From Candidatus Peregrinibacteria bacterium (GTDB taxonomy: Bacteria > Patescibacteriota > Gracilibacteria > Peribacterales > Peribacteraceae), in the NCBI GenBank assembly GCA_030649955.1, contig JAUSFD010000004.1, forward strand, positions 1 through 64,000: 64,000 nucleotides of DNA, in the 5' to 3' direction. The position numbers and the translations under genes are program-made. The notes beneath the pieces were generated by a model. It had not been told where the DNA came from and did not search any database. It worked only from the letters and a program-made list of their open reading frames with translations. Shown here one piece after another: positions 1 through 64,000 of this stretch (within the stretch, counting starts at the first letter, position 1; every line of letters starts with the position of its first letter).

Positions 1-446
1 TCAATCCGACTTCGCCCCGTGCGCGGGGCTACGCCGGACGAGCGGCCTGGAGAAAGTATACCTGCTTGCGGAGTCGATGGTCTGATTCCCCGGAGCTTGC
101 TCCGGAAAAAGGAGTCCAGAGCTTGCTCTGGGGTTCATACCATTGATCCTAGCGATAGTAGATACGAGTATCTGGAGTGTTGGAATAATGATGATTTTCC
201 CATGCCACTGCTTCTGCCCAATCCTGTGCTCTTTTTTCAGTGTGTGTGTTAGCCGAGGACCGTTCCCCGATGTTCTTCCGGCCCCGCTCGAGTAATGGCT
301 CAATTTGCCGACCATTGTACAACGGCATCTTGCCAAGGAATATTCACGATTCATATCTTTGTACTGGGAACTGCATAACAAATTTTCCTTGATGAGGAGA
401 CTCTGTTCGCGGATACTAACGCCTACACTCTCTCCCCTCCCCTCTC
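1..446. other. Left-edge intergenic region with tandem palindromes
   Basis: I see no convincing gene here. Open frames on both strands lack recognisable protein character. Two perfect 16-bp palindromes with the same inner core (GAGCTTGCTC and AGAGCTTGCTCT) lie at 90-105 and 116-131, ten bases apart, and would form twin hairpins. They could be a terminator pair for a gene left of the window or a dispersed repeat. The reverse-strand frame running off the left edge has no domain I recognise. Confidence 0.4.
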
Positions 447-605
447 ATGCCTACGTGTGATGCATGCGGCCAGGAAATCGTGGAATGCACAGTCTGCGGT
501 GGAAAAATCTGCGTAGTCGGCTGCCCCGACCGGGCAGATGACGGTTGCACGTGCAACGAGTCCGAGGAACCGGAATTGCTGGAAGGTGATGCCGATGAAG
601 TCTGA
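447..605 (+). CDS. Cys-rich zinc-ribbon-like mini-protein (52 aa)
   Basis: This short frame runs from ATG to TGA. It carries two CxxC pairs in its first 20 residues (CDAC and CTVC), then further cysteines in ICVVGC and CTC, and ends in an acidic tail of Glu and Asp. Spaced CxxC pairs in such a small protein are typical of a zinc ribbon or knuckle. No family is recognised, so the function is unknown and metal binding is inferred. It lies upstream of priA on the same strand, separated by a gap that holds a 26-bp palindrome. No clear Shine-Dalgarno site precedes it. Confidence 0.55.
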   Translation: MPTCDACGQEIVECTVCGGKICVVGCPDRADDGCTCNESEEPELLEGDADEV

Positions 606-654
606 TACGGCTTCGCTTTTGAAGCGTTAGCTTTCGATAGCTTTGATCACATTT

Positions 655-680
655 ATATCGACGTAGCGCTACGCCGATAT
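655..680. repeat. 26-bp near-perfect palindrome before priA
   Basis: The arms ATATCG and CGATAT enclose CGTAGCGCTACG, with only one mismatched pair (A661/C674). No T-run follows, so it is a weak terminator candidate. It could be an operator or a processing hairpin between the mini-protein gene and priA. Confidence 0.5.
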
Positions 681-780
681 CGAAAATGGTGCTGCTGAGT
701 AACCTCGATATTTTATACCGCGGAGCTGTATGAGGCGCGTCACTAGTATCTCGTGAGGAGAGCGTGCACCATGAAACGCT

Positions 781-2907
781 ATGTTCCTGCGAGTCATCAC
801 ATCGTCGCGATCCCCTGGGATAGGGAATGGACTCACCTACGAAACAGAAGAGGCACGCATCACGCCAGGGTCTGCAGTGCAGATCCCGCTTCGAGGAGGC
901 CACGTGGATGGCATTGTCTTCGATGTTCAGCGGGAGCGGGAGGAGCATGAGTTCGAGGTGAAGAAGGTTACGGCACTCCTCGCATCGGAGCCCCTTCTCA
1001 CAGAAGCGCAGCTGAAGACACTCACGTGGATGGCCCGGTACTACCTGACTACCCTTCGCCAGTCTCTGAGCGTGTGGCTCCCACCGCCACCGTGGAGGAC
1101 ACTGCTCCCACAAGCGCAGACGGTTTATCGCTTACGGAAGACGAATCCTGCACTCCGAAGTGTGAAGCAGAAGCTCATCTGCGATTACCTGTCTGGGAAG
1201 GATTGGGTCAGCGAAGTGGAGCTCAAGCGCGCAGCAGATGCGACTCCTGCAGTTCTCCGAACACTTCTCAAGAACGGAGTGATCGAACGCGATCGGAAAT
1301 TCACGCAAGATGACAGTGAACCTGTTATGCACCAAACAATGGATCACCCCAAGCTGAGTCACGCGCAAGAAGAAGCGTACAAAATGATACGGAATTCTAC
1401 GAAGCCGTCGCTGCTCTTCGGGATTACCGGGAGCGGGAAAACGGAGATCTACGCGTCTCTCATTGCTGACTGCATCGCGGAGGGGAAGCAGGCGCTGCTC
1501 CTGGTACCGGAGATCCTCCTCACGGAGCACAATACGGAGAGGTTCGAGCGGCTTGTGGGACGGGGTTCCCTCGCCATCCTCCACAGCAAACTTACGCAGG
1601 GGAAGCGGCGAGCGGAGTGGCGGCGAATCCACAGTGGAGGAGTTGCACTCGTCATTGGGTCACGTAGTGCACTCTTCGCGCCACTGCGGAAGCTCGGGCT
1701 CGTGATCATCGATGAGGAGCATGAGTGGACGTACAAGAACGAGCAGACTCCCCGCTACCACACGCGGGATGCTGCGGAAGTGCTCTGTCGTGAAGCAGGG
1801 GCCCGCCTCATCCTGGGAACGGCGACACCGTCGATGGAGACGTGGGTGAAGGCGAAGGGTGAGTACACACTCGTGAGCCTGCAAGAACGCTACCGCACGC
1901 ACGGGCTCCCGTCTGTGCGCGTCATCGATCTGGGCGATGCGAACTTCGGGCAGCACTACCCCTTCACCACTCCTCTCCTCGATGCCATTGGGCATCGGCT
2001 TCTGAAGAAGGAGCAGTCCGTCCTCTTCCTCAACCGACGCGGCATCGCGAGCGCGGTACTCTGCCTGCAGTGCCGACGCCGCGTCATCTCGCCCGATACC
2101 CTCCTTCCGTTCACCGTTCATCAGGATGCGATAGGGAGGCCATACCTCTTGGATCATACGAGCGGAAACAGGGCGGATGTTCCGAAAGTGTGTCCGAGTT
2201 GTGGCTCCACGCGGCTCCTCACCATCGGTGCCGGGACGCAGCGTATCGAGCTGACGGTGAAGAAGCTGTTTCCGACTGCCCGTGTCTTACGAGCCGATAG
2301 CGATACCCTCAGTTCCCCAGAGGACATGCGTCGCCTCCTCACCGCTATGCAGGAAGGGAGGGCAGACATCCTCCTCGGGACCCAGTCTGTCGTGAAAGGG
2401 CTCGATCTCCCGGGAGTCACGCTCGCTGCGGTGCTCATTGCGGACATCGGGCTCTCACTTCCCCACTTCCGTGCAGGTGAGCGCGTCTTCCAAATCCTCA
2501 CGCAGCTCACGGGACGGAGCGGACGAGCGAAGCCTGGAGAAGTGATTATCCAGACCTTCCGCCCGGACGCCCCGGAAGTTGCACTCTCCGCGAAGCACGA
2601 GACGGAGAAGTACCTGGAGCAGGAGATGAAGTTGCGGCTCTACACGGGCTACCCGCCTTTTACGAAGATGATTCGCCTACTGTACCGCGATGACCGGGCA
2701 GAGGAACGGACCCGCAAGGATTACCATGCTCTCCTCACGGCAATTGAGCACCGTACGTCCGATGCAAAGGTGAACATGGCACCCAGTCTCTTCGGTGGTG
2801 GCAGGGAGTGGCACATCCTCATACGCGGAAAGGACCCCGCATCACTCCTGTCTGCTCTCGCCCTGCACGATGTCTCTGTGGATATCGACCCGCTGGAGTG
2901 CGTTTGA
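781..2907 (+). CDS. priA: Primosomal protein N' (PriA), replication-restart helicase
   Basis: PriA is a 3'-to-5' DNA helicase that reloads the replisome at stalled forks. The 708 residues match the family length. Visible parts are the N-terminal 3'-end-binding region, Walker A GITGSGKT (about 214-221), Walker B DEEH (about 311-314), motif III GTATPS and a C-terminal helicase lobe with TGRSGR. The zinc insert holds only two CxxC pairs (C428/C431 and C471/C474) instead of the usual eight cysteines. Start choice is uncertain. ATG 771 has a GAGGAG site 10 nt upstream but is in another frame; joining it to this frame needs a one-base shift near 783-787 and would give a better N-terminus (MKRYV-LRVITSSRSPG). 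Confidence 0.93.
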   Translation: MFLRVITSSRSPGIGNGLTYETEEARITPGSAVQIPLRGGHVDGIVFDVQREREEHEFEVKKVTALLASEPLLTEAQLKTLTWMARYYLTTLRQSLSVWLPPPPWRTLLPQAQTVYRLRKTNPALRSVKQKLICDYLSGKDWVSEVELKRAADATPAVLRTLLKNGVIERDRKFTQDDSEPVMHQTMDHPKLSHAQEEAYKMIRNSTKPSLLFGITGSGKTEIYASLIADCIAEGKQALLLVPEILLTEHNTERFERLVGRGSLAILHSKLTQGKRRAEWRRIHSGGVALVIGSRSALFAPLRKLGLVIIDEEHEWTYKNEQTPRYHTRDAAEVLCREAGARLILGTATPSMETWVKAKGEYTLVSLQERYRTHGLPSVRVIDLGDANFGQHYPFTTPLLDAIGHRLLKKEQSVLFLNRRGIASAVLCLQCRRRVISPDTLLPFTVHQDAIGRPYLLDHTSGNRADVPKVCPSCGSTRLLTIGAGTQRIELTVKKLFPTARVLRADSDTLSSPEDMRRLLTAMQEGRADILLGTQSVVKGLDLPGVTLAAVLIADIGLSLPHFRAGERVFQILTQLTGRSGRAKPGEVIIQTFRPDAPEVALSAKHETEKYLEQEMKLRLYTGYPPFTKMIRLLYRDDRAEERTRKDYHALLTAIEHRTSDAKVNMAPSLFGGGREWHILIRGKDPASLLSALALHDVSVDIDPLECV

Positions 2908-3089
2908 CGTCACTCCCTGAAGGAAAGGGTTCCTGAGGAAATCCCTAACAATCGAAAGGCAGGGAGGGCAGTAAGGGCAGGAAAGGCAGCAAATACGAAT
3001 GTGTTGCTCTCGCTACCTTGATTACCTTGGCCGCCATTCATTGTACTTTTGAAGGTGATTTTCGACGAATTCGAGTAGAATGCATCTGC

Positions 3090-3839
3090 ATGAAGCCCGT
3101 TGCGATCCTCGTGAACTGCTCCCGCGAAGGGCCTGGCCTCATCGCGACGCTCCTCGAACGCCATGCAATTCCTTTTCGCACGTACGATCTCGATGCCGGT
3201 GATTCACTGCCACCGATCGGTGAAATCTCTGCGTGCATCATCTTGGGGAGCCCGGACAGTGCGAACGATGAGTCGCTGAAGATCATCGAGGAACGCGCAC
3301 TGCTCAAGGAAGCACTGCAGCGGAAAATCCCCTGCTTCGGCGTGTGCCTGGGTCTCCAGCTCCTGGTGAAAGCTGCTGGGGGAATTGTGCGGAAGAATGC
3401 TGTGCAGGAAATCGGTATGAGGAACCCCAAGGGAACACCGTATCGTGTCACCCTCAAGAGTGTTCATGAGAGGGATCCCCTCCTCGCAGGCGTCCCTCAC
3501 TCCTTTCCTGTCTTCCAGCTCCATGGAGAGACCGTAGCCCCTACACCGCTCATGGAGAACCTTGGCCGGTCACCAGAGTGCGAGAATCAGCTCGTACGGA
3601 TCACGCCGACTGCGTACGGCGTCCAGTTCCATACGGAGCTCACGGAGGAGATGCTCCGAGCGTGGATCGCTGCCGATCCTGATCTCCGACGTCTCGATGC
3701 ACAGCAGCTCCTTGCGGATTTCCATCGGGAGAGCACAAATCTCCACAGCGTCTTCGAGACCATGTTCACGAATTTCCTGTCATTGACGGGGCTTGTATCA
3801 GATCCTAAACCTGCGACCAGTAAAGCGTTGGTTGCTTGA
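3090..3839 (+). CDS. Class I glutamine amidotransferase-like protein (GMP synthase glutaminase type)
   Basis: The 249-aa protein has the GATase1 fold: the nucleophile elbow GVCLGLQLL and the C-terminal YGVQFHTEL, which supplies the His and Glu of the triad. Such stand-alone glutaminases resemble the GuaA amidotransferase half and may act on an unknown substrate or partner. I start at ATG 3090 because the frame upstream is not protein-like and a TAGAAT -10 box ends 8 nt before this ATG, predicting a leaderless mRNA. It follows priA and precedes the aquaporin on the same strand. The substrate cannot be read from the sequence. Confidence 0.82.
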   Translation: MKPVAILVNCSREGPGLIATLLERHAIPFRTYDLDAGDSLPPIGEISACIILGSPDSANDESLKIIEERALLKEALQRKIPCFGVCLGLQLLVKAAGGIVRKNAVQEIGMRNPKGTPYRVTLKSVHERDPLLAGVPHSFPVFQLHGETVAPTPLMENLGRSPECENQLVRITPTAYGVQFHTELTEEMLRAWIAADPDLRRLDAQQLLADFHRESTNLHSVFETMFTNFLSLTGLVSDPKPATSKALVA

Positions 3840-3885
3840 TTCGTGCTTTGCTTCGGTATGCTACCGGGTACATCCCCCTTCACGT

Positions 3886-4479
3886 ATGCCTTTCCACAAA
3901 TACCTTGCCGAGCTGCTCGGTGCATTCACGCTCACGTTCGCAGTGCTGCTCACCACAGCGCTTCAAGCACCACTCTCTACGCCAGTCGCCGCAGCGCTCA
4001 CGCTCGGCCTCTTCGTGTACACCATCGGGCCCCTGAGTGGAGCGCACCTTAATCCCGCAGTCACTCTCGGCATGATGAGCATCCGCAAGATCTCTGGCCA
4101 CGATGCTGCGTTCTACGTCTTCTGTCAGGCGATCGGTGCCTCCCTGGCACTCTTCGTCTCCCGTGCAATCCTCGCAGAGCCCGTACGGATCGTTGCGGAG
4201 AATTCCCTCGGTGCTGGTCTCGCGGAAGCCCTTGGCGCATTCTTCCTCGCCTTCGCAGTCGCTGCGGCAACAGCAAAGAAAGTCCCTGCGGAGGCCTCGG
4301 GTCTCGCCGTCGGCGGCTCCCTCCTCCTCGGCATCACCCTCGCCTCGAGCTACTCAGCTGGCGTCCTCAATCCCGCAGTTGCACTCGGTCTTTCTGCCCT
4401 CAACCTCGCATACGGAATCGGACCCATCGTCGGAGCGGTTGCGGGAGCGTGGGCGTTTACGTTCTTGTACGAACGGTAG
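3886..4479 (+). CDS. MIP-family channel (aquaporin/glycerol facilitator)
   Basis: The 197-aa integral membrane protein has about six hydrophobic helices and the two NPA half-helix motifs of aquaporins, HLNPAVT in the first half and VLNPAVA in the second. It conducts water or small neutral solutes through the cytoplasmic membrane. It is shorter than E. coli AqpZ or GlpF, as is common for minimal bacterial members. A TATGCT box lies about 23 nt before the ATG. The gene converges with the SpoU gene, with an inverted-repeat terminator between. Water versus glycerol selectivity is not decided here. Confidence 0.9.
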   Translation: MPFHKYLAELLGAFTLTFAVLLTTALQAPLSTPVAAALTLGLFVYTIGPLSGAHLNPAVTLGMMSIRKISGHDAAFYVFCQAIGASLALFVSRAILAEPVRIVAENSLGAGLAEALGAFFLAFAVAAATAKKVPAEASGLAVGGSLLLGITLASSYSAGVLNPAVALGLSALNLAYGIGPIVGAVAGAWAFTFLYER

Positions 4480-4483
4480 CTTG

Positions 4484-4535
4484 TTAGCTTCTTAGCGCTG
4501 TCTATTTTCCTAAGAAGCTAACCAGCTAAGAAGCT
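4484..4535. terminator. Bidirectional word-repeat hairpin between aquaporin and spoU
   Basis: AGCTTCTTAGC at 4486-4496 pairs perfectly with GCTAAGAAGCT at 4525-4535. A second copy of the right arm (TAAGAAGCTAA, 4510-4520) could pair with the same left arm. It sits exactly between convergent gene ends. A related hairpin built from the same word lies at 29075-29128. Confidence 0.6.
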
Positions 4536-4990
4536 GACACCACACCCAAATGATGCAGGGCGATTCCTGCAGCCACTGCGACGTTCAGCGATTCCTTCTT
4601 CCCGAGCATGGGAATGCGCAGGACAGCATCACTCAAGGTGAGAATGGCCTCCGGAACACCGGAGAGTTCATGACCGACGACGAGGCAGGTCTTCTCCAAT
4701 GGCTGATAGTCCGTGAGTGGGAGAGCGTCCGGAGTGAGTTCGAGGGAGACGATCTGCCATCCGTCACTCTTCAGTTGCTTGAGGATGGGGAGTGGATCAA
4801 CTGCCTGTTCCCAAACCACAGTCTCCTCCGCTCCTAGTGCTGTCTTCGTGATTTCTGTGCGGGGTGGGTGACCCGTGTAGCCTGTGAGGTAGATCTTCTC
4901 GACCGCAAAGGCATCGGCCGTGCGGAAGAATGAACCGACGTTCCAGAGTGAGCGCACGTTGTACGCGAGCAGAATCACGCGGTGCTTCAT
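4526..4990 (-). CDS. SpoU/TrmH-family RNA 2'-O-methyltransferase
   Basis: The 154-aa protein is a minimal SPOUT methyltransferase that transfers a methyl group from SAM to a ribose 2'-OH in tRNA or rRNA. It shows the three SpoU motifs: NVRSLWNVGSFFRTADAF (motif 1 with the catalytic Arg), VVGHELSGVP (motif 2) and IPMLGKKESLNVAVAAGIAL (motif 3, the SAM-binding knot). Its length fits TrmL-like single-domain members, with no substrate-binding N-terminal domain. The ATG overlaps the purQ stop by 4 nt (ATGA), so it is probably translated by coupling. The exact RNA target is unknown. Confidence 0.88.
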   Translation of the reverse strand: MKHRVILLAYNVRSLWNVGSFFRTADAFAVEKIYLTGYTGHPPRTEITKTALGAEETVVWEQAVDPLPILKQLKSDGWQIVSLELTPDALPLTDYQPLEKTCLVVGHELSGVPEAILTLSDAVLRIPMLGKKESLNVAVAAGIALHHLGVVSAS

Positions 4991-6237
4991 GGCAGGCGCT
5001 CGAGTGTACTTGCGTGCGGATTTGCGAAGACGGCGAGGAGCTCATCATTTGCGAGAGCTCTCTCCTCCACATCCGCAATGGCGTAGACGATTCCCTGTAC
5101 AGCGCCTTCTCCGAGCGAAGCGCTGCTCGTGTCTGGCTCATCGCGACGCAGGAGCTTCGTCGCTGCGAAGAAGTGAGGCTGCTTCTTGAGTGGCACTTCC
5201 TTCCCCTTTCGGCTCTCCCACGTGGAGAGCTGGCCATTCCTCCTGATGTAAGCGAGTTCCTTATGGGGATTGAAGAACGAGAGTGAGCGTAGCAGCGGGA
5301 GTACCTTCTCCTCGGGAACAGCTACATACCGAAGCTGCTTGAGACCCAGGGACGGAGTGATGCGTCGGGCAGCCTGCTCTACAGTTCTCTCCTCGTTGTT
5401 CACGATGATGAGATCGATGAAGATCTCTGTCCCCTGCACTGTTCGTGGATGGAGGTCGAAGCCCGCACTCTTGGAAGTGGCGTTCCCTGCCTTCGTCGTC
5501 ACTCTCCCCTGCTGGAGCCAACGGCAGAGAGACTGGAAGTACGGATCTCCTAGCGGTGTACGCTCGGGATGAGGCATGAGCGCGACGACATTCCCATCGG
5601 GGTTGCAGAGTCCTGCGATAGCTAGCGAGGAACCATTGGGAGTAGTCGCAACGTCATCGGAGATGTGCCCCGCTTCATCGCAGTACGAGAAGGCAATTTG
5701 CTCACGAGTCTTCAGTTCTTTGAGAAGTTCCGGATCGCGCGTCGTAAAGCGTCCCTCGCCGTGCGCGATTGGTAAGTGCATCACGCCTTTCCAATCAGAG
5801 GTCGCACAGCGATCGCGCTCGCAAGACGGCGAAATCCACACCCATTCACTCAGGAACCCCACTGCCTTCGGTTCCCCATGCTCCTCAATAGCATTGCGCG
5901 CGAGGCTCATTGTGAGTCCCTTGGGGAGGGGGATGAGCCCGCTCTCAACGAGGATCTGCGCACCGTTGCAATTGCCGATCACCGCTTTCCCTCGTTCAGC
6001 CTCTCGCCCGATGAATTCCATGAGTGGATCGCGAGCAGCGACCATTCCCGAGCGCCCCCGATCCTCGTAACTGAAGCCTCCGGGGAGGAAGTACCCATCG
6101 ACATCTTCGAGTACACTCCTGTCGTCATTCCACCGAAAGAAGCGGGCATCCATCCCGTTCCTCCTCAGTGCACAAAGCGACTCCACCTCGCAGTTCATCC
6201 CGGGGAAAGAGAGGACGGCGACCTTTGGTTTCTTCAT
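4987..6237 (-). CDS. purQ: PurQ-type FGAM synthase glutaminase with extra C-terminal domain
   Basis: Residues 1 to about 250 are a PurQ glutaminase: GNCNGAQIL holds the nucleophile Cys, and MPHPERT near 235 the His and Glu. PurQ supplies ammonia to PurL for purine synthesis. Residues of about 265-416 form an unusual extension of roughly 150 aa containing FIDLIIVNNEERTVEQAA and ending in a second alpha/beta-like segment. Its placement and size recall a PurS-like module, but I cannot assign it. A TACACT -10 box sits 6 nt before the ATG, so the mRNA is probably leaderless. It is coupled to the spoU gene. No purL lies in the window. Confidence 0.82.
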   Translation of the reverse strand: MKKPKVAVLSFPGMNCEVESLCALRRNGMDARFFRWNDDRSVLEDVDGYFLPGGFSYEDRGRSGMVAARDPLMEFIGREAERGKAVIGNCNGAQILVESGLIPLPKGLTMSLARNAIEEHGEPKAVGFLSEWVWISPSCERDRCATSDWKGVMHLPIAHGEGRFTTRDPELLKELKTREQIAFSYCDEAGHISDDVATTPNGSSLAIAGLCNPDGNVVALMPHPERTPLGDPYFQSLCRWLQQGRVTTKAGNATSKSAGFDLHPRTVQGTEIFIDLIIVNNEERTVEQAARRITPSLGLKQLRYVAVPEEKVLPLLRSLSFFNPHKELAYIRRNGQLSTWESRKGKEVPLKKQPHFFAATKLLRRDEPDTSSASLGEGAVQGIVYAIADVEERALANDELLAVFANPHASTLERLP

Positions 6238-6273
6238 GGACGGAGTGTAAATCAGAGTAAGTGAACTAGCGAG

Positions 6274-6350
6274 AAGTAAGAATTAGGAATTATGAGTTAA
6301 GAACAGAAGAATGAGAGTGATTCATAATTCTTACTTCCTAATTCTTAATT
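6274..6350. terminator. AT-rich word-repeat hairpin downstream of frr
   Basis: Copies of the word AAGAATTAGG/AATTATGA around 6274-6300 face their reverse complements around 6320-6350. The hairpin ends just after the frr stop and before the purQ promoter box (6244-6249), so it can terminate frr. It is one of several locus-specific word-repeat hairpins in this window. Confidence 0.5.
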
Positions 6351-6364
6351 CCCCTCAGGGGCAA

Positions 6365-6907
6365 TTACACCTTCATCACCTCTTCCTCTTTCTTCTTCGC
6401 CGCCTCTGCGACCTTCGCATTCGCGTCGTCGACTGCCTTCTGTAGGGCTTCCATGAGCGTCTCCTTCACATCCTCGTCCTTCTCCGCCTTGATGGAATCG
6501 TGGATATCCTGCCTGCTCTTCCGCACAGAGATGCGTGCCTCCTCCGCGAGTTGATGGACCACCTTTGTGAGCTGCAAGCGCCGCTCCTCATTCATCTGAG
6601 GCAGATTGAGGCGAATGACCGTCCCGTCGTTCACGGGGCTGGTTCCCAGGTTTGCCTGCTGCAGCGCCTTCTCCACAGCCTGCATGATCGTGCGGTCCCA
6701 CGGTTGCACCACGATCGTGCGTGCATCAGGGACGGAGATTCCCGCAACATTCCGGAGGGGCTGTGACTGACCGTACGCCTCTACAGAGACGTGCTCGATG
6801 AGTGCAGGGTTTGCTCTCCCTGTTTGGAGTTTTCCGTACTCCGTCGCGAGGAACTGGAGCACGCGCTGCACTTCCTTGTGGAATGCATCGAGTCGAGTGT
6901 CGTTCAT
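6365..6907 (-). CDS. frr: Ribosome recycling factor
   Basis: RRF works with EF-G to split the post-termination ribosome. The 180-aa length is typical. Family features visible are the long helical arms, the TGRANPALIEHVSVEAYG stretch, the PWD..MI-like PWDRTIMQAVEKAL segment, the LNLPQMNEERR turn and a Lys/Glu-rich C-terminal helix. It lies downstream of pyrH on the same strand, the usual bacterial order. The stretch before the ATG is pyrimidine-rich, with no Shine-Dalgarno site and a TATGAT box about 21 nt upstream. Confidence 0.96.
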   Translation of the reverse strand: MNDTRLDAFHKEVQRVLQFLATEYGKLQTGRANPALIEHVSVEAYGQSQPLRNVAGISVPDARTIVVQPWDRTIMQAVEKALQQANLGTSPVNDGTVIRLNLPQMNEERRLQLTKVVHQLAEEARISVRKSRQDIHDSIKAEKDEDVKETLMEALQKAVDDANAKVAEAAKKKEEEVMKV

Positions 6908-7066
6908 AGAGGGGGAGGGAGGAGAATCATACCCCTTCGCGTTTACCAGGCTATCACTCTACCAAACGTTGAAGATTGTAATGAGTGAGCTGTGGAAACG
7001 CTACGGGGTACGAGAGGAGGGAGCAAGTGGTTCTCGAAATAGGTTCTCTTCTATTGCAACTTGGCA

Positions 7067-7774
7067 TCAAGAGTGGACGAGGGTGCCAATCTTCTCTCCG
7101 CTGGCTGCCTTGAGGAGGGCACCCTTCTTCCCGAAGTTGAAGACGATGATGGGGAGCTTCTGGTCCTGACACAAACTGAACGCCGCCTGATCCATGACGT
7201 TCAAATGTTTCTCGATCGCCTCCTGGTACGTCAACTCCTCGTACTTCACCGCCTTGCGGTACTTGCGTGGGTCCTTGTCGTAGATACCATCGACGTTCGT
7301 CGCTTTCAGAAGCACATCGCAGGTGAGCTCGAGCGCGCGCAGTGCAGCGGCAGAATCTGTCGTGAAGTACGGATTCCCTGTTCCTCCTGCGCAGATCACG
7401 ATGCGATTCTTATCAAGGTGTCGTAGGGCTCTACGTCGGATGAAGGGTTCTGCGAGTTCGGGAATCTCGATCGAGGAGAGGACGCGCGTCTCCACTCCCA
7501 AGGCTTCGAGTGCAGACTGCAGGGCGACGCTATTCATAATTGTCGCGAGCATGCCCATACTATCGCTCACCGTTCGTTCGATCGCCGTATCCTTCGTATC
7601 GCGGTAGCGCCAGATGTTTCCCCCTCCCACAACCACGACAATCTGGAGTTTCATGCTCGCGAGTTCCACAATCTGCTTGGCAACTTGGTAAAGGGTGGGT
7701 TTGTGGATGCCACTCTCCTGCCTCCCGGAGAATACTTCCCCGGAGAGCTTGAGCATGATGCGCTTGCGTTTCAT
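7067..7774 (-). CDS. pyrH: UMP kinase
   Basis: PyrH phosphorylates UMP to UDP in pyrimidine nucleotide synthesis. The 235-aa protein has the amino-acid-kinase fold: KLSGEVF at the N-terminus, VVVGGGNIWR for phosphate binding, ATIMNSVALQ, GTGNPYFTTDSAAALRA and LLKATNVDGIYDKDP, all diagnostic of bacterial hexameric PyrH. It precedes frr by 159 nt. A TATGCT -10 box lies 11 nt before the ATG, giving a very short leader. No anomalies are seen. Confidence 0.96.
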   Translation of the reverse strand: MKRKRIMLKLSGEVFSGRQESGIHKPTLYQVAKQIVELASMKLQIVVVVGGGNIWRYRDTKDTAIERTVSDSMGMLATIMNSVALQSALEALGVETRVLSSIEIPELAEPFIRRRALRHLDKNRIVICAGGTGNPYFTTDSAAALRALELTCDVLLKATNVDGIYDKDPRKYRKAVKYEELTYQEAIEKHLNVMDQAAFSLCQDQKLPIIVFNFGKKGALLKAASGEKIGTLVHS

Positions 7775-7805
7775 AGAGTGCGCCTAGCATACGGTTCGAA
7801 GTGCC

Positions 7806-7922
7806 TTACGCCAAGGGGGTGCGGTCCGAGGATCCCGAAGGCGGTGGAATGGCTTCATCTCCCCTCTCGGTGAGAGAAGGAACCTTCGCGTGCATGAACT
7901 TCAACCAGAGAGCACGCAGCAT
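7806..7922 (-). CDS. Possible small ORF in frame after the membrane-protein gene (38 aa)
   Basis: The frame directly after the TGA of the upstream membrane-protein gene stays open for 57 codons to TAA at 7806, reading as a plausible basic, Trp-containing segment (RNWKAAFRVVGVMLRALW). An ATG at 7922, or GTG at 7925 or 7931, could start a small protein. It may equally be the lost tail of the upstream gene after a stop mutation. No family is recognised. Confidence 0.25.
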   Translation of the reverse strand: MLRALWLKFMHAKVPSLTERGDEAIPPPSGSSDRTPLA

Positions 7923-7979
7923 CACTCCCACAACCCGAAATGCAGCTTTCCAGTTGCGCAGCGTCGCTCGAACAGTATC

Positions 7980-8309
7980 TCACTCCCCGCGGGAGATGGG
8001 ACCGACGAGAGGCACATCCTTCACCTTCCCCGTGACCGCGTTCACGAACCCGTAGAGCATGCCGAAGAAGACGATGACCAGGAGGGTCTTCCAGAGGATT
8101 GGGATTACGAATGCGATGAGACTCGCTCCGAAGAGGACGATGCCTTGTCGGCTATGAAAACGAATGTACGGGGACTTGCTATTGAAGAAGTAGACGGGAA
8201 TGGAGAGAAACCAGATGTACCCCATCGCTGCGGTGTCACGATGCGCATCGATATCGTTCCTCTCGATGGACCCCACGAGGATCACGCTGGTCGGCTTCTC
8301 ATCGGGCAT
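7980..8309 (-). CDS. Small DUF4870/Tic20-like membrane protein
   Basis: The 109-aa protein has a soluble N-terminus (MPDEKPTSVILV) and about three hydrophobic segments around YIWFLSIPVYFF, GIVLFGASLIAFVIPILW and LLVIVFFGMLYGFVNAV. Between them is FHSRQGIVLF, typical of the DUF4870/Tic20-like small membrane family. Its role is unknown. I choose ATG 8309 because an extended -10 element (TGC-TACAAT, 8316-8324) ends exactly 6 nt upstream, predicting a leaderless mRNA. ATG 8315 would touch the -10 box. The frame further upstream is not protein-like. Confidence 0.7.
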   Translation of the reverse strand: MPDEKPTSVILVGSIERNDIDAHRDTAAMGYIWFLSIPVYFFNSKSPYIRFHSRQGIVLFGASLIAFVIPILWKTLLVIVFFGMLYGFVNAVTGKVKDVPLVGPISRGE

Positions 8310-8315
8310 GATCAT

Positions 8316-8324
8316 ATTGTAGCA
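8316..8324 (-). promoter_or_regulatory. Extended -10 promoter of the DUF4870-like gene
   Basis: On the minus strand TGC-TACAAT is an extended -10 element whose last base lies 6 nt before ATG 8309. Transcription would start at or next to the start codon. Confidence 0.5.
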
Positions 8325-8421
8325 AATTGCGGACGCCGAAATGGAGGTGCTGTTGATGGCATACGATGGGCAAACAAAGTGAGTTGAGAGGTACTTGGAT
8401 TCTAGTACGTGTGTTGGCTGT

Positions 8422-8470
8422 GCCACGTGATTGTGCGCAGCCACGAAAAACGGCTGCGCCGTCACGTGGC
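8422..8470 (-). terminator. Cruciform/terminator downstream of tRNA-Arg
   Basis: The outer arms GCCACGTGA and TCACGTGGC enclose an inner stem GCGCAGCC/GGCTGCGC (8435-8442 and 8452-8459). On the minus strand the loop is T-rich. It follows another hairpin with ACGTAAAATT arms at 8471-8512, so tRNA-Arg is followed by two nested ACGT-flanked hairpins. Confidence 0.5.
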
Positions 8471-8511
8471 ACGTAAAATTTGCTGCTCGCTTCGCTGCGC
8501 GCAATTTTACG

Positions 8512-8588
8512 TGGTACCCCGGACAGGGATCGAACCTGTGACCTGGAGCTTAGAAGGCTCCCGCTCTATCCAACTGAGCTACCGGGGC
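8512..8588 (-). tRNA. tRNA-Arg (anticodon UCU)
   Basis: The minus strand folds into a 77-nt cloverleaf. The acceptor stem is GCCCCGG paired with CCGGGGT, the D-arm contains AGCTCAGTTGG, and the anticodon stem GGAGC/GCTCC encloses loop CTTCTAA with anticodon TCT. The T-arm contains GGTTCGATCC. The CCA end is encoded. It reads AGA codons. Confidence 0.95.
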
Positions 8589-8651
8589 ATGCTAAGAGTG
8601 TACCACTAGCTCTTCCAGTGTATTCACTTCCGCTGTAGACTCCTTCACCCC

Positions 8652-9515
8652 ATGAACGCTCAAGAGCTACTCCGCCAGGCTAAAGGATTCATCCTCGACT
8701 CCGATGGAACATTGCAAGATAAAGGAAAGCCCATCACTGGTGCGAAGGAGTGTTTGAGGATCATAGAGAAGCAAGGCAAGCGCTTTGTCATTTTGACGAA
8801 TGCCTCGATGAAGACCCCGCAGAAAGTTGCTGATGAGCTATGGGGAATGGACCTGCAGGTTCCTCCAGAGAATATCATTACGAGTAACATGGCAGCTGCA
8901 GAAGTGGTGGCTTCTCTTGGGCAGGAACGGAGAGCGTACGTCTTGGGCTGTGACGCAGTGCGCAAGGCTCTCTCCGAGCGAGGTGTGACCATAGTCGAGA
9001 AAAATGCATGGAAAGACCGTGAATGGGACCCGCATCAAGTGCCCAATGTCGTCGTCTTAGGAAAACTCCTGATGTACGGCATGGAGGACATCGACCCAGC
9101 GGTAAAAGCAATCAGGAAATACAACGCGGCCTTCGTTGCAACGAACGACGATCGGTTCACGATCGGGAATTCCAATGAAGACTTTCACACAGGTGCGGGG
9201 TTTGCTGTTCACGGGCTCACCCACGCAACTGGTCGAAAACCGATCATCGCAGGAAAGCCATATACCACTGCAACGAATATGGCATTGGCAAGGCTCAAGT
9301 TGCCACCAGAACATGTGATTGCTGTGGGAGATAATCTCGAAACCGATATGGAAATGGTCGCTCTCTACCGTCGTCAGAGTGGACAGAGGTTCTTGAGTTG
9401 CCTCGTGCGCTCCGGAATGAAGAAGAGTGAGGAAGAGGTTGATCGGTACGCCCATGAAGATCATTGCACTGTGCAGGATGTTGGGGAGATTGAACGTATT
9501 CTCCAACGGGGCTAG
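8652..9515 (+). CDS. NagD-like HAD-superfamily sugar phosphatase
   Basis: The 287-aa HAD hydrolase resembles the NagD/4-nitrophenylphosphatase group with a C2 cap. Motif I is LDSDGTL (nucleophile Asp and general-acid Asp), motif II FVILTNAS, motif III the Lys in IAGKP and motif IV GDNLETDM. Members dephosphorylate small phosphorylated metabolites such as nucleotides or glycolytic side products; the substrate is not inferable. A TAGACT -10 box lies 10 nt before the ATG, so the leader is only a few bases. It is divergent from tRNA-Arg. Confidence 0.88.
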   Translation: MNAQELLRQAKGFILDSDGTLQDKGKPITGAKECLRIIEKQGKRFVILTNASMKTPQKVADELWGMDLQVPPENIITSNMAAAEVVASLGQERRAYVLGCDAVRKALSERGVTIVEKNAWKDREWDPHQVPNVVVLGKLLMYGMEDIDPAVKAIRKYNAAFVATNDDRFTIGNSNEDFHTGAGFAVHGLTHATGRKPIIAGKPYTTATNMALARLKLPPEHVIAVGDNLETDMEMVALYRRQSGQRFLSCLVRSGMKKSEEEVDRYAHEDHCTVQDVGEIERILQRG

Positions 9516-9536
9516 CCACGGAGGTTGTTGTGCTAT

Positions 9537-9565
9537 TTGCCATAATAATAAAAATAATGTATAAT
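9537..9565 (+). promoter_or_regulatory. Consensus-like sigma-70 promoter
   Basis: TTGCCA (-35) is separated by exactly 17 bp from TATAAT (-10). The ATG at 9582 follows 16 bases later, giving a leader of about 10 nt with no ribosome-binding site. Confidence 0.8.
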
Positions 9566-9581
9566 TATCATTAATACACAT

Positions 9582-10025
9582 ATGAACACCCTCCTCTTCG
9601 TCCTCGGCATCTTCATCATTGGAGTGCTCGCGCTCTATGCCGTGAAGGTTGCGAAGAACATCGCGTACGTTGCGTTTGTATTCATCGTCGGATGGATGGT
9701 GTGGAAGTACGGCGGGCCGTACGTTTTCGGCCCAAATCCCCCGAGCCCCGATTCCCTCCTCACCGAAGTGCAGAATATGGAAGTGCATCAAGAGAAGATC
9801 GCTGGTGTCATGACCCCGGAGAATGTGGCGAAGGGTGTAGAAGTCGTTCAATCGGTCGCGAAGAAGGTCGTTCCCACGATTGCTATCGGTGCACATGCAA
9901 GTGCACCGGAAGGAGGCACCTTCGAGAAGTACTTCGAGAGATTCATGAATTTCGTGCGCTCGCTCACTGCGGGAGATGATCTCATCGTGCCAGGACAGCA
10001 AGTGGAGCTGCAGGACGTTCGCTAA
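9582..10025 (+). CDS. Membrane-anchored hypothetical protein
   Basis: The 147-aa protein has two adjacent N-terminal transmembrane segments (about 4-20 and 28-42, the latter AYVAFVFIVGWMVW). A soluble tail of about 100 residues follows, Pro-rich at first and then helical, with MTPENVAKGVEVVQSVAKK. No family is recognised. It is driven by a strong consensus promoter immediately upstream, so it is probably well expressed, and it precedes the DUF5667 gene on the same strand. It may be an envelope scaffold or structural protein; that is inference only. Confidence 0.75.
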   Translation: MNTLLFVLGIFIIGVLALYAVKVAKNIAYVAFVFIVGWMVWKYGGPYVFGPNPPSPDSLLTEVQNMEVHQEKIAGVMTPENVAKGVEVVQSVAKKVVPTIAIGAHASAPEGGTFEKYFERFMNFVRSLTAGDDLIVPGQQVELQDVR

Positions 10026-10089
10026 AGGGCACTGAAGACTTGTTGTAAGAAGGAAAGTATTTTCCCGTCATACATACCCGGTGCGTTTA

Positions 10090-10122
10090 GGAAAGGCATC
10101 GGAAAACCTTTCCCCCTTTTTC
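10090..10122 (+). terminator. Intrinsic-terminator-like hairpin touching the next start codon
   Basis: GGAAAGG (10090-10096) pairs with CCTTTCC (10107-10113) across a 10-nt loop, followed by CCCTTTTT. It lies between the membrane-protein gene and ATG 10124, only 1-2 nt from that ATG. It may end the first transcript or attenuate expression of the second gene. Confidence 0.55.
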
Positions 10123-10123
10123 T

Positions 10124-11068
10124 ATGGCAGTCCTCACTACAGCTACAGCCGTGAGCATCACCTCTGCGATTCTCGTCGCAGCAGGGGGTGTCTCCGCACT
10201 CGCCGAAACCTCGGTACCAGGTGATGCCCTCTACCACGTGAAAGTACTGGTGAACGAGGAAGTCCGTGGCGGACTGGCAATCTCCAATAGCGCAGAAGCA
10301 ACTTGGGAAGCGCGTCTCGCGATTCGCAGGCTCCAGGAGTTGCAGGAACTTGCAGCGGATGCAGCGCTGACTGCAGAGACGCAAGCAGAGCTCACGGCGA
10401 GCTTCGACGCTCACGCGGAGCGTGCCCGTCTATTGGCCGCTGATGCGAATGCCAGCGATGATGCGGGTGCGACGGGAGAAGTCCTCGCGGAGCTCGATAC
10501 GGAACTCGCTGCACACGCCGAAGCATTGGAGAGCCTCGCGCAGTCAAAGGACACTATGCGCACACACATTCGTACTTCCCTTGTGGCCATCGCGCGCGTG
10601 CGTTCGGATATCGCTCAGTTCTCCGTGAATAGTTCCCAGGGGTCTTCCGCCTCATCAAGAGCGCAGGAAAGTCTGACTGTGGTGGAGGACACGTACACAC
10701 GCATAGATGCGCAGCTGGAGAATCGTCAAGATCTCTCCGCTGAGGTTCGCGCCGAACTCGAGGCGAAACTCATGCACGCCCGAGACCGTATGGTAGAAGT
10801 GCGCTCTTCCATCGATGGAGATGCAGAGTCTGAGACCCGCGTCGACGTGCGGAGTATCGTTACGATCCTCGCGGAAATCGAAGCGTCCCTCGGTGATGAA
10901 AGCAGCGACAGCCCAGCGTCCAGCTCCTCGCAGCAGACGAGCGCGACATCCTCGAGTACTGCGAACACTTCTGCTCGTCAGCAAGTAGACGTACGTTCGG
11001 ACACGTCTGTGAACACACAGACTGATGTATACATGGAGACGCGCGAGTCTGTGGAGATCAGCAACTAA
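10124..11068 (+). CDS. DUF5667-domain secreted or membrane-anchored protein
   Basis: The 314-aa protein has an N-terminal signal/anchor (about residues 3-28). Next comes the DUF5667 signature SVPGDALYHVKVLVNEEVR, common in CPR and actinobacterial envelope proteins, then long Ala/Glu-rich helices (about 60-245) with coiled-coil character. The C-terminus is a Ser/Thr-rich low-complexity tail. Its biochemical role is unknown. An upstream in-frame TAG excludes a longer start. It lies next to other surface-protein genes and is probably exported. Confidence 0.82.
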   Translation: MAVLTTATAVSITSAILVAAGGVSALAETSVPGDALYHVKVLVNEEVRGGLAISNSAEATWEARLAIRRLQELQELAADAALTAETQAELTASFDAHAERARLLAADANASDDAGATGEVLAELDTELAAHAEALESLAQSKDTMRTHIRTSLVAIARVRSDIAQFSVNSSQGSSASSRAQESLTVVEDTYTRIDAQLENRQDLSAEVRAELEAKLMHARDRMVEVRSSIDGDAESETRVDVRSIVTILAEIEASLGDESSDSPASSSSQQTSATSSSTANTSARQQVDVRSDTSVNTQTDVYMETRESVEISN

Positions 11069-11093
11069 GACTTAGGTGTTCAGTGCAGAGGGG

Positions 11094-11111
11094 GGAGGAC
11101 AATTGTCCTCC
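11094..11111. terminator. Bidirectional terminator palindrome
   Basis: A perfect 18-bp palindrome (GGAGGACAATTGTCCTCC) lies between the convergent DUF5667 and hydrolase genes and is followed by a pyrimidine-rich stretch on the plus strand. Confidence 0.65.
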
Positions 11112-11130
11112 TCTCTTCTGTCGTGCATCA

Positions 11131-12153
11131 CTATCGCTCGCTTCCCTTCAGGTGCTTTTCGAAGAACTCCGCAGTCTCGTCCATGAATTTTTCGAATAGA
11201 ACGGAGAACTCATGCCCCTCCCCTGCGTACTCGGTGTACGTAACCACTTTCCCCACTGCTCTGAGGTTCGCGATGAGTCCATCGGACCATTCCTTCGGAA
11301 CGTCCTTGTCACGCTTTCCATGGAAGACGAGGATTGGTATGGTGATGCGATCGAGGAATGTCTTCGAGGATAGCGCATCCCACCCTGCGGGATTCTCCTC
11401 TCGCGTCTTCAGCACTTCGAGTGTCCGGTCGCCGGGTTCACGCTCCCCTCTCCAACGCATGTAGTTCTCGAAAGCATCCGCATGCACGGGAGCATAGAGG
11501 ACGATCGCATCGACGAGGCTGGGAAAGGCAACAGCGACATTCAGAGCGATTCCTCCGCCCATAGAGTGGCCGAGCATACCCACGCGTGTTGTATCCACAC
11601 CAGGGATGGAGGCTCCTCGCACTGCAGCGATCGCGTTCACCACGTCCATCGTGTACTCCAGTGATGCATCGTAGACCTCGCTCTCGTCAGGGCTCTCGTC
11701 TGATTCTGCGTGTCCGCGGTAATCGGGGTGGAGGACGGCGAATCCACGAGAAGCGAGTGCGTGCTGCTCACGCTTGAGGCCCCTACCATTGGTATACACA
11801 CTCGTCGCGATGTAGCCGTGATTGAGTACGAGGAGAGGGTGTCCACTCCCGCTGCGCGGAATGTTCATGATGCCGGAAATGGTGAGGCCATTACTCTTGT
11901 AACTGATTCTATGGCGATCGTAGACGGCCGTTCGTGACAATCGCTCGAGGACGGTGAATCCCGTTCCCACCAGGTGCATCGTACCGAGTGCGTCGAGAGA
12001 CCGCTCTGGGGGAAGTGCGGAGACTTCGTCGACTGTTCTCGATTCTGGAATCACCAGAATCTCCGATGTTTTGGGAGCCGGTGGAATCCTCTCCGGAGGA
12101 ACACAACCTGAGAGGACGATGAGCGTGATGAGGACTGCGAGGAGAATCGGCAT
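11131..12153 (-). CDS. Lipoprotein alpha/beta-hydrolase (prolyl-oligopeptidase/dienelactone-hydrolase-like)
   Basis: The 340-aa protein starts with a lipoprotein signal peptide ending in the lipobox LSGC, so it is likely lipid-anchored outside the membrane. The hydrolase core holds the oxyanion motif NHGY, the nucleophile elbow GHSMGG, an acid in HGKRDKDVP and the catalytic His in GEGHEF. The arrangement fits peptidase S9 or esterase-type hydrolases; the substrate is unknown. ATG 12153 has AGAGGTGG just upstream, and a GTG at 12159 is an alternative start. It converges with the DUF5667 gene. Confidence 0.85.
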   Translation of the reverse strand: MPILLAVLITLIVLSGCVPPERIPPAPKTSEILVIPESRTVDEVSALPPERSLDALGTMHLVGTGFTVLERLSRTAVYDRHRISYKSNGLTISGIMNIPRSGSGHPLLVLNHGYIATSVYTNGRGLKREQHALASRGFAVLHPDYRGHAESDESPDESEVYDASLEYTMDVVNAIAAVRGASIPGVDTTRVGMLGHSMGGGIALNVAVAFPSLVDAIVLYAPVHADAFENYMRWRGEREPGDRTLEVLKTREENPAGWDALSSKTFLDRITIPILVFHGKRDKDVPKEWSDGLIANLRAVGKVVTYTEYAGEGHEFSVLFEKFMDETAEFFEKHLKGSER

Positions 12154-12218
12154 ATCCACCTCTAGCCTACGTGAACGCAGCCCAGCTCACGAGAGCCAGG
12201 CCGCGGTCGCTCTGTGTC

Positions 12219-12470
12219 TTAGGGGTAGACGGTCGCTCCGGGATTGGTCCCGGGAGCCGGCGTGGTCGACGGCGTTTCGACGTTGATGTTCACTCCTTCC
12301 TCCGTCGTGGACCGTGGAATGCTACTGAAGGGGTAGACGCGGAAGAGGAAGAGCAGGATGCCGACGATGAGGACGACTGCGAGGAGGGTGAGGAGTGTTG
12401 CCGCAGAGGAGTCTCCTGTCGCTTCGTGGTGGTAGTGGTGCTCATTCACCACGGGATTGGTGTCTGCCAT
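12219..12470 (-). CDS. Single-pass membrane protein (83 aa)
   Basis: The small protein begins with a His-rich stretch (EHHYHH), has one strong membrane segment (LLTLLAVVLIVGILLFLF), and then a Thr/Pro-rich outer tail (TPSTTPAPGTNPG). No family is recognised. The chosen ATG 12470 follows a region without protein character. It lies between the SLH-cupredoxin gene and the lipoprotein hydrolase, all on the minus strand and all envelope-related. Orientation in the membrane is not certain. Confidence 0.65.
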   Translation of the reverse strand: MADTNPVVNEHHYHHEATGDSSAATLLTLLAVVLIVGILLFLFRVYPFSSIPRSTTEEGVNINVETPSTTPAPGTNPGATVYP

Positions 12471-12570
12471 AAGAGGAATGGGGAAAGGAGTAAGTAAAGT
12501 GTATGACGGTCGAGGGGCCTGTCTCTTTCGCAGTATCTTGCTCGCTTTCCAGAACTCTCCTCTGCACACG

Positions 12571-12606
12571 AAAAACACCGCGCGGGAGCGTTCTCCCGTG
12601 CGGTGT
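12571..12606 (-). terminator. Rho-independent terminator of the SLH-cupredoxin gene
   Basis: On the minus strand a 14-bp GC-rich stem (ACACCGCACGGGAG with its partner) encloses a 4-nt loop and is followed directly by a run of T. It lies 12 bases after the stop codon at 12618. Confidence 0.88.
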
Positions 12607-12617
12607 ATACCAGTGCA

Positions 12618-13589
12618 CTATTCCACGACGATCGTGCCCTCATGTGAGGAGTTCAGGTGATTGTGGTACCGGAACGTGCCGATCTGATTGAAGGTGTAGA
12701 TGTACGTCTCTGCCTGGCCGTAGGCCTTCTCTGCGTCGAATGCGGAGAAATCGGTATGTGTGGGGTGAGGATTACTGGCTACCCACATTTCTGAAGTCGT
12801 GTCATTCTGGAAGGAGACCGTATCCCCCTTCTTGATGTGGAGTACCGAGGGAGTGAAGCCATCCGCCGTGTACGTCACGGAGAGCGTATTATCCACACTG
12901 GCCTTGGGCGGGCGGAGATCCTCGCCAGGGGTTCCGTACGCTGCACGAGCGGCGATCACCATCTTCGCCACTTCCGCTCGGTTGATGGCATCCTGCGGAC
13001 GGTACTTCCTCGTGGGATTGCCGTCGCTATCAGTGTCACCAGCGACGATCTTGTCCCTACTCAGTGCTTCGATGGACGTTGCGTGCGCTGTCCCTGTGTG
13101 CACGTCGTCGTAGCGATCCCCGAGGGAGACATCGACGTCCACGTGGAATGCAGCGGTGAAGATAGCGGCTACCTCCGCGCGGGACGCGGGGCTGTTCCAG
13201 TTCACGTTGCCATCGAGGAATGCAAAGCCTTCGCCCTTCGCAACGGCGACGTACGGTGAGGCCCAGTGGTTCTTGAGCCCGCTGTCGATGACGGAGCTGT
13301 ACTCCTCCTCGTCGTAGCCTGCGCCCTCGACCGCGATCTTCAGCGACTCTGCGACGGTGATCCTGTTGCTTGGCCCGTAGGAGCCCGTGAGCTTGCCGGA
13401 GCTATCCTTGTACCCGCTGACGATTCCCGCCTCAGCCGCGGCACGGACGTAGGTGGCGAACCAGGCGGATTGGGGAACATCCCAAAACTCGAGGGTCCTC
13501 CCCTCAACAATGACCTGCACACCAACAGCACTCGCCGTGAGCGGGAGGAGTGTGAGGAGTGCCGTGATTAGGGACGATGGTGAACGCAT
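12618..13589 (-). CDS. S-layer-homology protein with C-terminal cupredoxin domain
   Basis: After a signal peptide (about residues 1-22) the 323-aa protein carries three SLH repeats (about 38-90, 100-155 and 160-220) with motifs such as FWDVPQSAWFATYV, GYKDSSGKLTGSYGPSNRIT and RAEVAKMVIAAR. A C-terminal cupredoxin fold follows (about 228-323), with GFTPSVLHIKKGDTVSF, a His in NPHPTH, and the cluster FRYHNHLNSSHEG offering His ligands for type-1-like copper. SLH domains bind cell-wall polymer, so this looks like a wall-attached copper or electron-transfer protein. The usual Cys ligand is not evident, so the metal site may be unusual. A strong terminator follows. Confidence 0.87.
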   Translation of the reverse strand: MRSPSSLITALLTLLPLTASAVGVQVIVEGRTLEFWDVPQSAWFATYVRAAAEAGIVSGYKDSSGKLTGSYGPSNRITVAESLKIAVEGAGYDEEEYSSVIDSGLKNHWASPYVAVAKGEGFAFLDGNVNWNSPASRAEVAAIFTAAFHVDVDVSLGDRYDDVHTGTAHATSIEALSRDKIVAGDTDSDGNPTRKYRPQDAINRAEVAKMVIAARAAYGTPGEDLRPPKASVDNTLSVTYTADGFTPSVLHIKKGDTVSFQNDTTSEMWVASNPHPTHTDFSAFDAEKAYGQAETYIYTFNQIGTFRYHNHLNSSHEGTIVVE

Positions 13590-13824
13590 GTGATGAGTGG
13601 GGAATGGATGAAACTGCCTCTATGACGCACCGGACGAGTCAGTCTTTCATAGATAGAGTGCACTGGGAAGCAAGCTAGCACTCAATAAACGCAGGAGAGT
13701 TGCTGCAGTGCACAGAGCGGGATTCTGTGAAGAAGTTGACATAAATAAATAATATTACATTGTACATCTTTTTACATGGAGGCTGGTGCGCTGCGAACGA
13801 AGTGCGTAGCATCGCTGGCCAGAG

Positions 13825-14457
13825 ATGTATCTCCTCACAGAAGTACTGCACCTGGCTGAGCCTCTCGCACGCTTCCTCCTCGGGCTGGGTTTCATTCATG
13901 CTGCATTCGCCCTCCTCTGGGAGACCGCAAGCTCGCTCCTCGCTATTCCATTGCTGGTGGTGATGCGACTCTCCTCGGGCAAGGTGCTCCTCCGCTTCGC
14001 ACTAGGCTACGGAATTCTCGTCCTCCTCTCCCTCTCCTTTATCGTTGGAGCGCAGGGACTGTCTCGCCCCCTCGCTATCACTCTCGCCGTTACCCCCATC
14101 GTCGCGCTCGTCCTGGGCGACCTCTACGACACACTGCTCCCGGGAGATTCGGGCTCGCAGGTTCCACGGTTCCTCGGGTGGATTGCGATTCTCTGCGCTC
14201 TGCTTTGGTTGGGCATCTTCGCGTTCCTTCTCTCTTCACCGCAGCCCGCTTTCCTCTCCTCCTTCGATACAATCGGGGAGAGCATTGAGCGGTTGAATGA
14301 TCAGTTCGTCCTCGTTCAACTCCTCTCCCTCTTCGGCATTCTCACAGCCCTACGCTCGCTGATTCGCGGCGCATTCGCACTCGTCGGTCTCGCGCAGGCT
14401 GGATTCAAGGGGAGCGCACACCCACACGATCCCCTTCCACCCACCGCCACCCCGTGA
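13825..14457 (+). CDS. Polytopic membrane protein, unknown function
   Basis: The 210-aa protein has about five or six hydrophobic helices (for example ASSLLAIPLLVVMRLS, ALGYGILVLLSLSFIVGA and PLAITLAVTPIVALVLGD) and a short Pro-rich cytoplasmic or external tail. No family is recognised. The last 53 bp overlap the 3' end of the convergent Cys-rich gene. Upstream at 13736-13766 a TTGACA lies 19 bp before TGTACA in an AT-rich stretch, a plausible weak promoter. Confidence 0.7.
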   Translation: MYLLTEVLHLAEPLARFLLGLGFIHAAFALLWETASSLLAIPLLVVMRLSSGKVLLRFALGYGILVLLSLSFIVGAQGLSRPLAITLAVTPIVALVLGDLYDTLLPGDSGSQVPRFLGWIAILCALLWLGIFAFLLSSPQPAFLSSFDTIGESIERLNDQFVLVQLLSLFGILTALRSLIRGAFALVGLAQAGFKGSAHPHDPLPPTATP

Positions 14458-16135
14458 GGGCACCGGCGATGAACCCGAGGATGCTGGCGAGGATGAAGAT
14501 CAGGAGGATGTCCCAGTCGCGTACGTACACCTTCTGCAACGTGGGAGCAGCTCCGTGGATTCCTTCTGATGTGCAGACGTTCGAGCAGCCATCATCCGAC
14601 TGCAGATTCCCGTCTTCGCACTCCTCGCTCTCCTGCAGCACCCCATCTCCACACTCGGAGTACCGGCAGATTGCCGGGCATTCGTCGCCGTCCTCCGTAT
14701 TGCGATCGTCACATTCCTCATTACTATCGATCACACCGTCGCCGCAGTGGTAGAGACGGCAATCGGACCGGCAGCGATTGAAGATACTGTCGGAATTCTT
14801 CTCTCCCATATCACACTCCTCTCCCGCCTCGACGGTTTTGTTGCCACAGACTGTTTCGACGCTCGTGCATGATGCGGAGCAGCCGTCAGCGTCTAGCGTG
14901 TTGCCATCGTCGCAGTCTTCTCCTTCCTGCACGGTGCCGTCCCCGCACACAGCCTCCGCGAATCCCTCCAGAGTGCACGCATCCGAACATCCATCGCCAC
15001 TCTCCGTATTTCCATCGTCGCAGGCCTCATCCCCCTGGACAGCACCGTCACCACAGGCATTTTCGGAATCCCTTGTCGTTGCGCCTTCCACAGTGCAGTC
15101 CATCGTGCAGCGTTCACCACCGTCGCACTCCTCTTCGGCATCCACCACTCCGTCCCCACACTGCGCCTTCACGCACGTTGACCGGCAGGCGTTGGGAGTG
15201 GAATCGGAGTTCTCGTCCCCCGCATCGCACGCTTCGTTATTCCCAGGGTCCAGAACACCGTCCCCGCAGGAGGCATCTTTACAACTCGTACGACATGTAC
15301 CTGGCTCGGCATCGGAATTCTCCTCGCCCTGATCACACTCTTCCCCTTCCTCGATCTCCCCATTTCCACAGGATGCTTCAGCAGACGCGGGTTCTCCCTC
15401 CTCCTGAGGTTGCCCCTCCGATGTACTCGTTTCGGATTCCCCTTCACCCGATGCAGAAGATGAATCGACACTCACTGCAGAGGCTGAGCTCGAGGTTACC
15501 GCGCACATGGGTGAGAAGAGCCAGCGGCAACCACCGATGCAGGCATTGGGGTCAGATTTCCTACTCGAGGAGTTCTCCGCAAGGGTTTTCATTTCGTCCG
15601 GCCAGCAGGGTTCCTTCGTCTTCTTGTGCCGCGGGATGGAGCAACGCTTATTGCACATCAGGTCCACGTATCCGCGACGCGTGTAAACCTGTCCGCTCGA
15701 AGAGTCTGCGTATTCCATGTCCCCTTGAGAAGGTTCGCACTCCTCTCCCGCCTGTCGCGAGACGAGCTCCTCACCGCAGTAGAGGAACGTGCAATTCTCC
15801 GTACAGTACCGGATTCCGTTGTAGCGACCGTCATCGCACTGCTCTCCTTCGTTGATGATGCCGTTCCCGCAGTTCGGTGGAGGAGGAGGCTTTGGGGGTT
15901 CCGAAGAAGAAGACGGAGGGAGCGTATTGAACGGGAGCGGTTGTGTCCCACTGGGTTTGTGCACGCCAGTACTCGTACTCGAGCTCGATCCGTACCCGTA
16001 CGCGATATTCCCGATCCGCACATCCAGCGATTGCCTGTCCCGCGAAACGTGCGCCTGCACGGCAACGAGCGTCAGGATGAGGACGAAGAGTCCCATCTGC
16101 AGCGCACTATTCTGTGAGGAGTGTTTGTGTTTCAA
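14405..16135 (-). CDS. DUF4215 Cys-rich repeat surface protein
   Basis: The 576-aa protein has an N-terminal membrane/signal segment (about 12-28), a Ser/Pro-rich linker, and about nine Cys-rich repeats of the DUF4215/Myxococcus type (CGDG...GEECDDGN...DGCS..C). Near the C-terminus is a second membrane helix (LLIFILASILGFIAGAL) followed by a short basic tail. It is therefore a disulfide-rich extracellular stalk anchored at the C-terminus. Adhesion is a possible role, by analogy only. An extended -10 (TGG-TATAAT) ends 8 nt before the TTG start at 16135, so initiation at a leaderless TTG is likely; ATG 16096 is the alternative. Confidence 0.85.
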   Translation of the reverse strand: MKHKHSSQNSALQMGLFVLILTLVAVQAHVSRDRQSLDVRIGNIAYGYGSSSSTSTGVHKPSGTQPLPFNTLPPSSSSEPPKPPPPPNCGNGIINEGEQCDDGRYNGIRYCTENCTFLYCGEELVSRQAGEECEPSQGDMEYADSSSGQVYTRRGYVDLMCNKRCSIPRHKKTKEPCWPDEMKTLAENSSSRKSDPNACIGGCRWLFSPMCAVTSSSASAVSVDSSSASGEGESETSTSEGQPQEEGEPASAEASCGNGEIEEGEECDQGEENSDAEPGTCRTSCKDASCGDGVLDPGNNEACDAGDENSDSTPNACRSTCVKAQCGDGVVDAEEECDGGERCTMDCTVEGATTRDSENACGDGAVQGDEACDDGNTESGDGCSDACTLEGFAEAVCGDGTVQEGEDCDDGNTLDADGCSASCTSVETVCGNKTVEAGEECDMGEKNSDSIFNRCRSDCRLYHCGDGVIDSNEECDDRNTEDGDECPAICRYSECGDGVLQESEECEDGNLQSDDGCSNVCTSEGIHGAAPTLQKVYVRDWDILLIFILASILGFIAGALTGWRWVEGDRVGVRSP

Positions 16136-16143
16136 ATCATAGA

Positions 16144-16152
16144 ATTATACCA
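16144..16152 (-). promoter_or_regulatory. Extended -10 promoter of the DUF4215 gene
   Basis: On the minus strand TGG-TATAAT is a full-consensus extended -10. Its last base lies 8 nt before the TTG start codon at 16135. Confidence 0.65.
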
Positions 16153-16183
16153 CCTTTCACCCTTAGTGTGTACTCGTGGAGAA

Positions 16184-16212
16184 TTGTACGATGAGTGAAT
16201 TCGTGACATAAT
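16184..16212 (+). promoter_or_regulatory. Promoter of pyruvate kinase gene
   Basis: TTGTAC and CATAAT are separated by 17 bp. A purine-rich AGGGAGAG about 13 nt before ATG 16261 may be a weak ribosome-binding site, unusual in this window. Confidence 0.5.
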
Positions 16213-16260
16213 ATACAGATGGTCCCTACACCCCTTCAGTAGGGAGAGTACCGTATCCCC

Positions 16261-17667
16261 ATGCGCTTCACGAAGATCGTCTGCTCCGTCGGCCCCGCTA
16301 CGAGCACTCCTGCGCAGATCGAGGAGCTCGCAAGGATGGGCATGAACGTCGCCCGCATCAACCTCTCGCACGGGACGCGCGAACAGCACCTGCACTTCAT
16401 CCGGACGCTCAAGGACCTGAACGATCAAGGGAAGTACTGCGTTGCAGTCATGCTGGACACGAAGGGGACAGAGATCCGCACCGGCGACGTGACGGACCCG
16501 ATCGTCATCACGAAGGGCGACGAAGTGGTGTTCTCCCCCATCCCCTGCCCCGATGAGAAGCGCAAGGTGATCATCGTGAGCTACGACGGGTTCAGTAAAG
16601 ACGTGCGGGATGCTGAGCGTATCCTCATCGACAACGGAGAGATTACGTTCGAGCTACTCTCCACCGAGACGAACGGCCGCGTGATCGCCCGTGCCCTCGA
16701 CAACGGATCCATTGGGAAGAGGCGTCACGTCAATCTCCCCGGTGCAGACATCGACCTCCCCACGTTCTCCCCCCAGGACTGGGATGATATGGCGTTCGCC
16801 GCGGAGGAGCAGGTCGATTACGTCGCTCTCTCATTCGTGCGCAGTGCAGCTGATGTGGAGCAGGTTCGCCTCTTCCTCCAGGAGAAGCGCAGTGCGATTC
16901 GCATCATCGCGAAGATCGAGACACGGCAAGCCGTCGACGACATTGCGGAGATCCTCCGCGTCTCCGACGGGATCATGGTCGCCCGCGGAGACCTGGGTGC
17001 AGAGATGCCCTTCGAGCGGCTCCCGGTCATCCAGGATCAGATCGTCGCCCTCTGCAAGGAGGCGGGGAAGCCCGTCATCGTTGCAACCCACATGCTCGAG
17101 AGCATGATCAATCACCCCATGCCCACACGCGCAGAAGTGACGGACATCGCGCACGCTGCAACCACAGGCGCGGACGCCACGATGCTCTCCGCAGAGAGCT
17201 CCATTGGCCAGTACGCCTTCGCTGCCGTGGATGCGATGGATCGCGTGCTGCAAGCGACGGAGGCGCACCTCAAGCGATTCGCACCGATGGAGGATACGGG
17301 CGTGCACGACGAGCGTGAGGCACGGGCCGAGGCTGCTGTCACCCTCGCTGTCTCAACGGAGGCCGCAGCCCTGGTCGTCATCACCCGTACGGGGAAGAGC
17401 GCCGTGGATATTGCGAAGTTCCGCCCGCGCATCCCCATCATCGCCTTCACGCACCGTCCCGATATCCAGCGTAGCCTCCAGATGAGTTACGGCATCCTTC
17501 CGCTCCTCGTCTCCTTCCACGACGATCCAGAACAGACGGTGGACATCGCGATGGAGAAGATCCACTCCCTGAAGCTCTTCCCCAGCGGGACGAGGATCGT
17601 GCTCGTGTCCGATGCAAAGGCGCACGAGCAGGCGGTGAACACGATCCAGATACGGTCCATCCCGTAA
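16261..17667 (+). CDS. pyk: Pyruvate kinase
   Basis: It converts phosphoenolpyruvate and ADP to pyruvate and ATP, the last step of glycolysis. The 468-aa protein has the full barrel and C-terminal domain: NVARINLSHG near the N-terminus, MLDTKGTEIRTG, the catalytic-loop IIAKIETRQAVDDIAEI, GIMVARGDLGAEMP and ATHMLESMI. It lacks the extra PEP-utiliser domain found in some Firmicutes. The leader is about 40 nt. The pentose-phosphate genes at 29-36 kb and a glucokinase-like gene at 28 kb fit a fermentative sugar metabolism. Confidence 0.97.
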   Translation: MRFTKIVCSVGPATSTPAQIEELARMGMNVARINLSHGTREQHLHFIRTLKDLNDQGKYCVAVMLDTKGTEIRTGDVTDPIVITKGDEVVFSPIPCPDEKRKVIIVSYDGFSKDVRDAERILIDNGEITFELLSTETNGRVIARALDNGSIGKRRHVNLPGADIDLPTFSPQDWDDMAFAAEEQVDYVALSFVRSAADVEQVRLFLQEKRSAIRIIAKIETRQAVDDIAEILRVSDGIMVARGDLGAEMPFERLPVIQDQIVALCKEAGKPVIVATHMLESMINHPMPTRAEVTDIAHAATTGADATMLSAESSIGQYAFAAVDAMDRVLQATEAHLKRFAPMEDTGVHDEREARAEAAVTLAVSTEAAALVVITRTGKSAVDIAKFRPRIPIIAFTHRPDIQRSLQMSYGILPLLVSFHDDPEQTVDIAMEKIHSLKLFPSGTRIVLVSDAKAHEQAVNTIQIRSIP

Positions 17668-17697
17668 ATCCCCTCCAGAGTTCTCGGAGAGAATGCC

Positions 17698-17755
17698 TCG
17701 TTTAAGCGGCTTCGAGCTACGAGCTGCGAGCACGATATGCCGCCTCACTTAAAGC
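17698..17755. terminator. Bidirectional hairpin between pyk and ftsL-like gene
   Basis: TTTAAGCGGC faces GCCGCCTCACTTAAA across a loop containing CGAGCTACGAGCTGCGAGC, another word-repeat. It lies between the convergent gene ends. A similar GCTACGAGCTGCGAG string recurs at 51393-51408. Confidence 0.45.
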
Positions 17756-18111
17756 CCATCGCTCACTGCTTCGAGTGCCACGGACCTGTCGTCCTGGGTG
17801 TAGCGCGGTCCACGCATATCGATCATCGCTTGAATAAGGGGGTCCTCCCGCAGAGACTCCAACGCCTGAGCCTCTGCAACCTGCATGTTGAACACCTCCT
17901 GCTCGAGGAGGAGGACGGATCGTTCGCGCTCGAGTGTGCGCAACCTGTAGCCCTTCGTGGCATTCGCATTCTCGTGAAAGAGGATGAGGAACGCGAGGAG
18001 GAGGATGAGCGCGCCGATGCATCCCATGAGGAGAAATGTGCTCTGGTTCACCATCCTCCCCAGCGAAGAGCGTCGCGTGAGGTCCTGAGCCGGCGGGAGG
18101 GTCGTGAACAC
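17749..18111 (-). CDS. ftsL: FtsL-like cell-division membrane protein
   Basis: The 120-aa protein has a short cytoplasmic N-terminus, one membrane helix (TFLLMGCIGALILLLAFLILF) and a periplasmic-side coiled-coil of about 45 residues (LRTLERERSVLLLEQEVFNMQVAEAQALESL), the FtsL/DivIC layout. FtsL bridges FtsB/FtsQ and activates FtsWI. Sequence identity in this family is low, so the call rests on topology and on position directly after rsmH, as in the dcw cluster. GTG 18111 is taken as start; ATG 18054 (GGGGAGG adjacent) is an alternative. Confidence 0.72.
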   Translation of the reverse strand: MFTTLPPAQDLTRRSSLGRMVNQSTFLLMGCIGALILLLAFLILFHENANATKGYRLRTLERERSVLLLEQEVFNMQVAEAQALESLREDPLIQAMIDMRGPRYTQDDRSVALEAVSDGL

Positions 18112-18162
18112 GGTCGTGGCGGGGAGTGTATCAGAGCTCTAGCGCAGGCGCACCGATTCTCT

Positions 18163-19110
18163 CTAGGAAGATCGCTGGACTGCGCGGAACCGAGCCGAAC
18201 GAGCACGAGGGTTACGCTCCACCTCCGCATCGCTCGGCTGCACAGCTCTCGATGTGAGCAGGCGGAAAGGCGCCTCAACGGACTCTGCACCCGTGACCGC
18301 ATCGCGCTGCGGCGTGCTCCATGCGCGGAACGCTTGCTTCACCATCCTATCCTCGAGGGAGTGGTAGCTGATGATGCCCAACCGTCCCCCGGGTTTGAGC
18401 TGTAAAGCTGTCGCACCGAGGAACATCTGCAGAGACTGCAGTTCATCATTCACGGCTATCCGAAGGGCTTGGAATACTTGCGGAAGAATCCGGGGAGCCC
18501 TGAACCCGAACACTTCCTCAATGCACTGCCGCAGCTGCCCCGTCGTCTCCAGAGGGTCATTTGTGCGATGTGCTCGGGTACAGAGAATATGCGCTATACG
18601 CGCACTTCCCTGGAGCTCGCCAAATTCCCGCAGTGCCTTCAAGATTTCTTCCTCAGAAGCGCGCGCGAGGAACGTGGCTGCTGTCCGTCCTGTTGAGCGG
18701 TCGTACCGCATATCGAGAGGCGCATCCTCGCGGAACGTGAATCCCCTCTCCGCCTCATCGAGATGGGGAGAGCTCAGTCCTAGATCTGCGAAGAGAATGT
18801 CGCTGAGTGGGAGAGAGAGATCTGCGAGTGCACGGAAGTTTGCATGCACACCGCGGAAGCGTTCACCGAAAATCGAGAGTTTCTTGGACGCTCGGTCGAG
18901 ATTCTCCACATCTGCGTCGAGACCAATGAGAACACCATCCGGTGCCGTGAGAGTGAGGAATGCCTCCGCGTGCCCCCCAAGTCCCAGTGTGGTATCAATC
19001 ACCGACTCCCCTCCTCTTGGAGAGAGGTGCGTCATAATTGGCGATGCGCGGAGTGCTTCCGCAGGTGCGGTCAGCTCTCCTTCTGCCAGAAGTACAGGGA
19101 TGTGAACCAT
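18163..19110 (-). CDS. rsmH: 16S rRNA (cytosine-1402-N4)-methyltransferase RsmH (MraW)
   Basis: RsmH methylates C1402 in the ribosomal P site using SAM. The 315-aa protein shows HIPVLLAE, the SAM motif DTTLGLGGHAEAFL, LIGLDAD, DILFADLGLSSPHLDEAERGF, the arginine-rich RSTGRTAATFL region and the C-terminal ISYHSLEDRMVKQAF signature. It heads a mini dcw-type cluster with ftsL. A TACACT -10 box (19118-19123) ends 7 nt before the ATG, so the transcript is predicted to be leaderless. Confidence 0.96.
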   Translation of the reverse strand: MVHIPVLLAEGELTAPAEALRASPIMTHLSPRGGESVIDTTLGLGGHAEAFLTLTAPDGVLIGLDADVENLDRASKKLSIFGERFRGVHANFRALADLSLPLSDILFADLGLSSPHLDEAERGFTFREDAPLDMRYDRSTGRTAATFLARASEEEILKALREFGELQGSARIAHILCTRAHRTNDPLETTGQLRQCIEEVFGFRAPRILPQVFQALRIAVNDELQSLQMFLGATALQLKPGGRLGIISYHSLEDRMVKQAFRAWSTPQRDAVTGAESVEAPFRLLTSRAVQPSDAEVERNPRARSARFRAVQRSS

Positions 19111-19249
19111 GGGTAGGAGTGTAGGGAGTCTTCACTCCCCCTCAACGCATTTCCCTTGCCGGGAGAGCAGAGATCTCTTATGAACACATTATTTGTACAA
19201 TAATTGCAAAATTCCTGAGTAAACCTCTTCTATAAGCCATTCTGAACAG

Positions 19250-19277
19250 TTGACAGTTATGGCATTTTAAGTAGAAT
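19250..19277 (+). promoter_or_regulatory. Promoter of the L,D-transpeptidase gene
   Basis: TTGACA (19250-19255) and TAGAAT (19272-19277) are 16 bp apart. The predicted transcription start is near 19284-19286, where an in-frame CTG lies. Confidence 0.65.
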
Positions 19278-19315
19278 ACTTCACTCTGTTTTGGGTTCCC
19301 ACCCTCCTCTTCAGC

Positions 19316-19855
19316 GTGATGCTGGGGATCACGGCCTCTCCTTCTCCCCTTGCTCCCACGCCCATTCAAGAGTGGGCGCCTCGCGCCGGAGACCAGCTCG
19401 TCATCGACACCCAGGAAACGGTGGGGTACTTGATCCATCCGAACGGAACGTACACTGCCTTCCCCGTTGCAACAGGGCAGCGGAGGACCGTGCACTACAT
19501 CGGACGCGTGTACAACGCCACGACACCCGAACGCCAGTGGACGGTACAGTCGACGCATATCAAAGGAGACAGAACTACCTTTGGGCCGACGGGAAAGTTC
19601 CTCCGCCTCTATATCGACGGCGAGAGCACTCCCTACGGGATTCACGGTCATCGAAGTAGTGTGAAGATGCTTGCAGAAGATGAACGATTCCGGAGTATGG
19701 GCTGCATCATCGTGAGTGAGGAGATCCTCACGATCATCGAGCAGACGTACGAACTCAATAGCAACACTCTAGAGGTCACGACGACGTACGGGCTCGAGAA
19801 GCTCCTGACCGATCTCGTCGCTCACATCACCCCTGGAACCCCACAGAAAGGGTAG
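19316..19855 (+). CDS. L,D-transpeptidase (YkuD) family protein
   Basis: The 179-aa product of this start has the YkuD catalytic core: YGIHGH (His) followed by RSMGCIIVS with the nucleophile Cys. Such enzymes make 3-3 cross-links in peptidoglycan or attach proteins to it. ATG 19316 gives a truncated signal peptide. The frame is open upstream, and an in-frame CTG at 19286, 8 nt after a TTGACA-16-TAGAAT promoter, would add FWVPTLLFSV and complete the signal peptide; GTG 19313 is a further option. The mature enzyme is almost certainly exported. tRNA-Ser(GCU) follows. Confidence 0.88.
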   Translation: MMLGITASPSPLAPTPIQEWAPRAGDQLVIDTQETVGYLIHPNGTYTAFPVATGQRRTVHYIGRVYNATTPERQWTVQSTHIKGDRTTFGPTGKFLRLYIDGESTPYGIHGHRSSVKMLAEDERFRSMGCIIVSEEILTIIEQTYELNSNTLEVTTTYGLEKLLTDLVAHITPGTPQKG

Positions 19856-19892
19856 AAGTCCCCTGCGGATCGCGTATACTCCGCGGCAGCAC

Positions 19893-19986
19893 GGAGAGGT
19901 GGCTGAGTGGCCGAAAGCACCGCACTGCTAATGCGGTATACGGGGTAAATCCCGTATCGAGGGTTCGACTCCCTCCCTCTCCGCCA
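19893..19986 (+). tRNA. tRNA-Ser (anticodon GCU)
   Basis: A 94-nt class II tRNA. The acceptor is GGAGAGG/CCTCTCC, the anticodon stem CCGCA/TGCGG encloses loop CTGCTAA with anticodon GCT, the long variable arm is ACGGGGTAAATCCCGT, the T-arm is GGGTTCGACTCCC, and CCA is encoded. Its last 12 bases (CCCTCTCCGCCA) recur at 21892-21903, marking it as the attachment site of the element that follows. Confidence 0.96.
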
Positions 19987-20107
19987 CGTAAAAACGCTCG
20001 CAGTGCGCTGCTCGCGTTCACGTGGCGCAGCCACCACTTGCTTCCCTGTGCACGAGAAGCGTTTTTTGCGTGTCACGTGGCGAGCGGAGCGAGCTTTACG
20101 TGACATG

Positions 20108-20167
20108 ATGTTTTGGGCCTAATGGACCCACATACAGAGGGGAAGCTGCGGTTCTGGGGTGACCCAC
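20108..20167 (+). repeat. 60-bp left-end repeat, copy 1
   Basis: It matches 37042-37101 at 59 of 60 positions (G/T difference at 20137). It can form two small hairpins with the same TGGG/CCCA stem, one with a 9-nt loop (20114-20130) and one with a GTGA tetraloop (20155-20166). It may be a recombinase-binding site or a structured RNA. Confidence 0.85.
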
Positions 20168-20363
20168 TCCCTATTAATCTGTCGCATTTGTATGGAAATT
20201 GGAGAAGTACTCGGAGATCAGCGTCAACAAATGTATTCCCCCTTTTCCTTGTGGAATGGCCAGGATCAGGTCATTGGCTGAGCAAAAACTGGGGTGTAGT
20301 CAGTGTGTGTGGTGACACCCATTCGTGGGAGGTGTAACATGCTGCCCTTTTTCCGCTCGCCGC

Positions 20364-21638
20364 ATGTCCCGTCCCGACCGTCCAGCACAGGAAATTATCG
20401 CACAGCTTGCGAGAGGAAATCCGGGAGGTCTCTCGCCAAAAGAGCTGCAAGAAACCCGCGCAGCGATCGAGCGCATTCTACGGGGAGCGACGCCTCAGGA
20501 GGTCAACATCGCGACATTGCAGCGCGCCGAAGCGGAGAGAAAAAATCAGAGGGAGATCGAAAGCATCCGGAGTGCACATTGGGCCTGGGTCGCAAACATC
20601 ATTCTCTCCTTCCGAAAAGATCTTCAGACGATCCCCTCTTTCCCCGACCATATACTCAAAACGGGCGACACCGTCCCTATTGCCAACACGGGCTGGGGTC
20701 CGTCCGCCGTGAATCTGACGCCAGTCGTCTCGCGCTTCAGTAACTCCGATGCGATCATTCAATTCCCGACGGAAGCAGGCCAGAGACCGCACGTAACGCG
20801 CTTGGAGTATGGCGGAGTCGCAGAGATCCTGGGCTTCAGCGCAGACAAGCTCTACGCGCTCCTCTCGTATATGTCGCCACGGCCAGAAGGAAGCCTAACG
20901 GGAGTCGATTCACCGAGCGGCATCCAGTACTTCCAACCCGTTCACGATCTGTGCAACAAAAATGAGGAAGTGCTGGAGAAGCGAAAATTTCGCGCTGAAG
21001 TTCGCAGAGCAATCGGGCGCATTTCGAGCGGCCAGGGACCGCAGCACATGACTCTGGAGAGAGGAAACGCTGTCCATGTCGGCGACTTCGCGCGACTGAT
21101 GGCACACAAACGAGACACAGAAGTCTATGTCATGAATCTGGATACCATTGCTCCTCTTGAAAAGCACACGGTGTACGACGTGTTCGAAGTGCATCCTTCC
21201 CCGGAGGGCGTCATCACACCTGCGGATATCCAGGCGGAGGGGGAACGACAGGAATACAGGGTGGCAGACGGCCTATCGTTCCAGGAACTCAAAGACTTGG
21301 ATACAATTCGGCTCGATGATCACTGCACGGTGAAGATCCTCGGCTTCACGGACAATGGCCGCGCGGCCCTGGTCGAGTACCGCGGGACGGACTTCCCGCA
21401 CGACCGTCGCATCGAAGCATCACTACGCGGCATCCAATTCTTCATTAGCGTCCAGGAATCAGACATCGATGAACGGAGAGCGAAACGAGAAGGCTGGGAA
21501 GAAATCCTATTCGCTCGCGACGCGTCCCATGGCCCAACGGGGCGTGGGTATTACCCTGCGCGCTTTTCCCCGCTCTCCCGGACGAATATCTACACCAAAT
21601 GGGACATCGGGAAAGAGTACCGCGATCCAGAGAGTTGA
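20364..21638 (+). CDS. Protein of unknown function, sole gene of element 1 (424 aa)
   Basis: The protein begins with a helical, Arg/Glu-rich segment (QEIIAQLARGNPGG, LSPKELQETRAAIERIL), followed by mixed alpha/beta sequence with no membrane segment or signal peptide. Segments such as LRGIQFFISVQESDIDERR and TNIYTKWDIGKEYRDPES near the C-terminus match no family I know. ATG 20364 is used because the earlier in-frame ATG (20325) adds an unlikely Cys-rich leader. It is the only cargo between the left and right repeats, so it may be a defence, addiction or selfish-element function; that is inference from position only. Confidence 0.7.
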   Translation: MSRPDRPAQEIIAQLARGNPGGLSPKELQETRAAIERILRGATPQEVNIATLQRAEAERKNQREIESIRSAHWAWVANIILSFRKDLQTIPSFPDHILKTGDTVPIANTGWGPSAVNLTPVVSRFSNSDAIIQFPTEAGQRPHVTRLEYGGVAEILGFSADKLYALLSYMSPRPEGSLTGVDSPSGIQYFQPVHDLCNKNEEVLEKRKFRAEVRRAIGRISSGQGPQHMTLERGNAVHVGDFARLMAHKRDTEVYVMNLDTIAPLEKHTVYDVFEVHPSPEGVITPADIQAEGERQEYRVADGLSFQELKDLDTIRLDDHCTVKILGFTDNGRAALVEYRGTDFPHDRRIEASLRGIQFFISVQESDIDERRAKREGWEEILFARDASHGPTGRGYYPARFSPLSRTNIYTKWDIGKEYRDPES

Positions 21639-21983
21639 ACTCGGTCTCACTTCGCCGGAACAAACCGCATGGAGAGTGAGTTCACACAGTGACGCGTGTT
21701 CTTCGCTGTCAGGTGTTCCCCTTGAACGCGGGCCAGCCGCAGCCGGCATCGAATTTGTCCATCGATCAATAGAGTTCTTCAAAACCCACTGGATTCCTCC
21801 GAATCGGCCTCCGACCCATCCTCCTCAGCCTACCCATTTCGACCCCTCGAAAGGGCTCTGAAAATCCACTCACGGGTTGGCTCTAGATCCACCCTCTCCG
21901 CCATCCGGCTTCGTCTAAGGACTACGGCTGCACACGACGAAGTCGCTCAAGCAGCGTACAAAGCTCGATGTGATGGAGCTTCC
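21639..21983. other. Intergenic region holding the right end of element 1
   Basis: No gene is seen in these 345 bases. The main content is the 113-bp right-end repeat (21791-21903). Beyond it, 21904-21950 holds a short palindromic stretch (GGCTTCGTC and GACGAAGTCGC) that resembles sequences bordering other elements. Confidence 0.5.
21791..21903 (+). repeat. 113-bp right-end repeat, copy 1
   Basis: It aligns without gaps to 42764-42876 with about 17 mismatches by eye. The last bases, CCCTCTCCGCCA, equal the 3' end of tRNA-Ser(GCU) at 19975-19986, as expected of an attachment-site duplication. Confidence 0.82.
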
Positions 21984-22664
21984 CTACACAGTGATCAGCT
22001 CCTGCCCGTCCGCGTACTGTTGAGGATAGCCATCACTCTGCACTTCGAGGGAAGGTTCCTGGGAAGGAATATCGAGCTGCCCGTTGCTTCCGCTGCGACA
22101 TTCCATGGAGTGTTCTGCAGCTGTGTGTGCGGCATCTGCAATGCCCCAGAGGAGGATATCCCGATCGACTCCCTGGTTCGTCTTCAGAAGCAAATTGGCA
22201 TACAGCCCCTCGAGATTCAGGCGATACACTCCGTACAACTTCCATTCATCATCTGAGGGGTGAAAGCTTTTTCGCAGTGCACGGGGGGAGCGGACGAACG
22301 TGTCCGAGAATGGCAGTGTCCCCAGTTCCCTCGCGACTCTGCGCAACGCGTGCGCTGGATCTTTCTGCGCCATGAGCACGAAGATGCTCATACGCGCATG
22401 GCAGACGTGGAGGGCATCGATGCGTCGCTTCTTGTCGTGCGATGTTACGCGCAGGAAACCGTCACGGAGAGCCTGCGGTACATGCGAGAGAACTTTCTGG
22501 CCGATTTCAGCTAGCTCCGTCCAGAGCTCTCGGTTAAACGGCTTCCGCTCTCGCACGATATTCATGCACCGCAGGACTTCGTTCATCGTGCCCTCGGGGT
22601 TGGCATCACTCGCCTTCCGCCAGTAATCGATCCAGTCACGTCCAAAGGGTAAAGGCCTCTTCAT
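21984..22664 (-). CDS. Hypothetical helical protein
   Basis: The protein of about 226 aa is soluble and helix-rich, with Arg/Lys-rich segments (RVTSHDKKRRIDALHVCHARM, SPRALRKSFHPSDDEWKLYG) and an acidic, Gln-rich tail. No family is recognised. ATG 22664 is preferred; an in-frame TTG at 22715 would add 17 residues. It lies divergently from the sigma-factor gene and just beyond the right end of element 1, so regulation together with the sigma gene is possible but not shown. Confidence 0.6.
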   Translation of the reverse strand: MKRPLPFGRDWIDYWRKASDANPEGTMNEVLRCMNIVRERKPFNRELWTELAEIGQKVLSHVPQALRDGFLRVTSHDKKRRIDALHVCHARMSIFVLMAQKDPAHALRRVARELGTLPFSDTFVRSPRALRKSFHPSDDEWKLYGVYRLNLEGLYANLLLKTNQGVDRDILLWGIADAAHTAAEHSMECRSGSNGQLDIPSQEPSLEVQSDGYPQQYADGQELITV

Positions 22665-22931
22665 TGGAGCATCACTGATCTTCACTCCGGAGGCTCCTCG
22701 AATGTTCTTGTCCAACGTGCCACAGGTGATTGTGCGGAGCGACAGGGGAAAGTGAGTGGTAGAATTGCGGCTAGAGTAAGGAGATTCGCGCCGCTGTCAA
22801 CATTATCCCTTTCACCGTTGAAATCCATGCCAATCAAAGCGAAAAACTCTGGAGGATTTGCTCACCTATTGACAATGACCACGAGAGACAGAGAGTGTAC
22901 TCTGCTGCACTCATTACCGCATTCATGACCT

Positions 22932-24872
22932 ATGTCGCTCAACACTTTCGACCTCAGCGAAGAGGCAGTCACATCTCCAGAAGTGCGCAAAACGCATCGC
23001 AAGCCGTCTAACGGTCCGCCGGACGATGAGGAGCCGCTCAAGACACCTATGAACCTCTTCCTCGAGGACATACGCAAGTTTCCCCTCCTCACAGCAACGC
23101 TGGAGAAGAAATTCGCGGTGCTGAAGGACCGAGCAGAACCATTGTTCCAGGAACAGGCTCAACTCCTGGAGCAGGCGATCCTCACATCTCTCGCAGGAGT
23201 GGACCCTTCCGGCGGAAGCATTACCGGTGCTCTAGAGAAGATCAAGTGCCTGATTCTTCGCAGAGAGGTGGCTATGGTGAGTGATCATCCGTACGGGAGG
23301 GAGGGGGCAATCCCCACTCCAGAGAGCGATGCGCTCGCGGATGCTGCGTTCCGGAGGATGGTGAGGGCATCTCGCAACAAGAGAACATTCCATTCGACGA
23401 TCATCGAAGCGGAGAACCTGACTGACGATGTCTTCACGAGGAATCTCTTCTCCGTCATGCAGAAGCACTTCGCTCTCTGCCAGAGGATCGCCACGTCAGA
23501 TATCGTGGCAGTTGCGGCTCTCGCTACCATCACCCGTGAATCCTTTACGCTCTTGCGCAGTGCATTGCCGGACGGTCATCCCTGTCTGGTTGCACTCGCG
23601 GAGCGCGATGCTACGTTCGCAGCGGAAGTCACTGCTGATGAAGAGTGTCGCACGTATATCGAGCCTCTCATAAGCCAGGGATACCTCATGGGAATTGATG
23701 TGATGACCCCTCATGATGTTCTCATGAGAGCAAACTTGCCGCTCGTTGTGAGCCTCGCCCGTAGGCGTGTGGGAAAAGGGTTGGAGCTTTCGGACCTCAT
23801 CGAGGAGGGAAATTTCGGCCTCTACAGAGCTGTCGCAGGATTCAAGGCCTCGAAGAATGTACGATTCAGCACCTACGCTACGTTCTGGGTAAAACAATCC
23901 ATCGATCGTGGCATGCTCATGAAAGGGCATGAAATTCCGCTGCCCATCTACGTACATACTCTCGTGATCAAGTGGCGGCGAGCGACGAAACGTCTGCTGA
24001 CAACGCTCGGGCGTCCGCCGAGCGACGAGGAAGTTCAGATGGCACTCAAGATTTCGGTGCAGCAAGTGACGATTGTGAAGAGCGCGTTGACCCGCCTCAA
24101 CGCGAAGTGCTCTCAGGGCGGCGAGGAGTGGGAGGATCCCGTCGTTCAGGTGGTCGACAAGCGCGAACCTCCTGTCACTGACGGACTGCTCCAGGTCGAC
24201 GAGAGCGATCTCGTCACAGCTCTCCTAGAAAAGCTGGATCCACGGGAAGCAATGGTCATCCGTCTTCGCTTCCCACAGGATGGATCGGAGTCGAAGACAT
24301 TGAAAGAAATCGGCGAGCAGCTGGGACTCACTCGCGAACGCGTTCGACAGATCGAAGTGGGGGGGCTTCAGAACCTGAAAGGTGCAATGCAGGATGATCA
24401 CACTATCGATGACGAAGAGTGGGAGACGCTTGCGAGTTCTCCTCTTGGCAGTGGTCCTGTGCGACCTCGCAAGTTCGACCTCCCTGTTGCACACTTGCGA
24501 GATGAGCCAGCGAAAGATTTCGTTCCTCAACAGCGTCACGACGCTGGAGCAGCCTCACCTCCCCTCGCTCCTAAGCCAAGCCGTTCACCAGATGCAAAGC
24601 AGCACCAGGACCTGACTCCCGAGGAGAAGTCTGCGGTGGAAAAAAACATAAAATCCCTCGTTGAACAGTACACACTTCTTGCAGTGGTACAGAGAATTCG
24701 GGGGAAGGGAGAGCACACCATCGGTGCTGTACGGATAGCAATCAGGAGGGCTATGCGTGGGGACGGCCTCTCTCCGAAGTACGTTGCTGCTATCGCAGGC
24801 ATCTTCGGAAAGGATGTGGTCTCTGACAGCGAGGAGACTGAAGCACCAGCTTTACATCAGGAGCGAGGATAG
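22932..24872 (+). CDS. RNA polymerase sigma-70 family factor with C-terminal extension
   Basis: The 646-aa protein has the core of a primary-type sigma factor. Region 2 (about 265-345) contains ANLPLVVSLARRR, DLIEEGNFGLYRAV and FSTYATFWVKQSIDR. A region 3 follows, and region 4 (about 430-495) contains LDPREAMVIRLRF and LGLTRERVRQIEV. The N-terminal 260 residues are divergent, with a short region-1.2-like MNLFLEDIRKFPLL. After region 4 there is an extension of about 140 residues with a Pro-rich linker and a Lys/Arg-rich helical end (RGKGEHTIGAVRIAIRRAMR), unusual for RpoD. It may be the housekeeping or an alternative sigma. A TTGACA at 22869 lacks a well-spaced -10. Confidence 0.87.
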   Translation: MSLNTFDLSEEAVTSPEVRKTHRKPSNGPPDDEEPLKTPMNLFLEDIRKFPLLTATLEKKFAVLKDRAEPLFQEQAQLLEQAILTSLAGVDPSGGSITGALEKIKCLILRREVAMVSDHPYGREGAIPTPESDALADAAFRRMVRASRNKRTFHSTIIEAENLTDDVFTRNLFSVMQKHFALCQRIATSDIVAVAALATITRESFTLLRSALPDGHPCLVALAERDATFAAEVTADEECRTYIEPLISQGYLMGIDVMTPHDVLMRANLPLVVSLARRRVGKGLELSDLIEEGNFGLYRAVAGFKASKNVRFSTYATFWVKQSIDRGMLMKGHEIPLPIYVHTLVIKWRRATKRLLTTLGRPPSDEEVQMALKISVQQVTIVKSALTRLNAKCSQGGEEWEDPVVQVVDKREPPVTDGLLQVDESDLVTALLEKLDPREAMVIRLRFPQDGSESKTLKEIGEQLGLTRERVRQIEVGGLQNLKGAMQDDHTIDDEEWETLASSPLGSGPVRPRKFDLPVAHLRDEPAKDFVPQQRHDAGAASPPLAPKPSRSPDAKQHQDLTPEEKSAVEKNIKSLVEQYTLLAVVQRIRGKGEHTIGAVRIAIRRAMRGDGLSPKYVAAIAGIFGKDVVSDSEETEAPALHQERG

Positions 24873-25060
24873 TCGAAACCTTCCCGGCCTTGCAAACGTG
24901 AACGGAGTGAAGCCCAAGGAGAAGTCCTGGCAGAGGAGGTTTCGCTCACGGAGGGATACCGCAAGAAACTCACCGAGGCCTTGAAGTTTTCTCTGGCGCC
25001 CCCGTGCGCGGAATGCTTCGACCGGCGGTCCAGGAAGATTGTATCACAGCACGGTGAAAT

Positions 25061-25080
25061 CGGCAGCAGTCCTGCTGCCG
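25061..25080. terminator. 20-bp hairpin after the small secreted-protein gene
   Basis: CGGCAGCAG and CTGCTGCCG pair perfectly across a TC loop, 16 bases beyond the stop at 25096 on the minus strand. No clear T-run follows. The rest of 24873-25095 holds no recognisable feature. Confidence 0.55.
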
Positions 25081-25095
25081 ACCACCGTACGAGCG

Positions 25096-25284
25096 TCAAT
25101 TCTGTTGCTGGATACTGATGACGTTCACCGATACCCCGATGATCGTCGAGGAGATACTGGTGCGGGCACGCGCACGCACCGTCACACTCTGACTGTGGTG
25201 CGCGGAAGCGACTCCCGTGAGGGAGAGGGAGAGCGCGATGGTCATCGCACTCGCACAAATACGAACTGCTCGAGCAGTGAACAT
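25096..25284 (-). CDS. Small secreted protein (62 aa)
   Basis: The frame contains an ideal signal peptide: a basic start (MFTARAVR), a hydrophobic core (AMTIALSLSLTGV) and the AxA site ASA-HH. The mature part is about 34 residues, rich in Val, Ser and Thr, and ends in IQQQN. No family is recognised. The longer upstream frame (to 25533) is not protein-like and overlaps the nuclease gene, so ATG 25284 is chosen. It lies downstream of the PD-(D/E)XK gene on the same strand. Confidence 0.6.
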   Translation of the reverse strand: MFTARAVRICASAMTIALSLSLTGVASAHHSQSVTVRARARTSISSTIIGVSVNVISIQQQN

Positions 25285-25411
25285 GGAGTGAGGGGGGTAA
25301 GGAGATTCCATTCTCCCCTCTCCTCTCCAGAAGGGAATCCGTTTGCCTTGAAGGAATCCTGCCGTGTGATCTCTCAGTACCATTCGGAATTCAGGATCGA
25401 CGGGAGGCAAG

Positions 25412-26161
25412 TCATTGTGCGAGACCTCCCTCCGTCGCTTGAGCGTCACGTCTGTACGCACACCATTCGCATTCCTCAGCCGTAGGTGGGAGCTGTGTGC
25501 GCTCCAGGCAGAGGCGTGCTTCGCGGAGAGCATCCCCTACCCAGGAAGCGTCGCCTGCATGCGCTAGCAACTGCACGGAGAACTCGAGCTTCGCATCGAA
25601 TGCCTCTCTATCCTTGAGCGCGTTGACGTAGACGAAGTACCCCGTTTTTGAGACACGATACCCCTTGGCTCGCAGGAGCCACTGGTACATCTCCAGTTGG
25701 CGCTTGTTGGCTGCTTGCCACTTCCCTTCGAGGGAAATCTCGCGATCCGTGCTCGTCGCTTTGTAATCAACCACGATGAGCTCTCCCTGCGGCGTCACCC
25801 ACACGTCGTCGACTGCTCCGTAGAAGAGGAAATTTGTCTCCGCATGGAGGACCTCGATACCGCGGAAGGGATCGCGCCACTCTGCGAGCTCAGGATGCTT
25901 GTACGGGATCGCATCGACCCCATACGTCTCCATGAGAGGGTGCTTGCGCTTCTCCGCGCGGTGGATGTCGAATTCCTTCTTGAGGAGAGTATCGACAGCG
26001 AGGTTCAAGGAGAATGCGGGGCCATCCGGCCTCCCTACTCCGAACTTACGATCCAGGGAGAAGCATCGTGGACACGAGAGGAAGAGCTCCACCTTCGACC
26101 TGCTCAAGCGGTAGGGCTCCGTCGATGCGGGGTCGAAGAGGTTTCTAGTACGCAGCGTCAT
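25412..26161 (-). CDS. PD-(D/E)XK nuclease, Cas4/RecB-like
   Basis: The 249-aa protein shows the nuclease motifs GAVDDVWV (metal-binding Asp) and IVVDYKAT (D-x-K) followed by QLEMYQWLL (motif QxxxY). Cysteines in SCPRCF near residue 30 and in LCLERTQLPPTAEECEWC near the C-terminus match the Cys placement of the 4Fe-4S cluster in Cas4/AddB-type nucleases. No cas genes or CRISPR array lie nearby, so a role in DNA repair or recombination is more likely than adaptation. It ends a minus-strand pair with the DUF4383 gene. Confidence 0.82.
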   Translation of the reverse strand: MTLRTRNLFDPASTEPYRLSRSKVELFLSCPRCFSLDRKFGVGRPDGPAFSLNLAVDTLLKKEFDIHRAEKRKHPLMETYGVDAIPYKHPELAEWRDPFRGIEVLHAETNFLFYGAVDDVWVTPQGELIVVDYKATSTDREISLEGKWQAANKRQLEMYQWLLRAKGYRVSKTGYFVYVNALKDREAFDAKLEFSVQLLAHAGDASWVGDALREARLCLERTQLPPTAEECEWCAYRRDAQATEGGLAQ

Positions 26162-26170
26162 AGGAAAAGA

Positions 26171-26226
26171 GGATTTTGATTAGGATTAGGGTTTGGTAGC
26201 CCAAATCCTAATCCAAATCCTAATCC
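26171..26226. terminator. TTAGGATTAGG-type word-repeat hairpin
   Basis: Repeats of GATTAGG and GGTTTGG on the left (26171-26197) face CCAAATCCTAATCC repeats on the right (26200-26226). It lies between the DUF4383 gene and the nuclease gene. The same words recur at 31161-31195 and 31585-31607. Confidence 0.55.
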
Positions 26227-26228
26227 AT

Positions 26229-26594
26229 TCAGACTCTCTCGTGATGGTACGTCCCGAAGCCAACGATGAGGCAGACCGCAGTGATCGCCGCATGCAGATA
26301 ATTGTCCGCCATGTTCACGGAGAAGTACCCGAGGATGTCGCCATCCATTGTGAATCCTAGGTACGTGACAAGACCGTACACTACCCCGAAGACGATGAGG
26401 AAGTGCCGCGCAGTCTGGTAGCCGCGTGAAGCCGCAACGAGGGCGACAATGCCGCTGACGAGGTGGATGACGTTGTGGACGAGATCAACCTGGAAAACGA
26501 GGAGCATGTCCTCTACGAAGAACCCGGCGACGCCAACGAGGGCAAGCACGAGACCGAGGATCCAGGTGAACGGGCTAACGAGATTCCTGTGCAT
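26229..26594 (-). CDS. DUF4383 family membrane protein
   Basis: The 121-aa protein has four membrane helices. The second begins with the DUF4383-like VHNVIHLVSGIVAL, and the last reads ITAVCLIVGFGTY before a short His-containing tail. Family members are small bacterial membrane proteins of unknown function. It is divergent from the desaturase gene, and a word-repeat hairpin separates it from the nuclease gene. Confidence 0.82.
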   Translation of the reverse strand: MHRNLVSPFTWILGLVLALVGVAGFFVEDMLLVFQVDLVHNVIHLVSGIVALVAASRGYQTARHFLIVFGVVYGLVTYLGFTMDGDILGYFSVNMADNYLHAAITAVCLIVGFGTYHHERV

Positions 26595-26760
26595 GGGAAG
26601 GAGGGGAAGGGATCTTCGGCGAAGGATAGCACACGCGTTCTACGCAGCGACATCACCGCGTATCCTTGCAACAGAATCCATCACCTCGTACGCAATGCTC
26701 CTCTCAGAGAGTCGACAAACTACTTTCGGCGACGGGGCGTTTCCTCTACCATTCGGCGGA

Positions 26761-28077
26761 ATGCAGGGAAACACGCAATTAACGCAGATGAACTATTACC
26801 CGCTCCTACGAGCGCAGATCGTGGAGAAGGGTCTCCTAGAGAAGAAACCGATCTCTGTCCTGCTCCACCTCATCTTGGCGGTTACTTTACTCGGTCTCTC
26901 CATTGTCTGTGCGACACTCTTCCCCCCGCTATCCACAGTGGTATTCGCCGTGGTCGGAGGGTTCGGCTCGCTCCTCCTGGGGTACGTCATGCACGATGGC
27001 GGACATCGACAGTGCAGCAGGGATGAACGAGTGAACAACCTCTTCGGATGGTGCGCAACGGTGTTCCTCGGCACATCCTTGATCGCCTGGATGGATGTGC
27101 ACAATGCGCACCACAATCAACCCAACCACGAGGACGACGATCCTGATGTGACTGTCCCTTTCGTAGCGTATTCACAGAAGCAAGTTCATTCCGCTCAGAG
27201 GAGACCCTACCGATGGTTCATCGCCCATCAGACGTGGTTCTACGTACTGCTCCTCTCGCTCGTTCCTTATTCAAAGAGGTACTACGGCCTGTACCAGCTC
27301 ATGTTGAAGAAGGAGAAGACCGCTGCTGTCTGCCTAGACCTTGCGATCGTTCTGCTCTGGCACGTGTACTACTACGGTGGATTGTGGTTCCTCTTTGGAT
27401 TCTGGAACATGCTCCTCTTCACGAGTATCCACCAAGCTGCACTCGGTATTTTCTTCGGCATGGTCTTTGCCCCCAATCACAAGGGAATGCCCATCATCGA
27501 GAGGGGCGAGCAGCTGGACTTCTTCACTCGCCAGGTGATCACCTCGAGGAATATGCACCCGAATCCCATTACAGATTTCCTCTACGGTGGATTGAATTAT
27601 CAGATTGAGCACCACCTTTTCCCGCACATGCCCCGCTACAACCTCGCACGCGCCAAGGTCGTCGTCGAGAAGTTCTGCAAAGAGCACGGCGTTCCGTACT
27701 ACGAGACGACCATCATGGACTCCTACCGCGAGGTGTACCGGAGCTTACGGGAGATTGCCGACTACGCCCGATCGCAACCAGCCACCGTCGCCTTCCTACG
27801 TGAGAAGCTCACATTCGCTATCGAGAATGCTCAGCAGGAGGTCGAGCAGTTCCTGGAGAAGTCCATCCACCAGCAACTCGACTCTGTGCAGTACGAGAGT
27901 CTCAAGCGCACCCACGATCTCGCTTGCGAGCGTTTAACCGCCATTCGCACCCGGATGATGCAGGCATCGGAGCAGCGCAAGGAACGCCTGCAGGAGTACT
28001 ACCGGGAAGTGCAAGCGCTTGTGCAGCGAATGCGCTCTGTGGCAAAGCAGCGAACTGGTGTACTCATCAAAGCATGA
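26761..28077 (+). CDS. Membrane fatty-acid desaturase (front-end type His boxes) with coiled-coil tail
   Basis: The first 320 or so residues form a di-iron acyl-lipid or acyl-CoA desaturase: HDGGH (box 1), HNAHH (box 2) and QIEHHLFP (box 3, whose Gln is typical of front-end Delta-6-like enzymes), with hydrophobic pairs between them. There is no cytochrome b5 domain. The final 110 or so residues are a charged helical coiled coil (for example LREKLTFAIENAQQEVEQFL), not part of the usual enzyme. It uses O2 and an electron donor, striking in a lineage mostly regarded as anaerobic. ATG 26761 has TACCAT 8 nt upstream; ATG 26695 is an alternative. Confidence 0.87.
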   Translation: MQGNTQLTQMNYYPLLRAQIVEKGLLEKKPISVLLHLILAVTLLGLSIVCATLFPPLSTVVFAVVGGFGSLLLGYVMHDGGHRQCSRDERVNNLFGWCATVFLGTSLIAWMDVHNAHHNQPNHEDDDPDVTVPFVAYSQKQVHSAQRRPYRWFIAHQTWFYVLLLSLVPYSKRYYGLYQLMLKKEKTAAVCLDLAIVLLWHVYYYGGLWFLFGFWNMLLFTSIHQAALGIFFGMVFAPNHKGMPIIERGEQLDFFTRQVITSRNMHPNPITDFLYGGLNYQIEHHLFPHMPRYNLARAKVVVEKFCKEHGVPYYETTIMDSYREVYRSLREIADYARSQPATVAFLREKLTFAIENAQQEVEQFLEKSIHQQLDSVQYESLKRTHDLACERLTAIRTRMMQASEQRKERLQEYYREVQALVQRMRSVAKQRTGVLIKA

Positions 28078-28172
28078 GAGATCACAGTGGTGGAGTGAAG
28101 AGGAGTCAGCACAAAGGAGGGTAGTGCAAAGTGGAGAGGCGGAGTCCATTTCAGAGTGCTAGAGTTGACGCG

Positions 28173-29063
28173 ATGGCGACTTCAGTGATCGGTTTCGATT
28201 TAGGTGGCACGAAGAGCGCGGTCGTGCGTTACGATGCGATCACTCTCACTCCCCAGGCGTCTGAGCGTACGGTAACGAGCGCAGAGAAGGGTCTAGAAGC
28301 AGTGTTGGAGGATGTCCTCTCTCTCATCGAGAAATTGCGAACGCCCGATACTGTTGCTGTAGGATTGGGAGTCCCCGGCCTCATCCTCCAACCGGAGGGG
28401 AGGATACTCCGAACCCCGAACATCCGGAGTTCCGGTCCTGTTGACGCTCTCGCCCTCCTCCGCGCTCGACTGAATCTGCCTGTCGCCATCGAAAACGACG
28501 CGCACTGCTTTACGCTTGCGGAAGCCATAGCTGGTGCTGGTCAAGGTTCCCGCGTCTGCGTGGGCATCACGATGGGAACGGGTGTAGGAGGCGGTATCGT
28601 GGTCGATGGGGAACTCCTGTACGGACATCACGGGTTCGCGGGGGAGATCGGTCACATGCTCCTCCAGCCGGGAGTGCCGCCATTCAAATCCGAGGATACG
28701 CGCGGAGAGGTGGAGCAGTTCCTCTCCGGTACAGCCATGGGCAAGCGTTGTGAAGCAGCCGAGCGCCCAGAGGATTACCTGGAGGGACAGGTCTGTGCGT
28801 TCATGCAGCCGCAGGTCTTCCGCGAAGTCGCCTGGCTCTGCACGAGCATCGTGTACCTCCTCGATCCCTCCATCATCGTCTTCGGCGGGAGTGCGGGACG
28901 GGCGCTGAAACCTCACCTCCCCGTCGTCACGGAGGAATTGCGTCGATGGCTGCTGCCGGACACTCCCCTCCCCGCACTCACCATCGCGAAGCGTGATGAT
29001 GCGGCAACACTGGGTGCGGCGATCCTCGCTCTGCGAGCCTATGAGAAAGAGAAGAGTACTTGA
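28173..29063 (+). CDS. ROK-family sugar kinase (glucokinase-like)
   Basis: The 296-aa protein has the ROK ATP motif GFDLGGTKSA, the catalytic ENDAH, a GMGTGVGGGIV-like phosphate loop (TMGTGVGGGIV) and GEIGHM. The zinc-binding CxCGxxGC signature that normally follows is absent: the segment reads PFKSEDTRGEVEQF. The kinase is therefore a zinc-less variant. It probably phosphorylates glucose or another hexose and feeds the nearby pentose-phosphate genes. A TAGAGT -10 box ends 7 nt before ATG 28173, predicting a leaderless mRNA. Confidence 0.87.
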   Translation: MATSVIGFDLGGTKSAVVRYDAITLTPQASERTVTSAEKGLEAVLEDVLSLIEKLRTPDTVAVGLGVPGLILQPEGRILRTPNIRSSGPVDALALLRARLNLPVAIENDAHCFTLAEAIAGAGQGSRVCVGITMGTGVGGGIVVDGELLYGHHGFAGEIGHMLLQPGVPPFKSEDTRGEVEQFLSGTAMGKRCEAAERPEDYLEGQVCAFMQPQVFREVAWLCTSIVYLLDPSIIVFGGSAGRALKPHLPVVTEELRRWLLPDTPLPALTIAKRDDAATLGAAILALRAYEKEKST

Positions 29064-29074
29064 ACGTTAAGATC

Positions 29075-29128
29075 TTGTTAGCTTCTTCGCTTCCTAGGGA
29101 ACGTGTATGCTATTTGAAGAAGCTAACA
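29075..29128. repeat. GTTAGCTTCTT word-repeat hairpin
   Basis: TTGTTAGCTTCTTC near 29076-29090 faces GAAGAAGCTAACAA near 29116-29129. It shares its word with the hairpin at 4484-4535 and lies between the ROK kinase and the M23 gene, where it may terminate the former. Confidence 0.6.
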
Positions 29129-29137
29129 AATTCGCAC

Positions 29138-29680
29138 ATGATCTTCTGTCCCCTTCCCGGCACCCCCCTCATCACTCAAGGATTTGGTCAGAATCCCGAG
29201 TTGTACGCGAGCTTTGGGTTCGCAGGTCACGATGGCATCGACTTCGGAGTTCCCGAGGGGACAGTGACGTACGCACCACATGATGGGAAAGCGACGGTGA
29301 AGGACGACGGGACAAACGGGTACGGTCTCCACCTCGTGATTGACGATGGGAAGCGGAGGAGTCTGCTGGCTCACCTGAGTGAATGCTCTGTGCAGAACGG
29401 GCAGAGCGTGTACCAAGGGGACCCCATCGGGAAGAGTGGGAAGAGCGGCAACTCTTCCGGCCCGCACGTCCACTGGTCGTATAAAATTCTGAAGAACGGC
29501 GTCGTGCAGAACCAAGACAACGGGTACGCGGGTGCTGTCGACGTCACGGAGTTCACACGTTTATGGCTGGACAAGGACCTCCATCACGACGCGGAGTACA
29601 CAGAAGATGCTGAGCAGTACCTCTCTATGACGTTTGCGGCGAATCAGTACCTCCAGAATCCAGCGCGGCACATTGGATAA
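29138..29680 (+). CDS. M23-family metallopeptidase domain protein (LytM-like)
   Basis: The 180-aa protein is essentially one M23 domain: HDGIDFGVPEGT supplies the His and Asp zinc ligands, and GPHVHWSYK the HxH motif. Such enzymes cut glycine or stem-peptide bonds in peptidoglycan. No signal peptide is present from ATG 29138, and the frame upstream runs through the word-repeat hairpin, so export would need another route or a different start. A phage-endolysin-like origin is possible. The C-terminal 45 residues are an unassigned acidic helix. Confidence 0.83.
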   Translation: MIFCPLPGTPLITQGFGQNPELYASFGFAGHDGIDFGVPEGTVTYAPHDGKATVKDDGTNGYGLHLVIDDGKRRSLLAHLSECSVQNGQSVYQGDPIGKSGKSGNSSGPHVHWSYKILKNGVVQNQDNGYAGAVDVTEFTRLWLDKDLHHDAEYTEDAEQYLSMTFAANQYLQNPARHIG

Positions 29681-29730
29681 AATAGAAATCCGATCATCGT
29701 TTTGCTATAGAAGCGAACAAGCTCACAAGC

Positions 29731-31122
29731 TCACTTCGTCCACTCTGTATGGAACTCTCCAGACTTGTCGATTCTCTGATATCCGTGAGCACCGAAAAAA
29801 TCCCGCTGCGCCTGCACGAGGTTCTGTGGCAGATCTTCGCGCCTGATGGTGTCGTAGTACGCGAGGGATGCTGCCATTGCCGGTGTCGGCACTCCCCTAC
29901 TCACTCCCATCTCGATGACGCGTCGCCAATCCGTCTGGCGTTCACCTCGGAAGCGTTCGAGAAGGGCATCCTTCGCTGCCTCTTCCTTCGAGGGAGACCC
30001 GCTCTGAGCAAGCTCGAACCAGCGCAGTAGAACGGAGCGAATGATGCAGCCGCCCTTCCAAATGCGCGCAACTTCCGCGAGTGGTAAGTCCCATTTCTCT
30101 TCATCAGAAGCACTCTTCAGGAGTTCGAAACCCTGTTGGTACGCAGAAATGGTGGAGAGTTCCAGAGCAGCCGTGACGAGTGCCCGTAACTTCTGCGGCC
30201 GCGGAAGCGGATCGTGGATATCGATGAATCTGGGGAGATCTGGGGATCGCTCTCGACCGGAGAGGATGCGTGCATCCACGGCGGCGTTGATCGTCGGGAT
30301 CGCAACGCCGTAGCTCATCGCCGCATCCGTTGTCCACTTCCCTGTCCCCTTCTGCTTCGCTGTGTCCTTGATCCTGTCGACGAGGTAGTCTTCCCCATCG
30401 CGCTTGCGGAAGATCTTCCCCGTGATCTCGAGGAGGAAGGACTTATACTCTGGAATCCCATTCCAAGCCTCGAACGTCTCTGCCAGTTGCTCATTGTTGT
30501 ACCCGCCGATGCTCTTCAGGACATCGTAGGCCTCCGCGATGAGTTGCATCAGTGCGTACTCAATCCCGTTGTGCACCATCTTCACGAAGTGACCTGCTCC
30601 TCCTGGTCCCAGGTGCGCAATGCACTTCCCTCCGTCACCATCATCCGCGGCCATCTTCGTGAGGAGTGGTTCCACGGTACGAAAACCTTCCTCGCTCCCT
30701 CCAGGCATGAGGCTAGGGCCAAGGAGTGCTCCGCTCTCTCCGCCGCTCACACCCATTCCAATGAAGTGGCTACCAGAACCCTTGAGCTGTCCTTCGCGAA
30801 CTTCTGTTTCGCGGTAATGACTGTTCCCTCCATCAATGAGAACATCACCCTTCGAAAGGTGTGGGAGCAACTCTTTGATTGTCGCATCTACTGCCTCGCC
30901 CGCGGAGACCATGAGGAGGATCGCCCGCGGACCCTTCAGGTTCTGAGAAAACTCTGCGATCGTCTTGGTCGGGAGGAAATCCCCTTCCGATCCATACCCC
31001 TCCATGAACGCATCCGTCTTCGATGACGTCCTGTTGTAGAGCACGACTGTCGCTCCGTTGCGCGCTGCATTGCGAGCCAAGTTTCCACCCATCGTGCCGA
31101 GTCCGATGACGCCGAGCTGCAT
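29731..31122 (-). CDS. gnd: 6-phosphogluconate dehydrogenase (decarboxylating)
   Basis: Gnd converts 6-phosphogluconate to ribulose 5-phosphate, CO2 and NAD(P)H. The 463-aa protein has the Rossmann motif GLGTMGGNLARNAA, DGGNSHYRET, GVSGGESGALLGPSLMPGG, the catalytic-region GAGHFVKMVHNGIEY and a C-terminal helical domain with YQRIDKSGEFH. The NYYTG-type full-length form is present. A TATACT box lies 9 nt before the ATG. Together with tal, tkt and the ROK kinase it forms a loose pentose-phosphate cluster. Confidence 0.96.
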   Translation of the reverse strand: MQLGVIGLGTMGGNLARNAARNGATVVLYNRTSSKTDAFMEGYGSEGDFLPTKTIAEFSQNLKGPRAILLMVSAGEAVDATIKELLPHLSKGDVLIDGGNSHYRETEVREGQLKGSGSHFIGMGVSGGESGALLGPSLMPGGSEEGFRTVEPLLTKMAADDGDGGKCIAHLGPGGAGHFVKMVHNGIEYALMQLIAEAYDVLKSIGGYNNEQLAETFEAWNGIPEYKSFLLEITGKIFRKRDGEDYLVDRIKDTAKQKGTGKWTTDAAMSYGVAIPTINAAVDARILSGRERSPDLPRFIDIHDPLPRPQKLRALVTAALELSTISAYQQGFELLKSASDEEKWDLPLAEVARIWKGGCIIRSVLLRWFELAQSGSPSKEEAAKDALLERFRGERQTDWRRVIEMGVSRGVPTPAMAASLAYYDTIRREDLPQNLVQAQRDFFGAHGYQRIDKSGEFHTEWTK

Positions 31123-31241
31123 GGTAATAGAAGTATAGGGGTAGCGTGAGTGAAAGAGCTAGAGCGAGGATTAGGATTAGGATTTGGGTTAGGAACGAGT
31201 GCTAACACAAAAAAATGGGAATGTTCCCTTAACGCCTAATA

Positions 31242-31270
31242 TTGCTTGAATGAAAACGCAAGAGCATACT
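31242..31270 (+). promoter_or_regulatory. Promoter of the small lipoprotein gene
   Basis: TTGCTT and CATACT are 17 bp apart, and the ATG follows the -10 by 7 nt, so the mRNA should be leaderless. Confidence 0.65.
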
Positions 31271-31277
31271 TTTCTTC

Positions 31278-31583
31278 ATGCGTCGTCTCTGTATTCCAGC
31301 CCTTGCTGGTCTAATCCTTATACTCAGCGGATGCGTCTCAAAATATGACTTCGATGTTGCGTGCAGTGATCTTGATATGGGTGTCCTTAAAGCCAATACA
31401 GAAGGATTTCTGTGCTCCGCGCCAAAGAAATTCGGTATTAAATGTGATGCCCGTACCGTTCAGAGGGTAGGAGGGTGGATCACTTGCACCACTCATGACG
31501 GCAAGAGAATTCGCATTACCATAACAAAAGAACCAAAGGATGATCCAGGTGCGGCTTACTATAGAAACAACGACCAGAAATAA
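31278..31583 (+). CDS. Small lipoprotein (101 aa)
   Basis: A lipoprotein signal peptide (MRRLCIPALAGLILILSGC) ends in lipobox LSGC and predicts lipid anchoring. The mature part of about 80 aa holds four more cysteines, probably two disulfides, in a small domain with RIRITITKEP. No family is recognised. The gene is AT-richer than its neighbours and is bracketed by inverted word-repeats (31161-31195 and 31585-31607), which may mean it arrived as a unit. Confidence 0.72.
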   Translation: MRRLCIPALAGLILILSGCVSKYDFDVACSDLDMGVLKANTEGFLCSAPKKFGIKCDARTVQRVGGWITCTTHDGKRIRITITKEPKDDPGAAYYRNNDQK

Positions 31584-31612
31584 AATCCCAAATCCAAATC
31601 CAAATCCTGTGC

Positions 31613-32257
31613 CTACCCCTTCTTCACCTTCTCCCAGTCCTCCAGGAACTTCTTCAAACCCACATCCGTCAGCGGATGCTTCGGAAGCTTCGTGAAGACG
31701 TCGTACGGAACGGTGCAGATGTGTGCCCCACACTTCGCGGCATCGACGATGTGCCGCGGGTGGCGCGTGGAGGCAACGAGGACTTCTGTATCGAACTTGT
31801 AGTGACTCCACACCTCCATGATGTCGCGGATGAGTTCCATGCCGTCCTCGCCTGCGTCGTCGAGCCTGCCGATGAAGGGACTGATGATGTTCGCCCCCGC
31901 CTTCGCAGCGAGAATTGCCTGCGGGACCGAGAAGATGAGTGTGGTGTTCGTGCGGATTCCCTTCGAACGGAAGTACTTGAGAGCTTTCAATCCCTCCGTC
32001 GTCATCGGCACCTTCACGTAGATGTGCTTGTGCCATTTGGCATACTCCTCTCCCTGCTTCTTCATTCCCGCGAAGTCCGTCGCCGTGACTTGCGCGGAAA
32101 CACAGGGCACATGCTTGCACATCTCGAGGACGGTCTTCTTGAAGTCTCCCCCTTCCTTCGCAACGAGGGATGGGTTCGTCGTCACGCCATCGAGCACCCC
32201 CCACGAGGCGATTTCGGCGACGTGTTTAGGGTTTGCAGTATCGAGGAAGAGTTTCAT
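31613..32257 (-). CDS. tal: Transaldolase (TalC/fructose-6-phosphate-aldolase subfamily)
   Basis: Transaldolase moves a dihydroxyacetone unit between sugar phosphates. The 214-aa protein belongs to the short TalC-type group: MKLFLDTANPKHVAEI, GVTTNPSLVAKEG, the Schiff-base Lys in YVKVPMT, NTTLIFSVPQAILAAKAGA and SPFIGRLDD. Transaldolase and F6P aldolase cannot be separated reliably by eye; transketolase 2 kb away favours transaldolase. It converges with the small lipoprotein gene, with a word-repeat between. Confidence 0.93.
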   Translation of the reverse strand: MKLFLDTANPKHVAEIASWGVLDGVTTNPSLVAKEGGDFKKTVLEMCKHVPCVSAQVTATDFAGMKKQGEEYAKWHKHIYVKVPMTTEGLKALKYFRSKGIRTNTTLIFSVPQAILAAKAGANIISPFIGRLDDAGEDGMELIRDIMEVWSHYKFDTEVLVASTRHPRHIVDAAKCGAHICTVPYDVFTKLPKHPLTDVGLKKFLEDWEKVKKG

Positions 32258-32348
32258 GCGAAATGGAGAATCGTGAACAGTATAGCCCCTTTCACGAGGA
32301 ATCGCTACGGGCTGCAGGATTCGATTCTTTCCTGTATCCTACCAGCTC

Positions 32349-33083
32349 ATGCAGTCTCTACGATTCCTCACCGGCAGCTTCTGTGCGCTCACACTGATCA
32401 GTTGCTCAACTCCTGAAGTCGTCTTCGAGCACCCACCCGTACCCGCTACGAGCTCGGCAGCTTCAACATCCAGTGCTGAGGCAACAGAGGAGCCAGTAGT
32501 GGAGAACCCAGCGGTAAAGCCAGGGAGTGTTCTCATCAAGGTCCCCTTCGCATCGCAGGCACCCCTCGGAAACTGGGATGATCCGTACCAGGAAGCATGC
32601 GAGGAGGCGTCGCTCATCCTCGTGCACCACTTCCTCGAGGACTTGGCGATCAGTCCTAGTCAGATGGATGACGCGATCATCGCGATTACACGCTGGGAGG
32701 GATTGGAGGGGTACTCGCAGGATGTCACCGTCGAAGAACTCGCGGAGATTGCGGAGAAGTACTACGGCTACTCTTCACGCGTCCTCACGGATGTCACAGA
32801 GGAATCGATTGAGCGTGAACTCGCGGCGGGCAATCCCGTCATCGTGCCACTCGCAGGACGAGATCTCGGGAATCCGTACTACAGTGGAGAGGGTCCCTGG
32901 TACCACATGCTCGTGATTGTCGGATACGACGATAGCCAGTTCATCACGCAGGATGTGGGGACGAAGCGTGGCGAGAACTATGCGTACGACAAAGGAGTTA
33001 TTCTCTCTGCGGTTCACGACTGGACAGGCGTGAAGGAGGAAATTCGAACAGGTCCGAAGGCAGCGCTTGTAGTCACAAAGTAG
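32349..33083 (+). CDS. Lipoprotein C39-like peptidase
   Basis: The 244-aa protein has a lipoprotein signal peptide (lipobox LISC at about 19), a Ser/Thr/Ala-rich linker, and a C39-like papain-fold domain: QEACEEASLIL holds the nucleophile Cys, and GPWYHMLVIVGYD the His, followed by ITQDVGT with a probable Asp. Such membrane-anchored C39-like proteases are frequent in CPR genomes; substrates are unknown. A TATCCT box ends 8 nt before the ATG (leaderless). It precedes the S23 gene with a word-repeat between. Confidence 0.85.
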   Translation: MQSLRFLTGSFCALTLISCSTPEVVFEHPPVPATSSAASTSSAEATEEPVVENPAVKPGSVLIKVPFASQAPLGNWDDPYQEACEEASLILVHHFLEDLAISPSQMDDAIIAITRWEGLEGYSQDVTVEELAEIAEKYYGYSSRVLTDVTEESIERELAAGNPVIVPLAGRDLGNPYYSGEGPWYHMLVIVGYDDSQFITQDVGTKRGENYAYDKGVILSAVHDWTGVKEEIRTGPKAALVVTK

Positions 33084-33116
33084 CTATCAGCGGTCAGCTA
33101 TCAGCTAGCAGCAGGC
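33083..33116. repeat. GCTATCAGCGGTCAGC word-repeat
   Basis: Repeats of AGCTATCAGC and AGCGGTCAGC lie just after the C39 gene. Their complements (GCTGACCACTGACCGCTG, 33501-33518) lie after the S23 gene, so that gene is bracketed by inverted copies. Confidence 0.55.
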
Positions 33117-33139
33117 AAAAACAATGGTAGTATCAGGAT

Positions 33140-33505
33140 ATGTTATCTATGCCATTTGAACAGTTGAAAATCTGGCAGAAAGGGATGGCTCTGGCGAAGT
33201 TGCTACACAAATGCACTATGAATTTTCCAAAAGATGAAGTCTACGGATTGAAGTCACAAATGAGGAAAGCAGCAGTTTCCATTCCATCGAACATCGCAGA
33301 GGGAAGCCAGAGAAGTTCCGATAAAGATTTCCGGAATTTCATTCTCATTGCAAAAGGCTCGCTCGCGGAACTTCGAACACAAGTTCTCCTCGCAGGAGAA
33401 TTCCAATATTTGACTCTACAACAACGAGAGGAACTGCTGCTGAATATTGAAGAACTCAATAAGATGATCTTCGCCTTCTCTAGAAAACTCATCGCTGTAC
33501 GCTGA
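33140..33505 (+). CDS. S23/four-helix-bundle protein
   Basis: The 121-aa protein matches the 23S-rRNA-intervening-sequence four-helix-bundle family: FEQLKIWQKGMALA, FPKDEVYGLKSQMRKAAVSIPSNIAEG (the family signature), FRNFILIAKGSLAELRTQ and a last amphipathic helix. It is related to Avd of diversity-generating retroelements, but no reverse transcriptase is here. The biological role is unclear. TAGTAT ends 6 nt before ATG 33140 (leaderless). Inverted word-repeats flank it, as noted for the small lipoprotein, suggesting mobility. Confidence 0.87.
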   Translation: MLSMPFEQLKIWQKGMALAKLLHKCTMNFPKDEVYGLKSQMRKAAVSIPSNIAEGSQRSSDKDFRNFILIAKGSLAELRTQVLLAGEFQYLTLQQREELLLNIEELNKMIFAFSRKLIAVR

Positions 33506-33529
33506 CCACTGACCGCTGAACGCTTCTCT

Positions 33530-33862
33530 TCAGTATAGCTTCCCACCCAACGGCACATCCCGCTCTGGTTCGACGAGTACAACATGCCCGTCAGCATCGG
33601 GAACTCCCAGAGTGAGCACCTCGGAGACGAAGGGGCCGATCTGCCGCGGGGGGAAGTTCACGACACAGAGAACGAGCTTGCCCACGAGGGACTCGCGTTC
33701 GTAATTCTCCGTGATCTGTGCAGAAGAGCGCTTGGAGCCTATCTCTGTGCCGAAGTCGATCGTAAGCTTGTACGCAGCTTTCCGGGCTTCCGGAAAAGGT
33801 TCCGCAGCAGTGATCTTCCCTACGCGGATATCGAGCTTCTGAAAATCATCGGTCGTCGCCAT
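33530..33862 (-). CDS. tRNA-binding (EMAP II/CsaA-like) domain protein
   Basis: The 110-aa protein is a stand-alone tRNA-binding OB-fold: FQKLDIRVGKITAAEPFPEARKAAYKLTIDFG, then SSAQITENY, GKLVLCVVNFPPRQIGPF and EVLTLGVPD. It matches CsaA, a homodimeric tRNA-binding and chaperone-like protein, and the C-terminal domain of MetG. A TAGGAT -10 box ends 6 nt before the ATG, giving a leaderless mRNA. The physiological role is uncertain. Confidence 0.88.
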   Translation of the reverse strand: MATTDDFQKLDIRVGKITAAEPFPEARKAAYKLTIDFGTEIGSKRSSAQITENYERESLVGKLVLCVVNFPPRQIGPFVSEVLTLGVPDADGHVVLVEPERDVPLGGKLY

Positions 33863-33880
33863 GACGGAATCCTACAGATT

Positions 33881-34093
33881 TCATGACACCTTCGCACGTG
33901 CGGACTCTGTGTCACTCGCATTCTTGTCCTCCTTCTCCTGCTCTATCTTCTGAAATTTATAGTCAGCAGTCCTCTCCTTGTCCTTGATCTCGCGTTCCAT
34001 ATTACGCACATCGGCCTGCCTGTCTGACTCTTCCTTCGCTACTGTCTTCCCGGTTTGGTCATCTACCTTGGGCTCTCCTGTACTGTCGAACAT
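33881..34093 (-). CDS. Small charged coiled-coil protein (70 aa)
   Basis: The protein is almost entirely charged helix (EESDRQADVRNMEREIKD, KERTADYKFQKIEQEKED), with no membrane segment. No family is recognised. ATG 34093 is preferred over 34162, whose extra residues look non-coding. It lies upstream of the CsaA-like gene on the same strand with an 18-nt gap and may share its transcript. Confidence 0.5.
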   Translation of the reverse strand: MFDSTGEPKVDDQTGKTVAKEESDRQADVRNMEREIKDKERTADYKFQKIEQEKEDKNASDTESARAKVS

Positions 34094-34199
34094 GGGGAAT
34101 GCGGGGAACGTGTATACAGTATTCGACGAGTTTTCCCTGCATCTCTTACGCCTAGCAATCACGTGCCTGACACTCCGGTACCTGATACTCTAGAGTCCC

Positions 34200-36476
34200 A
34201 TGTCAACCTCTCGACCAGATTCTGCTTCGCTTGTCGGCAAGAGTTTCGATGAAGTCCCCGCTTCTCTCCAACGCATCGTGTCCTCGCAAGGGAAGGTTGA
34301 GCTGGTGTGGATCGGACCCAAGGAGGGGAAGAAACTCGATGTGAAGGAGATGGATGCTTACCACTTGGCTCACCAAATCCTCGCACACCTCTGTATTCAG
34401 GCACCGACGAAACACAAGTCCGGTCACCCCGGTGGACCGCTCTCCGCATTCACCTTCAGCTACTTCATTCGGAAACGACGGGATTATAGAAAGGATCAGC
34501 CTCTCCGCATGAGCGCCGGGCATTTGAGCCTCCTCGCGTACGGACTCGAGTGGCTCTTCGGGAACGAGGGCAAGGACAAGCGTCTCGCCTCACCGCAGGC
34601 GATCATCGACGGCTTCCGGACTCCCGATGGACTCCCGGGTCATGCGGAAGCTGGCATTGGCACAATTCCGTTCGGGGCGGGTCCACTTGGTAAAGGAGTG
34701 AGCAATGCCCTTGGGGCGGCATTCGGACTCAAGTACTTGAAGAAGGACGGGAAGGTCGATGTGCTCATGGCCGATGGTGACTCACAGGAGGGGCAGATCA
34801 TGGAGGCATTCCGGCTCGCGTCGCATTTGGGAGTCGACAATCTCATTGTTCACGGTGACTTCAACGATATTCAGTTGAGTGACCTCCCCTCCCGCACCGT
34901 CGCGGCAGATTTCGCAGCGCTGGCCTCCGCGTGCGGATGGCAGGTGATTGAAGTGCAGAATGGGAATGATCCCGCGCAGGTGGTCGCAGCGCTCGATGCA
35001 GCCGATGCCTTCGTCGGGAAAGGCAGACCCATCTTCATCTGCTACTACACGACTATGGGCAACGGCGTCCCGTTCATGGAGGAGGGATCGAACACGGGGA
35101 AGCAGAACTTCCACGGTTCACCGCTCAAAGACGATGTCGCTGCGGAGGCGCTCAAGGGTTTACCACCTCTCGAAGAAGTCATGACGCAGTACGAACCGCA
35201 TCGCAAAGGGCTGAAGGGGAATTCCTGGAAAGAAATTGGTTCGCTTCCCCCTCTTCCGAAGATCCATCGCACGATCACCGCGGAGAAAGGAAGCGCTCGC
35301 TCGGAGTTTGGGTCCGTGCACCTCAAGGCGTTGATGCAGGTCGATTCGCGCATCGTCGTTCTCCACGCAGACCTCGCTGGTTCGGGTGGTTTCGATAAGG
35401 TTTCGAAGGAACTCCCTGGCCGCGTGATCAACGTCGGCGTCGCGGAGGCGAACATGTACATGATGGCAGCGGGAATGCGTCAGGTTGGATTGCTCCCCGT
35501 CACTTATACCTTCGCAGCATTCGGAACGAATGAAGCGCGGGCGAACGCGCGCCTCATCGATATCAACTGCGGTCACACGCACTGCGCCGTGATGCACGAC
35601 TGCACGCACGCGGGATTGAGCGTCGGGGAAGATGGAGAGACACATCAGGAGCGTAATTACCTCAATATTCCCCTCGATCGCACGCAGATCTGGATGCCAG
35701 CGGACAGCAATCAAGCTGCAGCGGCTGCCGAGCGCGGACTCTCGCTCATTGCAGAGGGAACGGAGAGCGTGTACGTCTTCTTCCCGCGGAGTAGTCACGA
35801 ACAGCTCAAGTCTCCGAGTGGGGAAGTTCTCTACGGTCCATCCTACATCTTCGACGGGCATATTGACCTCGTGCGTGGATCGGGGGATGTTCGTGATCAG
35901 GCGACGATCATCGCCGTGGGAATTCCTGTCCACGATGCGGTGATTGCAGCGGAGAGTCTCCTCGCCGAAGAGAAACTCAGCATCCGCGTGCTCAACGTCT
36001 CCTGCATTCGTCCGATCGATGCCGGCACGATCATCCAAGCAGCTCTCGAGACAGCACACCTGATCGTCGTAGAAGATCACCACAGCGAGGGGGGTCTCGC
36101 CACACAGGTGGCGGACATCATTGCAGACTTCCAACTCCCCTGCTCCCTCCGGCGTCTAGGCGTAAACCACTACTTCCCCTCTGCCACAGACAAGGATCTC
36201 AAATTCTTCGCAGGTTTGGATGCCGAGAGCATCAAGGATGCTGTCCAGGATGCAGTCGCGCACGAAGTGTGCGGAGGAGAGGACGCAATTGTCACTGCCA
36301 TCCATGCACTCTCCGATAACCGCAAGCAGAGCAGGTTCCGCTCCAGTATTGAGGCCTACATGGAACGCATTCGCGATGAGAAAGGGTACCTCGAGAAGCT
36401 TCGCCAGAGCTGGAAGAAGCGCGCATGTCCCAAGGACAAACTTCCCACGAATGAGCAACTGCGGGATCGTCTGTAG
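34200..36476 (+). CDS. tkt: Transketolase
   Basis: Transketolase moves two-carbon units between sugar phosphates using thiamine diphosphate. The 758-aa protein has both halves in one chain: KSGHPGGPLSAFTF, the ThDP motif ADGDSQEGQ...HGDFNDIQ, then the pyrimidine-binding domain with VGVAEANMYMMAAGM and HDCTHAGLSVGEDG, and the C-terminal lobe VVEDHHSEGGL. About 40 extra residues precede the catalytic part. A TACTCT box ends 8 nt before the ATG (leaderless). With tal and gnd it completes the pentose-phosphate route. Confidence 0.96.
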   Translation: MSTSRPDSASLVGKSFDEVPASLQRIVSSQGKVELVWIGPKEGKKLDVKEMDAYHLAHQILAHLCIQAPTKHKSGHPGGPLSAFTFSYFIRKRRDYRKDQPLRMSAGHLSLLAYGLEWLFGNEGKDKRLASPQAIIDGFRTPDGLPGHAEAGIGTIPFGAGPLGKGVSNALGAAFGLKYLKKDGKVDVLMADGDSQEGQIMEAFRLASHLGVDNLIVHGDFNDIQLSDLPSRTVAADFAALASACGWQVIEVQNGNDPAQVVAALDAADAFVGKGRPIFICYYTTMGNGVPFMEEGSNTGKQNFHGSPLKDDVAAEALKGLPPLEEVMTQYEPHRKGLKGNSWKEIGSLPPLPKIHRTITAEKGSARSEFGSVHLKALMQVDSRIVVLHADLAGSGGFDKVSKELPGRVINVGVAEANMYMMAAGMRQVGLLPVTYTFAAFGTNEARANARLIDINCGHTHCAVMHDCTHAGLSVGEDGETHQERNYLNIPLDRTQIWMPADSNQAAAAAERGLSLIAEGTESVYVFFPRSSHEQLKSPSGEVLYGPSYIFDGHIDLVRGSGDVRDQATIIAVGIPVHDAVIAAESLLAEEKLSIRVLNVSCIRPIDAGTIIQAALETAHLIVVEDHHSEGGLATQVADIIADFQLPCSLRRLGVNHYFPSATDKDLKFFAGLDAESIKDAVQDAVAHEVCGGEDAIVTAIHALSDNRKQSRFRSSIEAYMERIRDEKGYLEKLRQSWKKRACPKDKLPTNEQLRDRL

Positions 36477-36496
36477 AGCAACAGCGCTTCTCGCGA

Positions 36497-36712
36497 TTAG
36501 GACTTCCCTCGCAAATACTTCTCAATTTCTATGCTGGTCAGCACATGTCTGACAGCTTCACGGACTCTGTCATCTTGTATACTACTACTGCTATAGAGAG
36601 AGCGAAGTTTCGCAATCACGCGATCTCGAAACACTACACGGTCAGGAGGAGTATGAGAGGGATTCATTTTGAAGTACTCACCGATGATGTCGTCGAGTGA
36701 ACCGGGTTTCAT
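36497..36712 (-). CDS. Hypothetical protein (71 aa)
   Basis: The small soluble protein reads as helical (LDDIIGEYFKMN, FRDRVIAKLRSLYSS, REAVRHVLTSIEIEKYLRGK). No family is recognised. ATG 36712 has AAAGG just upstream; an in-frame ATG at 36766 would add 18 residues. It converges with tkt and lies upstream of the tRNA-Ser(UGA) locus, whose promoter region (36775-36870) repeats the word GTTCCCTG. Confidence 0.45.
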   Translation of the reverse strand: MKPGSLDDIIGEYFKMNPSHTPPDRVVFRDRVIAKLRSLYSSSSIQDDRVREAVRHVLTSIEIEKYLRGKS

Positions 36713-36872
36713 CCTTTCGCATGGGAAACGTTGGGCCGTTGTACTGTCGTTCAGCAGGAATAGCAAGAGGCTCAGGTGAAAGTATTGAAAACGGGATCCT
36801 GTTCCCTGCTCGCCCCTCGAAGCCTTGGCGAAGAGGGGTTCCCTGTTCCCAGTTCCCTGTTACTCTAGTCTC

Positions 36873-36962
36873 GGTGGGATGGCCGAGTGGTTGAAGGCGC
36901 CTGACTTGAAATCAGGTAGACCCTCACGGGTCTCGTGGGTTCGAATCCCACTCCCACCGCCA
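36873..36962 (+). tRNA. tRNA-Ser (anticodon UGA)
   Basis: A 90-nt class II tRNA: acceptor GGTGGGA/TCCCACC, anticodon stem CCTGA/TCAGG with loop CTTGAAA (anticodon TGA), a long variable arm, T-arm GGGTTCGAATCCC and encoded CCA. A TACTCT box lies just upstream. Its last 24 bases plus the next base recur 77 bp downstream, at 37016-37040. Confidence 0.96.
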
Positions 36963-37040
36963 TTTGACAAGCTCATGGCTAGAACTGACTACCTTGTGCT
37001 GAGCTCGTCGAAGCAGTTCGAATCCCACTCCCACCGCCAT
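36939..37040 (+). repeat. 25-bp direct repeat of the tRNA-Ser(UGA) 3' end
   Basis: Copies at 36939-36963 (within the tRNA and one base beyond) and 37016-37040 are identical. Between them lie 52 bases with a hairpin of the GACAAGCTCA...GAGCTCGTC type. The second copy abuts the 60-bp left repeat of the island, as an attachment site would. Confidence 0.85.
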
Positions 37041-37041
37041 C

Positions 37042-37101
37042 ATGTTTTGGGCCTAATGGACCCACATACATAGGGGAAGCTGCGGTTCTGGGGTGACCCA
37101 C
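37042..37101 (+). repeat. 60-bp left-end repeat, copy 2
   Basis: It is identical to 20108-20167 except at one base. It follows directly after the duplicated tRNA-Ser 3' end. Confidence 0.85.
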
Positions 37102-37175
37102 CCCCTCCGTAGGGGCGCAGACCAGAAATGAGTTGGTAAATATGTGAGAATGGGGTTCTAACATTAACGGCCTAT

Positions 37176-37203
37176 TTGACATAAATATAAAAACATTTAA
37201 AAT
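37176..37203 (+). promoter_or_regulatory. Promoter of the TraB/ChaN-like gene
   Basis: Consensus TTGACA and TAAAAT are 16 bp apart. The ATG at 37210 follows the -10 by 6 nt, so the mRNA should be leaderless. Confidence 0.75.
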
Positions 37204-37209
37204 AGCAAT

Positions 37210-37941
37210 ATGGCTAAAATCGTTTTAGTCGGCGAGCAACATGATGACCCATTCGTATCAGTACATGCTCAGGAAGTATTACGAGCTGAAAAGCCTGATG
37301 CAATTACACTTGAACATACATCTGTAGACCGGATCGCAAGTGCGTATCAAAGAATACAATTCTGGGAATTATTGTCTCACCACCAGGAAGATCCTAAACA
37401 ACTTGAAGAACTTGTGACTCAAAATTGCAAAAAAAACGGTATTTATCCTGCTGTAGCCGCAATCCGTGAATATGCATTAGCGAATAAAATTCCACTTAAC
37501 TATATTGGGCACCCTGACCAATCGAACATCGAAAGGCTCATTGCATTTTGTGATGCAAACATTCCACTCACAGTCCGTCGAGTGCCTGATCCTCAGACCC
37601 GCCCTTCTGCTGGCAATTTCGCAAACGCATTTATGTATTACAGAATCTGCCGCAAAAGAATTGCAAAAGGAACATTTGCTGGCATTCCGGAGATCGAACG
37701 TCCGATGACTCGAACACCAACTGGAGAAGTTCGCGATGTATATTCAGCACAGAGAATCCGGGAACTTGTAGCCAAGGGCGTGCAAAAACTTTGTCATTTC
37801 GGCGGGATGAAGCACCTGTTGGATGATGATCGAAAAGAGACACTCTATTCATTACTCAAAGATGAATTCGATATTGATCGAATAGCTATTGATCATCATT
37901 CGGAAGGAATAATGGCTGCATTGGCAAAATCTTGCAGATAG
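37210..37941 (+). CDS. TraB/ChaN-superfamily-like protein
   Basis: The 243-aa protein begins IVLVGEQHDDPFVSVH, followed by KPDAITLEHTSVDRI, the pattern of the TraB/PrgY-ChaN-EreA superfamily (a His after GE, then an acidic LE motif). Near the end LCHFGGMKHLLDD gives a further conserved His. Members include pheromone-shutdown proteins and putative metallo-enzymes; activity is unknown here. Base composition is distinctly AT-rich compared with the flanks, pointing to transfer. It is the first gene inside element 2, and its strong promoter touches the left-end region. Confidence 0.65.
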   Translation: MAKIVLVGEQHDDPFVSVHAQEVLRAEKPDAITLEHTSVDRIASAYQRIQFWELLSHHQEDPKQLEELVTQNCKKNGIYPAVAAIREYALANKIPLNYIGHPDQSNIERLIAFCDANIPLTVRRVPDPQTRPSAGNFANAFMYYRICRKRIAKGTFAGIPEIERPMTRTPTGEVRDVYSAQRIRELVAKGVQKLCHFGGMKHLLDDDRKETLYSLLKDEFDIDRIAIDHHSEGIMAALAKSCR

Positions 37942-38146
37942 TTGTGATCCACAGACAGTCCGCATAGCTGCCGGTAGCGAGTCGGAAACAGAATTTGAGG
38001 AGGTTCTGAATATCTTTCGGTGAAGATCGAAAGACAGCTCATGGATGCCTCTGTCCTGACACCGGAGCAGGAGCAGCAGATTCGGCGATCGCTGCGGCTT
38101 TCCAGATTGGACGACTCTATCCTACCGCCTTTGTAGATTTTTAGTG

Positions 38147-39472
38147 TCAGATTTTTTCCAAGTTGATCTTTCCATTTGCCAGACTGAGCTGGCTTTTCAG
38201 AGATTCGAGAATTTCTCTCTTCTCCTCTGCCGTCCCGTTCTTCAGGACGTACTTTGCGTATCCCCGCACATCCATTTTTGGAATCTTGATCGACTGATCC
38301 ATGCCGAGAACATCGGCGGTGAACTTGTTCATTCGCTCCACCTCCGATTCCAACTTTTTCCGCATGCCCGTTGTATCGAGGTCGATCTGATCGATTAGCT
38401 GGAGGAGCTGGCTGAGCAATTCGTCCTCCTGAACATACGGTTGTTTGCACGTCTGATCGAACCGCGAGCAGTGGTAGTAGACGTACTTCCGGATCGTGCC
38501 GTCCCGAAGTTGCTTGAACTTTTCTTCGGCAGTGACGCCGTTCCCGCAATTGCCGCATTTGAGCATCTTCGTGAAGGCAAACTCCTTCGATCCCCATCGC
38601 ATCTTCGGAGCGACTGCCAGCATCGACCGCACCTCCTCGAAGAGCTCCTTCGTGATGATCGGCTCATGGGTGCCCTTGTACCAGCTATCTACACCTTTCG
38701 GATATTCAAACATTCCGTAATAGAAGGGGTTATTGAGAATCCGATACACACCCGAGAGCGTGATTCGCTTGTCGCCTCTTGTTTTGAAATTCGCTTCTGT
38801 GTTCAACCATTTTAGGAGTGTCCGACCGCTCGCCCCTCGTTCTGCGACGAAGCGGAACAGCTGCTTGATCGTGGGCGCCCGAATTGGATCGATGACGATC
38901 TTGCCTTTGTTGCGATCCAGGCTCCTCTCGTTCAAATATCCAAGGGGAGCCACCCCGGGTCTGACGCCCAGCTCGCACTTGTTCTTGAGGCCGCGCTTCA
39001 CGTTGATTCCTCGATTGTCGTTCTCCAGTTTTGCCTGCGAGCAAAGGATCATGAGCAGAAATTTCTCGTTCGGGGAGTTCGTGAATTTCTGTCCCGTCGT
39101 TCGGATCTCCTTCAAAACACCTTGGTCCATCAGATCGACGAGAGAACCAAGGTCACCTGCATTCCTACTGAGTCTGTCCGGTGCCCACGTCACGATTCCT
39201 GTAAATGTGCCATTCCTGATATCTGCGATAAGTTGGCTGAAGACCGGACGTTGCCCGGAATCCTTGGCTGAATGGCTCTCGCGCCGGATCTCTGCAATGT
39301 CCAATCCGTCCCGCTTCGCGACCGCCAGCATCTCCTTGATTTGGGAGTCGATACTGAGTGCTTGCCGCTCGTCATCTTCGGAAGATTTTCTCGCGTAGAG
39401 GCAGTAACGGATCGGCTCAGTCTCGCTGCTTGTTTTCTGTTGTCGTTCTTCCAATGTTGCCGAAGGGTTCAT
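38147..39472 (-). CDS. Large serine recombinase (resolvase/invertase family)
   Basis: The 441-aa protein has a resolvase domain (about 20-165) with the catalytic Ser in YCLYARKSSEDD and the active-site stretch TWAPDRLSRNAGD. A recombinase domain follows (about 190-290, GVAPLGYLNE... and GVYRILNNPFYYG), then a zinc ribbon (CGNCGNG with a later Cys pair) and a C-terminal coiled coil. Such integrases join attP and attB without homology. ATG 39472 is the likely start; the frame before it is not protein-like. It is the probable integrase of element 2 and possibly mobilises element 1. Confidence 0.92.
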   Translation of the reverse strand: MNPSATLEERQQKTSSETEPIRYCLYARKSSEDDERQALSIDSQIKEMLAVAKRDGLDIAEIRRESHSAKDSGQRPVFSQLIADIRNGTFTGIVTWAPDRLSRNAGDLGSLVDLMDQGVLKEIRTTGQKFTNSPNEKFLLMILCSQAKLENDNRGINVKRGLKNKCELGVRPGVAPLGYLNERSLDRNKGKIVIDPIRAPTIKQLFRFVAERGASGRTLLKWLNTEANFKTRGDKRITLSGVYRILNNPFYYGMFEYPKGVDSWYKGTHEPIITKELFEEVRSMLAVAPKMRWGSKEFAFTKMLKCGNCGNGVTAEEKFKQLRDGTIRKYVYYHCSRFDQTCKQPYVQEDELLSQLLQLIDQIDLDTTGMRKKLESEVERMNKFTADVLGMDQSIKIPKMDVRGYAKYVLKNGTAEEKREILESLKSQLSLANGKINLEKI

Positions 39473-39575
39473 AGGGAAAGGGGTAAGAATGGACACATCA
39501 AGCAATGCCGCTACACACTCAAGAAGGCCAGGCAAAATCAGCGTAAACAGCCCAATTTCTCTGCAGTCAAACGCT

Positions 39576-41753
39576 TTAAAACATCGCCAATTGTCCTTCG
39601 GGAATAGCCTGTTTCATCCCACCCATTCTTTCCTGTCGAATTTCGAGCTGAAGTGTTCGATAGGTACGAAGGCGCTGGAAGTGCATCCCTTTGAGCATGG
39701 GCACATCGAAGTCCACATAGTCATAGACGTGCGCGTGCGACTTGCCCGGAGCAGTTCTTTGTACTCGTCCGATGTACTGCACGAGTTTCCCCTTCCAAGA
39801 GAATGGAAAACTGAAAAAGAGATGCGTTACCTCAGGCCAGTCGAATCCTTCACCGATGAGTTTGCCAGTCGCGATAAGAAGCTGAAAACGCTCCTGACGG
39901 ATACGCTGACTCAAACGCAGGCGATTGCCTTTGGTCATTGTTCCTTCCGCAACCGAACCGTGTATGCCCTTCGTCCGCCCCCGAATCATCTGGAAGAGCG
40001 TATGGCAGTGCTCCACACGCTCGGAGAGAACGAGACACTTTTGACCAGCCTCAAGCAGCGAAGCGACATCGGAGGCAATCTGGATATTACGTTCAGTATT
40101 CCGCATGATCCGTTCACCGATCTGGAAGAAGTCGAGTCCTTGTTCCTGTACTCGGAAAGTAGTGCCGCGTATGTGCACAGTGAGTGGCACTGTTGGCCCA
40201 TTTTCTAATGGACCAATTGTCTCGGCTGCTTTCATCTTCACGACAGGACCAACCGAATACACCATCAATCGTTCCAGTTTATCTTTCCGATACGGTGTCG
40301 CCGTGAGACCGAGGACATACGGAGCAGCAAACTGCCGCACGACAGAAAGAAAAGTAGTTGCCGGGATGTGGTGACACTCGTCGATCACGAGACAGCCGAA
40401 GGTATTCTTGATTTCCGTAAGATCTCTGCGCACGAGAGTTTGGTGGGATGCGATGGTGATCAGTCTCCCGATCTTCCATTTGCCATCACCGATGATGCCA
40501 ATATCTCCTTTCTTCAAAACGAAGTTTTTCTCAATGCACTTCTTCCATTGTTGGAGCAGTTCTCTCGTGTGCGCGATGACGAGTGCGGGTTGTCTGCGCT
40601 TGATGATGTACTGAAGAGCAACGACGGTCTTTCCAAATCCGGGCTGAGCCTCCAGAACGCAACGATCGTGTTCCAGGAGTTTCCTGAGCATGCGCTCCTG
40701 ATCTGGACGAAGTTCGATTGAGGAGGACATTCGCACTCCTTTGATCGTTTGCCGACGATCTTCGATGTGAACAGTGACACTATTTTCCTCAGCCCAGCTT
40801 TTGATCTCCTCAAGAAGTCCTGCCGGAATGACGATGCCATCCTCGTACTTTCGCAGAGCATAGATCCAACGCCTTGTTTGCCAGTTAGAGTAGCCGAGGC
40901 GCTCGTTCATCATGTGTTCAGGATTTCGGAAGACGAGCTTCTTTCGGAGGAATTTGAACAGGCTATCAGGCAATGCATGACTCGGGATGAAGATTTCACT
41001 TTCAAGGATGACTGTTGCAATGGGCTGAGTAATCGTCGCAACTCGATCAAAGACTTTCTCTGTCGTCGGGTCGCCTTCTTCTCCTTCGATGCGCGGAATT
41101 CCTGCTATCAATTGATCGACGATCTTTTCCGTAACCCGAGTGAGCGATGCAAGATATTGCCACTGATTAATTACAGTTTTTCCGTCGCTGTTGATAAAAC
41201 AGCTGTTGCCATCAAGAATATGGGACCCGCTCAGTGGCAGTGCGATGAGATTTCCGAGGCCTTTACCTGCGTGTTCGTCTTGGCTCGGAAAAAGTCGGTC
41301 GAATGTCGATTGTCTGGTGATCCCTGCCTCCGTGAGCAGGTATTTACCCCATTGCCGTGCCTTCCATGCAGGAAGTGCTGTATCAAAGAAGAACCAGACG
41401 TGACCTCCATTTCCCGATTTCGACCGCTCAAGTGCGAATGGAATGCCATGCCTTGCGACGACGCGAGCCAGAAGATTTACTTCAGCGAGCCACTGATCTC
41501 CATCAAAATCCACGACAAGAAAATGCGTCGTATTATCTTTCTGCAACGGATAAATGCCAATGAGAGCATCCCCCCGAAGATGCGATTGAATGACTTCATC
41601 GGTGAGTGGAGCATATTCACCGGTGTGAAATTTGGCCGGTGCGTAACCAAATTTCCCAGTTTTGTTACTCGACCAAAATCGCGCGAAAACATCATCTCGT
41701 CCCCGGAAAAGAGATCGGAACAGCCGCAGTTGATCGCTCAAAACGTCAGCCAT
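39576..41753 (-). CDS. Fused archaeo-eukaryotic primase and SF2 helicase (TOTE-conflict-like)
   Basis: The 725-aa protein joins two enzymes. Residues of about 8-215 form an archaeo-eukaryotic primase-like domain with FRSLFRGRDDVFARFW, the metal motif DFDGD (82-86), SGNGGH (113-118) and GNLIALPLSG, matching the primase of TOTE conflict systems. Residues of about 340-700 form an SF2 helicase: Walker A QPGFGKT (370-376), DECH (458-461), TATP (484-487) and QYIGRVQR near 660. TOTE enzymes are thought to act against invading nucleic acids; that is inferred from the family. An extended -10 (TGG-TAGAAT) ends 8 nt before the ATG and faces the antitoxin promoter. Confidence 0.83.
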   Translation of the reverse strand: MADVLSDQLRLFRSLFRGRDDVFARFWSSNKTGKFGYAPAKFHTGEYAPLTDEVIQSHLRGDALIGIYPLQKDNTTHFLVVDFDGDQWLAEVNLLARVVARHGIPFALERSKSGNGGHVWFFFDTALPAWKARQWGKYLLTEAGITRQSTFDRLFPSQDEHAGKGLGNLIALPLSGSHILDGNSCFINSDGKTVINQWQYLASLTRVTEKIVDQLIAGIPRIEGEEGDPTTEKVFDRVATITQPIATVILESEIFIPSHALPDSLFKFLRKKLVFRNPEHMMNERLGYSNWQTRRWIYALRKYEDGIVIPAGLLEEIKSWAEENSVTVHIEDRRQTIKGVRMSSSIELRPDQERMLRKLLEHDRCVLEAQPGFGKTVVALQYIIKRRQPALVIAHTRELLQQWKKCIEKNFVLKKGDIGIIGDGKWKIGRLITIASHQTLVRRDLTEIKNTFGCLVIDECHHIPATTFLSVVRQFAAPYVLGLTATPYRKDKLERLMVYSVGPVVKMKAAETIGPLENGPTVPLTVHIRGTTFRVQEQGLDFFQIGERIMRNTERNIQIASDVASLLEAGQKCLVLSERVEHCHTLFQMIRGRTKGIHGSVAEGTMTKGNRLRLSQRIRQERFQLLIATGKLIGEGFDWPEVTHLFFSFPFSWKGKLVQYIGRVQRTAPGKSHAHVYDYVDFDVPMLKGMHFQRLRTYRTLQLEIRQERMGGMKQAIPEGQLAMF

Positions 41754-41788
41754 GGCTTGAAATTCTACCAGATTTACAACGATTTGTG

Positions 41789-41797
41789 TGCTATAAT
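41789..41797 (+). promoter_or_regulatory. Extended -10 promoter of the antitoxin-like gene
   Basis: TGC-TATAAT is a full-consensus extended -10. The ATG at 41804 follows by 6 nt, giving a leaderless mRNA. A divergent extended -10 for the primase-helicase lies at 41762-41770. Confidence 0.7.
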
Positions 41798-41803
41798 AGG
41801 CTC

Positions 41804-41989
41804 ATGACGTTCGGTACAGGCACCCGACTCCGGCAAATCTCCCCTGCACTCAGAAATGAGGATGCTCGTCATCAGATGATTCTGCGATGCGTCGAGAATA
41901 ATAGTGTCATTGAAGGACTCCCCCGATTCACAAAAAAGATGAAGCAGGAGTGCTTACAAGATCTTAAGGAGATCGCTTCGAAGCATTAA
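41804..41989 (+). CDS. Putative FicA/VbhA-like antitoxin (61 aa)
   Basis: The small protein has a central helix reading CVENNSVIEGLPRFTKKM, close to the inhibitory segment of class I Fic antitoxins such as VbhA (SQRLEGLEP) and YhfG (SRRLEGVEM). There, S/T-xxx-E-G inserts a Glu into the Fic ATP site. Here Asn occupies the S/T position. It overlaps the 3' end of the fic gene by 26 bp in convergent orientation, whereas known pairs are in one operon with the antitoxin first. An extended -10 promoter gives a leaderless mRNA. The call is inferred from motif and neighbour. Confidence 0.62.
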   Translation: MTFGTGTRLRQISPALRNEDARHQMILRCVENNSVIEGLPRFTKKMKQECLQDLKEIASKH

Positions 41990-42596
41990 GAGCCGATGTA
42001 ATCATTGAAGCCATTGGATCGTAGTTCTGGAGTATCGCTGCTTTTGCGGCTTCGATATAGCGATCTCGACCGGCATCCGATGCATCGTAGATGAGAGCGA
42101 GGCGACCTGTCTGCACGGCCAGCAAATCCGTGGCAAGTTTGATAGTGCGAGCATTGCCCTCACGAAACGGGTGTATGGCGAGAAATTCTCCTTGAATGTG
42201 CCCGACCGCCTTGCAGAAAAGATCGTCCGCAACAAGTGAAGTTGCCGGATATTTTGAAAGCACATCTCGTTCAAATGCGCTCATTGCTTCGTCGAGATAA
42301 TCTGGGGGTGGCCAAGCAGTTCCTTCTTTGCTGATCGATACGGTTCTCCATCGACCAGCCCACCCATACAGATCGCTGAAAATGCGGCCATGAACATACT
42401 GAATCAATTCGGATGAGATGGGAGTGTCTGATCGCATCTCATCGAGAAGCAATTCGTATGCTCTGGCCAAAGACTTTTCTTCTTCGACGAATAGGTCATG
42501 CAAATCAACAATGTCCTTCTTGTTCTTCAGTACTTTCTGCTCCAAATCCATGTACTCGTTCTCACTGCCGCCGACCGAATATCGAGATGCTGTCAT
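41964..42596 (-). CDS. fic: Fic-family AMP-transferase (class I type)
   Basis: The 210-aa protein has the Fic core with the complete motif HPFREGNART (142-151), which binds ATP phosphates and deprotonates the target hydroxyl. Its N-terminus (SRYSVGGSENEYMDLEQKVL...NKKDI) matches the class I/cell-filamentation Fic group. No S/T-xxx-E-G inhibitory helix is seen at either end, so a separate antitoxin is expected; the convergent 61-aa gene fits. Fic enzymes usually AMPylate proteins such as gyrase. TATAGT ends 7 nt before the ATG (leaderless). Confidence 0.92.
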   Translation of the reverse strand: MTASRYSVGGSENEYMDLEQKVLKNKKDIVDLHDLFVEEEKSLARAYELLLDEMRSDTPISSELIQYVHGRIFSDLYGWAGRWRTVSISKEGTAWPPPDYLDEAMSAFERDVLSKYPATSLVADDLFCKAVGHIQGEFLAIHPFREGNARTIKLATDLLAVQTGRLALIYDASDAGRDRYIEAAKAAILQNYDPMASMITSALNASKRSP

Positions 42597-43115
42597 ACAA
42601 GCAACTATACTGCTAGAAACAGCTGATTGCTCGTGATTTTTATCATGTGAGACACACCCCTGTTGTACTGTCTCATTTGTCTCATTCGAGCCCCTCAGTA
42701 CTGTTCGGATTGTTCGGTTTACCCCCTCGAAGTACTGTCCAATTCACCCCCCTCAAACCTGCCGAATTCCTCCAAATTGGCCTCCGACCCACCCTCCTCA
42801 GCCTACCCACTTCGCCCCTTCGAAAGGGCCCCGAAAAATCTCTCACAGGTTGGTTCTGGACTCACCCTCTCCGCCAGCCTTCGCATTCTGCGGAACGCTA
42901 CGGCCGGCGGGCCCCCATCCTGGTAATTTTGCACCGAAGGCTGTAGGACCCGAAGTGTCTCCTTTGGAGCCGTAGCTCCAGAGAGCGGAGGCTGGCTTCT
43001 TCCATTCGCACTGTTTCAGCGCTACGCCGCGATGGCGGTGACGATGCACATTTTAGGATGTCCATAGAGTAGTGGTAGATCTGAGCAGTGTCTGTTAGGC
43101 TAGTGCTCAAGACAT
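42597..43115. other. Intergenic region with right end of element 2
   Basis: No gene is evident. 42650-42760 holds repeated GTACTGT words (four spaced copies) and C-rich blocks, followed by the 113-bp right repeat. 42877-43115 contains a small hairpin (GGAGC-CGTA-GCTCC, near 42965) and the leader of the SLH gene. Confidence 0.5.
42764..42876 (+). repeat. 113-bp right-end repeat, copy 2
   Basis: It aligns without gaps to 21791-21903 at about 85% identity by eye. It ends in CCCTCTCCGCCA, which matches the 3' end of tRNA-Ser(GCU) better than that of tRNA-Ser(UGA). Confidence 0.82.
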
Positions 43116-44141
43116 ATGCGCCGACTCACCTCTAGCATTCTCTGTTGTCTCACCTTCCTGAATCTTGGGAGCGTGAGCGCTCAACAAGCGCCAAAACAAT
43201 CATTCACGGATGTCCCCCCCACGCACCCGGCGTACGAAGCGGTAGAGCACTTGAAAGCGCAGGGAATTTTGACCGGCTACGACGATGGGTCGTACAAGCC
43301 AGAGCGGAAAGTGAACCGGGCAGAGGCCGCGAAGATCATCGTCGCCCCGATTGCCCCGCCGACAGCACTCAACCAGATCAAGACGACGCCCTTCGTCGAT
43401 GTCGCAGAGGATGCGTGGTACTTACCGTTTGTGGAGTACGCGCGCAGTGAGCTCACGATCGTCGATGGACCACCGAAGACCAACGTCTTCAACCCTGAGC
43501 GGACGGTGAACAAGGCGGAGTTCATCAAGATGCTGCTGCTCGCGAACAAAGTGGATCCTGCGTCCTTCAATGAGATCCGTCTCCCCTTCTCCTCGGATGT
43601 CGCAAACACCGATGAGTGGTACTACCCGTACATGCGCTACGGCATCGCCTCATCGATGACCATGATCTCCGGCGATGGGCTCTTCTCGCCTGGCCGTGAG
43701 CTCACGCGGGGAGATGTCGCTCTCCTCCTCTTCCGCTACACCATGTACAAGGACGGGAGGCGTACGCAGGCGCTCCTCTCTGAGTCTGAAACAGAAATCG
43801 TCAACGTTCTCTCTGCATTGGAGAAGAATGACATCGCCCAGGCTGAGTACGCTTCCGCTCGCGCCCTCATCGCCGCGCGTGGAGCGAACGAGAGCAGACC
43901 CAATGAGCCTCTCATCCAGGCAGCAGTGAAAATCGTGGAGAGTTTCCGCGCTCTCGTGCGTGCGTATCGAGCCGGAGTGGATAGAGACTTGAACGAAACA
44001 ATTCGCTTAGCAGGAGAAGCCTGGAACCTCGCGGCGAGAGCGAAGGAACTCGATGCGAGCATGGCAGGCCTGGCAGACCAAGTGCAGACCATCGCGACGA
44101 ACATGGCAGAGAGTACTCGGGCGCTTGAAGAACAGCAGTGA
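43116..44141 (+). CDS. S-layer-homology (SLH) domain protein
   Basis: The 341-aa protein has a signal peptide (about 1-22), then three SLH repeats (about 28-205) with FTDVPPTHPAYEAVEHL, GYDDGSYKPERKVNRAEAAKI and SPGRELTRGDVALLLFRY. The last 120 or so residues are an Ala/Arg-rich helical rod. SLH domains attach proteins to wall polymer outside the membrane. With the SLH-cupredoxin protein at 13 kb it suggests an S-layer-type envelope. It starts just after element 2; no clean -10 lies next to the ATG. Confidence 0.88.
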   Translation: MRRLTSSILCCLTFLNLGSVSAQQAPKQSFTDVPPTHPAYEAVEHLKAQGILTGYDDGSYKPERKVNRAEAAKIIVAPIAPPTALNQIKTTPFVDVAEDAWYLPFVEYARSELTIVDGPPKTNVFNPERTVNKAEFIKMLLLANKVDPASFNEIRLPFSSDVANTDEWYYPYMRYGIASSMTMISGDGLFSPGRELTRGDVALLLFRYTMYKDGRRTQALLSESETEIVNVLSALEKNDIAQAEYASARALIAARGANESRPNEPLIQAAVKIVESFRALVRAYRAGVDRDLNETIRLAGEAWNLAARAKELDASMAGLADQVQTIATNMAESTRALEEQQ

Positions 44142-44154
44142 GGAGGGCTGCCTC

Positions 44155-44183
44155 TTGATAAATATTATATAGTGGTGTATAGT
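44155..44183 (+). promoter_or_regulatory. Promoter of the Nudix gene
   Basis: TTGATA and TATAGT are 17 bp apart in an AT-rich stretch. The leader to ATG 44212 is about 20 nt and has no Shine-Dalgarno site. Confidence 0.65.
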
Positions 44184-44211
44184 AACATTCTACTATCTTC
44201 AAATAAGTTTT

Positions 44212-45141
44212 ATGACACACACCCCAGAAACCTCCAAATCATCGCTCTCACCAGAGATATTCCGTTTGCGTGCGAAAGTTGTGAATCCTAAGGATCAGCC
44301 AAAGGATTATCCGCTCCGTGCAGAAATCAAATCTGGATATGAATCATGGGATACTGTAGACCACGACTACAATCCTCCTTTTTACAAGTCCGCAGAGAAG
44401 AACGATCGCAAATATCCCCAGCAACCATCTGACATTCAACCCAAGGAACACGCGTTTCTTGAGAGCCTTGGATTTACTTTCGACTCCAAGGGCATGCCAC
44501 TCGTTCCTCTCGGGCGTCTCGGTCTTTCCGGGCCAGGACGGACACCGGGCATCGGTGCCATTCGTGCGGTTGATCCCATCGTCACTCGTAATAATCCTGA
44601 CGACGGAAGTATGGAAGTCCTGCTCGTGGTCCGCGGTGATAATGGCCAATCGGCACTTCCGGGTGGGAAGGTTGACCCAGAAGGTACAGAAAATGGGGAG
44701 ACTGTTTGGGAGGATGAGGGAACAACGTTTTGCCGCGAATTTGATGAAGAAGTGGGCAAAGGACTAGGCCAAGATATTATCAACGCGCGCGCGAAGCCAA
44801 TCTACAACAAATATGTCATTGTTGGCGATAACCGCAATACCGACAACTCAGCATTCGTTACCTATCCGATGCATTTGCACATCAGCAAGGCCGAAGCAGA
44901 GGCAATTCGTTTCAAGCCGAAGAATCCGAAGGAAATTAAGGAGATCAAATGGGTAAAAATCACTGAGGCGAATTTAAATTCACTCTTCGCGACGCATAAG
45001 GATTTTGTGCTCGATGCCCTGGCACAATTGGATGAATCAAAGATAGAAGGCCTCGATGCTGGCGTTCGTACACTACTCGATGGATTGCGAAAGAATGTCC
45101 GAGGGGACATCAGTTCTCTCGGAGTGCAAATCGAAAAATAA
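44212..45141 (+). CDS. Nudix hydrolase, NUDT9-like ADP-ribose pyrophosphatase
   Basis: The 309-aa protein shows the NUDT9-type layout: an N-terminal region with WDTVDHDYNPPFY, then GRTPGIGAIRAVDPIVTR and a Nudix box from ALPGGKVDPEG to CREFDEEVGKG. About ten extra residues (ENGETVWEDEGTT) interrupt the box compared with the GX5EX7REUXEEXGU rule. NUDT9 enzymes split ADP-ribose to AMP and ribose 5-phosphate; the substrate here is inferred. The C-terminus has a helix with ITEANLNSLFATHKDFV. The gene is AT-richer than its flanks. Confidence 0.83.
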   Translation: MTHTPETSKSSLSPEIFRLRAKVVNPKDQPKDYPLRAEIKSGYESWDTVDHDYNPPFYKSAEKNDRKYPQQPSDIQPKEHAFLESLGFTFDSKGMPLVPLGRLGLSGPGRTPGIGAIRAVDPIVTRNNPDDGSMEVLLVVRGDNGQSALPGGKVDPEGTENGETVWEDEGTTFCREFDEEVGKGLGQDIINARAKPIYNKYVIVGDNRNTDNSAFVTYPMHLHISKAEAEAIRFKPKNPKEIKEIKWVKITEANLNSLFATHKDFVLDALAQLDESKIEGLDAGVRTLLDGLRKNVRGDISSLGVQIEK

Positions 45142-45163
45142 TCAACCATTTTGCAATATTTGT

Positions 45164-45673
45164 GTGACACTCAACCATACCAATCACGAATCGAAGAGCA
45201 GTCTGGTTGGGGCAGACCGATTAACCGATAGTCGTTTGAACCTCGTACAGCGAGCACAGGAGACTGTAGGCTTCATCGCGAAAAATATTGCTGGGACGGG
45301 TAAGGACTACGTACGAAAATTTCTGAAGGGTGACACGAAATACACGAGGGCAGGTGGAGTCGTCGGCTTCACCGCTGATACAGCAGGCTCGATGATCTGG
45401 GAAACGGCGAAACTCCCCTTCAAGGTCTTCGGAATTACTGCCGTTGGAATGGGTGGCGCGACTATCGGTCTCATGAAGCGGGGCATCGCAGGCACGGCAT
45501 CGCTGGCGTGGGAGATGGGGAAGCGCATACCATTGTTCCCAGCCCCTGCTCAGGGATCCACCCTGCAGCAGATCTTCAACCCCCATGCGAAACCATCACC
45601 TCCCCCTCACCTTCACGGCTTCGGTCATCCCGGGCGCGGGGCGTGGGAGAGACATGGGATCGCCAACATGTAA
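45164..45673 (+). CDS. Hypothetical protein with hydrophobic Gly-rich centre
   Basis: The 169-aa frame reads as protein-like in its middle part (NLVQRAQETVGFIAKNIAG, GVVGFTADTAGSMIWETAKLPFKV), with a Gly/Ala-rich weakly hydrophobic stretch and a Pro/His-rich tail. No family is recognised. GTG 45164 is chosen because ATG 45056 would overlap the Nudix gene by 86 bp. Its last 89 bp overlap the riboflavin-kinase gene in another frame, a long overlap for this genome. The tail may therefore be non-native or the next start later than drawn. Confidence 0.5.
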   Translation: MTLNHTNHESKSSLVGADRLTDSRLNLVQRAQETVGFIAKNIAGTGKDYVRKFLKGDTKYTRAGGVVGFTADTAGSMIWETAKLPFKVFGITAVGMGGATIGLMKRGIAGTASLAWEMGKRIPLFPAPAQGSTLQQIFNPHAKPSPPPHLHGFGHPGRGAWERHGIANM

Positions 45674-45971
45674 TCTCAACCTCGCCGATGTTCTTCCGGA
45701 GGTTACCGAGGGAATTTACGCGTGCTTTGCGCACTTCGGTTCTGAGAAGCACATGGGAGCACTGCACTACGGTCCTCGCCCCGTGCACAAGGACTCCCCT
45801 TCCTGTGAGGTTCATCTGATCGATGCTGTACTCGGAGAATGTCCTCCCTCTTTGACTATCGAACTCGTTGCCTACCTGCGCCCTGTACAGGATTTTCCAT
45901 CGGAGCAGGCATTGATCGCACAGATTTCCGCGGACGTCGATCAGGCGCGTGCTATCCTGAGTGCACGATGA
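45585..45971 (+). CDS. ribF: Stand-alone riboflavin kinase domain protein
   Basis: The 128-aa protein is the kinase half of RibF only: ASVIPGAGRGRDMGSPTCNL (ATP/Mg loop, normally GRxxGFPTANL), TEGIYACF, MGALHYGPRP, CEVHLIDAV (catalytic Glu region) and YLRPVQDFPSEQALIAQISAD. It should make FMN from riboflavin. The adenylyltransferase half that makes FAD is missing. Phe-to-Ser and Ala-to-Cys changes in the PTAN motif are unusual. ATGA overlap couples it to the MurE-like gene. The start is uncertain because of overlap with the preceding frame. Confidence 0.75.
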   Translation: MRNHHLPLTFTASVIPGAGRGRDMGSPTCNLNLADVLPEVTEGIYACFAHFGSEKHMGALHYGPRPVHKDSPSCEVHLIDAVLGECPPSLTIELVAYLRPVQDFPSEQALIAQISADVDQARAILSAR

Positions 45972-47353
45972 TCAGGGCTCTCAAGGGACTCATAGCACAG
46001 CGCAATCCACTCCGACTCCTGTGGCACAGAGCGAAGGCCTTCGTCGCTGCTCTCCGGTACGGATTTTCCGCACGAACGTTGATGGTGATCGGCATTACGG
46101 GGACGGATGGGAAGACGACGACCGTCGGGATGGTCGCGCACATCCTCAACGAAACAGGGATCAAGGCTGGGGCATTGTCGACGGCATTCTTCCAGATCGG
46201 GAACAAGATCACTTGGAATGCGACGCAGAAAACCTCTCCCTCTCCCTTCACGATCCAGAAGTTCCTCAAGAGATGCAGAGACGCAGGATGCACGCATGTC
46301 GTCCTTGAGTACTCCTCGCACGGTCTCGTGCAACACCGCATGGACTACACCTGGCCACAGGTCGCCGCGATCACGAACACAACACCAGAGCACCTCGATT
46401 ACCACGGGACGATGGAGCAATACCGTGAGGACAAGGGCATTCTCTTCCGCATGCTCACGGGTAAAGGGACGAAGGTCCTGAATGTTGAGGATGAGACCAT
46501 TCGGACATACCGCCGAATCCCTGCAGAGCGGGCGTATGCGTACTCTGGAGGTGGGCAATTCTCCCAGTTTCCGCGAGGGATCGCTGCTCTCCTCGATGGC
46601 CGTATTCTCGAGGGTGACCCGCACCACCCGCAGACGACGGCAATGAGCAATGACGATGCTTTCCTCTGGATGACGGATCTGATTGTCACACCCACATCCG
46701 CGAAAGCGAAAACACACTCTGTCTTAGGGAATTCCTCAGAGGAAACTGCAGATCTCGTCCTCGCGATCCCCGGTCAGTTCAACCTCGAGAACGCTGCATG
46801 CGCGATCAGTTGTGCTAATGCCATCGGTGTTCCCCTTGCGGAGAGTGCACGCGCGCTCGCTACGTTCAAAGGTGTTCCTGGTCGCATGGAGCGGATCGAT
46901 GCAGGGCAACCCTTCTCCGTCTTCGTCGACTTCACCGTCACTCCCGCTTCGTACGAGAAGACGCTCTCTACATTGAAATCTGCTCTGTCATCAGGAAACC
47001 GACTCCTCGTGCTCACGGGCAGCTGCGGAGACAGAATGCGGGAGAAGCGTCCCACGATTGGCAAGATCGTGAGTTCCTACGCGGATGTCATGGTTGTCGC
47101 AAATGAGGATCCGTACACGGAGGAGCCCGAGAGGATCATCGATGAGGTGTGGGCGGGAATCGATCATGCGAAGACGAAGGCACACCGAATTTTCGATCGT
47201 CGAAAGGCTATTGAATTTCTGCTACAGGATGCGAAATCTGGAGATATTGTTATCCTCTGTGGGAAAGGGAGTGACACGACGATGTGGTTGAAGGATGGCC
47301 AAATTCCCTGGAACGAGCGTGAGATCGTTCTGGAGATCCTGCGTTCACGATGA
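45968..47353 (+). CDS. murE: MurE-like Mur ligase lacking the usual N-terminal domain
   Basis: The 461-aa protein is an ATP-dependent Mur ligase: GITGTDGKTTTVGM (P-loop), LEYSSHGLVQHRMDY, NTTPEHLDYHGTMEQY and a C-terminal domain with TGSCGDRMREKRPTIGKI and ILCGKGSDTTMW. These fit MurE, which adds the third stem-peptide residue. Only about 40 residues precede the P-loop, so the UDP-binding N-terminal domain of canonical MurE is missing or reduced. The DNPR motif that selects meso-DAP reads EDPY here, so the amino acid added is uncertain. It is coupled by ATGA overlaps to ribF and rnhB. Confidence 0.85.
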   Translation: MIRALKGLIAQRNPLRLLWHRAKAFVAALRYGFSARTLMVIGITGTDGKTTTVGMVAHILNETGIKAGALSTAFFQIGNKITWNATQKTSPSPFTIQKFLKRCRDAGCTHVVLEYSSHGLVQHRMDYTWPQVAAITNTTPEHLDYHGTMEQYREDKGILFRMLTGKGTKVLNVEDETIRTYRRIPAERAYAYSGGGQFSQFPRGIAALLDGRILEGDPHHPQTTAMSNDDAFLWMTDLIVTPTSAKAKTHSVLGNSSEETADLVLAIPGQFNLENAACAISCANAIGVPLAESARALATFKGVPGRMERIDAGQPFSVFVDFTVTPASYEKTLSTLKSALSSGNRLLVLTGSCGDRMREKRPTIGKIVSSYADVMVVANEDPYTEEPERIIDEVWAGIDHAKTKAHRIFDRRKAIEFLLQDAKSGDIVILCGKGSDTTMWLKDGQIPWNEREIVLEILRSR

Positions 47354-48015
47354 GTACGCAACGGATCATTGTAGGAATTGACGAAGCAGGCCGTGGAGCG
47401 CTCGCAGGCCCCGTCGTTGCCGGTGCCTGCATCCTCACCGCAAATCTCTTCCGACGGCGGAAATCATTCCACTGCTGGTCTCCATACAAGAGGAAGAAGG
47501 CTGATGATGCTCTCCTTGCCGACAGTAAGAAGCTCACTCCAGACGAACGGGAGCGTTCGTACGCATGGATCCAGGGACAGTGTGCCTTCGGTGTCGGCAT
47601 CGTCGATGCTGAGACGATTGATCGGGAAGGCATTCTGGTCGCGACAGAACGCGCTATGAACATGGCAATTGCTTCGCTCGCTCTGGAAGGAGAGCCACTC
47701 CTCCTCGTCGACGGTCGCGATCGGTTCGTCTTTCCCTTTCCGCATCGCTCCATTATCCGCGGAGATGAATCGGAGCCCTGCATTGCTGCTGCATCCATCG
47801 TCGCAAAAGTGACGCGTGACCGGATGATGCGCGAGGCAAGCAGTTCCTTTGCGCACTACGATTTCGTGAGACACAAGGGCTATGGAACGCAGGTGCACCT
47901 TCAAGCACTCCGTGAGCACGGTCCCTGCGTGCTGCATCGACTCACGTTCCTCCGATCACTGGAGATCAGCGCGCCTTCCGCCGGAAGACGAACCAGACAA
48001 CCAATCCTGCGATGA
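47350..48015 (+). CDS. rnhB: Ribonuclease HII
   Basis: RNase HII removes ribonucleotides from DNA-RNA hybrids. The 221-aa protein has GIDEAGRGALAGPVVAG (catalytic Asp-Glu), ADSKKLTPDERE, LLLVDGRD and AAASIVAKVTRDRMM, all family hallmarks. An insertion after the first strand (NLFRRRKSFHCWSPYKRKKAD) is longer than usual. It is the last gene of the riboflavin-kinase/MurE operon (ATGA overlap) and overlaps the convergent lgt by 50 bp. Confidence 0.95.
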   Translation: MSTQRIIVGIDEAGRGALAGPVVAGACILTANLFRRRKSFHCWSPYKRKKADDALLADSKKLTPDERERSYAWIQGQCAFGVGIVDAETIDREGILVATERAMNMAIASLALEGEPLLLVDGRDRFVFPFPHRSIIRGDESEPCIAAASIVAKVTRDRMMREASSSFAHYDFVRHKGYGTQVHLQALREHGPCVLHRLTFLRSLEISAPSAGRRTRQPILR

Positions 48016-48748
48016 ACACCGGGATGGTGAGGAGTTGCCCACGGGAGAGTGCAATACCACCGAACACCACCAAGGGGTACGACTGCACACGAAGGAACTC
48101 GAGGAGGAAACGCAGAATGCCGTAGAGCATGAGGAAGAGTGCGAAGGTCCGACCGGGTCGGATGGTCTTTGCATAGCGAAGATGTAGGAAGCACGCGCAG
48201 GCAATGAGGAGATCCTTGAGGATGCCGTAGAGCTGTGTGGGATGCACGAATCCCTCGACGCCAGGAACAGTAATTCCCCACGGGAGCGTGGTCGCCGTAC
48301 CGTAGAGTTCTTGATTAATAAAATTCCCCAAGCGCCCGAGCGCGAGTCCAATTGCGGCGGGGACAACAACGACATCCGCGAGCTTCCACGGATCAATCCG
48401 TTTGAGCAGGCACGCGAGGGAGAGCGCGATAGCGACTCCAATAAACCCTCCATGGGAGGACATCCCGCCCTTCCAGACCATGATGATCTCTGCCGGATGC
48501 CGGAGGAAGTGCGAGCGCTCAAAGAAGAGCACGTACCCCAATCTACCGCCGACGATGACGCCCAGGACAGCCCACGAGATGATGGACATCCACTCTTCGC
48601 TCGTGAGGCGCAGGTTGCGGTACTGCTGCAAGCGCGGGAGGAGCCATGCCGCGAGGAGGAAGGCCACCAAGTACAGGAGGCCGTACCAGTGGATGGCGAA
48701 ACCGAAGAGATCGACGGCAACCGTCCGTGTGGGGAAGAGTGCGATCAT
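47966..48748 (-). CDS. lgt: Prolipoprotein diacylglyceryl transferase
   Basis: Lgt attaches diacylglycerol to the lipobox Cys of prolipoproteins, consistent with the many lipoproteins in this window. The 260-aa polytopic protein shows the essential HWYGLLYL (His), GGRLGYVLFF, GGMSSHGGFIG, GRLGNFINQELYG (the Lgt signature with catalytic Arg) and HPTQLYG. ATG 48748 overlaps the stop of the upstream membrane gene by ATGA, deciding the start over 48763. Confidence 0.95.
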   Translation of the reverse strand: MIALFPTRTVAVDLFGFAIHWYGLLYLVAFLLAAWLLPRLQQYRNLRLTSEEWMSIISWAVLGVIVGGRLGYVLFFERSHFLRHPAEIIMVWKGGMSSHGGFIGVAIALSLACLLKRIDPWKLADVVVVPAAIGLALGRLGNFINQELYGTATTLPWGITVPGVEGFVHPTQLYGILKDLLIACACFLHLRYAKTIRPGRTFALFLMLYGILRFLLEFLRVQSYPLVVFGGIALSRGQLLTIPVFIAGLVVWFVFRRKAR

Positions 48749-50250
48749 GCTCCGGATGTACACGTGATGTGGCGCAGGAACATGTGGTCCGTCTTCTCTA
48801 AGCAGGGATCCGTCAGAAATTTCTTCGCGCTTTCTTCATAGTGCTCCAGGAAGTAGGGGGAGACGAAGAAGTACGCGGGGCCATCGAGCATATGGAAGAA
48901 CTCCGCACGCTTTTCAGTCGTTCCCAGGATCACCTCCTCCCATTGCTCGTACGTCCAGGGCGACGTGAAGATTCCGGGGCCAGCGACCCTCTGTTCGAGG
49001 AGCCATCCCCGCAACCAGGGGGCCGATTGTGGTTCAAGGGAGAGCACGAGTGCATTTGGTGGGAGGAGTGCTTCCACTTCGCGAATACCATCGAGAACAT
49101 CTATCGTTGTCGTGGGGAGCTGTGTTGGTGGATACCACGCGCAGTGTGCAGAGGGGAACGGGCAGAAGGGGAACCAGCGCGGCATGATGGCATACGCTGT
49201 CGAAATGGACTGGATGATCACGAGCGCACAGAGAGCGATACGGACAACTTGAGACTTCCCTTCGACCCACAGGTCATAGAGCCCTCGTGCAGCGAAAGGG
49301 AGGAGGAAAAAATCGAGCTGAAGGAAGAATCGGCGGTAGAACACCAGGCGGAAAACGATGAAGACTGCGCTCCACAGCACAGCAAATTGCCACACACTCC
49401 CCTTCTCTCGCCGGAAGCTCAGGAACCAGCCGAGGAGCCCGAATGCGAGGAGGATCGGGGTGATGCGCACGTACACGCTCAACGGCGGGAAGGATCCTCC
49501 GGGTGCTGTGCTCCCCTGCATCGTGAGAACGGACTGGAGGAGGTGCACGAACCCCTCGTTCCAGACGGGGATGTACCACAGCAATCCCAGGAGTCCCATG
49601 AGAACTCCCGCAACAGAGAGGAACCGCCAGACGGGATCGCGATACATTGTACGGAAGGAGACGAGCCACCAGCTCACGAGTGAGAGCGCGAAGATCACAC
49701 CCGTCTGGTGGTGACAGGCAACCGCGAGCGCGCCCGGGACGAGGAACCACACGGATCTGCGTTCGAGGAGGTGGAACGCGAGTATGCAAAACAGGAAGGA
49801 GAGGTACGTCTTCCAGTACATCGATGCGAAGCCGTCGTACTGGGCGAGGGAGAGCAGCGCCATGAAGAGGACGAGGATGCCTACTTCCCGGTTCTCCCGC
49901 TTCGCGGTGAGCCCCGCGAGGGTCGCTGCGAGTGCGACGGGCATAAGGTTCCAGAGCCAGCCGATCAGCCACTCAACGGGGATGCCCAGCCTGAGGAGGA
50001 TCGTCGAGAACGTGAAAATCCCGAGCGAGTGCTCCTTCGCCCAGGGGTCGAGTGTAGCGATGACAAAGGGCGGGAACCCCTCCGCGTGCTTGAGGAAGAG
50101 GTAACGGTAGATACCGGGGTCGTACCCGAGGGGCAGATCGAAAGCGGCGAGCGGCCAGAAGTACTTGGCCGTGAGGAGGGCGAGGAGCGCCGCCGCGACG
50201 ATGGAGATCAAGTCGTTATACGCGTGCCGGGCGTTTCCTTGCTCTTCCAT
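48745..50250 (-). CDS. Polytopic membrane glycosyltransferase-like protein
   Basis: The 501-aa protein has about ten membrane helices and a soluble C-terminal region of about 130 residues. The first outer loop LPLGYDPGIYRYLF, with an acidic residue, is like the GT-C mannosyltransferase/ArnT fold that uses polyprenyl-phosphate sugars. Further motifs are GALAVACHHQTG and VFYRRFFLQLDFFLLPF. GT-C identity is inferred from topology, not proven. ATG 50250 is chosen; the longer frame upstream is the shadow of tsaD. It is coupled to lgt and divergent from tsaD. Confidence 0.72.
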   Translation of the reverse strand: MEEQGNARHAYNDLISIVAAALLALLTAKYFWPLAAFDLPLGYDPGIYRYLFLKHAEGFPPFVIATLDPWAKEHSLGIFTFSTILLRLGIPVEWLIGWLWNLMPVALAATLAGLTAKRENREVGILVLFMALLSLAQYDGFASMYWKTYLSFLFCILAFHLLERRSVWFLVPGALAVACHHQTGVIFALSLVSWWLVSFRTMYRDPVWRFLSVAGVLMGLLGLLWYIPVWNEGFVHLLQSVLTMQGSTAPGGSFPPLSVYVRITPILLAFGLLGWFLSFRREKGSVWQFAVLWSAVFIVFRLVFYRRFFLQLDFFLLPFAARGLYDLWVEGKSQVVRIALCALVIIQSISTAYAIMPRWFPFCPFPSAHCAWYPPTQLPTTTIDVLDGIREVEALLPPNALVLSLEPQSAPWLRGWLLEQRVAGPGIFTSPWTYEQWEEVILGTTEKRAEFFHMLDGPAYFFVSPYFLEHYEESAKKFLTDPCLEKTDHMFLRHITCTSGA

Positions 50251-50320
50251 AGGTCGTTGTTCACCGTAGCACATGCTCTGCGCTCCGGCCACCCTCGCGT
50301 AATCCAGGTACACTGTATCC

Positions 50321-51370
50321 ATGCTCATCCTCGCCATCGAAACCTCCTGCGACGAGACCGCGGCCGCCATCGTGGAGGATGGATCAATAGTGCTCTCGAG
50401 CGTCATCGCAAGCGCGAAGGATATCTTTGCGCGCACCACGGGTGTGATCCCCGAGGAAGCGGCGCGACGGCAGGTGGAGTGCATGATCCCCGTCCTCGAC
50501 GAGTGCCTGCGCGGCGGACGGAGTACGCCTGCGGACATCGATGCACTGGCCGTGACACGCGGGCCGGGACTTCTCGGTTCCCTCCTCGTAGGGACCGCAG
50601 CAGCACGCACCGTAGCTGCGGTTTTCCGGAAACGCATCATTGGAGTGCACCACACCCTTGGGCACCTGAGCTCGACGTGGCTGCGACCGGAAAGCGCATC
50701 GAGTGCACCGGACGAACCCCCCTGCTTCCCGATAATCACACTCTCCGCATCAGGAGGGCACACCGACCTCTGGTATCGGACGAGTCACACGCATGGCGTG
50801 CTGCTCGGCAGCACACGGGACGATGCCGCCGGGGAGGCATTCGACAAGGGTGCGAGCCTCCTCGGTCTCCCTTACCCCGGCGGCCCTTCGCTCTCACGGT
50901 GTGCGGAAGGGGGAGACGCAACTGCATTCCCCTTTCCAACACCACTACGCGGCGATCCAACTCTAGAGTTTAGCTTCTCCGGGCTCAAGACGGCCCTCAA
51001 GTACACACTCAGGGACCTCTCCACTCCGCTGACGGATGCTGTCCGCCGTGACCTCGCTGCGTCGTACCAGAACGCACTCGTTGAGCATCTGACCGATCGA
51101 GTACTGCGTGCGCTCGATCACTCTCCGGACCCGCAGGAAATCCACGTCGTCGGTGGAGTCTCCGCGAACGCGGCACTGCGCGCGGCGCTCACGAAAGCAC
51201 TCCTCTCCCGTGGATTGCGACTGCGGACACCGGCGCTCCTCTCCTACTGCACAGATAACGCAGCGATGATCGGGGCTGCTGCGCACTTCCTGGCTCTCGA
51301 GAGGGAGGAGGCAGCATTCGCGCCGTTCACGACGGAGGCGACGATTCCTCTCGCTACGGTCTTCGCTTGA
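50321..51370 (+). CDS. tsaD: tRNA N6-threonylcarbamoyladenosine transferase subunit TsaD
   Basis: TsaD transfers threonylcarbamoyl to A37 of ANN-decoding tRNAs with TsaB/E. The 349-aa protein has ILAIETSCDETAAAIVEDG, TRGPGLLGSLLVG, the metal-binding GVHHTLGHL (HxxxH), LSASGGHTDL, GEAFDKGASLLGLPYPGG, FSFSGLKTAL and the C-terminal metal Asp in CTDNAAMIGAAA. A TACACT box ends 6 nt before the ATG (leaderless). Confidence 0.96.
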   Translation: MLILAIETSCDETAAAIVEDGSIVLSSVIASAKDIFARTTGVIPEEAARRQVECMIPVLDECLRGGRSTPADIDALAVTRGPGLLGSLLVGTAAARTVAAVFRKRIIGVHHTLGHLSSTWLRPESASSAPDEPPCFPIITLSASGGHTDLWYRTSHTHGVLLGSTRDDAAGEAFDKGASLLGLPYPGGPSLSRCAEGGDATAFPFPTPLRGDPTLEFSFSGLKTALKYTLRDLSTPLTDAVRRDLAASYQNALVEHLTDRVLRALDHSPDPQEIHVVGGVSANAALRAALTKALLSRGLRLRTPALLSYCTDNAAMIGAAAHFLALEREEAAFAPFTTEATIPLATVFA

Positions 51371-51519
51371 TCGAGTGTTATCACTATGAATGGAAGCTAC
51401 GAGCTGCGAGTGTAGTGACAAGTCATGAAACTTCCTTTCTCGAAGCTCGTGACTGGAAGCGCATCGCTCACAGCCCTCAGTGCAGGAAAACTGCCGCACC
51501 AAATTCTACGCAGGCAATA

Positions 51520-51606
51520 CTAGACAAGCGCTGGCAGGAGAGCTCCAAAAACGATACCGAGAATGCCGAGGACAGCGATGACGCGTACGAGGGTAGAGTG
51601 CTTCAT
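51520..51606 (-). CDS. Tiny single-helix membrane protein (28 aa)
   Basis: The frame MKHSTLVRVIAVLGILGIVFG continues to ALLPALV and ends at TAG. It is a basic start plus one perfect membrane helix. Its ATG overlaps the PKD-protein stop by ATGA, the coupling seen throughout this genome, which supports real translation. No family is recognised; it may stabilise or regulate the membrane protein encoded just before it. It is too small for routine annotation. Confidence 0.5.
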   Translation of the reverse strand: MKHSTLVRVIAVLGILGIVFGALLPALV

Positions 51607-53702
51607 GGGGTGACGGTAATGGTGACTTGGGAGGAATCTTCGAACTCCTGGTCCTTCACTGTCAAGGTGATCTCGTACTCGCCCGGTGCTTCGAAGAGGT
51701 GGATGTACACCGGATCCGCGCTCTGTCCGAGGACATCGTCGGGGTAGTCTTTGCTACGCACGTCCCAGCGCAGTTTCACTCCTGCGGGCGTTGAACACGA
51801 TGCATCGAACTTCACGCTCTTCTGCGACTGCACCTGCAGGCGGCTCGCCGTGAAGCAGGAGTCAATGACGGGCCGACGGACGAGGATCGTGCGCTGCGCT
51901 GTGAACTTCTTCTGCGATTGCGTAATCACCTGTAGCGTCACGGTGTACTCACCCGGCCGCTCGTAGACGTGATCGGTCTTCGCATCGTCTGGAATGGGCT
52001 GAATATTGAACCCTCCCTCATCTCCGTAGAGCCACGCGTACCCCGCAACTTTCTCTCCAGCGGGAACGAAAGTATCGGATGCATCGAACTCCACCAAGAG
52101 TGGCGCGAATCCGCTCTCCGGTTTCAACTTGATCGACGCTTCCGCGGACGGAGGCTTTACCTCGACCGTAAGGGGCATGCGCAACGACCGTCCTTCCGGA
52201 TCCTGCGCAAGCAGCGTGACCGTGTACGAACCCGGGCGGCGGTAGATGGCGCGCAGCGTCTTTCCATCGACGTGGGCATTGCCCTCCGGCGCCTCCCACT
52301 TAAACTCAATGAGTGGAGCACTGGTGACCGGTGTGAGCTGCAAACTCACGGGTGCCTCCGCACTGATGGATTTCCCGTTGATGGGGACGTTCCCCTCGAA
52401 TCGCAGATCGACGAGCGAGAGACTCTCCGTCACTCGCACAAGCGCAGACACCTCCACGAGCTCACCACTCGCCGAGCGGAGCTTCGCCTCCACGGGGTAG
52501 ATACCCGGAGAATCGAAGGAGTGCCCAATCCGCTTGAGGTCTACTCCTCGCTCCTCCTTCCCGTCGCCGAACGACCACTGCACCTCGCGCAGCGGCTCCT
52601 TCGTCTCGATGCGGAAGATGCCGCCGAACGGAGCGGGTCCCACCAGGTTCTTCGGTTCAGAAAGCAATTCTGCAGCGAATTTGGGCGGCGAGGGCTTCTC
52701 GATCTCCACCGTTCGCTGGTACGGGACCTGCGATTGGTTATCGAGGATTACCGTTGCGGTGACGACCACGCGTCCGATGATGTAGAAGGTGTGGATGATG
52801 TCCGGCTGCTTCACGATCTCATCCACTGTGCTATCACCATCGAAATCCCACTGCACTTCCTTCAGCTTCGGCGGAGGGGAGTTCTGACTCCCCACCACGG
52901 GGAGCAAGTGTGAGATACTGAAGCGCACGGGCTTCTCCACAATAGGACGGATGGGGGACATCGAGAACACCGCTGTGGGGATGTTGATGCGACGCGAAAG
53001 CCTGCGGAAGGACGCATCCTCGAAGACGATGCGCATGGCCACGTTGTAGGTACCCTGCCTATCAATGACGGCAGTCACTTCGGGTACCCCCGTCTCCTCG
53101 TTGACTTTCCCATCCCCTTCAAAATCCCAAACGTACTTCACGGGCTTCAGACCACGCTGCGAGAGGATCCCCGCAGCGCGCTCCACGCTCATCGTGACCG
53201 CGAGCGGAGCCACGAAATCTGCAGCAGCTGTGGGGCGCACGATATCAATCGAGTACCCCGGTTCCCGTGTGATCATGAACGCAACGATCCCGCTCAGGAG
53301 GACACCAGGGAGGAGGAAGATGGACACGCGGATTAAACTCTTCTGTCGAACAGAGACAGGGATCTCCGTTGCGCGAGAGATCCGCTGCACGGCGAGCAAT
53401 CCTGCGAGGAGGAGTGCTGCTCCTCCGCCGATCACGCTCAGGAGGCCTACCATCGTGAGCAGCCGCAATCCCCCAGTGGTACTCGGGAGGAGTGCGATGA
53501 GAACAAAACACCACAGAACATATACACCGTAGAGGAGAACCCCCCCCTTGAGCAGACGTGCACGCGCTCGAGCCAATCTCTCGGTCGCATCCCCTCCAGC
53601 CATAGGAGCAGGAGTGGCAGACGCGGGTCCTACCCCATCCACTGAGGGAGAGGGTCCCGGCTGCGCTGCCGGTGATGCTGGTGGTAGCCCTGCAGCAGGC
53701 AC
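51603..53702 (-). CDS. Membrane-anchored PKD-repeat protein
   Basis: The 699-aa protein has a Pro/Ala-rich start and three or so membrane segments (about 54-75, 80-105 and 122-145, e.g. SIFLLPGVLLSGIVAFMI). About five or six extracellular PKD-like beta-sandwich repeats follow, shown by WDFEGDGKV, WDFDGDSTVD, WSFGDGKEE and the closing motifs HVYERPGEYTVTL and HLFEAPGEYEITLTV. PKD domains mediate protein or sugar contacts at the surface. GTG 53702 directly follows the preceding stop; ATG 53603 is an alternative. It belongs to the lemA-led operon. Confidence 0.82.
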   Translation of the reverse strand: MPAAGLPPASPAAQPGPSPSVDGVGPASATPAPMAGGDATERLARARARLLKGGVLLYGVYVLWCFVLIALLPSTTGGLRLLTMVGLLSVIGGGAALLLAGLLAVQRISRATEIPVSVRQKSLIRVSIFLLPGVLLSGIVAFMITREPGYSIDIVRPTAAADFVAPLAVTMSVERAAGILSQRGLKPVKYVWDFEGDGKVNEETGVPEVTAVIDRQGTYNVAMRIVFEDASFRRLSRRINIPTAVFSMSPIRPIVEKPVRFSISHLLPVVGSQNSPPPKLKEVQWDFDGDSTVDEIVKQPDIIHTFYIIGRVVVTATVILDNQSQVPYQRTVEIEKPSPPKFAAELLSEPKNLVGPAPFGGIFRIETKEPLREVQWSFGDGKEERGVDLKRIGHSFDSPGIYPVEAKLRSASGELVEVSALVRVTESLSLVDLRFEGNVPINGKSISAEAPVSLQLTPVTSAPLIEFKWEAPEGNAHVDGKTLRAIYRRPGSYTVTLLAQDPEGRSLRMPLTVEVKPPSAEASIKLKPESGFAPLLVEFDASDTFVPAGEKVAGYAWLYGDEGGFNIQPIPDDAKTDHVYERPGEYTVTLQVITQSQKKFTAQRTILVRRPVIDSCFTASRLQVQSQKSVKFDASCSTPAGVKLRWDVRSKDYPDDVLGQSADPVYIHLFEAPGEYEITLTVKDQEFEDSSQVTITVTP

Positions 53703-53703
53703 G

Positions 53704-54690
53704 TTACTGTGGGGGGAGAGAAGGGTTTGGGGGTTTCAGACCTTGGAGCGCGTCGAAGAGATCTGTGGAAGAGCCATCTTCGTACGCATTCCCACCGGGG
53801 AGCGGGAATCCCTGGTTGAAGGTCTCGTCGTACGGTGCAGCTCCAGGGACCCCATTGAGCAGTGCTGGACTGAGGAGCTGGGCATCGGAGGGGATCTCGA
53901 TGCGTGGCGCGATGTTGTGCTCTCGGAAGACGGCATCCACGGTTCCCTGGAAGGGATCCCCCACGCCTTCCGATGCAATTGTCCACGTGAGACGCTGAAT
54001 GAAGAACGTGTCTGCATCAATCCAGAGCGTGCCATCGACCGTGTAGGGTGCGAGGGAGGCAATCGTCTCCTCCCGATTGAACGGTTCCCCTCTCTCCTCC
54101 GCTACCTGCTCGAGGAATGCAACGAGCTTCTCCCGATCGAGGGTCACGTCGTACACGTACGTGTCCTTCCCTTCCACACGCTTGATTCCACGGTCTTCCG
54201 TCACGGTGATCACCTGAGACTGCGCGTACAGGAACCGCGGATCGGGAGTGATGGCGGTCGGCGGGAAGGGGGTGCGCTGGAGAGGGATCTTCCACCACCG
54301 TTGGAGGAATAGCGTAAAGAGGCGCGGATCCAGTTTGGGGTGGGGTGGAGAGATGTTGAGCGAACGAATGCGCACGTAGGCATCTTCACCAATAGCGATG
54401 ACTGCATCGACGTCCGCAGCGAACGTATGCTGCTTCTCCGCAGCGACTTCCCCCGTCGTCTGCAGAGTGAACTGCAGCTGCGCCCCCCCATCCTGCAGGA
54501 TTCCCTCGAGGGAAACGTTCGCATCGTAGGAGGCACCGGTCCCCTCCCCCTTCACCGTGAATCGGGAGGATTGGAGCTGCTGGCTCGCTGCAGCGGTACG
54601 CTGCAGCACCTCCGCTGTCGGAAGCGCTTCGCGCTTCGCGCACGCGCAGAGGAGCAGGCTCAAGCTCACACAGAGGAGGAGTCGACGCAT
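53704..54690 (-). CDS. Lipoprotein, LppX/LolA-like fold candidate
   Basis: The 328-aa protein begins with a lipoprotein signal peptide (MRRLLLCVSLSLLLCAC). The next part alternates strands with polar residues in a manner resembling LppX/LprG/LolA lipid carriers (SSRFTVKGEGTG, VSLEGILQDGG, DGTLWIDADTFFIQRLTW). That assignment is tentative. The C-terminus is Pro/Gly-rich. It lies between the secreted-protein gene and the PKD gene on the minus strand, with gaps of 55 and 1 nt, so it is co-transcribed. Confidence 0.68.
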   Translation of the reverse strand: MRRLLLCVSLSLLLCACAKREALPTAEVLQRTAAASQQLQSSRFTVKGEGTGASYDANVSLEGILQDGGAQLQFTLQTTGEVAAEKQHTFAADVDAVIAIGEDAYVRIRSLNISPPHPKLDPRLFTLFLQRWWKIPLQRTPFPPTAITPDPRFLYAQSQVITVTEDRGIKRVEGKDTYVYDVTLDREKLVAFLEQVAEERGEPFNREETIASLAPYTVDGTLWIDADTFFIQRLTWTIASEGVGDPFQGTVDAVFREHNIAPRIEIPSDAQLLSPALLNGVPGAAPYDETFNQGFPLPGGNAYEDGSSTDLFDALQGLKPPNPSLPPQ

Positions 54691-54745
54691 AGTCCAGGAA
54701 GGATCGGAAGGCATTGTGCCGGAACTCCGCGGCAGACACCAGCCG

Positions 54746-55672
54746 CTAGAGGTTACGAGCAGCACCGCGCAGCCTCCCGCGGACGGGGACGGCAAGGATG
54801 TCTTCTCGCTCCTCCACAACAAGCCGGATAGTGCGCTTCGCGCTCGCGAGCACGTCCGCGGTTACGGTGAGGACGCGATTCTCGCCTTTCTCGATGAGGA
54901 GAGGCTCCGCCAAGCGAAATGTCACCTTCTTGCCATCGAGCGTCGCTACGGGTCCCGCCAGAACTTGTCCGCGCCCCGTTCGCAGCGTCAGTTTCTGCAG
55001 GTGACCATCTCGCGCACTCCCCACATTCGTGAAAGTGATCGTCTGCAGTGCTTGATCTTCAATAACATCAGCGGAAATCTTGATACGTGCTACCCCCTGT
55101 TCTTTCCCGTAGCGCACAGGATGGAGGAGGCGGAGATACTCCACCGAGACCACTCCCTCTGCTACCGGCGCGACTGACGTCTGCGATGGTATTGTAGTAC
55201 CGATCTCCACCAATGCGCCGGGAGCGGTGACGCCATCATCCGGATCCAGTATGAAGCGGTGCTCCCCCGCGGACACGGCATCGGGCGAGATGCTCACACC
55301 GACCATCACCTCCTCTCTCCCGCACGGTGGGATGACGAGCGATTTGAGCGCAAGCTGGACGTCTCCGTCCTCTGCATCGAGTGGACGCGATGCGGACAGT
55401 CGCACTCCCTGCCTGTACGCTGCCACACTCATGATATCGGCGATCGCTCCCTGCCCGCCGTGGCTGACGTGCAAAGTTGTGACCGTGACAGGGGCATCAC
55501 ATGACGCCGTGAGCGTTAGGATGATCGCAGGAACTCGCTGCGCTCCCCTTGCGACCATCGAAGGTGCTCTCTCCTCAACAGAAACCGTGAGAGTGGGAAT
55601 TCCCTCAGCACTCGTAGGCAGAACGGGGAAAACAACGAAGAAGAGAAAGAGAATAGTGAGCGAGTGGACCAT
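54746..55672 (-). CDS. Secreted beta-rich protein, unknown function
   Basis: The 308-aa protein has a signal peptide (MVHSLTILFLFFVVFPVLPTSA) and then about 290 residues of alternating strands, with two similar halves of immunoglobulin-like rhythm (for example RVPAIILTLTASCDAPVTVTTL and ALQTITFTNVGSARDGHLQKLTLRTG). No family is recognised. ATG 55672 is the natural signal-peptide start; ATG 55702 would add a hydrophilic leader. It lies in the lemA-TPM-PKD operon, 66 nt after the TPM gene. Confidence 0.68.
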   Translation of the reverse strand: MVHSLTILFLFFVVFPVLPTSAEGIPTLTVSVEERAPSMVARGAQRVPAIILTLTASCDAPVTVTTLHVSHGGQGAIADIMSVAAYRQGVRLSASRPLDAEDGDVQLALKSLVIPPCGREEVMVGVSISPDAVSAGEHRFILDPDDGVTAPGALVEIGTTIPSQTSVAPVAEGVVSVEYLRLLHPVRYGKEQGVARIKISADVIEDQALQTITFTNVGSARDGHLQKLTLRTGRGQVLAGPVATLDGKKVTFRLAEPLLIEKGENRVLTVTADVLASAKRTIRLVVEEREDILAVPVRGRLRGAARNL

Positions 55673-55738
55673 GGTGATGAGTATATCGCACAGACGACAC
55701 ACCTTGGGGTTTTTTCAGGAGAAAATGCGCGGGTTACT

Positions 55739-56620
55739 TCACCACCGACTGGATCCACCCCCTCCCCCGAACGAGCCGCCACTGAAGCCGCCGAATCCCC
55801 CGCCCCCACCGCGGCCTCCAGACCCGAAACCTCCACCTCCGCTCCACCATCCTCCCCCTCCCCTCCTCCGATTCCTGCCGTAGCCGCTGCGGGAAACGAG
55901 GAAGTCGAAGAAGAGACCCAGTACCACGAGCGCCGGGATGGCGAGCCACCAACTGAAGACGAAGGTGAGAATGAGACCAAAGACTCCCCCGAGGATGCCT
56001 CCGAGCCACCACGACTTCGAACGCGCGAGGAAGGAAGCGAGGACATCGAACAGGAAGAAGCCGAAGAATGCGAGGAACGGCCAGAATCCATCCCCCTCCT
56101 CCTCATCGTAGCGATCCGCAGTGTACTCTCCGCCGATGTGCTTCTTCAGCGCTTCTATCCCTGCTTGGATGCCCTCGTAATACTCGCCTTCGCGGAAGTA
56201 CGGAATCATGACCTGCTCCCGGATTCCGCGAGTGACGATATCTGGGGCGGCACCTTCGAGGCCGTACCCTGTGGCGATCGTCACCTCACGTTCCTCGTAG
56301 GCGACGAGAATGAGGATGCCGTTATCCTTCTCCGTCCCTACTTTCCACGCGCGACCGACTTCCACGGCGAACGCTACCCCCTGTTCCCCCTGCGTGGATG
56401 GAACGATGAGCACGGCGATCTCGTTACTCGTCTCCTTGGTGTACGCCGTGAGTTCCTGCTCCAGCTGGTGCTCCTGTTCCTCTGTGAGGAGCTCCGCAAT
56501 GTCCGTGACGAATCCATCATTGGGAGGGACGTCGAGTGCAGAGACAGGGAATGCGATCGCACACGCGATGAGGATCGTGAACGAGCGGAGAGCCGCCGGT
56601 GACAACCGGAGCATCCTCAT
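55739..56620 (-). CDS. TPM-domain (YgcG-like) membrane protein
   Basis: The 293-aa protein has a signal peptide, a TPM domain (about 35-170: VPPNDGFVTDIAELLTEEQE, SNEIAVLIVPS, NGILILVAYEEREVTIATGYGLEG), then two or three membrane helices and a Gly/Ser/Trp-rich tail. The pair LemA-TPM is widespread and thought to act at the membrane, possibly in photosystem repair-like or envelope stress functions; the bacterial role is unclear. ATGA overlap couples it to lemA. Confidence 0.88.
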   Translation of the reverse strand: MRMLRLSPAALRSFTILIACAIAFPVSALDVPPNDGFVTDIAELLTEEQEHQLEQELTAYTKETSNEIAVLIVPSTQGEQGVAFAVEVGRAWKVGTEKDNGILILVAYEEREVTIATGYGLEGAAPDIVTRGIREQVMIPYFREGEYYEGIQAGIEALKKHIGGEYTADRYDEEEGDGFWPFLAFFGFFLFDVLASFLARSKSWWLGGILGGVFGLILTFVFSWWLAIPALVVLGLFFDFLVSRSGYGRNRRRGGGGWWSGGGGFGSGGRGGGGGFGGFSGGSFGGGGGSSRW

Positions 56621-57189
56621 TCGAAATCGACCGTCGGAGCGTTCTCCGACCCCTCCGTACTCTGGAAGAACGTCTCCGCTCCAAAGCCGAAGAGGCCTGC
56701 GAGGATATTCCCCGGGAACCGCTTCACCTTCACGTTAAACTGCTGCACCGCCTCGTTGTAGTCCTTCCGAGCTGTCGCGATGCGATTTTCTGTTCCCTCG
56801 AGTTGCGCCATGAGGTCGCGGAACGCCTCCGTCGCTTTGAGCTGCGGGTAACTCTCTACAGTAACGATGAGGCGGGCGAGAGCGGATTCAAATCCCTCCG
56901 CTGCGGCAATCTGCGCAGGCCGATTCCCCTGCGCCCCCTGCCACTGCGTGCGCGCCTGCGTGACCGCGGTGAGTGTCTCCTGCTCGAAGTTCGCAGCGCC
57001 CTTCACCGTTTCGACGAGGTTTGGCACCAGGTCGAAGCGCCGCTGGTACTGCGTCTCCACCTGTGACCACGCTCCTTCGACACCTTCCCTACTCGCAACG
57101 AGCGAGTTGTACCCACCCCAGAGCCAGACAACGAGGAGGATGACGATACCGAGGAGAGCCAGGAGCCAGGGAGAGCGAACGCGTGCCAT
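56617..57189 (-). CDS. lemA: LemA-family protein
   Basis: The 190-aa protein has one N-terminal membrane helix (LLALLGIVILLVVWLW), the LemA signature GYNSLVASREGVEGAWSQVETQYQRRFDLVPNLVETV in overlapping segments, and a long helical bundle ending YNEAVQQFNVKVKRFPGNI. It heads the operon with the TPM gene. A TATACT box lies 24 nt upstream of ATG 57189. There is no Shine-Dalgarno site. The function of LemA in bacteria is not settled. Confidence 0.92.
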   Translation of the reverse strand: MARVRSPWLLALLGIVILLVVWLWGGYNSLVASREGVEGAWSQVETQYQRRFDLVPNLVETVKGAANFEQETLTAVTQARTQWQGAQGNRPAQIAAAEGFESALARLIVTVESYPQLKATEAFRDLMAQLEGTENRIATARKDYNEAVQQFNVKVKRFPGNILAGLFGFGAETFFQSTEGSENAPTVDFE

Positions 57190-57334
57190 AGTCGAGGGGA
57201 GGAAGATGGCTGCAGTATACTCCACCGATGGGGTGTGGGTTCAACATCGCATTGCGCGAAACCATGACTCCAGGGGAGAGCGCAAGAGGATCATCGCTCA
57301 TAAGCATGTACTATTGATCTTCCCTTCTTGCCCT

Positions 57335-57649
57335 ATGAAGTTCACACACTTGCTCCTATCTTCTGCATTGGCTCTCGGAATCGTTTCACCTGCACTGGCA
57401 GCAACCGTAACGCGTTCGACATCGCCCGCACCGCCATCTGTCATCCGCGGATTCATCGGAGAGCGCGGCACCCTCGGCAGAGTGCGTGAGCGCGGCAGGC
57501 GCGTCTCCCGCGGTCATGTGATCCGCCAGCAGAACGTGCGCCGCAATAACCTCGCGGCGAAGAAGCGCATCGACCTCCGGGTGAAGCCATATTCCGCAGG
57601 CGGATCGAGTTCGTCTTCCACCAGTTCTAGCGCGAGTTCTTCCTACTAG
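57335..57649 (+). CDS. Small secreted basic protein (104 aa)
   Basis: A signal peptide (MKFTHLLLSSALALGIVSPALA) is followed by a very Arg-rich region (GRVRERGRRVSRGHVIRQQN, NNLAAKKRIDLRVKPY) and a Ser-rich tail. The mature part would be strongly positively charged and may bind acidic wall polymers or nucleic acid; this is inference. No family is recognised. It is divergent from lemA, and a word-repeat hairpin follows it. Confidence 0.65.
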   Translation: MKFTHLLLSSALALGIVSPALAATVTRSTSPAPPSVIRGFIGERGTLGRVRERGRRVSRGHVIRQQNVRRNNLAAKKRIDLRVKPYSAGGSSSSSTSSSASSSY

Positions 57650-57694
57650 GATTGCTTCCACGGATGTTGGTGCTACGAATCTTTTTCCAGATGA

Positions 57695-57788
57695 GCTTCT
57701 TAGCTTGTAGCTTGTAGGTTTGTAGGCGCAAGCGATTCTCGTACGTACCCCTGGTGCCACTACCAACCTACTCACCTACAAACTTACA
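57695..57788. terminator. GCTTGTAGGTTTGTAGG word-repeat hairpin
   Basis: Repeats of TAGCTTGTAG and GGTTTGTAGG (57699-57725) face CCTACTCACCTACAAACTTACAAGC (57768-57792). It separates convergent genes and probably terminates both. Confidence 0.55.
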
Positions 57789-57794
57789 AGCACA

Positions 57795-58820
57795 TTACAG
57801 CATCACCGTCGCCACCCCCAGGTAGATCACCACGCTGATCATGTCCTGCAGCATCGTCGCCATGGGTCCGCTCGCATTCGCGGGATCGACGCCCATGCGA
57901 CTCGCCGCGTATGGGATCATGAGACCCGTACAGACAGAGGAGACGATCGCCGCAGAGAGCGAAATGCCGAGCACTGCCCCCATGCGCACGCCGCCGTAGA
58001 GGAACGCACTGATCCCGAAAAGACCGATGCCGAAGCACACCGCGATGCAGAAGATGACGATGAGTTGTCGGATGAAGTACCGGTAGATGGGAAGATCCCG
58101 GTCCATGGCGATGTCGCGGATGAAGAACGCCTCGATCTGCGTCCCCACGGCGTCGCTCATGTAGACGATGAGGGGAATGAACGATGCGAGGATGATGTTC
58201 TGCTCCAGAGTCTGCTCGAAGAATCCGACTACCTTCGCGACGAGCAATCCGCCGATGAGACCGACGAAGAGCCAGGGGAACCGGTGCTTGAAGGATTCGA
58301 ACAGTGGCGTATCTAGGATCGTCTCCATGCCAGCGCGCGCGTGGTGGTGCACGCCAGCGAGGCGCAGAGCGTCCTCGTGCGTCTCGCGGTAGAGGATGTG
58401 GAGGATGACGTCGCTCGGGATCACCCCGAGGAACGTCTTATCGTGATCGACGACGGGCACCGCCTTGATGTGGTGCTTGAGCGCGACGTACGCGACGTGC
58501 TCCTGATCTGTATGTGGCTTCACTGTTACGAGCCCCTCGCTTTTACAAATATTCCCAACGCGCGTCTCCTGTGCGTATCGATAGAGATCCTTGATCGAGA
58601 GCACACCCGTGAGCTTCCCCTTCTCATCCACGACGTACACGTAGTTGATCGTTTCGATAAGGCCAATGGATGACCCGATGGCGTGCTGTACATCGGCGAG
58701 GGTCTGATGCGGGAGGACAATAGGCACGCGCTTCGTCATCTGTCCGCCAGCAGTATCCTTCGGCCACAGGCGACCGAGGTGGTGGCTCTCCAGTTTCTGG
58801 TGATCAGTGTGCTTTGTCAT
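57795..58820 (-). CDS. mgtE: MgtE-type magnesium transporter
   Basis: The 341-aa protein has a CBS-domain pair (about 25-150: TLADVQHAIGSS, YVYVVDEKGKLTGVLSIKDLYR and VPVVDHDKTFLGVIPSDVIL) and a five-helix membrane domain with the MgtE features SFIPLIVYMSDAVGTQ and DPANASGPMATMLQDM. MgtE passes Mg2+ with CBS-dependent gating. The N-terminal helical domain of classic MgtE is missing, so it is a short form. GGAGCG about 6 nt before ATG 58820 is one of the few ribosome-binding-site-like elements here; ATG 58844 would lack it. Confidence 0.9.
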   Translation of the reverse strand: MTKHTDHQKLESHHLGRLWPKDTAGGQMTKRVPIVLPHQTLADVQHAIGSSIGLIETINYVYVVDEKGKLTGVLSIKDLYRYAQETRVGNICKSEGLVTVKPHTDQEHVAYVALKHHIKAVPVVDHDKTFLGVIPSDVILHILYRETHEDALRLAGVHHHARAGMETILDTPLFESFKHRFPWLFVGLIGGLLVAKVVGFFEQTLEQNIILASFIPLIVYMSDAVGTQIEAFFIRDIAMDRDLPIYRYFIRQLIVIFCIAVCFGIGLFGISAFLYGGVRMGAVLGISLSAAIVSSVCTGLMIPYAASRMGVDPANASGPMATMLQDMISVVIYLGVATVML

Positions 58821-58889
58821 GGTTTCGCTCCATTCTACCCTCACAAACGGCTTTTTGGAAGGCTGAGTGCTGGTATACTCCCGCGCGAT

Positions 58890-58902
58890 CGGGACGTAGC
58901 TC
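58890..58902 (+). repeat. Displaced 5' fragment of tRNA-Pro
   Basis: CGGGACGTAGCTC is identical to the first 13 bases of the tRNA-Pro at 59025. A TATACT box precedes both (58874-58879 and 58992-58997). It may be a relic of a second or earlier tRNA-Pro. Confidence 0.5.
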
Positions 58903-59024
58903 CCACCTACGCCCGTTGTGCCCTCTCGGTCATGTCATTGCTCTTTACGCTTTCAGTGGGGGGAAGGCTACGGTGGGCGAGAGTACTCCGTTATACTGCC
59001 CCACAGTTCATTCCTCATTTCACT

Positions 59025-59101
59025 CGGGACGTAGCTCAGTTGGCTAGAGCGCGTGGTTCGGGACCACGAGGTCGCTGGTTCAAGTCCAGTCGTCCCGACC
59101 A
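59025..59101 (+). tRNA. tRNA-Pro (anticodon CGG)
   Basis: A 77-nt cloverleaf: acceptor CGGGACG/CGTCCCG, D-arm GTAGCTCAGTTGGCTAGAGC, anticodon stem CGTGG/CCACG with loop TTCGGGA (anticodon CGG), T-arm TGGTTCAAGTCCAG and encoded CCA. It reads CCG codons. Copies of its 5' and 3' ends lie 135 bp upstream and 141 bp downstream. Confidence 0.96.
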
Positions 59102-59146
59102 GAGGAATAGCATCCAAAGCAACTGGAAGATCGATTGTCTCCGAGA

Positions 59147-59188
59147 GACCCCGCGTAGCTCTGTGGAGTGGGGTCGTCCCCTTCTTTT
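59147..59188 (+). terminator. Terminator downstream of tRNA-Pro
   Basis: GACCCC (59147-59152) pairs with GGGGTC (59170-59175), followed within a few bases by a T-rich run (59181-59188). Confidence 0.6.
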
Positions 59189-59229
59189 TGAGTATCGTGA
59201 AAACCTCTGCGAGGCAGAGGCGAAGAGGG

Positions 59230-59242
59230 GTCGTCCCGACCA
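59230..59242 (+). repeat. Displaced 3' fragment of tRNA-Pro
   Basis: GTCGTCCCGACCA equals the last 13 bases of the tRNA-Pro (59089-59101). A shorter version, GGGGTCGTCCC, lies at 59170-59180. The layout resembles a small att-site duplication like that at tRNA-Ser. Confidence 0.6.
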
Positions 59243-60083
59243 TCCGTCTTCGCGGCTAGGGAGTAGAAAGTTCATGCTAGTAAGTCCTCATTCGAAAGTA
59301 CGATACCGCTTCGACGCGATTGGTCGTGACAGTTGTAATTGAAAGGAGTTTCCTCCGATTCATCGCTGGCACAGCAGCTCTCTTCTCATTTCGGGCATCA
59401 CCTCCAGCCAGAAGGAGCAGCCCACTACTTCCTTGCGGAACTGGAGAATGACCTCAGGCGTTGTCTCCAGGGGCTTGCAAATTTCGCATGGTGGAAAGAC
59501 TAAATGTATATCAAAAAATATTGCCAGTATTTTGCAATGCCTGACCCCAACCGAGATCTTGATTCTTTGTACACATTTTTTGCTCAATATGTTCCTACCA
59601 TCCTCCCATTCCTCAGGGTCGAATCGCAAAAATTGTCATCATTACTCGCCAATTTATAGTAAGGAAATTGAAATAATATAGTGTCAATGGTTGCTAGACA
59701 ACGAATGCTCCATCCGTACACTGACCCGGCCCTCCTCAAACGCCTATTATGAACCTCGTGAAGCCATTCACACCTCGCGCTTCACTCCCCCTCGTGCTCA
59801 TGCACGCGGTGCTCATCACCTTCCTCGCTGTGAACATGGTGATGACTCTCCCCACCCTCGGGTAATTCGGGAGAAGGAGTGACGCTTCGGTCCACCGCAG
59901 ATAATCAATGCACATCCCTGCGGTCATCATCTCCAAGCCTCCGCCCTCCGGAGAGCCGGATTCTTTAATCTCAGCGAGCGGCAATGAGTGCTCCATCCCC
60001 CCCTGGAGGGGACCTATTCTCCTTCAGCGCTCTCACTGAGGGGCTGAAAGTTGACTCATCGATTCTATTGTTGCTGCGTGTCC
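59243..60083. other. Gene-poor region after tRNA-Pro
   Basis: These 840 bases hold no firm gene. The first part (59244-59690) is AT-richer, with decayed-looking frames. An AT-rich promoter-like stretch lies near 59660-59685, then a possible 38-aa membrane-peptide frame (59749-59865). The rest to 60083 shows only small GC-rich hairpins (for example CCTCCGCCCTCCGGAGAG near 59939). Confidence 0.45.
59749..59865 (+). CDS. Possible single-helix membrane peptide (38 aa)
   Basis: The frame begins MNLVKPFTPRASLPLVLMHA and continues into a hydrophobic helix (VLITFLAVNMVMTLP), ending TLG and TAA. It has the look of a small membrane protein, but no ribosome-binding site or well-placed -10 is clear. It lies in an otherwise empty region. 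No family is recognised. Confidence 0.3.
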   Translation: MNLVKPFTPRASLPLVLMHAVLITFLAVNMVMTLPTLG

Positions 60084-60632
60084 TCACCTCTCCGCCTTCC
60101 GGTCGATGATTTTGAGGAGCGCTTCCGCAACTGGTTGCGAAGGATCGGGGTTTCCGTCGTCCTTCTCGAGGGTGACGACCACTTTGAGGTGGTCCCGGAG
60201 GTCTCGGTCGAGTTCCCCCTTGAGCTGGTGCCTTACATCCCCGAAATGGTTGCTCAAATGCCCCGTACTGACCCTGTCACCAGTGGCTCCATCCTCTAAC
60301 CAGGCCTCGTAGTAGGTTCCCTTCTCCGGGATATCGATATTCAGCTGCATGGTGTGGAGGAGTGTGCCATCCGCGAAGACCTGAATCTGGGTCACACCGT
60401 TCGCATTCGCTCCCCCAACGCCTATCAGCGGCGCCAGTGCGAAGAAGACCTCCTCCCCGTGCTCGGGATCGATGACCTTGCCCCCCTTGGGCATGATGGC
60501 CTTGACGGTCTGCTGCCCGATGATGTCATCACCAGTACCAGTGGAGTCTGCGATGTCGATCTTGATCGTCTGTTCCTTCGCACAGGCAGCGAGGAGGAGA
60601 AGACTCAAGACGAGGAGAGAGAGGTGACGCAT
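60084..60632 (-). CDS. Lipoprotein with anti-sigma-K-like beta domain
   Basis: The 182-aa protein has a lipoprotein signal (MRHLSLLVLSLLLLAAC). The mature domain reads TYYEAWLEDGATGDRVSTGHL followed by KVVVTLEKDDGNPDPSQPVAE, a pattern resembling the extracytoplasmic RskA-type (anti-sigma-K) domain, where a Y-x-x-W strand precedes VVTLEP-D-GNP. No sigma gene is adjacent, so the role is open. A long palindromic repeat separates it from the TraD-like gene. Confidence 0.72.
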   Translation of the reverse strand: MRHLSLLVLSLLLLAACAKEQTIKIDIADSTGTGDDIIGQQTVKAIMPKGGKVIDPEHGEEVFFALAPLIGVGGANANGVTQIQVFADGTLLHTMQLNIDIPEKGTYYEAWLEDGATGDRVSTGHLSNHFGDVRHQLKGELDRDLRDHLKVVVTLEKDDGNPDPSQPVAEALLKIIDRKAER

Positions 60633-60680
60633 AGTGGGTGAAGGATGCCTCTGGTGAGGATCGCAAACAAGAGGGAACTG

Positions 60681-60827
60681 CCCTCATCCCCAACCCTTCT
60701 CCCGGACGCGGGAGAAGGGAGCACTATTCAAGAACAACAAATAGTTCCCTCTCCCGAGTCCGGGAGAGGGAGAGGGCTTGCCCGTCCGTAGCCCCGAGCG
60801 GAGTCGAGGGGCGGAGGCGGATGAGGG
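60681..60827. repeat. Nested GC-rich palindromic intergenic repeat
   Basis: The outer arms CCCTCATCC (60681) and GGATGAGGG (60819) enclose two strong hairpins: CCCTTCTCCCG/CGGGAGAAGGG (60694-60719) and CCCTCTCCCG/CGGGAGAGGG (about 60747-60770). AACTATTTGTTG-like AT bases lie between. It looks like a dispersed palindromic element rather than a plain terminator. Confidence 0.6.
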
Positions 60828-60834
60828 CAGCAGC

Positions 60835-63075
60835 TCAGATCAACGGCTCCTCAAACTTCTCCTCCACCGACGCCACTTCATTCTCGGAAGGCGGTGCGGA
60901 GCTCGCCTCGTCCCACTTGCGCAGATTGTCCTCCACCTCCGCCCGGGGACGGCTGTACTTCTTGCGGGATGCCTCGATGATCTGCGGCGTAAAGTCCTCC
61001 TGCGTCTTCGGGGCATCAAGCGTGCGGCCGGAGAACGCCTCGCGCAGCTCCCCGTTCACGGACATTTTCACGTAGAACTCGCGCACGCCCAGGTTGATGA
61101 TGTCGCGCTCCTTGAAGACGGGGTTGTACTCCTCTGCGAGGATCGTCGCGTCCTCCGCACCCACGCGGAAGCTGATCATGGAACCCACGTTACCGAAGAC
61201 GGTCTTGCGCACCGTCGGCGAGAGCTGCCCCATGTACTGATGGGCGATCGTGAGGTTCAAGCGGTACTTGCGCGCCTCGCTGAGGATCTCTGTGAAGGTA
61301 TCTGTCGCGAAGTTCTGGAACTCATCGACGTAGAAGTAGAAATCCGTGCGCTTCTCCTCCGGTGTATCTGCGCGCGTCATCGCCGCCTGGTAGAGCTTCG
61401 TGATCACCATGGATCCAATGAGGGAGCTGTTCTCCTCCCCGAGCAGACCCTTACTCACCTTCATGAGGAGGATCTTCTTCTTGTCCATGATCTCGCGAAT
61501 ATCGAACATGGTTTTCGGCTGCCCGATCATGTTGCGGATCATGTTCGTCGCAACGAACTGGCCCACCTTGTTGAGCAACGGTGTGATGGCCTCGGCATCG
61601 AACTTCTCTGACCATGCGGCGAACTCAGAGACCCAGAAGCTCTTCACCACATTGTCCTGGATGCGTGCGACGATCTTTTGTCGGTAGTTCTTGTCTGTGA
61701 GCATTTTGAGAATCGACAGTACGGTCGTGTTCGGACTATCGAGGAGCGCCAGTGTCGTGTAGCGCAGCACGTGCTCCAGACGGTATGTCCAGTTGTCGCC
61801 GAAGAGCTTCTTAAAGATGTCCAGGAACCCGACCGTGAGCTGCATCTTGTACGCCTCGTCGATCTTCTCTAGAGGATTGAACGCGATGGGGAACTCGATG
61901 TCCGCAGGATTCATGAGCACGACGTCATCGACCCGCTCCTTGGGAACGAAGCGCAGGATTGCGTCGACTAAATCCCCGTGTGGATCGAGTACAGCAATCC
62001 CCTCCCCGTTCTTCAAGTCCTCGTTGATGAGGAGTTCTAGGAGCTTGCTCTTTCCCGACCCGGACTTCCCGATGACGTAGAGGTGACGACGACGGTCAGA
62101 GCGGCGGATCCCAAAGGGCACGAAGTTGTTGTGGTAGTTCGTGAGGCCGAAGCCAGAGACATCCTTCTCGCCTATCTTCGGAAGGTCCTGCGGAGGATCG
62201 GACCTACGCGCGAGCATGTGCACGATGTGCGGCACGAAGTCCGCATTGGGGAAGTGGTAGAGCGTCGCCACTTCCTTCGCGCTCAGGATCACCGTATCGG
62301 CGTGTGTACGTGCGCGGTACTGCTGGATGAAGCGATCGGGGCTCCCTACGGGGCGACCGTAGAATCCGTTGATATCGGAATCGTTGAATTGCGAGAAGCT
62401 GCTCATCACCGCCTCGAGCTTCCGGTCCGCAGACGCCTGATCCGTGGAGATGTACGCGCAGCGGATGCTGACGCGGTACGGTTTGATCTCGTTCTTCTCC
62501 TGCGCTTTCTTCATGCGGATCGAGGAGATTCCCTTGAGTCCTCCTTCGCGCATGCGGTCACGAATGCGGAAGAAGTTACGCATGTTCGCGAGCTTGAGGC
62601 GCCAATTGCGCTTGAAGTGGTAGAGTCCCGTATCGTCCTGCGGCTCCGCAATCATCTGCACCCACACCTGATCGTTGCTGCCGATCTTCGAGACCACGGA
62701 GAAGAACCGCGATGCGCTGTCCTCCTCGAACAGATCGTACGTCTTCACCGGGTAGATATCGGCGCGGTGCAACTTGATCAACGCTCCCGCGAGGGCCTGC
62801 TTCTTCGGGTCGAACATCTTCGTGTAGTCCTGTGCCTCGCGGATCTCCGCCTCTGGGAACGTCGCGTACACGAGGCCCTCGATCGTCTCCAGGAGCTTCT
62901 CGTCCACCACGATGAAGAAGTACGTGTACTGCGCGTACCCGAAGTACTCCAGACACACCCGCTGCCCCGTGAAGGTATTGCGCATGTTGATCAGGAACTC
63001 CTGGAACTTCGATTCCAGCTTCTTCGTGCCTTCCGTGCCCTGCGGGATGACGATGTGGAGGTAGCGCTGCGCCAT
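60835..63075 (-). CDS. VirD4/TraD-like (HerA-FtsK superfamily) ATPase
   Basis: The 746-aa protein has an N-terminal DUF8128-like alpha/beta region (about 1-300), then a P-loop ATPase: Walker A IGKSGSGKSKLLELL (about 339), LDPHGDLVDAIL, Walker B FYVDEFQNFA, and a sensor region TIAHQYMGQL. It fits the TraD/TraG-like ATPases common in CPR genomes, which move DNA or protein through a membrane channel or act on pilus machinery. No membrane helix is obvious, so it is likely cytosolic or peripheral. No conjugation genes adjoin it. Confidence 0.83.
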   Translation of the reverse strand: MAQRYLHIVIPQGTEGTKKLESKFQEFLINMRNTFTGQRVCLEYFGYAQYTYFFIVVDEKLLETIEGLVYATFPEAEIREAQDYTKMFDPKKQALAGALIKLHRADIYPVKTYDLFEEDSASRFFSVVSKIGSNDQVWVQMIAEPQDDTGLYHFKRNWRLKLANMRNFFRIRDRMREGGLKGISSIRMKKAQEKNEIKPYRVSIRCAYISTDQASADRKLEAVMSSFSQFNDSDINGFYGRPVGSPDRFIQQYRARTHADTVILSAKEVATLYHFPNADFVPHIVHMLARRSDPPQDLPKIGEKDVSGFGLTNYHNNFVPFGIRRSDRRRHLYVIGKSGSGKSKLLELLINEDLKNGEGIAVLDPHGDLVDAILRFVPKERVDDVVLMNPADIEFPIAFNPLEKIDEAYKMQLTVGFLDIFKKLFGDNWTYRLEHVLRYTTLALLDSPNTTVLSILKMLTDKNYRQKIVARIQDNVVKSFWVSEFAAWSEKFDAEAITPLLNKVGQFVATNMIRNMIGQPKTMFDIREIMDKKKILLMKVSKGLLGEENSSLIGSMVITKLYQAAMTRADTPEEKRTDFYFYVDEFQNFATDTFTEILSEARKYRLNLTIAHQYMGQLSPTVRKTVFGNVGSMISFRVGAEDATILAEEYNPVFKERDIINLGVREFYVKMSVNGELREAFSGRTLDAPKTQEDFTPQIIEASRKKYSRPRAEVEDNLRKWDEASSAPPSENEVASVEEKFEEPLI

Positions 63076-63139
63076 GTGTACTCTCTATTTTGCCAGAGAA
63101 TGCCTGATTTGGGAATCACTTTTTGGCATCCCGGAGGCC

Positions 63140-64000
63140 TCAGTACACGGCTGCAAGGTAGCACGATTCGCAGTACACCGCTTCCGGTCGATCGGGAGCG
63201 TAGGAGCTCTGTATTGGCTTGCTACAGCGATGACAGGAACGAGGGAAGAGGGCGTATGGATTGAGCATCGCGAGTCTCCTCTCCATGCGTACATCCGGAT
63301 GCACGCGCGGGAGGGGGACGCGCAGTATCCTCAAGAACACGAGTTCCTGGGGTTGGATCTTGAACTTCCGTCCCGTCTCCGCGCAGGTGAGCACTCGCTC
63401 GCAGATATCGTCTTTCACTCCATCAATGCCATCGGGAATAGCATCTGAGTGTTCCGTACCTTCTAGGTGGTATTCCGGCAAATCTTCCCACGACCAATCT
63501 CTCTTACGAGCTTCTTCCTTCGAGAGTGAATGGTAATACATGGACAGCGATTCGTTGTACGCGAACGGTGAGAGCGAGAGTGGGAAGAATTGTCCCCATT
63601 CACGGGTCTTCTTCATGTGTTGTGTGAGCTGGTCAACATTCCGTTCGTACTCATTCTTCGTGAGTTGCTGGTTGAAGATGCAGTACTGTTTGCCCCGGAG
63701 TCCCGTGCACCCGAAGCAGTTCTTGCAGGAGTAGCACTCAATGCAGTAGGAAAGGTTACTCGAAAGCCGACAGTGTGCGCACATGCGGATGAAGTAGTTT
63801 CCACCACCCAGTCCTGTCGAGTTGTAGAGGAGTTCCCCAATACCGCCGGATGTGAGGTCGAGAGAGCTCACGTTCTGCTCACTCGGGCTTAAATTCCAAC
63901 AGTAGAGATCATCCACGCAGTTGAGGCAGTCGTAGCACTCCTCGCACCGTGCGCAATTCACGAGCGCATCACCCGTGCTGTCTTCACAATTCTCCAGGTA
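63140..64000 (-). CDS. Cys-rich zinc-binding protein (5' end beyond window)
   Basis: The reading frame is open to the right edge, so the N-terminus is missing. The visible 287 residues hold many spaced cysteines (NCARCEECYDCLNC, CAHCRLSSN, CIECYSCKNCFGC), then KQYCIFNQQLTKNEYERNV and GQFFPLSLSPFAYNESL. A last zinc ribbon CHRCSKPI...CESC ends the protein. The pattern is seen in CPR hypothetical proteins. Repeated metal-binding knuckles are clear; the function is unknown. Confidence 0.72.
   Translation of the reverse strand, partial: YLENCEDSTGDALVNCARCEECYDCLNCVDDLYCWNLSPSEQNVSSLDLTSGGIGELLYNSTGLGGGNYFIRMCAHCRLSSNLSYCIECYSCKNCFGCTGLRGKQYCIFNQQLTKNEYERNVDQLTQHMKKTREWGQFFPLSLSPFAYNESLSMYYHSLSKEEARKRDWSWEDLPEYHLEGTEHSDAIPDGIDGVKDDICERVLTCAETGRKFKIQPQELVFLRILRVPLPRVHPDVRMERRLAMLNPYALFPRSCHRCSKPIQSSYAPDRPEAVYCESCYLAAVY

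Follow-up and report, generated by a model that had tools for sequence, protein, structure and literature searches.

The exact 25-nt repeat behind a tRNA-Ser(UGA) gene is probably the footprint of a small mobile element, and the 53-nt unit S that it encloses probably derives, by internal deletion and with loss of autonomy, from a family in which full-length members carry a GIY-YIG nuclease gene. A 77-bp insertion behind this tRNA (the 53-bp S plus a 24-bp tail) is very likely, and the assignment of S to the tRNA-3′-end GIY-YIG family as an ORF-less derivative is moderately supported. The window, that is, the whole 64-kb stretch of DNA that was analysed, is part of a 1.67-Mb draft genome (G000), and the 353 genomes of the class that we searched included no other member of its genus (g1).

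The tRNA-Ser(UGA) locus and the order of insertion

The features of the window on which the argument rests are as follows.
36873–36962, plus strand: tRNA-Ser(UGA) gene, the presumed insertion target (ARAGORN; RF00005, 65.3 bits)
36939–36963, plus strand: repeat copy 1, 24 nt of the tRNA 3′ end and a shared T, within the intact tRNA gene
36963–37015, plus strand: unit S, 53 nt, starting TTTGACAAGCTCATGGC at CCA+1 and ending CTGAGCTCGTCGAAGCA
37016–37040, plus strand: repeat copy 2, in register with E (from the repeat match and register)
37040–37106, plus strand: sequence E, ~66 bp (63/66 identity to locus L008 of genome G021)
19893–20172, plus strand: tRNA-Ser(GCT) (19893–19986), palindromic spacer from CCA+1 (19987–20103) and a copy of E (20104–20172)
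59025–59242, plus strand: tRNA-Pro(CGG) (59025–59101) with an exact 13-nt tail copy (59230–59242), the second case in the window
8512–8588, minus strand: tRNA-Arg(TCT) with the palindromic repeat CGTAAAATTGCG..GCAAATTTTACG from CCA+1

The original prediction described an exact second copy of the tRNA 3′ end 77 bp downstream, and repeat comparison bears this out: the two 25-nt copies (36939–36963 and 37016–37040) are identical and start 77 bp apart. The tRNA-derived part is 24 nt, up to the CCA, and the T is common to both copies as the 25th base because S and E each start with T. The match is far beyond chance (the non-cognate control rate for tails of at least 12 nt is 21/9176), and no third copy of the 25-mer with up to five mismatches is found on either strand of the 64-kb window. 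An Rfam scan of the locus returned, besides the tRNA, sub-threshold matches only (sX4 at 32.4 bits, where the gathering score is 70).

Sequence E provides the register from which the order of events can be read. It is present in three copies in G000 (window 37040–37106, window 20104–20172 and G000:C30:27247–27310), in G021 and G206 and, as a diverged version, in G005 (L022); the remaining copies are L008, L022, L390 and L392, and BLAST placed E in its own genome and two others among the 353. All seven copies examined have a tRNA-Ser 0–192 bp upstream in the same orientation, E being seen only behind tRNA-Ser of several anticodons in a few genomes. As an exact pattern E had no match in viral contigs. 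A search of phage records gave 39 matches; the 20 listed each cover 15% of the query and are annotated as tRNA-Ser. In G021, E adjoins the tRNA-Ser CCA end directly, and the junction of copy 2 with E in the window is the same, CCGCCA followed by T(C/G)ATGTTTTGGGCC. Removal of 77 bp from the window yields CCGCCA/TCATGTTTTGGGCC, and the natural G021 junction is CCGCCA/TGATGTTTTGGGCC. Since copy 2 is in register with E, and E lies directly at the CCA in G021, copy 2 is probably the displaced original tRNA 3′ end and copy 1 the newly supplied tail, and since removal of the 77 bp restores the tRNA–E junction, S and a fresh tail appear to have entered between the tRNA and E. At the other two E copies of G000, a different palindromic spacer of 106–117 bp separates E from the tRNA, and no clear tail copy is present there (longest match, 7 nt).

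This register, together with stacked tail copies at other tRNAs, supports the earlier proposal of successive insertions at one tRNA, with the sequence of events probably reversed: the tRNA-proximal 77-bp unit, which had been taken for the first arrival, would be the later one. Copy 2 was also said to abut the left end of a larger element. It does adjoin E, but there is no support for E as the end of a recombinase island; the sequence 3′ of E is unrelated from locus to locus, E copies at other loci have no downstream reading frames in common, and this candidate was dropped on account of the variation downstream of E among tRNA-Ser loci. On the minus strand at 38147–42596, genes for a 462-aa large serine recombinase, a 725-aa TOTE-type primase-helicase (PF22548) and a protein with a Fic domain stand in a row and look like the core of an integrated element, the ends of which were not found.

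Tail copies and nuclease genes behind tRNA and tmRNA genes

Duplicated tails recur at tRNA genes of many isotypes. We surveyed five genomes (G000, G030, G013, G199 and G200) for copies of at least 12 nt, with at most one mismatch, of a gene's own tail within 600 bp downstream, using 221 of 228 tRNA genes (the seven with <150 nt downstream were left out), and found such copies behind 24 of the 221 (6 in G000, 2 in G030, 9 in G013, 4 in G200 and 3 in G199). Controls returned 21 of 9176 non-cognate downstream regions (tRNAs for other amino acids) and 0 of 221 upstream regions of 300 nt. Two G030 inserts (L127 and L128) look like partial tRNA copies of 52–53 nt, and the G200 insert L312 looks like a plain tandem duplication in which the tail and the following bases repeat, so that about 21 of the 24 fit insertion and the orphan tails of these genomes are not all scars of elements. 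With these three duplications left aside, the duplicated tails span 12–34 nt, with a fixed boundary at the CCA and a variable one that lies mostly in the T-arm or acceptor strand. Insert length is 53–130 bp in 16 of the 24 cases, and two tail copies of 16 and 12 nt are stacked at the tRNA-Ser(UGA) of G198. In the window, the tail copy of tRNA-Pro(CGG) is followed by TCCGTCTTCGCGG, a family left-arm motif, and the insert itself has no left arm at CCA+1. The same arm is absent from CCA+1 in the tail-bounded inserts L061, L063, L152, L160 and L174, several of which retain the right-hand motif.

Comparison of G199 and G200, which belong to one genus, reveals filled and empty sites at the CCA boundary. 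Behind tRNA-Arg(TCT), a 92-nt unit with an exact tail copy of 15 nt is present in G199 and absent from G200; the G199 sequence past the tail resembles, by eye, the G200 sequence past the CCA. The tRNA-Cys site is filled in G200, with ~135 extra bases after the CCA, and empty in G199, and the flank is 93.7% identical over 837 bp to the G199 sequence starting at +2. tRNA-Leu(TAA) provides a third offset pair. The tRNA-Cys and tRNA-Leu(TAA) pairs, two of the three, have no tail copy above the threshold. These differences between G199 and G200 are recent insertions at the CCA boundary.

Palindromic sequences of a few recurrent types directly follow many of the 46 tRNA genes of G000, as judged by eye; structure energy at CCA+1 is a weak family marker (31 of 213, versus 15–17 of 213 in downstream windows). 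Contigs C22, C29, C70 and C99 of G199, C7 of G012 and C4 of G000 end 3 to ~115 bases past a tRNA 3′ end, as if repeats behind tRNAs broke the assembly there. In G200 (L309), a second tRNA-Thr-like sequence, located ~780 bp downstream of tRNA-Thr(TGT), has a palindromic family-type insert in its anticodon loop (by eye, ACTTG/CCTGTCCGGCGAAG..GACGGA/TAATGCG).

A GIY-YIG reading frame with a stop codon is present in 6 of the 24 tail-bounded inserts, and in four genomes 11 such frames lie within 900 bp downstream of 146 tRNA genes, all in the direction of the tRNA. PF01541 matches three of the proteins with E values of 9e-17, 4.1e-15 and 1.3e-14; nine aligned sequences have Y5, Y16, G18, R26 and E62 invariant, and we take the conserved tyrosines, arginine and glutamate to be catalytic. 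The nearest solved sequences are the UPF0213 proteins 1zg2 and 1ywl, Pfam names the proteins tested by domain only, and three of them had no NCBIfam match that passed the cut-offs. Among the 31 PF01541 matches in G000, G030, G013 and G012, 12 begin within 300 bp downstream of a same-strand tRNA (5/9, 1/5, 6/8 and 0/9, respectively; distances worked out by reading the output positions). None of the nine G012 matches lies directly behind an RF00005 tRNA, and one lies ~250 bp behind another tRNA-like end. Four of the 31 fall within frames of 785–881 residues, the size of UvrC. Three GIY-YIG matches lie 22–134 bp upstream of a same-strand tRNA (G000:C25:123485–123688, G013:C2:127438–127644 and G030:C1:671271–671465), the last with a score below the family cut-off.

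Full-length and short units are linked by their ends. L089 and L148, small units of 64 nt and a tail, have both ends in common with the full-length L077, which is how an internal deletion would look. At the G013 tRNA-Cys (L168), an ORF-less unit lies behind a full-length copy and its tail and has the same left arm of 54 nt as that copy.

The nuclease genes extend well beyond these genomes. We scanned named genomes with an alignment of three of the proteins and analysed the best 80 of 167 confirmed loci, which come from Peregrinibacteria/Peribacteria, many Bradyrhizobium and other Alphaproteobacteria, Verrucomicrobia, Ignavibacteria, Planctomycetota and others. With a distance limit of 400 bp, 59 of these best 80 loci have a tRNA 81–360 bp upstream on the same strand, and no locus has one on the opposite strand within 400 bp. 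An Rfam scan of 20 of the 21 loci without a tRNA (L284 was left out) placed a same-strand tmRNA 99–436 bp upstream of 10 more (distances by reading). The nuclease gene is thus behind a tRNA or tmRNA at 69 of the best 80 loci, a proportion valid for this subfamily and not for all GIY-YIG proteins, since the query was built from tRNA-adjacent copies. At 53 of the 59 loci with a tRNA, CTTCG is found no more than 14 bases from the CCA end, against a background of 266/11182 16-nt windows drawn from five Peribacteria-type genomes only. A tail copy of at least 12 nt is found within 250 bp past the stop codon in 7 of the 59 (3/2574 mismatched pairs); most of these loci have none, as would be expected if displaced tails were to decay.

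Two post-CCA motifs were followed through the 353 genomes with patterns that detect tRNA-like ends. T-arm..CCA followed by TCCGNCTTCG occurs 80 times in 35 genomes, and T-arm..CCA followed by TTYGACWMG 169 times in 57 genomes (totals summed from tables; 30 and 25, respectively, confirmed as tRNA genes); reversed-pattern controls gave 0 for each. The 30 tRNA genes of the TCCGNCTTCG type that were checked include six with tail copies and six with a GIY-YIG frame; among the 25 checked of the TTYGAC type, S aside, none has a tail copy and one has a GIY-YIG frame.

Assignment of unit S and competing explanations

Unit S starts at 36963, the first base after the CCA, and terminates in an exact 24-nt copy of the local tRNA tail, two defining features of the family. 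It begins with TTYGACWMG, as do 168 other tRNA-adjacent units, and contains CTCATGGC, which in L077 sits in frame at the start of the nuclease gene. Its end, CTGAGCTCGTCGAAG, resembles CTGAGCTTGTCGAAG in L424 and L442, and CGAAG falls within the last 16 nt of 10 of the 24 inserts, S included (background, 242/11182 windows). S aligns with the ends of L077, L089 and L148 at shuffle p values of 0.006–0.02 in three of eight comparisons, a modest similarity given p >0.03 in the other five, and L425 combines S-type arms with a GIY-YIG frame (PF01541, E 1.7e-13). The spacer had been described as a hairpin. An inverted repeat is indeed present, 11 of 14 terminal bases matching the reverse complement of the other end, but the DNA hairpin is no more stable than dinucleotide shuffles (z = +0.35; equalled or bettered by 127 of 200 shuffles). 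Inverted repeats of at least 11/14 occur in 4 of the 24 inserts, S among them, versus 7 of 552 mismatched pairs; across all 24, the ends average 7.29 of 14 against 6.54 in mismatched pairs, only slightly better. At 53 nt, S has no nuclease frame and is not among the six GIY-YIG-bearing inserts, and is thus filed as a probable ORF-less derivative and not as a full member. A full-length copy with the exact left arm of S was not found among the 353 genomes: TTYGACAAGCTCATGG occurs in six, and only the window's occurrence lies at a recognised tRNA.

On the reading that we favour, a 77-bp unit would have entered at the 3′ end of tRNA-Ser(UGA) and separated the tRNA from the older E, leaving the tRNA intact and displacing its old tail downstream. 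Full-length members of the family, ~300–490 bp with tail, have one ~80-aa GIY-YIG gene in tRNA orientation between palindromic ends. Tails match the local tRNA, whatever its isotype, which suggests that the duplication is made on the spot and not carried from a donor tRNA; a tail of this kind would result from staggered cutting with fill-in or from some similar copying step. The nuclease may recognise the T-arm/acceptor region and make a staggered cut between the T-arm and the CCA end, after which insertion of the element and filling in of the stagger would duplicate the tail. A T-arm and acceptor end are common to tRNA and tmRNA, so that a nuclease reading this region would explain the choice of site. 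The element may be transcribed from the tRNA promoter, and S would have been moved in trans by a full-length copy.

Duplication of a tRNA tail is the classic mark of integrase elements, and a tyrosine-integrase element might have integrated here, restored the tRNA through the tail in its attP and then lost nearly everything but the 52 bp between attL and attR. A recombinase gene does lie 1 kb downstream (38147–39535), but its product is a large serine recombinase (PF00239, PF07508 and PF13408), a class whose att sites have only a short core in common. No integrase gene stands between the repeats, the 25-nt copies being 52 bp apart; no third tail copy is found within the window, and likewise no matching right end for a serine-recombinase island with its attL here. 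Many isotypes are hit per genome and 16 of the 24 inserts are of 53–130 bp, which would need many integrases and repeated deletion to a similar size, and none of the six coding inserts, which carry GIY-YIG, is long enough for an integrase. We regard this history as quite unlikely. The original prediction of a tiny island remnant is weakened by the same recurrence of small inserts with tail copies at many isotypes, by end motifs that several of them share and by full-length relatives that have a GIY-YIG nuclease and no integrase; an independent small element is the likelier reading.

It is unlikely, too, that S is a REP- or MITE-like palindrome moved in trans by a Y1 RAYT/IS200-type or Cas1-like enzyme, with the GIY-YIG genes as independent passengers at a hotspot, although several observations point that way. 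S-like TTCGACAAGCTCA sequences are present elsewhere in the genome, away from tRNA ends; of the six matches to TTYGACAAGCTCA in the window's own genome, five lie away from tRNA ends, including one ~110 bp behind tRNA-Ile. A nuclease frame is missing from many of the palindromic units that follow tRNAs, and casposons are an instance of a TIR-bounded element with another integrase that inserts at tRNA 3′ ends with target duplication (PMC4046053). Similar ends with and without the nuclease gene (L077 versus L089 and L148, the L168 pair and L425) speak against independent passengers, as does a nuclease strictly co-oriented with and adjacent to the tRNA or tmRNA. Plain tandem duplication of the tRNA end and its flank, or slippage there, followed by divergence, has a clear example in L312 of G200; at the tRNA-Ser(UGA) locus, however, the sequences behind copy 1 and copy 2 (S and E, respectively) are unrelated, and E directly on a CCA end is an independent natural state in G021, which makes this origin highly improbable.

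Significance and relation to known systems

Orphan tails of tRNA genes are routinely put down to phages or islands that integrated there. If gene-sized nuclease elements make them too, such readings need revision, and these elements might account for many palindromic repeats and orphan tails behind tRNAs in phyla that range from Peregrinibacteria to Alphaproteobacteria and Verrucomicrobia. There would then be a role, and a target open to testing, for a set of small GIY-YIG proteins, which would offer a simple system for how a nuclease of ~80 residues finds so many tRNA genes and bearing on why the host tolerates nuclease elements at its tRNA ends. The gene-sized elements behind tRNA and tmRNA genes in several phyla apparently constitute an undescribed family. 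We suggest tentatively that they may represent a distinct and broad class of mobile element, defined by a lone GIY-YIG mobility enzyme, the 3′ part of any tRNA or tmRNA as target, precise insertion at the CCA with a duplicated tRNA tail, and palindromic ORF-less derivatives that stack behind tRNAs.

Among the titles and abstracts listed by the literature searches (subscription papers and preprints lay outside their scope), no description of GIY-YIG elements at tRNA or tmRNA ends was found; a search of such limited scope is weak evidence of novelty. It also covered parts of PMC12455944, PMC9897764 and PMC5356059. A survey of the GIY-YIG superfamily notes, in the sections seen, GIY-YIG genes in mobile elements, and those sections, searched for tRNA, COG2827, YhbQ and mobile, do not hold the tRNA-end arrangement (PMC1564403). 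GIY-YIG insertions are also catalogued in rRNA genes of CPR bacteria (PMC11270868); these resemble the present elements as GIY-YIG genes in stable-RNA genes of such bacteria and differ in lying within rRNA genes, tRNA being absent from the main text of that paper.

The elements described here have in common with tyrosine-integrase islands the tail duplication, the restored tRNA and the accretion of successive insertions, but have no integrase, are far smaller and hit many isotypes per genome. REP and MITE repeats of the RAYT and IS200/IS605 type are short, palindromic, numerous and non-autonomous, as are the units here, which differ in starting at CCA+1, in the tail duplication and in the GIY-YIG gene of full-length copies. 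Casposons, Cas1-encoding elements of archaea and bacteria, are kilobases long. The elements here measure ~77–490 bp, the only gene seen in them is GIY-YIG and the tail duplications are 12–34 nt. Casposons are nonetheless the nearest in logic: they have TIRs, duplicate their target site and insert at the 3′ ends of different tRNA genes, leaving the tRNA unaltered (PMC4046053). They encode Cas1 and PolB, and one carries a GIY-YIG gene (PMC4046053); S, at 53 nt, has no room for a Cas1 gene between its inverted ends. A further parallel is found among free-standing GIY-YIG homing genes, in which a selfish nuclease gene likewise lies at a conserved gene, with the host gene functional and a displaced tail downstream. 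Mobile ORFs duplicate gene 3′ ends in fungal mitochondria, as in the case of atp6 and ORF360 of Allomyces. In contrast to homing genes, the present elements occupy the 3′ ends of tRNA and tmRNA genes of many isotypes, have tails that match the local tRNA and not a donor, and combine palindromic ends with ORF-less derivatives.

Follow-up and report, generated by a model that had tools for sequence, protein, structure and literature searches.

A probable small integrative element at a serine tRNA gene, carrying a TOTE primase-helicase and a candidate Fic-antitoxin conflict module

Class I Fic proteins carry the motif HxFx(D/E)GN(G/A)R, have no inhibitory helix of their own, and are accompanied by a small partner with the motif (S/T)xxxE(G/N), the inhibitory-motif position in Fic antitoxins being usually S or T. 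In such pairs, the antitoxin gene usually comes first and both genes run in one direction. Proteins that fuse a primase to a helicase typically serve in replication, and tRNA genes are not usual targets of serine integrases. Hundreds of homologues of the TOTE primase-helicase, an AEP primase fused to an SF2 helicase, are found in bacteria, and our literature search for the TOTE system by name retrieved no paper describing it. Regarding integration sites, a mycobacterial survey mapped tRNA sites used by tyrosine integrases, with serine-integrase elements inserting elsewhere (PMC10654092).

In this work, we analysed a stretch of 64,000 nucleotides from a Candidatus Peregrinibacteria genome (hereafter the window, to which all unprefixed coordinates refer), in which the original prediction had proposed a mobile defence island with a TraB-like protein, a serine recombinase, a TOTE-like primase-helicase and a Fic pair. 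Our results lead us to favour, with moderate confidence, a small integrative element at a tRNA-Ser gene, whose TOTE primase-helicase and Fic-antitoxin pair would constitute a conflict module.

Boundaries of the element and its relatives in the same genome

The features that delimit the island, and one related element in the window, are the following:

36873..36962, + strand: tRNA-Ser(tga), the target gene, found with ARAGORN; the element begins past its CCA end
37016..37040, + strand: 25-nt repeat of the end of the tRNA-Ser region, 25/25 identical (repeat search), abutting the conserved left end
37038..37106, no strand: left end of the element, with copies of 96% and 95% identity at two other tRNA-Ser genes
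42648..42876, no strand: right end of the element, terminating in CACCCTCTCCGCCA
42877..43036, no strand: host flank, homologous to the sequence directly 3' of tRNA-Ser(cga) on contig C28 of the same genome
19987..21903, no strand: element A, at tRNA-Ser(gct), with left and right ends as in the island and one 437-aa ORF, without recombinase

The island extends from position 36963 (or 37041, allowing for a 77-bp duplication) to 42876, spanning about 5.9 kb with a GC content of 0.44-0.52, against mostly 0.54-0.60 in its surroundings; the 37210-42596 of the original prediction corresponds to the gene span, the element itself being larger and reaching 42876. Its left-end sequence (69 bp) begins right after the second 25-nt tRNA copy, and is repeated 3' of tRNA-Ser(gct) (96%, window 20104-20172) and 3' of tRNA-Ser(gga) on contig C30 (95%, G000:C30:27247-27310). 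The copy at 37016..37040 probably represents the original junction, which a small insertion or duplication later shifted by 77 bp. We also considered whether the two 25-nt repeats delimit a single element, and rejected this reading because the conserved left end starts with the second copy, 5.8 kb from the right end.

At the opposite terminus, the last 6 nt of tRNA-Ser (CCGCCA) occupy 42871-42876. Over 125 bp, the right end of the island (to 42876) and that of element A (window 21782-21906) share 83% identity, and both terminate in CCCTCTCCGCCA, a tRNA-Ser 3' end. Further, portions of the right end are kept in sister elements L251, L252, L253, L254, L257, L258 and L260. The serine recombinase of the island may perhaps act in trans to mobilise element A. 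A remnant of a third element (element C) was observed at tRNA-Ser(gga), at about 25900-27310 on its contig (L217, G000:C30:20000-36000); it consists of the left end and a C-terminal fragment of the recombinase, with 67% identity.

The tRNA-Ser(cga) gene on contig C28 is apparently unoccupied, and its 3' flank matches the right flank of the island, allowing an empty-site comparison by paralogy and not at the same locus. A same-locus empty site was sought in three related genomes (G012, G013 and G018), but in none of them does the SLH-domain gene adjoin tRNA-Ser(tga) in the order found here; therefore, the paralogous site on C28 constitutes the sole empty-site comparison. Both marks of an element integrated at a tRNA site, namely repetition of the tRNA 3' end at the far end and an empty site, the latter by paralogy only, were thus found. 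The recombinase-bearing ends originally predicted are hereby sharpened to precise ends at tRNA-Ser(tga) and 42876, and the proposed logic of a mobile island is strongly supported by these ends, by the three tRNA-Ser genes at which copies occur and by the defence genes in sister loci described below.

Presumed integrase family and cargo of the sister loci

The island contains five ORFs, all of them intact, and those of known families have conserved motifs:

37210..37941, + strand: cargo ORF, 243 aa, TraB/ChaN-like by motifs only (LVGEQHD, LEHT, HFGGMKH)
38147..39535, - strand: large serine recombinase, presumed integrase (Pfam, phrog_95; homologues of 82-91% identity in sister elements)
39576..41753, - strand: AEP-TOTE primase with XPB/UvsW/RadD-like SF2 helicase, 725 aa (Pfam, PDB, motifs)
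41804..41989, + strand: putative Fic antitoxin, 61 aa, motif ENNSVIEGL, with homologues in the same arrangement
41964..42596, - strand: Fic protein, VbhT-like, 210 aa, motif HPFREGNAR (Pfam, PADLOC, PDB)

The product of 38147..39535 combines the Resolvase (4e-20), Recombinase (2e-14) and Zn ribbon (1e-7) domains of a large serine recombinase, in agreement with the predicted function. Four related genomes have homologues of 82-91% identity and further genomes have homologues of about 60%, and in several related genomes they are located 3' of tRNA-Gln or tRNA-Glu, the recombinase gene being convergent with the tRNA in all the cases read. Both ends could be read in five elements, and in each of them the right end terminates in the final 6-12 nt of its own target tRNA (Ser, 6 nt in the island and 12 nt in element A; Gln, 8 and 6 nt; Glu, 6 nt), the right ends of L253, L254 and L260 matching their own tRNA over 6-8 nt. 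This recombinase family most likely targets tRNA genes, with the island enzyme acting as the integrase at its tRNA.

A PADLOC profile scan of genes from five sister loci revealed diverse defence functions. In L254, the genes of a type I restriction-modification system (HsdR, HsdS and HsdM) and a SoFic protein (8e-116) lie between the tRNA and the right end. CBASS cyclases were found in L261 and L265, the former with an additional SAVED-type effector, and a type III restriction enzyme in L256; as the right ends of these three loci were not read, their defence genes are placed near the recombinase and are not proven to lie inside the element. The two L253 proteins scanned against PADLOC gave no match. 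The SoFic gene within the type I cluster (L254:5934-7112), on a tRNA-Gln element, represents a second case of Fic in the same element family. By ORF reading, L255, L256, L258, L259, L260 and L264 are prophage-like, with the recombinase family plus terminase-like, ParB-like and DNA-methylase-like genes, and L256 and L264 also carry type III restriction-modification-like genes. Several of the recombinase homologues of about 60% identity belong to prophage-like loci.

The ORF at 37210..37941 had been described as TraB-like from its motifs, a reading that found no confirmation: searches of Pfam, PADLOC, PHROGs and NCBIfam profiles gave no match at E<0.1; no homologue was found in the PDB, plasmids, viral contigs and 380 genomes of the phylum; and a single-sequence AlphaFold model had a pLDDT of 41, with an uninformative fold. 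The gene is a singleton in this phylum sample, and no support emerged for any role of a TraB/ChaN-like protein.

Primase-helicase, Fic pair and recurrent neighbours

The fusion of an AEP primase with an SF2 helicase that had been read from the letters was confirmed by profile searches and conserved motifs. The primase half matches the TOTE primase profile PF22548 over residues 8-214 (E 2.4e-67; 227 bits against a curated cut-off of 27), and the helicase half matches ResIII (PF04851, 5e-24) and Helicase_C (4e-10); matches in the PDB correspond to the primase chains 7nqd/7nqf (4e-13) and to XPB chains. In an alignment with 6-7 relatives of 34-69% identity, primase residues D82, D84 and S113-H118 are conserved, as are the helicase motifs GKT, DECHH and QYIGRVQR-type. 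The protein therefore displays the features of AEP-TOTE members, i.e., DxD and SGNGxH in the primase and, in the SF2 helicase fused to it, Walker A, a DEAH-like box and motif VI. PADLOC single-gene matches in the island were PrimPol and PDC-S04.

The distribution of TOTE is patchy: of 192 genomes of the class, 9 have the gene. A search of viral contigs gave no TOTE match when the window protein alone was the query; when the query was an alignment, ten contigs passed the primase-domain search. Similarity to phage DNA helicases was seen in the helicase half (phrog_16, 1e-62, and phage records), and no annotated phage record matched at least 80% of the fusion.

The Fic identity that had been proposed also stood, with matches to PF02661 (3.8e-12) and to PADLOC PDC-S04 (6e-51) in addition to the HPFREGNAR motif; its relatives in the PDB include 8wt0 (Fic, 2e-15) and VbhT (3zcb, 1.5e-12). 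The small antitoxin candidate was upheld as a gene (41804-41989, + strand), being conserved together with Fic in three further genomes (G002, G008 and G026; loci L268, L269 and L014/L270), with a truncated Fic in G026. A TATAAT sequence lies just 5' of its ATG (41792-41797), and the antitoxin and Fic genes are on opposite strands, tail to tail, overlapping by 26 bp at the Fic 3' end. The antitoxin motif is (N/D)SVIEG, with N or D four residues before Glu, and the Fic motif is present; the 61-aa protein is a putative inhibitor of Fic. In more distant Fic relatives of the class (L271-L277), the antitoxin lies 5' of Fic on the same strand, i.e., in the usual co-directional order. In G002 (L268, contig C75), the antitoxin-Fic pair adjoins a transketolase fragment, of which a full-length homologue is located at window 34200-36476.

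In order to place the pairing of TOTE with Fic in context, 97 TOTE loci were compared, 52 of which have a same-strand gene of at least 100 aa at most 350 bp upstream. That gene is a Fic in 9 of the 52, against 2 of 402 other genes from the same loci (Fisher p 8e-8), these proportions being approximate owing to greedy ORF gene calls and to loci chosen as best matches to a Patescibacteria-centred alignment. When one opposite-strand case is added, the Fic label requires nine changes on the tree, and the pairing was thus gained or lost repeatedly, in distant bacteria, rather than inherited from one event. A Pfam scan of upstream genes (n=50) gave Fic 9, HATPase_c_4 6, AbiEii 5, DUF4143 4, AlbA 4, RhuM 3 and HipA 2, so that no more than about one in six of these partners is Fic; Fic was not listed among the 25 downstream neighbours scanned. 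Conflict or toxin genes hence adjoin TOTE genes, as in a TOTE conflict system, and both the association of homologues with Fic and that with other toxin or defence families (AbiEii, AlbA/Schlafen, DUF4143, RhuM and HipA) hold as anticipated. The combination of TOTE, Fic and the TraB-like protein as a single obligatory system is unsupported, the last being a singleton and Fic one of several TOTE partners.

In G026, the closest relative with an intact TOTE (about 70% identity), Fic is not directly upstream of the intact gene, and the antitoxin-Fic pair is next to a second TOTE gene reduced to a short 5' fragment, so the order TOTE-antitoxin-Fic is not unique to the island copy. Since the antitoxin gene on the opposite strand lies between them, TOTE and Fic need not share a transcript.

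Two further observations were made near these loci. In G026, inspection by eye places an Avd-like small ORF adjacent to a reverse transcriptase (L014:2609-4022), downstream of ORFs similar to variable proteins, likely a diversity-generating retroelement close to the TOTE locus. The product of window positions 33140-33505 matches the four-helix 23S rRNA intervening-sequence family (PF05635, 2e-37) and, more weakly, bAvd-like proteins; no reverse transcriptase was noticed nearby.

Alternative readings and comparison with known systems

In the mechanism that we propose, the serine recombinase would most likely insert the element at the CCA of the serine tRNA 3' end, leaving the tRNA intact. Fic would most likely AMP-modify a host protein and arrest growth once the antitoxin is lost or titrated, an arrest that most likely stabilises the island and could serve abortive defence. 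The primase-helicase, in turn, would most likely act on DNA that is foreign or being replicated, which it would unwind and prime, thereby interfering with it or sensing it. The module probably serves antiviral defence, acting on phage, and TOTE and Fic may be functionally coupled. Against the favoured reading weigh the missing Fic directly upstream of the intact TOTE in G026, the modest share of Fic among TOTE partners, the antitoxin gene placed between TOTE and Fic, the N or D in the antitoxin motif, and the fact that tRNA genes are not the usual targets of serine integrases.

The main alternative is that the two are independent passengers, the Fic-antitoxin pair being an addiction module and TOTE a separate defence or maintenance enzyme with no functional link to it. 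This is nearly as likely as the coupling, and we rate it only slightly below even; because the island holds under both, the confidences of the two readings overlap and need not add up to one. Several features speak for separate passengers: the pair comes with a promoter-like site of its own and an antitoxin on the opposite strand, in G008 it adjoins a DUF4065-like gene with no TOTE seen within the short locus read, the intact TOTE of G026 has no adjacent Fic, and TOTE partners are variable. However, the nine tree changes for Fic directly upstream of TOTE exceed the expectation for neighbouring passengers of mobile DNA, and in G026, too, a TOTE 5' fragment adjoins the pair. We also consider, tentatively and with less confidence, a broader version of the coupling, in which TOTE would form the invariable core of a modular defence system, the effector slot directly upstream being exchangeable (Fic, AbiEii, AlbA/Schlafen, DUF4143, RhuM or HipA), and the island would be the Fic version, with a convergent antitoxin, on a serine-integrase element specialised in tRNA 3' ends.

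It is unlikely that TOTE is the element's own enzyme for replication or repair, comparable to the primase-helicases of plasmids and phages, rather than a defence protein. Such a role would fit the phage-like helicase half and the architecture of the fusion, which is typical of replication proteins, but we noticed no TOTE gene in any sister element read, the gene is missing from most relatives, annotated phage records fail to match at least 80% of the fusion, and its neighbours are toxin and defence families instead of replication genes. Very unlikely, in our view, is a degraded, non-functional island with genes accumulated by chance in a tRNA hot spot: the 77-bp duplication at the left end and the decayed appearance of elements A (without recombinase) and C (with a recombinase fragment only) point in that direction, but the intact state of 5/5 island ORFs and the motifs kept by the known families argue against it.

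The favoured reading, an integrative element with a conflict module, thus describes a precisely bounded mobile element, with recognised defence genes in sister loci, in a hard-to-culture lineage. It connects these primase-helicases, a family yet to be characterised, with a toxin slot that has been recruited repeatedly, making the role of TOTE testable gene by gene, and the tRNA-targeting serine recombinase family is unusual and of possible use as an integration tool.

Among described systems, the FicT/FicA and VbhT/VbhA pairs share with the island the HPFxxGNAR Fic core and a small partner with xxIEG, VbhT being among the nearest solved relatives; in contrast to them, the island antitoxin is on the opposite strand with a tail-to-tail overlap, and N/D replaces S/T. 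The primase-helicase has the domain order and key motifs of TOTE AEP primase (PF22548)-SF2 helicase proteins, to which it is assigned by profile and motifs. Its Fic partner is VbhT-like, has 210 aa and comes with an antitoxin of its own; the Fic proteins read next to TOTE in other loci are larger (344-498 aa). CRISPR-associated PrimPol proteins (NF040561; 7nqd/7nqf) have a homologous primase domain (9e-34 and 4e-13, respectively), but no CRISPR or Cas neighbours were noticed in the island, which carries the helicase fusion instead. Finally, like genomic and defence islands at tRNA genes, the island inserts at a tRNA 3' end with the tRNA preserved and has sister loci with defence genes; unlike the mycobacterial tRNA sites, which are used by tyrosine integrases (PMC10654092), its presumed integrase is a large serine recombinase.
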